Position numbers and translations under genes: made by a program | From: a virus | Length of the DNA stretch: 27,448 nucleotides | IMG/VR virus record: IMGVR_UViG_3300006752_000168 | Location: 1-27,448 of that record | Direction: 5' to 3' (one strand) | Notes under the pieces: generated by a model | Seen by the model: the letters and a program-made list of their open reading frames with translations, nothing else | Databases searched by the model: none | What the model was told of the DNA's origin: nothing | Part shown: positions 1 to 27,448 of the stretch, piece after piece | How the letters are laid out: the number at the start of each line of letters is the position of its first letter | How positions within the stretch are numbered: position 1 is the first letter of the stretch

Positions 1-804
1 ACGTCCTGCTAACATACCCACAAACACCCAAGTAGTACTCATTGGAATATCATTTAGCTCTTTAAAGAAGTACAAGATTAGCCAGTAGAACAAATCAATA
101 ATTGTAGCACTACGAACATAACGTGTGTTGTGTTTCTCTAGTACAATCTTTTGGATCTTACCACCGCCTTCGCGGAACATAAACCATAGTCCACCAACAA
201 ACACAACGCTAATCATAAACATTAGTGACAAGTCAAGTTGTCTTGGTAGGAACACAGCAATGTTTGCCATATCATGACTTAGCCATGTCCACCATAAGAA
301 GCCTGTTGTTACCCATTGTCCTATACGCCAGTACTGTTTGTGTTCTTCTTTAACTGGCTTTGTTTCATCCAGCCAACGACTTACAACATACCAAATAGCA
401 TATGCAGCTGTAGCCGCTACAACATAACCCATCATGCTTTTAATAAGCATCTTCTCTAGTACAAAAGTACTTGCAAATGCACTAAGCACAAGGAAACTTG
501 TACTAACAGGTACACCCACACGGGTTAACAACAACAACACTAGCGGTGCCATTGCATGATACCATTGTACTTCTACAAATGGTATTTTGTTTAGTCGACC
601 ATATGAAATGTCGCCGTACATATAGTATCCATACCATAATGCCCATAACAAAACCGCTGAAGCAGCGGCCCACATAGTTTTCCAATTAAATCTCTCATTA
701 TTACTTGCGATCCATGTACCGAGAGTCTGTACACTATCGTTTGCTATTACCGCATATGCGGCAAACAAAAAGCCCATGAGGCTCCATAGGGTGAGTGCTT
801 CCAT
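1..804 (-). CDS. PiT-like inorganic phosphate transporter (3' end cut by window)
   Basis: The frame opens at an ATG at 804 and runs 268 codons without a stop to base 1, so the C-terminus lies outside. The product is a multi-pass membrane protein. Two internal halves carry paired signatures of the PiT/Pho4 phosphate permease family: ANDSVQTLGT near residue 21 followed by PVSTSFL, and later DMANIAVFLPR followed by PMSTTWVFVG near the cut end. PiT proteins move phosphate with a cation across the inner membrane. AAAGGAGA precedes the start at good spacing. The gene has its own sigma70-type promoter with a dyad over the -10 box. A phage copy would plausibly feed phosphate to DNA synthesis. The family call rests on motifs and topology only; an unknown polytopic membrane protein is the alternative. 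Confidence 0.65.
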   Translation of the reverse strand, partial: MEALTLWSLMGFLFAAYAVIANDSVQTLGTWIASNNERFNWKTMWAAASAVLLWALWYGYYMYGDISYGRLNKIPFVEVQWYHAMAPLVLLLLTRVGVPVSTSFLVLSAFASTFVLEKMLIKSMMGYVVAATAAYAIWYVVSRWLDETKPVKEEHKQYWRIGQWVTTGFLWWTWLSHDMANIAVFLPRQLDLSLMFMISVVFVGGLWFMFREGGGKIQKIVLEKHNTRYVRSATIIDLFYWLILYFFKELNDIPMSTTWVFVGMLAGR

Positions 805-848
805 AATTTTCTCCTTTGCTTGACGGCTTTACCCCGTCGCTCACAATT

Positions 849-885
849 GTAATCATATGTTACATGATTACTTAGTAACTGTCAA
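849..885 (-). promoter_or_regulatory. Sigma70-type promoter with an operator-like dyad for the PiT-like gene
   Basis: Reading the minus strand, TTGACA (880-885) is followed after 17 bp by TAACAT (857-862), a perfect -35 with a 4/6 -10. A perfect 8-bp inverted repeat, GTAATCAT (849-856) and ATGATTAC (864-871) with a 7-bp spacer, brackets the -10. A repressor bound there would block the promoter. Nearer the gene a short hairpin, GACGG-N7-CCGTC, lies in the leader. Confidence 0.55.
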
Positions 886-934
886 TACAAAAAAGATTAC
901 AGTTTTATTACAATCTATAATATACGCATATTTT

Positions 935-953
935 AATAAATATTATTGAGGAG
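935..953 (+). promoter_or_regulatory. Late-promoter-like octamer and Shine-Dalgarno for the 960-2143 operon
   Basis: AATAAATA at 935-942 matches the T4 late consensus TATAAATA except at the first base. A strong Shine-Dalgarno, GAGGAG (948-953), follows at good spacing for the ATG at 960. This gene has a normal leader, unlike the nearly leaderless genes elsewhere in the window. Confidence 0.45.
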
Positions 954-959
954 ATTTCG

Positions 960-1238
960 ATGGAATTTTTAGAGCTAGTAGGAGATGTAGGTTTTCCTAT
1001 CGCCGGTGCAATTGCCGCAGGCGTGTTTGTTTTTGTTACACTAAAGTTTATTCTGGCAGGAGTCACAGACAGTGTAAATACTCTGAAAAATATCATTGGC
1101 GCACTGGATAATCGTGTGCAGACAATGAATAATGACCTAGTTAAAATTGATACACTGTTAAGTTATGTTCTGCATGTGCGTCCTAACATTGACAGAATTG
1201 CCGCCAATGAAGGCAAAGAAGATGCAAGGAGAGACTAA
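960..1238 (+). CDS. Small membrane protein with cytoplasmic coil, holin-like
   Basis: A 92-residue protein with one hydrophobic segment (about residues 10-35, containing GFPIAGAIAAG) followed by an amphipathic, coiled-coil-prone region and a charged tail. It resembles the protein at 1413-1751 in plan and in details: a GFPI motif before the membrane segment, then a DNRVQTMNNDLVKID stretch that matches DRVRMLDNDLIRLN there. One membrane helix followed by a charged coil is the plan of BhlA/UviB-type holins, but no lysis gene is adjacent, so the role is open. The start is fixed by GAGGAG. Its stop overlaps the next start as TAATG, so the two are probably translationally coupled. Confidence 0.7.
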   Translation: MEFLELVGDVGFPIAGAIAAGVFVFVTLKFILAGVTDSVNTLKNIIGALDNRVQTMNNDLVKIDTLLSYVLHVRPNIDRIAANEGKEDARRD

Positions 1239-1438
1239 TGTTTTACATGGACTATAATATAGAACAGTTTGGTGATGACTTTATCATCCATGGCGACTGG
1301 CCCGGCGAAATAATGGGTGTTGATAAAGATGGCAAAGTTCTAAAGCATGGACTATACAAGCCAGGTGATGTATTTGAAGTACAACCAAACGGCATGTTAA
1401 AGAAGGTACAAGATGGAAGAAACAAATCTACTAGTTGA
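1238..1438 (+). CDS. Small hypothetical protein
   Basis: A 66-residue soluble protein, not recognised. It is acidic in its first half (GDDFIIHGDWPGEIMGVDKDG) and ends in a lysine-rich tail. The ATG overlaps the upstream stop (TAATG), and its 3' end overlaps the next gene by 26 bp. It lies between two paralogous membrane-coil proteins and is presumably co-expressed with them. The pattern of turns and alternating hydrophobic residues suggests a small beta-rich fold. No function can be assigned. Confidence 0.65.
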   Translation: MFYMDYNIEQFGDDFIIHGDWPGEIMGVDKDGKVLKHGLYKPGDVFEVQPNGMLKKVQDGRNKSTS

Positions 1439-1751
1439 TGCCATTAACCAATATGGATTTCCTATCATTGCTGCAATTGGTATGGGTTACTTTATATTCT
1501 TTATATGGAAGTGGGTAACAGAAACCATTGACCCTGTTATTGGTGAAGCAATGTTTACACTTATTAAACTAGTGGATCGTGTGCGTATGTTGGACAATGA
1601 CCTTATACGCTTAAATCAAAAACTTGCAATGGTACTTGAATACAAAGAAGAAATAGCAAAGACAAATCCAGAACTAGCAGAAAGTCTGGATGAAATACTG
1701 CGGGATAACAGAACACGTAGTCAGCAGTTTGATTCGACAGGAAAAGAATAA
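1413..1751 (+). CDS. Membrane-coil protein, paralogue of the protein at 960-1238
   Basis: A 112-residue protein with one membrane segment (about residues 14-34, beginning GFPIIAAIG), then a long charged helix (DRVRMLDNDLIRLNQKLAMVL) and an acidic, arginine-containing tail. It is a diverged duplicate of the first gene of this operon with a longer C-terminus. The start lies inside the preceding gene, and the stop overlaps the next ATG as TAATG. A holin-type or membrane-anchoring role is possible, but nothing in the sequence proves it. Confidence 0.7.
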   Translation: MEETNLLVDAINQYGFPIIAAIGMGYFIFFIWKWVTETIDPVIGEAMFTLIKLVDRVRMLDNDLIRLNQKLAMVLEYKEEIAKTNPELAESLDEILRDNRTRSQQFDSTGKE

Positions 1752-1870
1752 TGTCAAAAGAATACTCATATGGTTGGGATAAAATCGAGCCACAGTGGAA
1801 AATAAAAGATTTATTTGTAGCATTTCTAGTAGGGTTTGCATTTGGACTACTAGCGGGCATAATAATTTAA
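1751..1870 (+). CDS. 39-residue single-pass membrane protein
   Basis: ATG at 1751 overlaps the previous stop by one base, and the frame ends in TAA at 1868-1870. The product has a charged N-terminal half (SYGWDKIEPQWKIKD) and a C-terminal hydrophobic helix rich in small residues (FVAFLVGFAFGLLAGIII). Exact stop-start coupling on both sides, with the next frame opening at the following base, supports a real gene. The function is unknown; it belongs to the same membrane-protein operon. Confidence 0.6.
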   Translation: MSKEYSYGWDKIEPQWKIKDLFVAFLVGFAFGLLAGIII

Positions 1871-2143
1871 TTGCGCTTTTACATAGACACAGTTCCTATG
1901 AAATGGACACACAAAGACAAACTACGTGACCAGTGGGTTCGACGTCAGTTAGGTGATGAACTGTACACTGAACTTCAAAAGGATTATGTTGACTTAACTT
2001 ACATCGAACTACCAAGTTGGCATTTGCCTGATGAAGCATATAAAGATGTACAAGTATTTGCAGAAATAAAAGATCCCAAAATGATTATGTGGTTCAAACT
2101 AAAAGAACTTAAACCTAAATACAATTTTTCTACTTGGACGTAG
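1871..2143 (+). CDS. Hypothetical protein ending the plus-strand operon
   Basis: A 90-residue soluble protein, not recognised, rich in Trp, Lys and Asp. The start taken is TTG at 1871, directly after the TAA of the preceding gene, which suits re-initiation. An internal ATG at 1901 (giving MKWTHKDKLRDQW and 80 residues) is the alternative, and the choice is uncertain. The 3' end overlaps the convergent adenylate cyclase gene by 14 bp, leaving no room for a separate terminator. Confidence 0.6.
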   Translation: MRFYIDTVPMKWTHKDKLRDQWVRRQLGDELYTELQKDYVDLTYIELPSWHLPDEAYKDVQVFAEIKDPKMIMWFKLKELKPKYNFSTWT

Positions 2144-4172
2144 CGCGGTAAATTCCGTCCCAGTCACTAGGCTTGCCCTGTGACATGCGCTCTATCATTT
2201 TATCATAGTATGCAGCCATTTTAGGAGCAGCACGTTGATACGTTCTGTAATCTCTTATGCAAACATCCCATTTTCCGCTGTAATAGTTCTTAAGGAATGT
2301 TACATGCTCTTTAGTTTGCTTGTGTACTGCGTATATACGCAATGGCTTTTCCTTGCCCTTAACTGCAATGTTATCCAACTCCCACCAATCAAAATCATCT
2401 TGTGTAAGTGCAACAGTATCAGATCCTACAATTAACAGTACGCCATAGCTCTTTGTTTGACTTTCTAAACGTGCCGCAACACTGACCGGATCGCCCAAAC
2501 AGTCATAGCCCAGTTTGCGTTCACTACCGATATTACCAACTAGTATCTTGCCTGTGTTAACACCTGCACCTAATCCTACACGAGGAGGTAGTGGGCCTGG
2601 ATCTGTTGTGTTTAATGCTGCTTGTTCTCTGCGATCGTTAAACTCCTCACAAGCATCAATCATGTCCAATGCTGTTTGTACTGCGCTACGTGCATGATGT
2701 TCGTCATCAAGTGGCGCGCCGTGAATATGCATACTTGCATCACCAATGTACTTGATTATTGTACCATCGTTAGCCATAACTGGTTCTGTAATAGCAGTCA
2801 TGTAACTGTTGATAGTACGAGTAAAGCCTTCTACATCAGCACCATAACTTTCACCGAGCCCTGTAAAGTTACGCATGTCTGTCATCACACAACTCAGTAC
2901 TTTTTCTTCACCGCCTAGTTTAATAAGCTCTGGATTCTTTTGTAATCTTTCAACTACAGTTGGATTGACGTATGTACCAAACTGTGCTTTAATTTGTTGC
3001 TTTAATCTAAACTCACGTACAAAACGTGCAAACACTGCATGTAAGCCTACTAGTACTACTGTTATTACTGGCATAGTTGCGTCTAATAAAAACAAATAGT
3101 TCTGCCAGGCATACAATGTTCCGTAGCCTAATCCGCCAGCAAATAGAATTATACAAGCACCCACTACATAGTAAGGAGTAAATCTAGCAAGCACCACTAG
3201 CAGTAAACCTAATATTGCTGTTGCAGAAATCTCTGCAAGGAATGCCCAGAATGGACGAGAAATTTGATCTCCATCAATCATCGTTTGCAGTGTAACTGCC
3301 GCTGGTATGTAGTTTGCTTGTGGTCCTGTTGGACTAGCAATTAGTCCTCCGATGCCCTGTGCTGTAATACCGATGATAACAGTTTTGCCTTCCATCGTCC
3401 AATATTGATCTTTATCTACTACGCTTATTTCATCAAATGATTTATTCCAGCGTAGCCATATTTGTCCATTTGGATCTGTACTTACAATAGGATATCCAGG
3501 TATACGTATTTTCTCAACACCTCCCGATCCTGCTTTGATTTGATAACTAGGTGCTTCAGTTGCTAGTCTAATAACTTCTACTGCCAGACTAGGATAAGTT
3601 TCATCTCCGACACGCATGATAAGTGGGACTCTACGTACTACACCATCTATCTCTGGTGCTGTGTTTACTACACCTACACCATCAGCGTTATCGCCTAGTA
3701 TAGGAATAGGTCCTAGCATGCCGTCCCATTCAAACAAATAAGGAAGTGGATCGCCTATCTTAGCAACGCCTCGAGGCACTGCGTTTCGATTTACTTGTGT
3801 ACTGCCGCTTTGTGCAATAACAACACCATTGCCAGCAATAGTACTAGCAAGTTCCATGTCACCGCCTAGTCTATCTTCTTCACTAAAAATCATAGGTAGT
3901 ACAATAATGCCTACACCTGCTTCTCGCAAGTCCCATATAATATCTGCGAGTACGTCACGCTTCCAGGGCCACTGTCCGTACTGTGCAATGGTTGCTTCAT
4001 CAATAGTGAGTATAGCAATATCTTGTGATGGTATAGGCTCGTCGGTTTGTTGTAGTAGGTCGAATTGTTTTAGTCGCAAGGTTTGAACAACTGTGCTATT
4101 GTTATAATGCGAAAAAACTAAGAAACCAACTGTGACAAACGCTAATGCCCAGTGTGTGATAAACTTTAACAT
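2130..4172 (-). CDS. CHASE2-domain adenylate cyclase (class III)
   Basis: A 680-residue membrane enzyme predicted to make cAMP from ATP. Order: an N-terminal membrane helix (about 5-22), an extracytoplasmic CHASE2 sensor domain (about 30-305), three membrane helices (about 308-380), then a class III cyclase domain (about 420-610). Visible catalytic residues: metal-binding D432 (in TDMRNFT) and D478 (in KYIGD), and adenine-selecting K474 and D557 (in YDCLGD). R568 is present, but the usual transition-state Asn of the NxxxR motif is Ser564 (in DPVSVAARLE). The length fits intact cellular CHASE2 cyclases. TATAAATA ends 7 nt before the ATG with no Shine-Dalgarno. This looks like a host-derived signalling enzyme that could alter host cAMP during infection. 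The fold is certain; activity is inferred. Confidence 0.9.
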   Translation of the reverse strand: MLKFITHWALAFVTVGFLVFSHYNNSTVVQTLRLKQFDLLQQTDEPIPSQDIAILTIDEATIAQYGQWPWKRDVLADIIWDLREAGVGIIVLPMIFSEEDRLGGDMELASTIAGNGVVIAQSGSTQVNRNAVPRGVAKIGDPLPYLFEWDGMLGPIPILGDNADGVGVVNTAPEIDGVVRRVPLIMRVGDETYPSLAVEVIRLATEAPSYQIKAGSGGVEKIRIPGYPIVSTDPNGQIWLRWNKSFDEISVVDKDQYWTMEGKTVIIGITAQGIGGLIASPTGPQANYIPAAVTLQTMIDGDQISRPFWAFLAEISATAILGLLLVVLARFTPYYVVGACIILFAGGLGYGTLYAWQNYLFLLDATMPVITVVLVGLHAVFARFVREFRLKQQIKAQFGTYVNPTVVERLQKNPELIKLGGEEKVLSCVMTDMRNFTGLGESYGADVEGFTRTINSYMTAITEPVMANDGTIIKYIGDASMHIHGAPLDDEHHARSAVQTALDMIDACEEFNDRREQAALNTTDPGPLPPRVGLGAGVNTGKILVGNIGSERKLGYDCLGDPVSVAARLESQTKSYGVLLIVGSDTVALTQDDFDWWELDNIAVKGKEKPLRIYAVHKQTKEHVTFLKNYYSGKWDVCIRDYRTYQRAAPKMAAYYDKMIERMSQGKPSDWDGIYRATSK

Positions 4173-4178
4173 AGCAGT

Positions 4179-4415
4179 TTATTTATATATGTGTGGACCG
4201 TCTTTCATATATACAGGTTTGCAATATGCTGTAATCCTGTCACGGGGATCAACATAACTACTGTAACTATAGTTTCCGTATTGTCGAGGCACTGCTTTTG
4301 CAAAATATTGACAAGTATTAATATCGTAAAAGTATAAAGGATTGGGCTGTACTCTTCTAGAATCACCAGTACCCATAACAACAACTAGCATAAACACATG
4401 CACTAGTTCTTGCAT
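4179..4415 (-). CDS. Small exported or membrane-anchored hypothetical protein
   Basis: A 78-residue protein with a short hydrophobic N-terminus (about residues 4-15) that could be a signal peptide or anchor. A tyrosine-rich remainder follows (NTCQYFAKAVPRQYGNYSY) with two cysteines that could pair if exported. The family is not recognised. The ATG overlaps the stop of the gene at 4415-4585 (TAATG), so translation is coupled. Its 3' end holds the late promoter of the cyclase gene. Confidence 0.6.
   Translation of the reverse strand: MQELVHVFMLVVVMGTGDSRRVQPNPLYFYDINTCQYFAKAVPRQYGNYSYSSYVDPRDRITAYCKPVYMKDGPHIYK
4180..4187 (-). promoter_or_regulatory. T4-type late promoter octamer for the cyclase gene
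   Basis: A perfect TATAAATA on the minus strand, ending 7 nt before the cyclase ATG at 4172 and overlapping the upstream gene's stop codon. The intervening AACTGCT has no Shine-Dalgarno. T4 late transcripts start a few bases after the octamer, so this mRNA would have almost no leader. Confidence 0.6.
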
Positions 4416-4585
4416 TATAGTTTACTCTTTACATTTTGTATTCTTAATTTAATTGATCTTTCTTTATACTCAAACATATCTTCATCTTCGTATTCAAATT
4501 GATTAATGTTATCATCAAATACTATTGCCATGATCACAAGACCAAAAAGAAATATACATGCAGCCCAAGTAAATGCTAACAGCAT
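4415..4585 (-). CDS. 56-residue single-pass membrane protein
   Basis: ATG at 4585 to TAA at 4415-4417. An N-terminal hydrophobic helix (MLLAFTWAACIFLFGLVIMA) is followed by an acidic stretch (FDDNINQFEYEDEDMFEY) and a basic tail. The start lies one base beyond the stop of the upstream gene, and its own stop overlaps the next ATG as TAATG. This exact coupling on both sides is the main argument that it is real. The function is unknown. Confidence 0.6.
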   Translation of the reverse strand: MLLAFTWAACIFLFGLVIMAIVFDDNINQFEYEDEDMFEYKERSIKLRIQNVKSKL

Positions 4586-4586
4586 T

Positions 4587-5066
4587 TTATACCATACCTT
4601 TCATCTTTAATAAGAAATAGATAAATCCACCAAGCATACCTATAATAGCACTACACCCTATTATAATAAAAATCATATCAAAAAATGCTCTTTTGCGTTC
4701 TTCTTGTTTATATATTGTTTTTTCTCTTTGTGCTTTTATTTTTCTGCGCAGGGCTACTAACTCGTCCCAAGTTTTATATCCGTAGCGCATGTTAAGCATT
4801 ACTTGTAGTTGTTGTTCTTGTTCGGCTATTTTCTTTTCGTGCATTAACAATGACAGTGCTTCTTCTTCAACACTGCCAGCTGCAAAAAGTTTTTTAAATA
4901 TAGGAGGATTTTTTACTTGTTTTTGTCCGTGTCTAAAGTCACTAACTGCCGTATACCATTTGCCCATTTGCCCAACAGTATTTTCAAAGTCTTGCCCGGC
5001 TTCTACAAACTTCTTAACGGTATTAAAGGCAGCCGTGGCTGCAGTAATTGCGGTAATAGGATCCAT
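4587..5066 (-). CDS. Tail-anchored coiled-coil hypothetical protein
   Basis: A 159-residue protein starting at ATG 5066 (MDPITAITAATAAF); an upstream GTG at 5078 is in frame but would sit on the GAGAG ribosome site. The N-terminal half is amphipathic and the middle is a charged coiled coil (HEKKIAEQEQQLQVMLN, then RRKIKAQREKTIYKQEERKR). A C-terminal membrane helix (about 133-155, IIIGCSAIIGMLGGFIYFLL) anchors it. It has the look of small scaffold or membrane proteins in large marine phages, but I cannot name a family. A late-promoter-like octamer lies at 5090-5097. Confidence 0.65.
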   Translation of the reverse strand: MDPITAITAATAAFNTVKKFVEAGQDFENTVGQMGKWYTAVSDFRHGQKQVKNPPIFKKLFAAGSVEEEALSLLMHEKKIAEQEQQLQVMLNMRYGYKTWDELVALRRKIKAQREKTIYKQEERKRAFFDMIFIIIGCSAIIGMLGGFIYFLLKMKGMV

Positions 5067-5089
5067 TGGTATTCTCACTCTCTCAGTAT

Positions 5090-5097
5090 TATTTATT
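5090..5097 (-). promoter_or_regulatory. Late-promoter-like octamer
   Basis: AATAAATA on the minus strand, 23 nt before the ATG at 5066, with GAGAGAG between as a ribosome site. One mismatch from TATAAATA. Confidence 0.4.
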
Positions 5098-5108
5098 TGA
5101 AAAAGTAA

Positions 5109-5288
5109 TTAATACATTGGTCGTTTAATTGCACTGGTTGTTTTATTTTGTAGGATACGTCTTTTTAACTTTTGTACGCCATAATCGTTATTCGGAATAT
5201 GATCTATAGGATCCATAGCCATTACTTTTGCTATTGGTCCATTAACCATTATAGCATGTCTTTCAATAAGTTTTGGTTTTGCTTTCAT
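5109..5288 (-). CDS. Small basic hypothetical protein
   Basis: The start chosen is ATG 5288 (MKAKPKLIERHAIMVNGP), giving 59 residues; the frame is open further upstream but that part lies inside the curlin-like gene's end. The product is basic with no membrane segment. No Shine-Dalgarno is visible; a weak late-promoter-like ACTAAATA (5294-5301) ends 5 nt before the ATG, overlapping the upstream stop codon. No family is recognised. Confidence 0.5.
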   Translation of the reverse strand: MKAKPKLIERHAIMVNGPIAKVMAMDPIDHIPNNDYGVQKLKRRILQNKTTSAIKRPMY

Positions 5289-5296
5289 AAAATTAT

Positions 5297-6118
5297 TTAG
5301 TTTTGATTGACTATAATTCCACAACCGTTGCTGTTTGTGCAAGTGCCGGATAGAGTGTATGTTTGATTGGTAGAGGTTGATTGCGTTGTAGTTACAGAGT
5401 ATGCGCCGCCGCCGTTATTAAGATCAAGCGTTAAACTGTGGTTGGCATTGTCTCTCTGTGTACTATCCACTGTGTGACCATTGCCTGATAGTTCTATATT
5501 TGCTGTGTGTCCATTATTGCCACGCTGTAATAAATCTACATCATTATTACTGCCGGTTATATCAATGTCACCTATGTGCTTGCCGCCACGTTGTTGATGC
5601 GTTACGTCATTGTTGTTGCCTATAATGTCTGCACTTAGTGTATGTGCATCGCTACAACAATTAGTTGCTTGATCTGTTTGTGCTGAATGATAGATATTGT
5701 TATTGCCTACGATTGCTATATCTGCTTCGTGATCGCCGCCTTCTGTAGTATCAGTAAAGCTATCTATCTTTTTACCTTGCCAAATTTTGACATTGTTATT
5801 ATCGCCTTCAATTGATGCTATAGCATCATTGCTTTCACCAGTGCCGCCCTGGTATACGTCAACAGTATTATCATCACCATCTAGCATACCTGCAACTGTG
5901 TTGTACTGACCATCCTGATGTACGGTAACTGTATTATCGTCACCTTCGAGTCCTTTAGTCGCACCAGTAATACCAGTGACTTGGTTATTCTCGCCGTCCT
6001 GTGTAATAGTCATATTGAAGTCATCGCCTATTTGGTATACCCAAATATCGTTTGCACTGCTAGTTGTTGGATTGAGTAATGTCAATATTACTATTGCCAT
6101 GCCCCAAACGGTAGTCAT
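5297..6118 (-). CDS. Curlin-like secreted amyloid-type repeat protein (second copy)
   Basis: A 273-residue protein with a Sec signal peptide ending about TTSSA, so the mature protein begins NDIWVYQIGDDF. The rest is a series of repeats of about 20-25 residues of the form (G/D)xNNxVxxxQxG, such as DNTVTVHQDGQYNTVAG and SNNDVDLLQRGNNGHTANI, the Gln/Asn/Gly pattern of curlin (CsgA/CsgB) repeats. Its mature N-terminus matches that of the other curlin-like gene (NDIYITQVGD), so the two are paralogues. ATG 6118 is preferred over an upstream in-frame TTG (6124) because GGGAGAG is better spaced. The start lies inside the FecR-domain gene. Two Cys pairs (CC near the middle, two near the C-terminus) are unusual for curlins. 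It is probably exported through the CsgG pore encoded upstream. Confidence 0.8.
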   Translation of the reverse strand: MTTVWGMAIVILTLLNPTTSSANDIWVYQIGDDFNMTITQDGENNQVTGITGATKGLEGDDNTVTVHQDGQYNTVAGMLDGDDNTVDVYQGGTGESNDAIASIEGDNNNVKIWQGKKIDSFTDTTEGGDHEADIAIVGNNNIYHSAQTDQATNCCSDAHTLSADIIGNNNDVTHQQRGGKHIGDIDITGSNNDVDLLQRGNNGHTANIELSGNGHTVDSTQRDNANHSLTLDLNNGGGAYSVTTTQSTSTNQTYTLSGTCTNSNGCGIIVNQN

Positions 6119-7193
6119 ATTCAATGTACTCTCCCTGTTGAATATTTATTGAGTAACCGCCAGACTGATTCAATCGTAGTTCAAAGTAATTACCTTGATC
6201 GTAATCTCTACGACTCAGCACCCAGTCTGGATTTTCGTTTAATAGTGTTTTGCCTGTTGCTGGATCAAAACCATATACTTTCTTATCACGGCGCAACAAT
6301 GCTCTATTTTGCACACTTAGTTCATCTTTAAATAGTGCCATAAGTGCAAGGTTAAGTTGATCTAGCATATCATATAACATATCAGCAAGCATAAAATCTG
6401 TTTCATCAAGTGTTGTTACCCAAATACCTTCGATACTTTCTGTAAGTGCATCATAGTCGAGTCCGTCATATTCTAAAAAGTCAAGTCCAAGAAAGTCTGC
6501 AGCTTTTCGCTTACGTAAAAATTCTTCTTCCTCTTTTTCATATACTGGCGACTTTTTACGCAGAATAAGCATGTTGTTTAGCATGTCCTCTGGTAAATCT
6601 AAAAGCACAGGATTACTAGGCTTGCGGGCACTGTTTGCTACTTGTGTTGCTTGAAACGCTTGATTAAGTACAACAAAACCTGCATCTGTTTGTACTTCAA
6701 TTTCACCTACATAACATGCACCTGCTGTGTCGCAACTAGGTAGCAGTGTAATCATACTGCCGCCTGCTTCATCTACAACCATAACAAAATCAGTACCTCG
6801 CACTGCAATAGTTGCGCTGGGTGTTCTGATCTTTACATTTTGTTTAAACTTTTTTGCTATTTGTCCACTAGCATAACGTACTGTGCCTAAACTTGCTTTG
6901 AGGCTTAGTTTACCAATATCATTTGCTGGATCATATACAAACTCGTCAATAATAAGTCTGCTGTGGGGAGTAATATCTACTCTTGTTTCATCAACAAAGT
7001 CTAGGCGCATTGTAGCATTAGCAGTGACTGCTGTATCATTCATTTCAATGCCGACACCATCCGTTGCTGTGATGCTGTCATTGCCACGCTCTAGTGCGCC
7101 GCTGCCTTTGACTTCGCCGATCTCGCCAACACTTGCATATACTTGAGAAAGAGTGAGAAATAGTATAGCAATTGTTAGCAATAATTTACGCAT
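6060..7193 (-). CDS. FecR-domain exported protein with a curlin-like C-terminal tail
   Basis: A 377-residue protein with a signal peptide (cleavage about VYA|SVGEIGEV). Residues about 20-160 show a FecR domain: a VGEIGEVKGSG start, then LKASLGTVRYASGQ and VKIRTPSATIAVRGTDF, the core of that family. A charged helical middle (about 215-300) follows. The last 50 residues (LNQSGGYSINIQQG, HGNSNIDITQSN) are curlin-like half repeats. FecR domains are known as periplasmic sensor or surface-binding modules. Joined to a curlin-like tail and placed between two curlin-like genes, it may nucleate or anchor the fibre. The ATG overlaps the upstream stop (TAATG). The fusion reading is an inference from sequence pattern. 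Confidence 0.8.
   Translation of the reverse strand: MRKLLLTIAILFLTLSQVYASVGEIGEVKGSGALERGNDSITATDGVGIEMNDTAVTANATMRLDFVDETRVDITPHSRLIIDEFVYDPANDIGKLSLKASLGTVRYASGQIAKKFKQNVKIRTPSATIAVRGTDFVMVVDEAGGSMITLLPSCDTAGACYVGEIEVQTDAGFVVLNQAFQATQVANSARKPSNPVLLDLPEDMLNNMLILRKKSPVYEKEEEEFLRKRKAADFLGLDFLEYDGLDYDALTESIEGIWVTTLDETDFMLADMLYDMLDQLNLALMALFKDELSVQNRALLRRDKKVYGFDPATGKTLLNENPDWVLSRRDYDQGNYFELRLNQSGGYSINIQQGEYIEYDYRLGHGNSNIDITQSNN
6143..6150 (-). promoter_or_regulatory. Late-promoter-like octamer inside the FecR gene
   Basis: AATAAATA on the minus strand, 24 nt before the ATG at 6118, with GGGAGAG between. It could give the last curlin-like gene its own late transcript. Confidence 0.4.
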
Positions 7194-7912
7194 TAATCGC
7201 TCTGCGTAATATCAATATCTCCGCTGTCGCCTGTAGTGCTAAGTGTAACATGATTGTCCTTAATTCCACTTTGATCAACTGATACAGTATTACCTCTGCC
7301 ATGTACTGTTAGGTTCTGGGTATGACCGTGGCTGTCGCCATCGCCAGCCATATCAATATCAAATGTGTTTCCGCCACTTATAACACTACTGTTGTTCGTA
7401 ACTGTTACTGCTAATGCAGCACTTACGCCGTCAATATCTGTATCAAATACGTGTCCGTTACCTGCTACGTTAAATGATACAGTACTGCTACTTGCGTCAG
7501 CACTTTCACCGATGTCAATATCATACTGCTGACTGTCTCCAGTTGCAGTGATATTTAGTGTTACAGTTGCACAGTTGCCTGCTGCGCCGCTATCACACTT
7601 TAAGTCAACTGTGTTGCTGCTACCTGTGAATACCCATGTACCAGTATAATCTGCACCTTGTATTTGTGCTGCAATTGTGTTTGAATTACCAGTCTGGGTA
7701 ATACTAAACGTCATGTCATCTGCTACAGTTGCACCTGCTGAGCCAAGTATAACTGCTTGTCCGTCTGTACCAATGACGTTATCTGTTCCGTCTTGTACAA
7801 TATCTAAATCCAGGCTGTCACCGACCTGTGTGATATAAATGTCATTTGCAAGTGCACCTAACGTAAAACTTATTAAGCCAACTGTTAGGATTATGCTTAA
7901 ACATTTTTTCAT
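7193..7912 (-). CDS. Curlin-like secreted amyloid-type repeat protein (first copy)
   Basis: A 239-residue protein starting at ATG 7912 (MKKCLSIILT), directly after a GGAGAGAG ribosome site; the in-frame TTG at 7924 is rejected. A signal peptide ends about LGALA, leaving NDIYITQVGDSLDLDIVQDG. Repeats such as FSITQTGNSNTIAAQIQG, VHGRGNTVSVDQSG and GDIDITQSD follow, with many Thr, Ser, Asp and Gly and a Cys pair in the middle. This is a diverged curlin. Its neighbours encode the CsgG pore and CsgF, so secretion to the outer face is likely. It is larger and more acidic than E. coli CsgA. Confidence 0.8.
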   Translation of the reverse strand: MKKCLSIILTVGLISFTLGALANDIYITQVGDSLDLDIVQDGTDNVIGTDGQAVILGSAGATVADDMTFSITQTGNSNTIAAQIQGADYTGTWVFTGSSNTVDLKCDSGAAGNCATVTLNITATGDSQQYDIDIGESADASSSTVSFNVAGNGHVFDTDIDGVSAALAVTVTNNSSVISGGNTFDIDMAGDGDSHGHTQNLTVHGRGNTVSVDQSGIKDNHVTLSTTGDSGDIDITQSD

Positions 7913-7941
7913 TTCTCTCTCCAAATTTGGGTTAAACTAGT

Positions 7942-8742
7942 TTACCCTTTAAATTTCCAAAACTTCCTCTTCTCGCCTTCACATACCAATTCTATAACTG
8001 CTGCCTCAATAGCTGCTCTTACAGCATAGTTAACTGGCTCGTTGCTACTATACCCTGTCTCTGCTTCTATAAGTTTAGTACCCATATCTAAAAATTTAAA
8101 TACATCTGTACCACTTCTTACACTAGCAATTGACTTTTCTACTGCTATGCTCATTAACACTTTACCTGTGCTAACACTTACTAATCTCATAACAACAGTT
8201 ACAGTATCAACTCTGTATTCTGTTTGTACTCCAATTCCTAACCATCTTGCTCCTGCGCCTCCTACTGCAACATTTGCATCATATCCTACAATACCTCCCT
8301 CAAGTATCAATCCTGCAAAAACCATTGGCTTTAACGGAGTAGGACCGTTTGGTAATTCCTTTTCATACACTTGGCGTGTGTTACGTATTAACTGCCTTTC
8401 GCGGACTAAGTTTTCCATACCCACTCGCTCAACAACCTCGAACCAACTACGATTTCCTATCTCATGTAGTGCTTGAATAACCCATACCTCAGAACCCTGG
8501 GTGACCGCACTCGATAAGTTCGCAATATTGTCTGCTGGCTTACGTTGTCCTGTTTTGTCTGCAAAACTATAAACTGCTATAGTAATTTTCTTACCATCTA
8601 ATTCTGGCACACTTGCAAGTGCATCTTTCAAAGGTGCTTCTTGCACCTTAGGCGCTCCAGAATCCAAATAGTCACTTAAACTACCTGGTGCCGCGCATCC
8701 ACTTAATAATGTACCAATTAACAGAATAAAAATATATTGCAT
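7942..8742 (-). CDS. csgG: CsgG, outer-membrane curli secretion channel lipoprotein
   Basis: A 266-residue protein with a lipoprotein signal (LLSGC, lipidated Cys16). CsgG-family features follow: KKITIAVYSFADKTGQRKP, then SQGSEVW-like assembly region (AVTQGSEVWVIQAL), FEVVERVGMENLVRERQLIRNT, ILEGGIVGYDANVAVGGAGA and YRVDTVTVVMRLVSVSTGKV. CsgG forms a nonameric outer-membrane pore for unfolded curli subunits. The length (E. coli CsgG is 277) fits a complete protein. Its start overlaps the csgF stop (TAATG), and the curlin-like genes follow 29 bp downstream. In a phage genome this implies the virus remodels the host surface or supplies its own export pore. Confidence 0.93.
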   Translation of the reverse strand: MQYIFILLIGTLLSGCAAPGSLSDYLDSGAPKVQEAPLKDALASVPELDGKKITIAVYSFADKTGQRKPADNIANLSSAVTQGSEVWVIQALHEIGNRSWFEVVERVGMENLVRERQLIRNTRQVYEKELPNGPTPLKPMVFAGLILEGGIVGYDANVAVGGAGARWLGIGVQTEYRVDTVTVVMRLVSVSTGKVLMSIAVEKSIASVRSGTDVFKFLDMGTKLIEAETGYSSNEPVNYAVRAAIEAAVIELVCEGEKRKFWKFKG

Positions 8743-9203
8743 TAGAAGTTAAACTCTCCACTACCTGGAATCGTAATAGTTGTCGTTCCATCTTCATTAA
8801 CAATTGTTAATGTAATACTTCCGTCTGTTGTGTCTTTGATCCAGGATATAGTTGATCCTTCGATCTCTGTTGTGCCACTTGTTGCACAATCTGTGCTACA
8901 CTCTGCAAACATAGCATCCACCATTTGTTTACTCAGTGTTGCATATATTCTAGACTCAACGTTTTTAACAAACTTGTTAAGAGTTGTATTTTCTAATTCT
9001 CTTTTTATTCTAGCAGCCTCAGCTCTTGCCGCATCCTCCTTATCTGCCTTTCGGTTGTGCTGTAATTGCTCAACGCTTAAGACGTGATTACTATATCCGT
9101 TGCCGTAATGAAAAGCGGGTGATTTAAAACTCCATCCCATTTCACTTGCGGCTATTGAGGTTGGCAAAAGTAGTAAAACTACCACTAAACTAAATCTCAA
9201 CAC
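8742..9203 (-). CDS. csgF: CsgF-like curli assembly factor
   Basis: A 153-residue exported protein. GTG at 9203 is the start, with AGGAG 7 nt upstream; the signal peptide ends about SIAAS. The mature N-terminus, MGWSFKSPAFHYGNGYSNH, matches the CsgF region that inserts into the CsgG pore (aromatic-x-NPxF/GG pattern, here SPAFHYGNG). A charged helix (KADKEDAARAEAARIKRELE) and a C-terminal beta part (GSITLTIVNEDGTTTITIPG) follow, as in CsgF. CsgF links the pore to the curlin nucleator outside the cell. First gene of the operon, behind a late-type promoter. Confidence 0.85.
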   Translation of the reverse strand: MLRFSLVVVLLLLPTSIAASEMGWSFKSPAFHYGNGYSNHVLSVEQLQHNRKADKEDAARAEAARIKRELENTTLNKFVKNVESRIYATLSKQMVDAMFAECSTDCATSGTTEIEGSTISWIKDTTDGSITLTIVNEDGTTTITIPGSGEFNF

Positions 9204-9217
9204 GTTTTTCTCCTAAA

Positions 9218-9225
9218 TATTTATG
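9218..9225 (-). promoter_or_regulatory. Late-type promoter of the curli operon
   Basis: CATAAATA on the minus strand, one mismatch from TATAAATA, followed by TTTAGGAGAAAAAC and the csgF GTG. It lies directly downstream of the 26-bp dyad at 9228-9253, so the dyad is placed to control it. Confidence 0.5.
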
Positions 9226-9227
9226 CC

Positions 9228-9253
9228 TTAGGTGTAAAAATAGTTACACCTAA
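9228..9253. promoter_or_regulatory. Perfect 10-bp inverted repeat between csgF and the Fis-type gene
   Basis: TTAGGTGTAA (9228-9237), spacer AAATAG, TTACACCTAA (9244-9253): a perfect dyad in a short divergent intergenic region. It sits just upstream of the curli operon promoter and 35 bp before the regulator's -10 octamer. A dimeric DNA-binding protein, perhaps the adjacent Fis-type protein, is a likely ligand. A transcript hairpin is less likely, since no T-run follows on either strand near a gene end. Confidence 0.5.
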
Positions 9254-9287
9254 TGACAAAATTTTTTTTTATGATATTCACAACTAT

Positions 9288-9295
9288 TATAAGTA
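9288..9295 (+). promoter_or_regulatory. Late-promoter-like octamer for the Fis-type gene
   Basis: TATAAGTA, one mismatch from TATAAATA, ends 5 nt (TTTAC) before ATG 9301. No Shine-Dalgarno is present. Confidence 0.45.
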
Positions 9296-9300
9296 TTTAC

Positions 9301-9546
9301 ATGAATTATCAAAAAGAACAAGACTTTCTGTGGGAGAGTATGGAGTTTTTCAATGAACAATCTGGCTCTGAAATATTCTCTATAGATTCTAAGTTTACTG
9401 CTTTGCCTAACAAAATAGAAATACTAGAACGTACTAGTATTGAAGATGCATTAATTGTATATGAAGGCAATCGTAGTAAAGCTGCCAAACATTTGGGAAT
9501 CGGCAGAACTAATCTTATTGCAAAAATTAAAAAGTATAAACTTTAG
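9301..9546 (+). CDS. Fis-type DNA-binding regulator
   Basis: An 81-residue protein. The C-terminal 45 residues form a Fis-family helix-turn-helix: IEDALIVYEGNRSKAAKHLG followed by IGRTNLIAKIKKYKL, the motif found in Fis and at the C-terminus of NtrC-type activators. The N-terminal part is acidic and unrecognised; there is no AAA+ domain. The start is taken at 9301 because a late-type octamer ends 5 nt upstream; in-frame ATGs at 9253 and 9271 would add a hydrophobic extension. It is transcribed divergently from the curli operon across a perfect dyad and probably controls that operon or itself. Confidence 0.75.
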   Translation: MNYQKEQDFLWESMEFFNEQSGSEIFSIDSKFTALPNKIEILERTSIEDALIVYEGNRSKAAKHLGIGRTNLIAKIKKYKL

Positions 9547-10541
9547 ATTTGTCTGTGAACTTTGCGTCCACCAATTGGATACATGCTAAAGCGTGATCCT
9601 TTAATGCCAAAGTTACTGCGGTCGCCTTTGTACATAGCCATCATCGCAGGCTCAAATGCACCTTTAACAGGCTCGCCATTACTGTGCATGTTAGGTGCAA
9701 CTAACTGTCCGTTACTAATTGTAACTGGTCCTTGTAGTATTACGTCTACATTCTGAGGACCTCTTTTGCCACCAAAGCCATTACCATAGATACTAATCAT
9801 TTGGAATAGTTCACTAGCAGGACGAGCAATAGTTGTTGCACGTGGCATTTCATCGCCTACTAGTGCTTTAATGTCTTGGATAAATTGTGCAACTTCTGCT
9901 TTAACTTCTGGGTTAGCATTATATACTGGCAACATTTCTCTGTCGCTCATGCCGCCCCACTGTCCAAAATGTGTTGCTGCTGATCCATCTTTGTGGCTTA
10001 CCCATGCTACACTATTGCCTTTTGAGTCTACAAAATGAAAATCACTTTTAGGTGTTCCTGGTGTAGTGACTACGTCAGCAACGCTTACGTCTCTGTCACC
10101 GACTCGGATAGTTATTTCTGGATTATTGCCTTTAAGTTCTGCTAACTGTGCTTGCAAACTTGCAAGTTCTGCATCTTCAATGCGTGTACCGAAACCAGTT
10201 CCTTTACCACCGAATTCTGCGGTCTTTTCTAACTGACTTAGTTTGTATAGTTTTCCGTCTATGCCCTTAAATGCAGTAGGAATATTACCCTGTCGCATTT
10301 GCTCTAGTGCTTCCGGATCTGGCTCTAGTACGATAGTAGGTTCTGTTTGTCCAACGCCAACAAAAGGTTCTTTGTTAGCAAGTTTCTGGATGAATACATC
10401 CATATTGTTACGCTTGTTAAGTTCATTACGACTAAGAGTCGCTTCTTCAATGTCCTGCATATCTTCAGGGATAACCAATGGACCTTGTTGCGTAGACTTT
10501 ACGCCCTTTACAGGAGATTGTGTTAGTTCGTTCAATAGCAT
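9543..10541 (-). CDS. Hypothetical protein with possible capsid-targeting N-terminus
   Basis: A 332-residue soluble protein of unknown family. It begins MLLNELTQSPVKG, nearly the same as the protease-like protein at 18063 (MLLNEITQPSD). LNE fits the (L/I)xE cleavage rule of T4 prohead protease, so this may be a packaged internal protein. The middle has a charged region and a conserved-looking stretch: FHFVDSKGNSVAWVSHKDG, then THFGQWGG, which could be a nuclease-like core but is unproven. The C-terminus is rich in Gly and basic residues (GSRFSMYPIGGRKVHRQI). An AATAAATA octamer ends 7 nt before the ATG, without a Shine-Dalgarno. Its 3' end overlaps the convergent Fis-type gene by 4 bp. Confidence 0.75.
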   Translation of the reverse strand: MLLNELTQSPVKGVKSTQQGPLVIPEDMQDIEEATLSRNELNKRNNMDVFIQKLANKEPFVGVGQTEPTIVLEPDPEALEQMRQGNIPTAFKGIDGKLYKLSQLEKTAEFGGKGTGFGTRIEDAELASLQAQLAELKGNNPEITIRVGDRDVSVADVVTTPGTPKSDFHFVDSKGNSVAWVSHKDGSAATHFGQWGGMSDREMLPVYNANPEVKAEVAQFIQDIKALVGDEMPRATTIARPASELFQMISIYGNGFGGKRGPQNVDVILQGPVTISNGQLVAPNMHSNGEPVKGAFEPAMMAMYKGDRSNFGIKGSRFSMYPIGGRKVHRQI

Positions 10542-10548
10542 AGTAGTG

Positions 10549-10556
10549 TATTTATT
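10549..10556 (-). promoter_or_regulatory. Late-promoter-like octamer
   Basis: AATAAATA on the minus strand, ending 7 nt before ATG 10541 with CACTACT between and no ribosome site; it overlaps the end of the upstream gene. Confidence 0.45.
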
Positions 10557-11238
10557 AAACTAGAACCTTGCACTTACCTTGATAGAAGTGAAATTCATCT
10601 TGCTTTCTTGTATGAAAACCACCTTGTAGCAGTATAACTTTATTTGGTTCCAAATAATCATTAAACAAATTGATTAGAGGATTAGTACCATCTAAATGAA
10701 AACACAACGCTCTATCTTTTTTTACATTAAACCAATAACTGTGCGTTCTATTTTTACCAAAGCGACTGTGTGTTCCACACATATATCTTGCCGGCAATTC
10801 GTCTGCCCAAAAGTTAGTTTCTTTTATAGGGCCTCCGTTGCATTCTATACGAATCTTATCTCTAGTAATATCTTCTAGGTAAAAGTCCGGTAATCTAGCA
10901 AGCATACCAACTTCGTTACTTTTTATATGGTTTATTTCTTTTCGTTCTAAACATGTTTGTAAATCATTGCGAAATTTAGTAGTACTAAAACTGTTATCCA
11001 TTGCACCAAAGAACAGTTTCTTTTTATAATATTCTCTTATAATATCTGCTTGCTCTTGATATTTGCCTTTAAGAATATATTGAAGTGATGAAGGATCTTT
11101 GTCTATTTCTATCATTGAAAGATTGCCATCGCTTTCATTGCGAAGCAATGCTACTGCAATAGGATCATTAACAAAATAAAAATCCTCTGGTTCATTTATC
11201 AAGTCGTCAAATAAGTTTCCTGTTAAGAGTGTTGTCAT
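10555..11238 (-). CDS. Hypothetical protein
   Basis: A 227-residue soluble protein. ATG 11238 (MTTLLTGNLFDDL) forms an ATGA overlap with the upstream stop and is preferred over the in-frame ATG at 11271, which lies well inside that gene. The C-terminal half is rich in aromatic residues, His and Arg (CGTHSRFGKNRTHSYWFNVK, then GGFHTRKQDEFHFYQGK). No motif is recognised. It sits in a three-gene coupled run with GMP reductase. Confidence 0.7.
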   Translation of the reverse strand: MTTLLTGNLFDDLINEPEDFYFVNDPIAVALLRNESDGNLSMIEIDKDPSSLQYILKGKYQEQADIIREYYKKKLFFGAMDNSFSTTKFRNDLQTCLERKEINHIKSNEVGMLARLPDFYLEDITRDKIRIECNGGPIKETNFWADELPARYMCGTHSRFGKNRTHSYWFNVKKDRALCFHLDGTNPLINLFNDYLEPNKVILLQGGFHTRKQDEFHFYQGKCKVLV

Positions 11239-11588
11239 CGTGAAGCCACCATTGTTAGAGATAAGCCGCAAACTCGTAGTTTCAATCTACCAGTTTGTTC
11301 AAATACAACTATTTTAGCACGTTGTCCGCTTGTTGTTTCATATTCACAAATATAATCGTCTGGAATATCAACTCCGCCTTTTGCAAGTGTTGTATGAACA
11401 CAGTTTTGCAACTCTCGTTTATATTTTGGATCTACCCAACTACGAGCAAGAGCTCTGCCTAATATATCCGGCAGTTGCGATTTTACTTCTTCACGAGTAT
11501 CAAGTTTAATATCTTCGTCTACAAGTTTAAACTCATATACATACTGTACAGGAAGTTTCTTTTCGTACGGTACTAAGGCTTTGCTCAT
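11235..11588 (-). CDS. Hypothetical protein coupled to GMP reductase
   Basis: A 117-residue soluble protein, not recognised. ATGA overlaps link it to the GMP reductase gene upstream and to the 227-residue hypothetical downstream, so the three are translated as a unit. It has an alternating beta-like N-terminus (LPVQYVYEFKLVDEDIKLD), a helical middle containing ALARSWVDPKYKRELQNCVH, and a C-terminal beta part. It may act with guanine nucleotide turnover, but only the position says so. Confidence 0.7.
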   Translation of the reverse strand: MSKALVPYEKKLPVQYVYEFKLVDEDIKLDTREEVKSQLPDILGRALARSWVDPKYKRELQNCVHTTLAKGGVDIPDDYICEYETTSGQRAKIVVFEQTGRLKLRVCGLSLTMVASR

Positions 11589-12676
11589 TCATACACTCTG
11601 TTATGGGTATCATTACAGCGCAGGAATGTTGCACATTTAGGCAAGTGTTTTAGTTTTTCTGCACCGACATATGTACATGCACTGCGCAAGCCGCCTAAAA
11701 TATCCTGTACTGTGTGTGCAATAGCACCGCGATAAGGTACTAGTACTTCTCTTCCTTCGCTTGCACGATAGTCTTTAAGTCCGCCAAAGTGTTTAGTGTT
11801 TGCCGCATCACTACTCATTCCGTAGAACTGTACAAACTGTTTTTGTTCATAGTGTGGCATATAGTTACCATTATCTAATAGTGTTGCTTCGGCACTCAAG
11901 TAATGTTTGGTAATTACTTCGCCGCCGCCTTCGTCATGCCCAGCAAGCATGCCGCCAAGCATTACAAAGTCCGACCCCGCTGCAAAAGCCTTTGCAACAT
12001 CTCCAGCAGAGACGCATCCACCATCTGCAATAATATGTCCCCCAAGACCATGAGCAGCATCAGCGCACTCAATAACAGAACTGAGCTGAGGATAACCAAC
12101 GCCAGTTTGTATACGAGTAGTGCAAACGCTCCCAGGACCGATGCCAACTTTAACAATATCTGCTCCACGTAAAATTAACTCCTGCGTTTGATCTGCGGTA
12201 ACTACGTTGCCCGCAATAATAACAATGTCGGGATATTCTTCTCGTACACTTGCTACGTAATTTAAAAAGCGTTCACTATAGCCATTTGCTACGTCAATGC
12301 AAACATATTTAATACTATTGCTACCAGAATACACTGCGCGAAATTTAACAGCATCATCTTCTGTAATGCCCATACTGTATGCAACATTTTCTCTTGCAAT
12401 ATCACTAGTATTGAAAAACTCAACCAACTGTGCAATAGGATATGTCTTAACAAGGCATGTGAACAAACCAAGTTTTCCCAGTTCTTCTGCCATTTCAAAC
12501 GTACCAACACCATCCATGTTAGCAGCCATAATAGGCACACCTTCATAGTTTAGTTTACTATTTCTAAATGTGTGGGTTCGTTCTACACGTACTTGTTTAC
12601 GTGAACTTAGTGTGCTTCTTTTAGGACGCAATAGCACACTGCTGTAATCCAGCTTGACGTCCGGTTCTATATTCAT
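11585..12676 (-). CDS. guaC: GMP reductase
   Basis: A 363-residue TIM-barrel enzyme converting GMP to IMP with NADPH. It matches the GuaC family closely: [19 protein letters not shown] at the start, [34 protein letters not shown], and the catalytic-loop GPGSVCTTR with Cys185, then [37 protein letters not shown] and [15 protein letters not shown]. It lacks the CBS pair of IMP dehydrogenase, and length and motifs favour GuaC. A loop of about 15 residues near 255-275 ([17 protein letters not shown]) is longer than in E. coli. AGAGG precedes the start, behind a consensus sigma70 promoter, suggesting early expression. It would recycle host guanine nucleotides to the adenine branch for an AT-rich phage genome. 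Confidence 0.95.
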
Positions 12677-12702
12677 TGAGACCTCTTATGTTTAACTGTA
12701 CT

Positions 12703-12731
12703 ATTATAGTATAGTTAGATGGTAATGTCAA
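12703..12731 (-). promoter_or_regulatory. Consensus sigma70 promoter for the guaC operon
   Basis: On the minus strand TTGACA (12726-12731), exactly 17 bp, then TATAAT (12703-12708): a fully consensus early-type promoter about 27 bp from the guaC ATG. The -35 overlaps the end of clpS. Confidence 0.8.
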
Positions 12732-13036
12732 CTAGATTCTAATTTGACTTCCAAAGGATAACCTTGTTCTCTAGCCTGTAGCAGCACTTCAACACCTTTT
12801 TGTTCAGCAACTTCAAAAGGAAGTACTGCTACAATACCTGCTCCAGTTTCATGTATTTCTGTCATTTTAGTGCCTGCATCAGGCTCGTTATAATCAAATA
12901 CATTTACAAGACTTTCAATAACAAATTCGTATGTTGTGACATTGTCATTAAGGAAGATCACCTTATAATCCTTTGGTGGTTCAATATTAACAATTTCTCT
13001 TACTTTTTGTGAAATTTCTGTATCACTGCTACTCAT
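12728..13036 (-). CDS. clpS: ClpS, adaptor of the ClpA protease (N-degron recognin)
   Basis: A 102-residue protein. The fold signature is complete: PPKDYKVIFLNDNVTTYEFV near the start, then IHETGAGIVAVLPFEVAEQK and ARE-QGYPL-EVKLE at the end. N30, D31 and H62 match the residues that bind the amino terminus and side chain of N-degron substrates; the second Asp of the usual NDD motif is Asn32. ClpS brings proteins with Leu, Phe, Tyr or Trp at the N-terminus to ClpAP. No Clp protease gene is in the window, so it would act with the host enzyme. AGGAG precedes the ATG. It lies downstream of hsp20 with a strong hairpin between. Confidence 0.93.
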   Translation of the reverse strand: MSSSDTEISQKVREIVNIEPPKDYKVIFLNDNVTTYEFVIESLVNVFDYNEPDAGTKMTEIHETGAGIVAVLPFEVAEQKGVEVLLQAREQGYPLEVKLESS

Positions 13037-13053
13037 TAATAACTCCTGTTGTT

Positions 13054-13076
13054 GCAGAGGAGCAATGCTCCCCTGC
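13054..13076 (-). other. Intercistronic RNA hairpin between hsp20 and clpS
   Basis: In the minus transcript GCAGGGGAGC, loop AUU, GCUCCUCUGC pairs over 10 bp with one G.U. There is no U-run after it, and the clpS ribosome site starts within a few bases. It is better read as an mRNA stability or processing hairpin, or an attenuator, than as a full terminator. Confidence 0.6.
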
Positions 13077-13087
13077 GTTAATAGTAT

Positions 13088-13531
13088 TTACTCTGATGAC
13101 TGCGTAATTGCAATCTTACGAGGCTTCTTTTCTTCTGGGATAATACGCTCTAATGAAATGTAAAGCATACCATTTTCTAGGCTTGCACCATTTACAATTA
13201 CATCTTCTGCAAGTGTAAAGTTACGTGAAAATTTGCGAGCCGCTATACCTCTATGCATCATAGTCCAGTCTGTATGATCTTCAACTTGTTCTGGATTATG
13301 TGCTACTGTTAATACTTGTTCTGCTAATTCAATATCCAGATCTTCAAGTTTTACGCCAGCAAGTGCAATTTCAATAATATACTTGTTGTCCTGTGATTGG
13401 ATATTGTATGGTGGGTAACCGCTACTCTGTGAGTTGGCTTGCATATATCGACTCATATGGTCAAACATGCGATCAAAACCTACAGCGTAGGGTGTCATTT
13501 TATTGATGTCGAGTGATGTTAATCTTGTCAT
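13088..13531 (-). CDS. Hsp20 small heat-shock protein (IbpA type)
   Basis: A 147-residue alpha-crystallin-domain holdase. It has an N-terminal arm (GFDRMFDHMSRY), then YPPYNIQSQDNKYIIEIALA, AGVKLEDLDIELAEQVLTV, GIAARKFSRNFTLAEDV, the A-x-x-ENGMLYISL signature (GASLENGMLYISLER) and the IPEEKKPRKIAI tail, as in IbpA/IbpB. It would bind unfolding proteins in the cytoplasm. AAGGAG lies 8 nt upstream of the ATG and is folded into a ROSE-like hairpin. Small heat-shock genes are common in marine T4-like phages. The next gene in the transcript is clpS. Confidence 0.93.
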   Translation of the reverse strand: MTRLTSLDINKMTPYAVGFDRMFDHMSRYMQANSQSSGYPPYNIQSQDNKYIIEIALAGVKLEDLDIELAEQVLTVAHNPEQVEDHTDWTMMHRGIAARKFSRNFTLAEDVIVNGASLENGMLYISLERIIPEEKKPRKIAITQSSE

Positions 13532-13539
13532 TTTCGTTT

Positions 13540-13618
13540 CTCCTTATAATAAGCAAGATATGTTATGAGACCCTATAAAGGCATCTCAGTAGTGTTAGTA
13601 GCTAACCGTTGACTACTG
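13540..13618 (-). promoter_or_regulatory. ROSE-like RNA thermometer in the hsp20 leader
   Basis: Three hairpins can be drawn in the minus-strand leader. Nearest the gene, CUUGCUUA-UUA-UAAGGAG (13540-13557) hides the Shine-Dalgarno: the motif UUGCU pairs with AGGA with one extra G, the hallmark of ROSE elements. Next, GAGAUGCC/GGGUCUC (13567-13587). Then CAGUAGU/ACUACUG (13587-13618) enclosing GUUAG-CUA-CUAAC. ROSE elements control small heat-shock genes in alpha- and gammaproteobacteria by melting on heating. The rest of the 200-bp gap (13619-13731) is AT-rich with no clear gene. Confidence 0.6.
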
Positions 13619-13731
13619 CGTGTGTATTAAGTCACAACCCTATCAGTTGACCCGCAATAATTAATATAATATTGACTATATACTTGGCCCTGTGTCCACC
13701 TTGTAACTCCAAGATGTTAAAATTATTTATC

Positions 13732-13956
13732 TTATTGATTATCTAATTCACGCTTTTTCTTCAACCAGCGAGCTCTGCCTGCTGCTTTAGCTCGGGCACG
13801 TTTTTCACTAGGTTTAGTGAAATGCTTTCGATCTCTTAATTCCTGTAGTACACCTTCATCTTGCAATAAACGCTTTAGTTTACGCCATGCACGATTTATA
13901 TCGTTGTTACGGACTTCTACAGTAAGACCGCGTTTTTGTCTTGGTTCTCTAGCCAT
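13732..13956 (-). CDS. rpsU: Ribosomal protein bS21
   Basis: A 74-residue, very basic protein of the bS21 family: LTVEVRNNDINRAWRKLKRL, then ELRDRKHFTKPSEKRARAK and a KAAGRARWLKKKRE tail. bS21 sits on the 30S platform near the anti-Shine-Dalgarno and affects start-site choice. Phage copies are known and may replace the host protein. The gene overlaps the end of its upstream neighbour by 40 bp and has its own perfect sigma70 promoter inside that neighbour. Its leader has only a weak ribosome site. Confidence 0.93.
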   Translation of the reverse strand: MAREPRQKRGLTVEVRNNDINRAWRKLKRLLQDEGVLQELRDRKHFTKPSEKRARAKAAGRARWLKKKRELDNQ

Positions 13957-14309
13957 TCATTCATCCATTTTATCAATTTATCCATTGGATCATTGATTTC
14001 GTTTAAATTGAATCTAATATATGATTCTTTATTATTATAGTAGTATACACTGGGTTTGTCAATAAAAAAACCTGTATAAAAACTATTATATGTACAGTTA
14101 ATTATCGTAAACTCACTTTGGTGGTATGCATTCGTGATCCAGTCTAGAGTGTTAGTTTCGCTTGTTGTGTATACAGTTACAGGAAACTCTAGTCGTCTGA
14201 GATTGTCAATAATAGTAGGAAGCATGTGATCACACCCAACAAGAGTAATAGCAGGTACATTAGCATAATAATAATCAGGTTCCGTTACTACTACGACGTT
14301 GGATTTCAT
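13917..14309 (-). CDS. Hypothetical protein
   Basis: A 130-residue soluble protein, unrecognised. The pattern of short beta strands and helices (VVVVTEPDYYYANVPAITLVG at the start, FPVTVYTTSE, FTIINCTYNS) suggests an alpha/beta Rossmann-like fold. Tyrosine is frequent. GAGGAAG precedes the ATG. The start overlaps the -1 frame extension upstream, and the end overlaps rpsU and contains its promoter. No catalytic motif is seen. Confidence 0.65.
   Translation of the reverse strand: MKSNVVVVTEPDYYYANVPAITLVGCDHMLPTIIDNLRRLEFPVTVYTTSETNTLDWITNAYHQSEFTIINCTYNSFYTGFFIDKPSVYYYNNKESYIRFNLNEINDPMDKLIKWMNEWLENQDKNAVLL
14034..14062 (-). promoter_or_regulatory. Consensus sigma70 promoter for rpsU
   Basis: Minus strand TTGACA (14057-14062), 17 bp, TATAAT (14034-14039). 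It lies within the upstream coding region, 77 bp before the rpsU ATG, so bS21 can be made early and independently. Confidence 0.65.
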
Positions 14310-14622
14310 TTTCGACTTCCTCTTGTTCTTGAACTGTTAGACTATCAACATCTATAATGCCAAACTCAACTTGATCTGATAAGTGAGAAATGTATTCCTC
14401 ATTGAGATATGTATCTGTTTCTTTTGCTATTTGCATCCAACTATTTCCATTATATCTAAATAATTTATTTGGTAGTGCATCTACTCTCATAAACAGATCA
14501 CCTTTATCAGGACGAGTTGGAAACTCTATTCCAAAATCTGCTTGTGCCGCTTTATCTAAATCAAGGTCCGCTACTGCGGCATTAGAATATGTAGGAACCC
14601 TTCCTACTTTGGGTCGTTTGGG
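14275..14622 (-). CDS. -1 frame C-terminal extension of the membrane coiled-coil protein
   Basis: The -1 frame is open from just after a TAA at 14623-14625 to the stop at 14275. It joins the 606-residue protein at tandem slippery heptamers and would add about 110 residues (total about 716). The reading VGRVPTYSNAAVADLDLDKA, then FGIEFPTRPDKGDLFMRVDA and LPNKLFRYNGNSWMQIAKE, is compositionally protein-like before the only ATG in the frame (14490), and there is no ATG, GTG or TTG start upstream of it. The last part is acidic and helical. A free 71-residue protein from 14490 remains possible, and a one-base deletion or assembly error would look the same. Confidence 0.6.
   Translation of the reverse strand, partial: PKRPKVGRVPTYSNAAVADLDLDKAAQADFGIEFPTRPDKGDLFMRVDALPNKLFRYNGNSWMQIAKETDTYLNEEYISHLSDQVEFGIIDVDSLTVQEQEEVENEIQRRSSNGT
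14591..14622 (-). other. Tandem slippery heptamers and hairpin (programmed -1 frameshift signal)
   Basis: In the transcript, C CCA AAC (14616-14622) and C CCA AAG (14607-14613) both fit the X XXY YYZ rule in the zero frame. The second is followed directly by the UAG stop. An exact 7-bp hairpin, GTAGGAA-GGG-TTCCTAC (14591-14607), begins 8 nt after the first heptamer, the usual distance for a stimulatory structure. Confidence 0.6.
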
Positions 14623-16424
14623 TTAGGTTTAATAAAGTTTAAGTTACCATCACCACTGCGATCAATCGGATCTGGCATTGTTTGAGTAGCCTCGTCAACC
14701 AGATCATTTGCAAATTCGTCCCTCTCAACTAACTGATATTCCTCAGCCATCTTAAGAACAACTTCGTCTCTGCGTACAATCTCTGCTTCAAGGTCTGTTA
14801 CTCTATTAACAAGTTCTTCAATTCGTGCTTGGAATTGTGTTACACCTGTACCAATTTCATCAAGTTGGCTTTTGTAACTGTCACGTTCTGCTTCTGTTGC
14901 AACAACTTTATCTACAAGTCCTTCACTTTCAGCCTTTGCTGCTTCAAGTGCAGTAACAAGGTCTGCTTGTTCTTGTAGCAGTTTATTCTTTTCTGTTTGT
15001 AGTGATTCATGTTCTGCAGGAGATACATTAGCGAGATTACCATCTAATAGTTTCTCTAGTTCATCTAGTATTTGATTATGTTGTTTTAGTTCCATTTCTA
15101 ATTCCTCTAATCTTGGATCATCGACTCTAACAATTGCCGGCTTTGGTTGATTCTTTTTTTTGCGTACTTTACGTTCTTCGCTCCACCAACCTAGACTCAT
15201 TACGCCTGCTAGTACCAAACAAACTGCTAGTGGATCAAACACTGCAACAATAATAATAATCACCCAGCGCACTGCTTCTTCTAATTGATTGCGATCTGCT
15301 TCGCCGTATATTAGTTCTGCAATATATTTTACAGGACCTACTTCTGCTTCAAACATACGGTATTCTTTTTCAAAAACAAACTTTTCTTCGCGTAGTTCGT
15401 CAACTGTTGTTTGTGAAGTTTCTATGTTTGCTTCTAGTTCTTCAATTCGTGCATCTGTATCTTCGTTACTGTTGCCTGCTTCTTCTGTATACTTTGCAAT
15501 GTTGTCGTTTGCTTGTTGGATAGTACTGTCAACACTAGCACGTATGTCTGCAATGCGAGCTTCCACTTCTGCAACCTGTGATGCTAAACGATTGTTAATT
15601 TTTGTTATTTCTTTTTGTACACGACTTGCAACACTTACCTCACCAGACTTTGCTTTGTCTATATCTGCAGACAGTTTACTGCGTTCGGGCTGTTGCTGTC
15701 TGCGTAGTTCTGCACCTTTAGCAACCATATCTTCGTCTTTAGCAAATAGTCCACTGCCTTTTTTAGTGCCTTGATTAGTGTATGCTAAAATATCATTGTC
15801 AAGTCTATCAAGTTCTGCTTGTGCAACTTTTATAGCATCTGCGCTACGTTTTTGTGCATCATTCAAACGCTTGTTTTGCTGTGCTACTTCTTTTTCTGCT
15901 TGCGCTCTGAGACCAGGTATCTTAGAGTTTTCGGCATCTATTTGAGGTTGTATACGTGTGCCTGCATCTGCAATACGCTGTTGCTCTCGAGAAATCAATC
16001 CATCAAGTCTAACACTGCCGCCGCCATTGTTAAGTCTAGTTATTTCTTCTGACCAACGATTAATTTTTGCTTGCGCTCTAGCAATTTTATTATCAATAAC
16101 TTCTGCTTGTGCAATCTGTTCTGTACCAGCTGCACTTTGTTCAATGTGACTTTTACTTAAGAATCCAAACACACCCATGCTTGTAATAAACATTAGTACA
16201 ATTACTGCTGTAGTTAGGTATGTTTTAATAACAAATGGTGCTCTGCGCCAGTTCTGATGTAGCCATACTGTAGTTAGAATCTTACCAACTTCTAACACAC
16301 TGCCCATTAAAATAATAGGAAGAAATGCCGCCGCAAAGATTGCTGTAAGACCAAGGATACTGTAGTATGCCGCAATAGCACTGATACAGATTGCCACCAA
16401 TAATGTAAGTATACCTAAAAACAT
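14604..16424 (-). CDS. Large membrane coiled-coil protein
   Basis: A 606-residue protein. Membrane helices lie at about 2-24, 26-48 and 68-90, then a long coiled coil (about 100-370, rich in Ala, Glu, Gln, Lys and Arg), another membrane hairpin at about 385-412 (VIIIIVAVFDPLAVCLVLAG), a basic patch (ERKVRKKKNQPK) and a second coiled coil to the end. The plan resembles DUF4407-type proteins and similar large proteins of marine myophages; the function is not established. A membrane-spanning scaffold is a reasonable guess. Near the stop, tandem slippery heptamers and a hairpin predict a longer -1 frameshift product. The ATG has only a distant AAGG ribosome site. Confidence 0.75.
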   Translation of the reverse strand: MFLGILTLLVAICISAIAAYYSILGLTAIFAAAFLPIILMGSVLEVGKILTTVWLHQNWRRAPFVIKTYLTTAVIVLMFITSMGVFGFLSKSHIEQSAAGTEQIAQAEVIDNKIARAQAKINRWSEEITRLNNGGGSVRLDGLISREQQRIADAGTRIQPQIDAENSKIPGLRAQAEKEVAQQNKRLNDAQKRSADAIKVAQAELDRLDNDILAYTNQGTKKGSGLFAKDEDMVAKGAELRRQQQPERSKLSADIDKAKSGEVSVASRVQKEITKINNRLASQVAEVEARIADIRASVDSTIQQANDNIAKYTEEAGNSNEDTDARIEELEANIETSQTTVDELREEKFVFEKEYRMFEAEVGPVKYIAELIYGEADRNQLEEAVRWVIIIIVAVFDPLAVCLVLAGVMSLGWWSEERKVRKKKNQPKPAIVRVDDPRLEELEMELKQHNQILDELEKLLDGNLANVSPAEHESLQTEKNKLLQEQADLVTALEAAKAESEGLVDKVVATEAERDSYKSQLDEIGTGVTQFQARIEELVNRVTDLEAEIVRRDEVVLKMAEEYQLVERDEFANDLVDEATQTMPDPIDRSGDGNLNFIKPNPNDPK

Positions 16425-16443
16425 CTTTATATTATACTACCTT

Positions 16444-17301
16444 TTATGTCGGGTTGTCTACCAATAAAATATCAAATGTGCAAGTATAACGACCGTTATT
16501 GCTTAGTGTATGCATTCTAGCATCAATGTCTGATTTTTCTGTTATAGATTGAGGAATAGGATATTCTAACTGATATGGGCCGCCTGTTCCATTTACTTCT
16601 GCTGTGTGAAGTACACGAAAGTTATCTTCGCCGCCAGCTCTGCAGTAAAGTTTAAAACTTCCTGTTGCAGTCCCTTGTGCTGTTACATCCAATCTCATAA
16701 GGTACCCAGTCTTACCTGCAGGAATAGTATACACTGCCATCATTGATTGACCTATGCCCTCAAGTACCTTTGCTACAGTAGTTGTTCCGTGCTGTATTAG
16801 TATACGCTTACTATTGGCTGTAACTGCACCATCTTTGTAAATGATTCTGAACACTCGTTTAAAAACACCTGTAGTTGTTGCGCCACTGCCAGATATTGTA
16901 ACCGTTTCTGTTAGGAGATTAAAATCATTATCAAGCCCTTGTATTTCAACTGTGTCGCCATTTAATGCTGTGCTGGTGTTATTTTCGTTGTTTGGTTGTA
17001 CTACCTTAACTGTCAGTACACTTGCTGTATCAAATGTTAGCCAAGGATAGATGGTATCGTCCTCGTCCCATATGGTTCCATTAGTGTTTTGGCTCATAGC
17101 AGGAACAGCACCAAACTTGTGTATCTGTCCAAAGCCTGAGGGTAGGTTAATATTTGCTATTATATTACTACCAGTTGTGCGTAATATTGGCTGTCCAGCA
17201 ACATCGTACTCCATGGCTTTATGCACATTGAGCAGGTTTGTCTCTTGTGGATGTGTATAACTTGTTGTGTTATTGCGGCTTGTGTCTGAATAGTCAGCCA
17301 T
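16444..17301 (-). CDS. Probable virion structural protein
   Basis: A 285-residue protein, rich in Thr, Asn, Gly and Ser, with many predicted short beta strands and no membrane segment. The plan (polar N-terminus, then LPSGFGQIHKFGAVPAMSQN, a TIWDEDDTIYPW turn, and a C-terminal beta domain with MLRLDV-like MRLDVTAQGTATGSFKLYCR) is typical of phage receptor-contact, fibre or decoration proteins. AAGGA lies upstream. It is in a run with two other virion-like proteins. The specific role is unknown. Confidence 0.65.
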   Translation of the reverse strand: MADYSDTSRNNTTSYTHPQETNLLNVHKAMEYDVAGQPILRTTGSNIIANINLPSGFGQIHKFGAVPAMSQNTNGTIWDEDDTIYPWLTFDTASVLTVKVVQPNNENNTSTALNGDTVEIQGLDNDFNLLTETVTISGSGATTTGVFKRVFRIIYKDGAVTANSKRILIQHGTTTVAKVLEGIGQSMMAVYTIPAGKTGYLMRLDVTAQGTATGSFKLYCRAGGEDNFRVLHTAEVNGTGGPYQLEYPIPQSITEKSDIDARMHTLSNNGRYTCTFDILLVDNPT

Positions 17302-17312
17302 TGCTTATATCC

Positions 17313-17774
17313 TTATGTCCAAGGACGACTTGCTGTGAGATTCCCACCATCGCCTGTGTTGTCTGTTACAGTGTCTCCAACGTAACGTGTAGGCAATTTT
17401 GTTCTATCGTGTGTGTTTAACGCACGATAATAAGGCTTGCTTGCGTCTCCGCCTGCTTGCTTTTTTAACTGAGCAATGTCAAGCATCATTAATTGACTGC
17501 GTTCTCGTGTTGTTTGGTTACGATCTGTTGCAACTGTAATAATATCATCTGCTACAATACCTGCATTTACAAGTGTTGTGCTTGCGCTATCTGTACTGTC
17601 TACTACTGTTCCATTCTTGTGAATACTTACAGGACCATAGTAATAACTTTGCAATCCTTCATCGGCAATAATAGCAGTACGAAGTTGTGCCATTGTTTGT
17701 CCATTGTCAATAGTGATGTCAGTTAATAGTCCAGTTAGACCTTTATACTTAATGTCAATGTTTGCCACGATCAT
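17313..17774 (-). CDS. Probable virion-associated protein
   Basis: A 153-residue protein. The first 85 residues look like a small beta-grasp domain (IDIKYKGLTGLLTDITIDNG, then TMAQLRTAIIADEG, VSIHKNGTVV, AGIVADDIITV). A helical linker and a polar tail ending in GGNLTASRPWT follow. The start, after GGAG, overlaps the end of the 94-residue gene upstream by 20 bp. Position and composition suggest a tail or fibre accessory. The exact function is not recognised. Confidence 0.6.
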   Translation of the reverse strand: MIVANIDIKYKGLTGLLTDITIDNGQTMAQLRTAIIADEGLQSYYYGPVSIHKNGTVVDSTDSASTTLVNAGIVADDIITVATDRNQTTRERSQLMMLDIAQLKKQAGGDASKPYYRALNTHDRTKLPTRYVGDTVTDNTGDGGNLTASRPWT

Positions 17775-18039
17775 GCTCCATCTGTGTTAGATAATGATAT
17801 AGACTTTGTGTGTCAGTGCGGAGATCCGCCGCATGTTTTGGTCCATTAACACCGCCGCCTGCATTATCAGTTACTGATTCAATACCAGCATACTTTTCTT
17901 GTGGTGTATTGCTGTATTCAGTACATTCGTCACTTTGCAAATCTTCAATTTGTTTGAAGTGATTTTCATCCTGCGCTGGGTTTTGCTCAATAGCATCCAG
18001 TTCTGCAATCAGTTCTTTTATTAGTAGTAATGCGCTCAT
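17755..18039 (-). CDS. Small hypothetical protein, first gene of the virion-type run
   Basis: A 94-residue acidic protein with an N-terminal helix (MSALLLIKELIAELDAIEQN), a flexible Gly-rich middle (DNAGGGVNGPKHAADL) and a helical end. The octamer TATAAATA followed by CAGT runs straight into the ATG, with no ribosome site; the protein at 26227 has the same AAATACAGT-ATG arrangement. It is probably a late, virion-related product. No family is recognised. Confidence 0.6.
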   Translation of the reverse strand: MSALLLIKELIAELDAIEQNPAQDENHFKQIEDLQSDECTEYSNTPQEKYAGIESVTDNAGGGVNGPKHAADLRTDTQSLYHYLTQMEHDRGKH

Positions 18040-18043
18040 ACTG

Positions 18044-18057
18044 TATTTATATAAATA
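18044..18057. promoter_or_regulatory. Palindromic divergent pair of late promoters
   Basis: TATTTATATAAATA is a perfect 14-bp palindrome holding TATAAATA on both strands (minus 18044-18051, plus 18050-18057). The minus copy ends 4 nt before ATG 18039 and the plus copy 5 nt before ATG 18063. Neither gene has a Shine-Dalgarno, so both mRNAs should be nearly leaderless. Confidence 0.7.
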
Positions 18058-18062
18058 TTCGT

Positions 18063-18737
18063 ATGCTATTAAATGAAATTACACAACCAAGCGACATGCA
18101 AAGTTTAACAATGCGATTACAGTCTTGGAAAGATTGGCTTACGCAAGGTAGCCATACTCCAAAAGAAATAACAGACGAACTTCGTAATAACATAGGCGAT
18201 ATTGCAGATGTTGAAATGTTAACTAGTCCAAATGTTGATAAAGGTGACATGAACGCTAGTGCATACTATGACCAGGATGCAGACCAAGATGGCGATATTC
18301 CGTTTGGTATAGAACTATACTTTAGTGACAAAGAAGATCAGCGTATGACTATCAATAATCCTGATCCACTTGTTGATCGTGTAACTGATATGATGAAACA
18401 TGAGATGCTACACCAGCGTCAAGCACAGGCTCGTGATTACGAAGACCATAGTGCAGGCAAAGACAAACGTGATGGCAACTATGAATACATGAGTCGTGGT
18501 GATGAAATTGAAGCATACGCAATGAACATTGCAGACGAACTTGTAAAGAAAACAAGTAAAAAGGAAGCCATAAACCTTTTGCGTATGGCAAACAAAACTG
18601 CCCAATTCAAAGATGAAATGGGCAACTTTCTAAGTCCAGAGCTGTTTGGTTATATGGCTATGTGGGATTTTGATAGCAAGCATCCTGTTATCAAACGCTT
18701 GCTAAAAAAGATTTATCAGTATATTAATATGCGCTAA
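18063..18737 (+). CDS. Putative zinc metallopeptidase with capsid-targeting-like N-terminus
   Basis: A 224-residue protein starting MLLNEITQPSD at ATG 18063, placed by the late promoter 5 nt upstream. HEMLH (H113, E114, H117) is an HExxH zinc-binding motif, and a downstream acidic segment (GDEIEAYA, E148/E150) can supply the third ligand, as in gluzincins. The N-terminus has LNE followed by ITQ, matching the cleavage rule (L/I)xE of T4 prohead protease and shared with the protein at 9543-10541. It could be a protease packaged in the capsid and injected with DNA. The zinc site is visible; the packaging idea is inference. The end overlaps the convergent gene by 14 bp. Confidence 0.75.
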   Translation: MLLNEITQPSDMQSLTMRLQSWKDWLTQGSHTPKEITDELRNNIGDIADVEMLTSPNVDKGDMNASAYYDQDADQDGDIPFGIELYFSDKEDQRMTINNPDPLVDRVTDMMKHEMLHQRQAQARDYEDHSAGKDKRDGNYEYMSRGDEIEAYAMNIADELVKKTSKKEAINLLRMANKTAQFKDEMGNFLSPELFGYMAMWDFDSKHPVIKRLLKKIYQYINMR

Positions 18738-19245
18738 TCTGCACGTTAACAGTAATACTGTCTCCTACTCTCAGTTTATTTGTTCTTGATACTACACCAG
18801 ATAATCCTAATGCACTATAACTAATTTTATAACCAGCCAAGTATTGTTCCGACTGTGTATTATATTGTGTAGTACATTGTTCTACTTGTCGATAACCTGT
18901 AATAACTTGCCCATTTTTGTTTTTTGAGTTTTGATGACCTAGTATGCCGCCTAGTACTGCGCCAGCTGCACCGCCGCCATCTTCGCCTTTAAGGTTGTTT
19001 CCAATAATACCTCCGATGATTGCTCCTTTAAGCATATCTCCTGTTGTATCATTATTTCCGCTACGTCCGTATATAGGAACATCTTCCAAATAACACTGTT
19101 GTACCGGTTGAGTTGTAGTTCTTGTTTTATATATAGTTTCAACTCCAGTCACTGTGCCTTGTACTGTATAAGATTCCGCACTTGCAAAACCTGACCAAAA
19201 TGAAATAACACATCCAAGTGCTAGTGCATAAATTATAGTTTTCAT
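18724..19245 (-). CDS. Glycine-zipper envelope protein (SlyB / 17-kDa antigen type)
   Basis: A 173-residue exported protein; the signal peptide ends about FASA|ES. The middle (residues 71-104) is a glycine-zipper double helix: MLKGAIIGGIIGNNLKG, then GGGAAGAVLGGILGHQ, as in SlyB and the rickettsial 17-kDa surface antigen. There are four cysteines (12, 51 and later), but no lipobox at the signal end. Such proteins sit in the outer membrane or periplasm and can affect envelope integrity. AAGGAG precedes the start. It is in a run with an oxygenase and a cell wall hydrolase, so a role in lysis or superinfection exclusion is possible. Confidence 0.8.
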   Translation of the reverse strand: MKTIIYALALGCVISFWSGFASAESYTVQGTVTGVETIYKTRTTTQPVQQCYLEDVPIYGRSGNNDTTGDMLKGAIIGGIIGNNLKGEDGGGAAGAVLGGILGHQNSKNKNGQVITGYRQVEQCTTQYNTQSEQYLAGYKISYSALGLSGVVSRTNKLRVGDSITVNVQISAY

Positions 19246-19246
19246 G

Positions 19247-19999
19247 TTAACTCCTTACCGGACTCGGACCATCCGAATCCTTTTGATAGAACCATCCTGC
19301 TAAACTATAACGCGGATGATCTGCTGTAATACTCACAGGACTTATAAAGTGTTTGTTGATGCGAGTGCCTGTGGTTTCACTTACATCCATAATTAGTAGT
19401 CTGTTGCCAAAAGGCTCAATGCTATCCTTGATAGAGATTTCATCTTTTTCTAAAATACACAACTGTCCTCCCCATTGAGTAAGCCATGTTTCATTAAAGT
19501 AAAATATATATGCACACCAACGCCTAGGATCATGATGTGCATTTAGCCAACAATTGTGATCGTAAGCACTGTATGTTGGTTGCTTTGTTGTCATATTAGT
19601 AAAGCCTGTTACTTTACTTACTAAGTCGTGAAATGTAACTTGTGGCTTGCCTAAACTGTAATCTTCCGTAACAACACGATTGAACTCTGTCACTTTAGGA
19701 TTATTGTGTACTAAATGTTGTTCTTCTAACAGCCAGTTTGCATAATGAAAATAACTAAACTCGCCTCTGCCTTCATCAATATGTGCTTGATGCGTTGTTG
19801 CAAATTTGTCACTTTGTTTAAATTCAGGCGGATACTTGTTGTGACTATTGCTTATACATCCCCAAACACCATAATCCATTTTAGGAACTTCTCTATAAAG
19901 TGCCTTAATGTAACGATCTTCTAGTACGTTGTCTATGTAACAATAACGCTTTTCTGCAAAGTCTACTTTTGCTTGCGCTAGATCCGCAGTATTAAACAT
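19247..19999 (-). CDS. 2OG-Fe(II) oxygenase (prolyl hydroxylase-like)
   Basis: A 250-residue protein. ATG 19999 is chosen since TGATG couples it to the upstream stop with GGTGGGA before it; GTG 20008 is in frame but less likely. Iron-ligand candidates are H155 and D157 (in NAHHDPRRW) and H217 (in NKHFISPVSI), with R230 (HPRYSLAGWFY) as the 2-oxoglutarate ligand. A double-stranded beta helix is implied by AYIFYFNETW and GGQLCILEKDE. This family hydroxylates proteins or small molecules; many marine phages carry several. The target is unknown. Confidence 0.85.
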   Translation of the reverse strand: MFNTADLAQAKVDFAEKRYCYIDNVLEDRYIKALYREVPKMDYGVWGCISNSHNKYPPEFKQSDKFATTHQAHIDEGRGEFSYFHYANWLLEEQHLVHNNPKVTEFNRVVTEDYSLGKPQVTFHDLVSKVTGFTNMTTKQPTYSAYDHNCWLNAHHDPRRWCAYIFYFNETWLTQWGGQLCILEKDEISIKDSIEPFGNRLLIMDVSETTGTRINKHFISPVSITADHPRYSLAGWFYQKDSDGPSPVRS

Positions 20000-20583
20000 C
20001 AATCCCACCTATAAAATAAATGATCGTCAACTCGACCTACATAATGTAAACTATGTCTCCACTTTGGCTTCACATAATTTGCATGGTAATGTGTTGCGCC
20101 TTCTACTACACCACGCCAGCGATCATTGTAAATTATTTCAAACGCAATGTCTTGTGCTGTTCTCCAAGCATAGTCAATGTCTGCCATTGGTATGTCATCT
20201 GCTTTGCCATCACAGTACCAACTGAATTGGCAACGATCACGCCTTGGATAATACACAGCATCATCAGGATCAGGTGTTTGTCTAGTTTTCCAACTTTCTC
20301 TAACTGGTCCTTCTTTAATAACTGCACATATGTCGTTTGGAAAACGTGTGTCTTGCATACGATTAATAACAACTCTGCCTACTGCAATCATACCAACTCG
20401 GCTTTGATTACGTGCTTCCCAATATATATTTTGTGCCATACAGTGCAATTCTTCGTTTGCACTTTCTCCTGGCTGTATTTCAATAACTTTGGTATTTGTT
20501 TCGTGATCGTACCAAAGTGTAATAGCATTTGCAGGTGCAACAGTTGCAACTACAAACATAAACGCCATAAGAATTTGCTTCAT
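19999..20583 (-). CDS. SleB-type cell wall hydrolase with signal peptide
   Basis: A 194-residue enzyme of the Hydrolase_2/SleB family, cutting peptidoglycan glycan chains. MKQILMAFMF with cleavage about PANA|ITLW is a Sec signal. The catalytic Glu is E57 in NIYWEARNQSRVGMIAVGRV, followed by VINRMQDTRFP, the family's core. Later CQFSWYCDGK and GATHYHANYVKPKW are also typical. ATG 20583 is preferred to an in-frame TTG two codons up. The signal suggests a holin-independent, exported endolysin, or a periplasmic hydrolase. A sigma70-like promoter lies upstream. Confidence 0.9.
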   Translation of the reverse strand: MKQILMAFMFVVATVAPANAITLWYDHETNTKVIEIQPGESANEELHCMAQNIYWEARNQSRVGMIAVGRVVINRMQDTRFPNDICAVIKEGPVRESWKTRQTPDPDDAVYYPRRDRCQFSWYCDGKADDIPMADIDYAWRTAQDIAFEIIYNDRWRGVVEGATHYHANYVKPKWRHSLHYVGRVDDHLFYRWD

Positions 20584-20616
20584 AAACAAAAAGTCCTTTG
20601 TTGTTTAACTATACTT

Positions 20617-20644
20617 ACAATAACACGGTTTAACAGAATGTCAA
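20617..20644 (-). promoter_or_regulatory. Sigma70-like promoter for the cell wall hydrolase
   Basis: Minus strand TTGACA (20639-20644), 16 bp, TATTGT (20617-20622): perfect -35, 4/6 -10, about 34 bp before the ATG. It is weaker than the guaC and rpsU promoters. Confidence 0.4.
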
Positions 20645-20649
20645 CCTTT

Positions 20650-21090
20650 TTATTCCACAATGCCTTCAGCCAATAGTTTTTCTCTATTTGCCATATGCAT
20701 TTCGATTAGATCAGATTTATTGCCGCCCATATATGGAACTGCATGTCCTTCAAGTATCATAATCTCAGTGGCAGGCATCCATCTGTCCTGCGGTGCGTAA
20801 TAAACATCAAAGTCTCCTAGGATACGTCCGAACTTGCCTTTCATATCTTCGCCGTCTTTGTTTACTTGTGTTTTTAAAACTATATCAGCATTGAGCAATT
20901 CTGTTAATCGCTTTTTGCTTGCTAATCCAAATTTCTTTTCTACTAAGTCTCTAGTACGAGATTCTGGAGTATCAATGCCCATTAAACGTACACGTTCATC
21001 TTTCATCCATATTCCAAATCCCAAGTCAATGTCAACATCAACTGTATCGCCATCCACAATATGCACTACTTTTGCCTTGTATTCATACAT
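20650..21090 (-). CDS. Staphylococcal-type thermonuclease
   Basis: A 146-residue SNase-fold nuclease. Core motifs: VVHIVDGDTVDVDIDLGFG, then RVRLMGIDTPESRT (with the catalytic Arg and Glu positions) and KGKFGRILGDF with the second Arg, then an EGHAVPY segment. No signal peptide, so it acts in the cytoplasm, cutting DNA or RNA with calcium. ATG 21090 has GGAGAG at 6-nt spacing; ATG 21096 would sit directly on that site. Late octamer TATAAATA at 21127-21134 drives it. It may help degrade host DNA or mRNA, but that is inferred. Confidence 0.92.
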   Translation of the reverse strand: MYEYKAKVVHIVDGDTVDVDIDLGFGIWMKDERVRLMGIDTPESRTRDLVEKKFGLASKKRLTELLNADIVLKTQVNKDGEDMKGKFGRILGDFDVYYAPQDRWMPATEIMILEGHAVPYMGGNKSDLIEMHMANREKLLAEGIVE

Positions 21091-21126
21091 AGTCATCTCT
21101 CCAATTATTGATATGCTCTCTGTATA

Positions 21127-21138
21127 TATTTATAAGTA
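21127..21138. promoter_or_regulatory. Overlapping divergent late promoters
   Basis: TATAAATA on the minus strand (21127-21134) serves the nuclease through a 36-nt leader with GGAGAG. TATAAGTA on the plus strand (21131-21138) ends 5 nt before ATG 21144, which lacks a ribosome site. The arrangement repeats that at 18044-18057. Confidence 0.55.
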
Positions 21139-21143
21139 GTTAT

Positions 21144-21629
21144 ATGAAGTGCTACTATAAATTAGAGTGCGATAACTTATCAGAAATACAATCGCAGACT
21201 CTGGATTACTTAAAATCTAAAACAAATTTACTGGAAGTAAAGCCTTCGGAGCCGTGGAATACAACCGATACACGAGACTTCTTTAAACACTGTCCAGCAC
21301 TAATTGAATGGTGCAAAGGATTACGACTGCTTCCACACGAAGTCAGTTTTATAGTTAGTCACGATAGTGACAGTGGGTTGCCCATACACACAGATCAAGG
21401 TCCGTTAATTGCAAAAATAAATGTGCCTATACAGAATACAACTGGAAACATTACTCGCTGGCATGCAGACGATGATAGTGTTATTGCAGAAACAGGAATG
21501 GACACACCAGTTGTGTTTAACAGTAGTATACCGCATAGTGTTGAAATACATAGCAAACATACTCCAAGAATAGTAATGGCAGTAATGATTAAAAATGAAA
21601 ACAGTCTACTGGAATACCTAAAAAAATAG
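21144..21629 (+). CDS. 2OG-Fe(II) oxygenase-like protein
   Basis: A 161-residue protein. H82-x-D84 (in PIHTDQGPLIAKINVPI), H131 (in SIPHSVEIHS) and R142 (in PRIVMAVMI) form the HxD...H...R pattern of iron/2-oxoglutarate enzymes in a single double-stranded beta-helix domain; RWHADD lies between. It is short, like the phytanoyl or Asp-hydroxylase-like proteins found in marine phages. The start is set by the late octamer 5 nt upstream. The 3' end overlaps the terminator of the opposite strand. The substrate is unknown. Confidence 0.7.
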   Translation: MKCYYKLECDNLSEIQSQTLDYLKSKTNLLEVKPSEPWNTTDTRDFFKHCPALIEWCKGLRLLPHEVSFIVSHDSDSGLPIHTDQGPLIAKINVPIQNTTGNITRWHADDDSVIAETGMDTPVVFNSSIPHSVEIHSKHTPRIVMAVMIKNENSLLEYLKK

Positions 21630-21645
21630 CACCCGAAGGTGCTAT
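21620..21645 (-). terminator. Rho-independent terminator of the tmRNA-peroxiredoxin unit
   Basis: In the minus transcript AUAGCACC-UUCG-GGUGCUAU is a perfect 8-bp stem with a UUCG tetraloop, followed by seven U. It ends the transcript coming from 23087 and overlaps the stop of the plus-strand oxygenase gene. The adjoining 21646-21735 shows no gene. Confidence 0.9.
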
Positions 21646-21735
21646 ATAGTTGATGGGATTTTGTTGGTTATTCGTTATTTCCGATGCTCGAGCCATCTTT
21701 AATGGAAATTGCCGGGTCTGAGCCTGGTCCCTAAC

Positions 21736-22272
21736 TTAATTACTTGCTTCCAAGTATTCTATACAATTCTCTGGAGTTGATTCGATATACGGGTCGTCAT
21801 CTACGCCGTCATTATTAATGCCTGGCTCTTGCCACCATTTCTCAACTACGCCATCATTTACAATAGCCATAAAGCGCCAACTACGGTTGCCAAAGCCTAG
21901 ATGATTTTTACCAATAAGCATACCCATAAAGCGTGTCATGTTACCACTACCATCTGGAATAACTTTTACACGTTCTACACACTGTGCTTTTGCCCATGCA
22001 TTCATAACAAATGCATCGTTAACACTCATGCAATAAATTTCATCAATGCCCATGTCTTTAATCTTGTTTGCATTTTCTTCAAAGCCTGGTAGTTGGTATG
22101 TACTACATGTAGGTGTAAATGCACCTGGTAGACTAAACAATACTACGCGCTTGCCTGCAAAATAATCGTCTGTTGTTTTATCTTCCCAACGGAAAGGATT
22201 AGGTCCGTCGATGCTGTCATCACGTACCCGTGTTTTGAATGTTACTTGTGGTAACTTGAAACCTTCTATCAT
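21736..22272 (-). CDS. Peroxiredoxin (Prx5-type)
   Basis: A 178-residue thiol peroxidase. The active-site loop FSLPGAFTPTCSTYQLPGF carries peroxidatic Cys56 and Thr53. Further Prx5 features are CMSVNDAFVMNAWAKAQ, VIPDGSGNMTRFMGM and GFGNRSWRFMAIVNDG. Other cysteines (C81, C98) could resolve the sulfenic acid. It reduces hydrogen peroxide and organic peroxides in the cytoplasm, possibly with glutaredoxin as partner; a glutaredoxin gene lies at 26258. AAGGA precedes the start. Last gene of the tmRNA unit, 14 bp after the bL33-like gene. Confidence 0.93.
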   Translation of the reverse strand: MIEGFKLPQVTFKTRVRDDSIDGPNPFRWEDKTTDDYFAGKRVVLFSLPGAFTPTCSTYQLPGFEENANKIKDMGIDEIYCMSVNDAFVMNAWAKAQCVERVKVIPDGSGNMTRFMGMLIGKNHLGFGNRSWRFMAIVNDGVVEKWWQEPGINNDGVDDDPYIESTPENCIEYLEASN

Positions 22273-22286
22273 AATTTTTCCTTGTT

Positions 22287-22490
22287 CTATTTACTGTGTG
22301 GTGGCATTTTTGTTTCAACAAACCAAACATGCTCTCGCTTGCCTGGATGATATTTACGCATACGAAGTTTTTTGCCTTCGCGAATCATGCTAAGTGTTTT
22401 AGCAGCAACAAAATGATGCGATGCTGTTGCACGAGTTTCGCCTTCAGGTATCATCCATGCTTTGTTGTCTCTGTTCTTTTTACCAGCCAT
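22287..22490 (-). CDS. Ribosomal protein bL33-like
   Basis: A 67-residue basic protein. The N-terminus MAGKKNRDN and, above all, the C-terminal half KLRMRKYHPGKREHVWFVET follow the bL33 pattern (K-L-x-x-(R/K)KY-x-P-x-x-R-x-HV-x-x-x-E-x-K). It is a little longer than typical bL33, with an inserted helix in the middle (HHFVAAKTLSMIREGK), and has no zinc-binding Cys pairs. bL33 sits near the E site of the 50S subunit. The start overlaps the stop of the upstream basic protein (TAATG). The call is moderate: the pattern is short, and a general RNA-binding protein is the alternative. Confidence 0.55.
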   Translation of the reverse strand: MAGKKNRDNKAWMIPEGETRATASHHFVAAKTLSMIREGKKLRMRKYHPGKREHVWFVETKMPPHSK

Positions 22491-22768
22491 TATCTTCCAC
22501 CTGCTTTATCTGCAAAGCGCCAATCGCCCCATACTTCATTTGCGTTTACTTTAATGAATCGTTCACGTGTATTATTACCATCAGGGTTAGCAATAGTAAG
22601 CATTACTCGTTTACCTGAGCGCCATGCAGCACGTAAGTTTTGTCCTTGTTCTACACTGTCTTTATATTCTAGACGTTGTGCTTTTGAAAGGCGGTTGCCC
22701 AGACGCTTTGGATTCTGGTGTGTGGTACCCTTTGATGTTTGTGTTGCTCTTGATCTTTTCTTACCCAT
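22490..22768 (-). CDS. Basic hypothetical protein, possibly RNA-binding
   Basis: A 92-residue protein, highly basic at the N-terminus (MGKKRSRATQTSKGTTHQNP, then KRLGNRLSKAQRLEYKDS), with a small beta-like C-terminal part (KRVMLTIANPDGN, ERFIKVNANEVWGDWRF). It is not recognised. The ATG follows AGGAG-type (GGAGACC) site, is downstream of the tmRNA in the same transcript and coupled to the bL33-like gene. The composition and neighbours suggest RNA or ribosome binding. Confidence 0.65.
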   Translation of the reverse strand: MGKKRSRATQTSKGTTHQNPKRLGNRLSKAQRLEYKDSVEQGQNLRAAWRSGKRVMLTIANPDGNNTRERFIKVNANEVWGDWRFADKAGGR

Positions 22769-22805
22769 TGGGGTCTCCTATTAATTGACGCTGTGTGATG
22801 GTGTA

Positions 22806-23065
22806 TTTACACATTTTAAAGTGGCACTTCTGTTTCTAGGCAGTACCCGCCCACACATACCTTTAAACTAGGCTGCTAGTGCCATTTCTGGCTGATTATT
22901 GTCATTTGCAATTATCGTTGTTCTTGCGTTAAACCAGCTTGCGCGGTACAACTCCACTTACCTATTAACTACCTGTCGATCCTATTTCGCCCCCATAAGC
23001 ATACTCTCGTAAAAGTATATTGGTGGAGGCGCGGGGTACCGCCCCCCGGTCCAGTCTAGCGTTGA
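22806..23065 (-). ncRNA. ssrA: Circularly permuted (two-piece) tmRNA, alphaproteobacterial type
   Basis: Minus strand. The acceptor piece comes first: a T-arm with stem CGGGG/CCCCG and a 7-nt loop, then CGCCUCC-A-CCA ending at 23021. A 26-nt spacer (22995-23020) is probably cut out. The coding piece starts GGGGGCG (22994-22988), pairing with CGCCUCC over 7 bp with a G.U at pair 3, the tmRNA/AlaRS identity. AGGAUCGACAGG follows, as in tmRNA D-loops. The tag frame (22871-22909) reads ANDNNQPEMALAA, then UAG (22868-22870). Helices TGGCACT/AGTGCCA and TTTAAAG/CTTTAAA close the tag region. The ends are approximate. It rescues stalled ribosomes and marks peptides for Clp proteases. No terminator before the downstream gene, so the RNA is processed. 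Confidence 0.9.
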
Positions 23066-23086
23066 GTTTGTTTCAACATTGTAGTA

Positions 23087-23117
23087 TATTTATAGCATAG
23101 CATATTATTGATGTCAA
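23087..23117 (-). promoter_or_regulatory. Combined early/late promoter of the tmRNA unit
   Basis: Minus strand TTGACA (23112-23117), 17 bp, TATAAA (23089-23094), embedded in a perfect late octamer TATAAATA (23087-23094). Both host sigma70 and a phage late sigma factor could use it, giving expression through infection. Confidence 0.7.
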
Positions 23118-23124
23118 ATAAATA
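23117..23124 (+). promoter_or_regulatory. Late-promoter-like octamer
   Basis: AATAAATA ends 4 nt (ATTT) before ATG 23129; no Shine-Dalgarno. It abuts the divergent tmRNA promoter. Confidence 0.45.
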
Positions 23125-23128
23125 ATTT

Positions 23129-23515
23129 ATGTTCAAACGTATCAGAAAATGGATTACTATAGACAATTGCGTTGACCTAGCAGTTGATATAATTCTTATT
23201 ATTTGGGAAGTAGTAACAAGTCCTGTTCTAATTGTTATGCGACTGATAAGACACTTTATAGGCGAATGGTTTACTGAAAAAATCAAAGCATGTGTGCGTT
23301 GGATAGTACATTGGTTTGCTCGTAAACGTGCAGAGAGACTTGAAAAAGGACAAGGAATATTCCGCACCTATTGGTATCTAATACTACCAAGTCCTTTTAT
23401 CATTATTGCAATTTGGATGATTACAATGATTAGCATTGGTATAGGACAAGGCTATGATGAACTTAAAACAACTAAGCCAGACAGCACATTGTTACAAATT
23501 TTTGAAGATAACTAG
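23129..23515 (+). CDS. Membrane protein, unknown function
   Basis: A 128-residue protein with a hydrophobic helix at about 14-38 (DLAVDIILIIWEVVTSPVLI), an amphipathic basic middle (FARKRAERLEKGQG) and a second membrane helix at about 82-105 (LILPSPFIIIAIWMITMISI), then an acidic tail. Two-helix topology with a positively charged loop is compatible with a holin or a membrane remodelling protein, but no family is recognised. Its start lies 4 nt past a late-type octamer. The end overlaps the convergent gene by 4 bp. Confidence 0.65.
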   Translation: MFKRIRKWITIDNCVDLAVDIILIIWEVVTSPVLIVMRLIRHFIGEWFTEKIKACVRWIVHWFARKRAERLEKGQGIFRTYWYLILPSPFIIIAIWMITMISIGIGQGYDELKTTKPDSTLLQIFEDN

Positions 23516-23724
23516 TCTTCAGTTGAATCTAATTTTTCAAGTTTCTTTTTCCAGGCTTCTTCAAAGCCTGTTTCATGGTAGCAAAATTCATGATTGCCCC
23601 ATACACGTTTAAAATAATCATCGTACATACGTACCATGTCCTCAGTTGACCATCCTTCTGGAACTAGTCTTCCTTTAACACACCACATCATATGATTATA
23701 TTTCTTTTCTTCGTCGAGTGTCAT
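23512..23724 (-). CDS. Small hypothetical protein
   Basis: A 70-residue soluble protein, mostly helical, with many aromatic and charged residues (EDMVRMYDDYFKRVWGNHEF) and Cys/His pairs too few for a clear zinc site. GGAGAC precedes the ATG, which overlaps the stop of the upstream gene (TAATG). It is the last gene of a five-gene coupled run from the PAAR-like gene. No function is recognised. Confidence 0.6.
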   Translation of the reverse strand: MTLDEEKKYNHMMWCVKGRLVPEGWSTEDMVRMYDDYFKRVWGNHEFCYHETGFEEAWKKKLEKLDSTED

Positions 23725-23903
23725 TAGAAGTCTCCTTCTATTCCATTAATAGTATATGTACTACCATTAAAACCTTGATCCATCTTTTGAACCCCGGTCA
23801 TTTCTTTGCTATCTATGCGCTTGTGTGGATTTTTACGCATTTGTTCCATGCGCTTTTCGTGTAGTTTTTTTATTCTGCGTTCTTTAAACCACTTAGTTAT
23901 CAT
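23724..23903 (-). CDS. Small basic hypothetical protein
   Basis: A 59-residue protein from ATG 23903 to TAA 23724-23726. It begins with a strongly basic helix (MITKWFKERRIKKLHEKRME) and ends in a polar, glycine-containing tail (GFNGSTYTINGIEGDF). The start overlaps the zinc-ribbon gene upstream by 11 bp, and the stop overlaps the next ATG (TAATG). The amphipathic basic helix could bind nucleic acid or membrane. No family is recognised. Confidence 0.55.
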   Translation of the reverse strand: MITKWFKERRIKKLHEKRMEQMRKNPHKRIDSKEMTGVQKMDQGFNGSTYTINGIEGDF

Positions 23904-24072
23904 CTTTTAAATCGCCTGTGCGTACATCATGTACATTGATTACACTGTGTTTATGACCACAATGTGGACAATACATTGCTCTCGGTTTGTAGTTTTCATG
24001 GCTTGCAATACTCCACCAACCTTTGCATTTATCACATGTATAGTGATGTATATATTCTACTGTTGAAATCAT
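23893..24072 (-). CDS. Zinc-ribbon protein
   Basis: A 59-residue protein from ATG 24072. Two knuckles, CDKC (residues 13-16) and CPHCG (35-39), can bind one zinc as a ribbon; between them lie WW and SIASHENYKPRAMY. The ATG overlaps the stop of the large virion-type gene (ATGA). Such small ribbons in phages can bind nucleic acid or proteins; the partner is unknown. The tail (VINVHDVRTGDLKDDN) is acidic. Confidence 0.65.
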   Translation of the reverse strand: MISTVEYIHHYTCDKCKGWWSIASHENYKPRAMYCPHCGHKHSVINVHDVRTGDLKDDN

Positions 24073-25844
24073 TCACATATCTCTGCGCGCCAACGAACAT
24101 CATATGTTCTGCCAATTTTTCTATTTTCACATTCATTAACAAATGCTCTAATATACTCTCCAGCAAGACTTCCTTCACTTACTGATTGTTCTATCATACC
24201 AAGTACTATTTCTTTTCGTCCCGGGTCATTTATTTGATTATTAACTCCTGTAATGAAAGTATAGGCAATGTCTGGAAAATTAGTTCTAGTTCCGTAGCCC
24301 ATGTCTATTCTAGACTGAAAATCTTTTTCATTATATATTTTTTTAACAATTAGTTTATAATTGTCAATAGCAATTTTAATGTTAGGTTGCACATTTTGTC
24401 TAGACATTATATTTGCTAATTCAGTTTCAATATAGCCTATATAAGCAGTAGCAAAACTATCATATGTTCCGTGTGCGCCACCTTCGCCATCAGTAATACT
24501 AATTGTTACTGGATCTGTCAATGGATCAATAATAGATGTGTATGTTCCTGCAAGCCCGTCTGCCAAGTAGTCAATTAAAGTATTAAGTCTTGTAAATTCT
24601 CCTGCTGTATTCAGAGCATTCATTGCAGTGTTATAACTGCTAACTTGAGATTGGATACCTATGCCGCCTAGCAACCCGATCATATCAACAATAGTAATAC
24701 GACCATTAGCACCTGTGCCACCTGTAAACTTATTAGCAGCAGGCTGTACAAAATCTCTTTCAACGAAATTTGTTCTATTTGCAATAGTAGGTAATGTTCT
24801 ATTAGAAACACTTACTATATAATTTGCTAGTTCTTGTGCGTTAGTAATTCTTCCTAATTCAATTGCTTGTAGTTTTGTTCTAAATTCTTCCATGGTACTA
24901 AATGATACAACATCTTTACTTTCAACAAAAATTATATCAAAGTCAACATAACTTGCTAAACTAGTCATATTTTCTACTGCACTTGTTAAAATATTTTGTG
25001 CATTTTGTATTAGTTCTGGCGTAGTAATAACTGTTAAAATTTCTGTCATTAACTTATTATAACTACTATCTCCTAAATTATATATTAGTCCAGGATCAAT
25101 ATTTAACTTTGCTAATACTTCTGCCAATCCGCATACACTTAATCCGTTTAAGTTATCTAACTTCTGTATAACTTGTCCAGGATTGCCAAAGTTAGATATA
25201 TCTTCTATATCGAAAGTATTTCCAATACGTGCTAGATCATTTGCTAATTTTGTATAATTTGCTGCTGTTGGATCTTTAAGTAATATACTTACGCCATTTG
25301 TTTGCACATCACTAAAGTTATTGTATCCACTTCCTAAATGATATGGGAATACACCATTTGCCGGAAACTCTGCAGGCAATGCACCAAAGTTAACACCTTG
25401 ATTAAGTTGATCGAGCGTAGGTGCCATCTGCGCACTTGTATTTGTTAAACTAGATGCAATAGAAAACGTTTGTGCCATATGTAAAGGATTATCACCAAAC
25501 ATCTGATTAATATGTGCTTTGTATTGGGTAAGCATACTGCCACTGCCAACAAGACTTTCGTAACTGTCAGTTACTGATCCTGTAAGTGCACCACTGCCAC
25601 TAATGTCTCTATATCCAATTCTGTCTATAGAAGTTAGTACAGTGCTACTAAGTTCTTGCCCGTGTGCAGGCGGAAGAGCTCTTCCACTTTGTCTTGCATT
25701 TTCTACTTTTTTTAATGTGCCGCCAGCAGTTGCATTGATAACATCCACGTGACCGAGATAAGGCTTAAATCCTCCTCCATCAATCATGGCACCTACTGAC
25801 ATTGCACCTAAATAACTAATTGTTGTTCCGCATACACTACTCAT
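24069..25844 (-). CDS. Large probable virion (tail or baseplate) protein
   Basis: A 591-residue protein, rich in Asn, Thr, Ser, Ile and Leu, with no signal peptide. The start overlaps the stop of the PAAR-like gene (ATGA). The N-terminus is glycine-rich with SYLGAMSVGAMIDGGGFKP. Long helical segments in the middle (KLNIDPGLIYNLGDSSYNKL, VITTPELIQNAQNILTSAVE) are followed by a C-terminal helical part ending in a Cys/Arg-rich tail. No enzyme motif is seen. The PAAR neighbour and size suggest a baseplate hub, tail spike or large structural component. Confidence 0.65.
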   Translation of the reverse strand: MSSVCGTTISYLGAMSVGAMIDGGGFKPYLGHVDVINATAGGTLKKVENARQSGRALPPAHGQELSSTVLTSIDRIGYRDISGSGALTGSVTDSYESLVGSGSMLTQYKAHINQMFGDNPLHMAQTFSIASSLTNTSAQMAPTLDQLNQGVNFGALPAEFPANGVFPYHLGSGYNNFSDVQTNGVSILLKDPTAANYTKLANDLARIGNTFDIEDISNFGNPGQVIQKLDNLNGLSVCGLAEVLAKLNIDPGLIYNLGDSSYNKLMTEILTVITTPELIQNAQNILTSAVENMTSLASYVDFDIIFVESKDVVSFSTMEEFRTKLQAIELGRITNAQELANYIVSVSNRTLPTIANRTNFVERDFVQPAANKFTGGTGANGRITIVDMIGLLGGIGIQSQVSSYNTAMNALNTAGEFTRLNTLIDYLADGLAGTYTSIIDPLTDPVTISITDGEGGAHGTYDSFATAYIGYIETELANIMSRQNVQPNIKIAIDNYKLIVKKIYNEKDFQSRIDMGYGTRTNFPDIAYTFITGVNNQINDPGRKEIVLGMIEQSVSEGSLAGEYIRAFVNECENRKIGRTYDVRWRAEICE

Positions 25845-26227
25845 GGTGCTACCGCCAATCCTACTTCTCCGTAGCCACTGCTACTACCTAAACCTACTGG
25901 TGTATTAGGTATTGGCGCAGACCCAGGAACACTGCCTCCGACATCCAAACATAATACAGTTGTTGCTCCGGTTATTCTAATATGTCCGCAAATATCCGGA
26001 TCAGTTACAATATGTACTGGTAAATAATCAGCCAATACTGTTCTATACATAGGAGCAATTGTTGCTACACAATGTATTTCACATCCCGGTGCACCACAAC
26101 AAGGGTGCGGAGACACAGGACTCATATATGCTGCTAATGGCAAAAACTCAGCCAATACTGTTAATCTTGGCGCCATAGCCATGCCGCCGGCAGTATTTAC
26201 ATCTGTGATTCTTACAACTAGTGCCAT
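25841..26227 (-). CDS. PAAR-like tail spike tip protein
   Basis: A 128-residue protein, rich in Pro, Gly and Val. Two matched segments, RLTVLAEFLPL and YRTVLADYLPV, each precede a Cys/His stretch (SPHPCCGAPGCEIHC; DPDICGHI), giving the metal-binding needle-tip pattern of PAAR proteins and T4 gp5.4. A glycine-rich end (GVGLGSSSGYGEVGLAVAP-like) follows. PAAR proteins cap the spike that pierces the outer membrane. GGTAAATA-CAGT runs into the ATG with no ribosome site, suggesting late expression. The family assignment is by pattern only. Confidence 0.65.
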   Translation of the reverse strand: MALVVRITDVNTAGGMAMAPRLTVLAEFLPLAAYMSPVSPHPCCGAPGCEIHCVATIAPMYRTVLADYLPVHIVTDPDICGHIRITGATTVLCLDVGGSVPGSAPIPNTPVGLGSSSGYGEVGLAVAP

Positions 26228-26231
26228 ACTG

Positions 26232-26239
26232 TATTTACC
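26232..26239 (-). promoter_or_regulatory. Late-promoter-like octamer for the PAAR-like gene
   Basis: GGTAAATA (6/8 match to TATAAATA) followed by CAGT and ATG 26227, the same AAATACAGT-ATG string as upstream of ATG 18039. Confidence 0.4.
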
Positions 26240-26257
26240 TTGACTTATTATATGCTA

Positions 26258-26530
26258 TTATAATTCAAAGCCGCCAAGATCCATTTCGCCCATCTTAGCA
26301 CGAATAGTATCTTCATCTAACTTTTGCAGTCCTTGTGCGCCACCTGTAACAAATACTTTACCGTTGTGATAAATTTGTGGCATTGTTCTGTGACCTTCAC
26401 TAATAACAAAGTCACGTGCTTCTGCATTTTCTTCGATATTGATTTCTTCGTATGCAATACCGTACTTGTCCAATTGATGCTTTGCTTGTACGCAAAACGG
26501 ACAAAGATTTTTACTGTATACTGTTAACAT
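26258..26530 (-). CDS. Glutaredoxin
   Basis: A 90-residue thioredoxin-fold protein. The CPFC active site (C10, C13) is in YSKNLCPFCVQAKHQLDKYG; the cis-Pro is in TMPQIYHNGKVFVTGG, followed by the GG motif of glutathione binding. ATG 26530 (TAATG overlap with the upstream stop) is preferred over longer frames. It reduces disulfides with glutathione, supplying ribonucleotide reductase or the peroxiredoxin encoded at 21736. T4-like phages commonly encode one. Confidence 0.93.
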   Translation of the reverse strand: MLTVYSKNLCPFCVQAKHQLDKYGIAYEEINIEENAEARDFVISEGHRTMPQIYHNGKVFVTGGAQGLQKLDEDTIRAKMGEMDLGGFEL

Positions 26531-27448
26531 TAAAAATAATCCTTTTGTATTCCTTGCCTTTTGAGATCCAATGTAATACAATGCAATCCGCCATCCCAGA
26601 ACCACCTATGTCTCCATGGCACATGTATAGGTTCAATGTTATGTTTCTTTAAAAATGTATTTACTTGTTCATTATTCTGTTGACTAACACAGCAATGATA
26701 TTCATCTAACATTAATACATTTACGTCAAATACAGTTTCTTCTACATACCCGACCCAATTTTCTAACCATGTTTCAACAAAGTGTGTAAACTCGTCATTA
26801 TCTTCCTCGCCTGCAAGCCACCATTTACCTTTATTTTTAGATTTAAGACGTGTGAAATTTCTAACTTTGCTCCAACCTTGTTCTGGCAAATAGCATACAT
26901 CCCATCCTGGAAATGTCTCTTCGTAGTTTTGTACATCAAATAAACTTAATATTGCACCAGGTTTAATTGGATGATAGTTTCCATCAGTATGCCCGTCCAT
27001 TGGTGCTGTGATTATTTCAAAATTATCAAACGCTACCATTTTTTTGTAATCTTTGTCATTAAGATGGGCATTATTTTCATCTACGCCGCGAAACAATTTT
27101 TTTCCTATCATAAACATTTGTGAACTACTAAATTCATGGAAAGTAAAACCTAATAGTTCTTGCCAAACATGATCTTTAAAATAATCTTTATTTTGTCTAT
27201 TTTCTAAAAAATTTTCCCAACTTGGATAGTCGCTCCCGGCTATTATATCGTAATGTGCTTTGTTTTTGATCCACGGATACTCAATAGGAGTATCAGTCAC
27301 TGGTTCATATTCGTCTAACTTAGCACGTATTGCTGGATGATCGCCATCACCTGAAACAAAACAATGATTTCCTAACACTAATTGATAATCTCTTGGTTGC
27401 AATGGTCCACGCGGGTATCTACTTGGATTGTCTATAAAGCGTTCTGAA
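26530..27448 (-). CDS. Amidinotransferase-like enzyme (5' end cut by window)
   Basis: The frame is open to base 27448, giving at least 305 residues; an in-frame TTG at 27402 is internal, since SERFIDNPSRYPRGPLQPRD reads continuously before it. Features of the amidinotransferase/dihydrolase (pentein) fold: PRDYQLVLGN near the cut end, APMDGHTDGNYHPIKPG with the catalytic His, and WDGGLHCITLDLKRQG near the C-terminus with the nucleophilic Cys. The family includes glycine and inosamine amidinotransferases, transferring an amidino group from arginine. The substrate cannot be told. Its stop overlaps the glutaredoxin start. Similar genes are known in marine phages. Confidence 0.75.
   Translation of the reverse strand, partial: SERFIDNPSRYPRGPLQPRDYQLVLGNHCFVSGDGDHPAIRAKLDEYEPVTDTPIEYPWIKNKAHYDIIAGSDYPSWENFLENRQNKDYFKDHVWQELLGFTFHEFSSSQMFMIGKKLFRGVDENNAHLNDKDYKKMVAFDNFEIITAPMDGHTDGNYHPIKPGAILSLFDVQNYEETFPGWDVCYLPEQGWSKVRNFTRLKSKNKGKWWLAGEEDNDEFTHFVETWLENWVGYVEETVFDVNVLMLDEYHCCVSQQNNEQVNTFLKKHNIEPIHVPWRHRWFWDGGLHCITLDLKRQGIQKDYF

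Follow-up and report, generated by a model that had tools for sequence, protein, structure and literature searches.

A phage-borne permuted tmRNA gene with an apparently composite promoter and an empty spacer

Permuted tmRNA genes have already been described in phages: 53 two-piece genes were found in a phage database, 50 of them from aquatic phages, and the type case is that of Melnitz, which infects a gammaproteobacterial OM43 host and whose ssrA was sited by its authors just downstream of an early promoter (PMC9004378). The gene described here lies in a linear virus fragment of 27,448 bases (IMG/VR record IMGVR_UViG_3300006752_000168), the whole of which is referred to as the window. It raises the questions of whether such a gene is intact, at which phase of infection it would be transcribed and whether the spacer between its two pieces is simply discarded.

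Anatomy and surroundings of the tmRNA gene

The minus strand of the window carries a complete circularly permuted tmRNA gene of the alpha type at 22818-23121. In cmscan the Rfam alpha_tmRNA model (RF01849), the search proposed with the initial annotation, passed its gathering threshold of 50 bits at 23121-22818 (108.3 bits, E 5.5e-29), as did the tmRNA_permuted model (RF04321; threshold 47 bits) at 23083-22868 (111.4 bits, E 3e-21). ARAGORN reported a permuted tmRNA at 23113-22777 with the tag ANDNNQPEMALAA, its coding part being 205-246 of the gene. The identification as a permuted alphaproteobacterial-type tmRNA, originally made from the sequence alone, is borne out by all three. Sequence, ARAGORN and cmscan agree on the order acceptor half, spacer, coding half, and the proposal that the acceptor piece lies upstream of the coding piece holds on the minus strand. 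The interval first given, 22806-23065, stops short of the promoter (23087-23117) and of the 5′ portion of the acceptor piece, and no strand was named with it; right on the anatomy of the RNA, the annotation missed the biology of the promoter and the spacer. The features of the locus are as follows.

23512..23724, minus strand: small gene upstream of the tmRNA, homologue of a tmRNA-spacer protein (locus L079)
23112..23117, minus strand: −35 box TTGACA (6/6), 17 nt upstream of the −10/late box; from the sequence
23087..23094, minus strand: TATAAATA, putative T4-type late promoter box, doubling as a sigma70 −10 (TATAAA)
23021..23083, minus strand: acceptor piece, transcribed first; RF04321 and RF01849 alignments
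22995..23020, minus strand: intervening spacer (ITS), 26 nt, empty; sequence and fold
22818..22994, minus strand: coding piece beginning GGGGGCGAAAUAGGAUCGAC; RF01849
22868..22909, minus strand: tag reading frame ANDNNQPEMALAA and UAG; ARAGORN and RF04321
22490..22768, minus strand: first ORF after the tmRNA, encoding a 92-residue basic protein of phrog_23239 (unknown)
22287..22490, minus strand: bL33-like protein, 67 residues; profile of 20 relatives
21736..22272, minus strand: peroxiredoxin, phrog_2281 (E 6.9e-62; Redoxin 8.1e-23)
21626..21645, minus strand: predicted intrinsic terminator (8-bp stem and T6) after the peroxiredoxin

The acceptor piece comprises a 5′ helix strand, the TψC arm, the 3′ half of the acceptor stem and the ACCA end, with CGCCUCC-ACCA read at 23031-23021 on the minus strand. 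The mature 5′ end, GGGGGCG, is at 22994-22988, and the limits originally assigned to the 26-nt spacer, 22995-23020, are exact. The seven acceptor pairs are intact with G·U at position 3, as had been noted, and together with the CCA the G3·U70 pair makes this an alanine acceptor. The tag codons run from 22909 to 22871 and are closed by a UAG at 22870-22868; a resume codon and a tag frame ending in -AA are present according to ARAGORN. In 122 distinct phage genes, picked regardless of pairing, acceptor pairs 5-7 covary (GCG/CGC, CTG/CAG, GTG/CAC, TCG/CGA, CCG/CGG, ATG/CAT and ACG/CGT). The stem is not due to chance, because 121 of these genes pair at the three positions despite the alternative combinations. 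The constancy of CTCC/GGGG among the relatives is in part owing to the choice of search pattern. Phage genes score about 108 bits against the covariance model, compared with about 160-310 for most cellular genes, because their downstream domain is shorter. In a pseudoknot-free model the folding energy of the joined tRNA-like domain was no better than that of shuffles (z −0.8).

The view that this tmRNA is phage-encoded, also put forward at the outset, is supported by the virus record, by the phage gene families, by a curli/CHASE2 block ordered as in Melnitz and by gp23 and late-sigma homologues in long relatives. ORFs of the window match phage families of peroxiredoxin, HSP20, S21, a ClpS-like adaptor, a GMP reductase/IMPDH-like protein and endolysin. 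The gp23 capsid protein and the late sigma homologue, the latter with 33% identity to the gp55 type, are encoded by four long contigs that hold relatives of the bL33-like protein; the window itself is a fragment. The bL33-like and peroxiredoxin neighbours named initially are both real by profile searches. As a single sequence the bL33-like protein falls under the NCBIfam cut-off, but a profile built from 20 relatives hits bL33m/bL33 chains (lowest E 1.4e-5, for bL33m). It has no match in the phages collection. Of its 46 viral relatives, two lie on contigs above 300 kb; among the 46 records a permuted tmRNA is present in 15 and ClpS in 11. The predicted terminator would close a unit of tmRNA, 92-residue protein, bL33-like protein and peroxiredoxin, although such a prediction is weak alone (2 found, 1.6 expected by shuffling).

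Elsewhere in the window a same-strand row encodes a ClpS adaptor (12728-13036), HSP20 (13088-13531) and ribosomal protein S21 (13732-13956), which with the tmRNA and the bL33-like gene places several parts of translation and proteolysis in one phage. A curli secretion block at 2130-9203 consists of CsgF, CsgG, a curlin-like protein, FecR, a second curlin-like protein and a CHASE2-adenylate cyclase.

The promoter

The sequence upstream of the acceptor piece, TTGACA-17-TATAAATA, is apparently a composite promoter, in which a sigma70 −35 box and a T4-type late box stand at the canonical distance from each other. It is called composite because of the TTGACA at 17 nt; T4 late promoters, to our knowledge, have no −35. 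About 215 phage permuted tmRNAs were compared overall. The discovery set, obtained with a DNA pattern from the D-loop region, held 119 distinct genes including earlier loci, and a disjoint held-out set found by another pattern held 96; each pattern gave at least 120 viral contigs, and the fractions, taken among the matches listed, are not prevalences.

Among the matches listed, TATAAATA was found upstream of 71 of 116 discovery genes, in nearly all of them 62-71 nt ahead of the acceptor half, against a mean of 2 and a maximum of 7 in base-shuffled upstream stretches. It was likewise present 55-75 nt upstream of 59 of the 94 held-out genes, again among the matches listed. At that place it occurred in none of 40 cellular ssrA genes, those of this class having TATATT-like boxes instead. 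A match of at least 5/6 to TTGACA accompanied 55 of the 71 discovery sites (51 at 17 nt) and 47 of the 59 held-out sites (46 at 17 nt). On the same contigs a TTGACA-like box at 17 nt was seen at 59 of 72 tmRNA sites but only 6 of 162 other TATAAATA sites, with about 2% at random positions. Conserved across 122 non-redundant sites are TTGACA, TATAAATA itself and, one base ahead of it, the TG of an extended −10, whereas the 17-nt stretch between is variable.

The box also marks other genes. It stands at ORF starts in 133 of 299 non-tmRNA sites on the pattern-found viral contigs (9-30% for words of the same composition), in 18 of 24 sites in Melnitz and in all four other sites in the window, where about 7% would be expected for each. 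Judged by these positions, in many of these phages the 8-mer genuinely marks promoters. In the long relatives G012 and G035 it is not enriched genome-wide (14 against 13, and 13 against 17, for the reversed pattern) and is nearly absent from the structural regions, which weakens the case for late use in the jumbo branch. The best reading of the promoter is that a host-type −35 was retained while the −10 turned into a late box, which would permit both forms of polymerase to initiate. TATAAA would also simply be a good −10, making early use alone possible. No earlier description of a composite tmRNA promoter was found in the open-access literature; subscription papers may hold one.

The spacer and predicted spacer-borne genes

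The spacer of the window folds as an 8-bp hairpin stacked beneath the acceptor stem in the precursor (−18.8 kcal/mol, z −4.2). Spacers of other phage genes measure 5-59 nt in some and 60-499 nt in others, and their ends pair, extending the acceptor stem by a mean of 10 bp compared with 3 when shuffled. An ATG ORF covering at least 70% of the spacer was found in 41 of 78 long spacers of the discovery set (dinucleotide shuffles: mean 6.7, maximum 13) and in 20 of 54 in the held-out set (mean 6.2, maximum 12), the 70% threshold being one of three viewed on the discovery set and then left unchanged. All sets together gave 63 such ORFs among the matches listed, 48 of which follow a Shine-Dalgarno-like site, as do 82 of 368 other ATGs. 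At 60% coverage there are 69 ORFs, including twelve families with at least two members. With one pair taken per family, differences at codon positions 1, 2 and 3 number 88, 44 and 168, and dN was below dS in every pair for which both could be computed, by a narrow margin in one. On the tree of mature RNAs, well-supported branches show at least 16 switches in the presence of a spacer ORF. These repeated gains or losses, the Shine-Dalgarno sites and the low dN/dS point to small protein genes in the spacers of 63 relatives. No earlier report of spacer genes in phage tmRNA was found in the open-access literature, though subscription papers may hold one; genes are not looked for within a tmRNA interval, which is probably why they have stayed hidden. 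Among cellular long spacers no spacer-filling ORF was seen in the few parsed. Group I introns were considered for the long spacers and rejected, there being no Rfam match at gathering thresholds.

Several of the families also exist as ordinary genes beside the tmRNA. The spacer protein of the L166 type corresponds to the Melnitz gene that directly precedes ssrA (67%), and in the window the product of 23512-23724 resembles the L079 spacer protein (35% over 60 residues, E 1e-9 for the pair). The Melnitz spacer (L073, 1591-1732) contains an unannotated ORF (MFKWLSKTRLVVITRDYF...) with relatives in eight other spacers.

The nearest mature RNA to that of the window in a tree of 256 RNAs is L097 (94% identity, tag ANDNHQPEMALAA). 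Its contig is syntenic, aligning with the window on both flanks and over both pieces at 93% and 91%, but the L097 spacer has 117 nt and encodes MDEVILWEFRKRCVEYICINNYSIRHARLIMMGAK after UUGGAG, in place of the 26 nt of the window; the encoded protein belongs to a family of six. Going by this alignment, the two loci are a natural empty/filled spacer pair.

The spacer ORFs end at a UGA just before the mature end (18), at the UAG of GAAAUAGGAUC (16), deeper inside the tmRNA (12) or upstream (17). We somewhat favour the idea that the spacer is a cargo slot for small protein genes, in which one transcript under an early/late promoter would serve as both mRNA and tmRNA precursor, RNase P would generate a non-stop message to be rescued by the tmRNA, and the window would be an empty slot beside the filled one of L097. 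In 28 of the 63 ORFs the stop lies inside the mature tmRNA, so that maturation by RNase P would remove it; such self-rescue would amount to a built-in feedback.

Descent, function and known systems

Tags stay ANDN...LAA in most of the 158 read. A scan of 84,980 genomes for ANDNxxPEMxLAA returned only two Hyphomonadaceae-type ANDNFAPEMRLAA genes and one misbinned phage contig, and ANDNNQPEMALAA itself was found in no cellular genome. The tag could thus differ from that of the host, as had been surmised. The accompanying suggestion that the tmRNA points to the host lineage is unsafe: Melnitz infects a gammaproteobacterium and yet has an alpha-type tmRNA (PMC9004378), so that the host cannot be read from the type of RNA. 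In the tree of 256 mature RNAs (157 columns; weak in detail) the phage genes separate from 40 cellular genes with two label changes, and because they form essentially one group, what the gene follows is the ancestry of the phage and not its present host. The window tag has its EMALAA end in common with order-level cellular tags, ANDNEMALAA, which as a host clue is suggestive only.

Assigning a host by MAG binning was rejected, since the 'Rickettsiales' contig L064 is phage (SleB, SNase and RNR genes). This misbinned contig (PALK01000009.1, from a GTDB 'Rickettsiales' MAG) carries a phage-type tmRNA with a 266-nt spacer and a 75-residue ORF. Another genome of that order, G053, has two extra phage-type tmRNAs (L389 and L390) besides its own ssrA, either phage contigs in the bin or prophage. 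Unannotated permuted tmRNAs were also seen in Caulobacter phage CcrBL9 (L075, 1443-1875), with an unusual 21-residue tag, VNAANDNDVVVSTMTSVKLAA, by ARAGORN, and in Phaeobacter phage MD18 (L076).

It is probable that the window derives from a marine phage of the T4 superfamily whose permuted tmRNA gene is functional, being transcribed early and late into an RNA that is processed by the host and used with host SmpB in ribosome rescue. The host sigma70 polymerase would start early from TTGACA-17-TATAAA and the phage late polymerase, with a gp55-type sigma, from TATAAATA; as both can presumably start, the RNA would be made throughout infection. In the folded precursor the 26-nt spacer would form a hairpin upon the acceptor stem and would be excised by host RNase P and the enzymes of 3′ processing, leaving two RNAs joined by base pairing, as is established for Caulobacter-type genes. 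Host alanyl-tRNA synthetase would charge the RNA through G3·U70 and host SmpB would bring it to stalled ribosomes, where ANDNNQPEMALAA would be added and its -LAA end read by Clp proteases. Host SmpB is presumably used because none was found in 7 long viral relatives; its absence from the window says little, since a 27-kb record is a fragment. The benefit would be the recycling of ribosomes and the clearing of unfinished proteins during mRNA degradation. In related phages, L097 included, the precursor would also be an mRNA because its spacer carries a small protein gene, the window representing the empty state. Control of ribosome rescue by the virus, as initially proposed, is plausible.

An alternative account would have the tmRNA expressed early only, from a host-type sigma70 promoter in which TATAAATA is a −10 variant and the late-box match is incidental. 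TTGACA-17 and the extended TG are indeed features of a strong sigma70 promoter, the Melnitz authors placed ssrA just downstream of an early promoter (PMC9004378), and the jumbo relatives make no wide use of the box. This account is doubtful, however, given that cellular ssrA genes have TATATT-like boxes and TATAAATA in 0 of 40, that all eight late-box bases are kept in the 71 of 116 and 59 of 94 listed phage genes, and that other ORF starts in these phages are marked by the 8-mer without a −35.

Other readings question rescue itself. The phage tmRNA might be a decoy or regulator that competes with host tmRNA and blocks or redirects tagging; in E. coli, host tmRNA is inhibited by the tmRNA of mycobacteriophage DS6A, which lacks a tag (PMC11915505), the window tag is absent from the cellular genomes scanned and the phage ClpS adaptor could steer Clp proteases. 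Unlike in DS6A, though, the tag frame is complete and its degron-like end is kept, and a decoy is unlikely. It is very improbable that the gene plays no part in infection and is a decaying host capture or a relic of recombination. Phage scores do lie below those of cellular genes, and integration often takes place at host ssrA, so that phages come to carry fragments of it; but here all functional elements are intact with compensatory changes in the acceptor stem, the promoter box was changed and then kept, most tags read are ANDN...LAA and each pattern found at least 120 viral contigs.

Working rescue with a composite promoter would give a testable answer to the timing of phage ssrA transcription, namely both phases, as against early only as proposed for Melnitz. 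An RNA spacer supposedly discarded can be coding space, and the isolate Melnitz too has its unannotated spacer ORF. Nested mRNA and tmRNA precursors would be gene overlap of a new kind, through which the maturation of the RNA might be tied to ribosome rescue in an autoregulatory way.

The closest known system is SsrA of Melnitz (MZ577095-98; PMC9004378), likewise a permuted alpha-type tmRNA of a marine phage in the T4 superfamily. Its genome has the same CsgF-CsgG-curlin-FecR-curlin-CHASE2 cyclase block and, as seen in this analysis, the same TTGACA-17-TATAAATA promoter. The tag is ANDNYVPVDYALAA in Melnitz and ANDNNQPEMALAA in the window, the Melnitz spacer has 142 nt and takes in 41 codons of an ORF instead of being an empty 26 nt, and the window tmRNA adjoins the bL33-like gene while Melnitz ssrA has other neighbours. 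A glutamine riboswitch as in Melnitz was absent from 22700-23250 even at E ≤ 5. With the Caulobacter-type two-piece tmRNA (RF01849) the window shares gene order, spacer, G3·U70 acceptor and an ANDN...AA tag, but its downstream domain is shorter, its promoter box is different and the spacers of its phage relatives may hold genes. T4 late promoters (gp55) have the same eight-base box, which in these phages often lies just upstream of ORF starts, and differ in the consensus −35 found here at 17 nt. DS6A too encodes a tmRNA, but without a tag frame (PMC11915505), whereas that of the window is complete.
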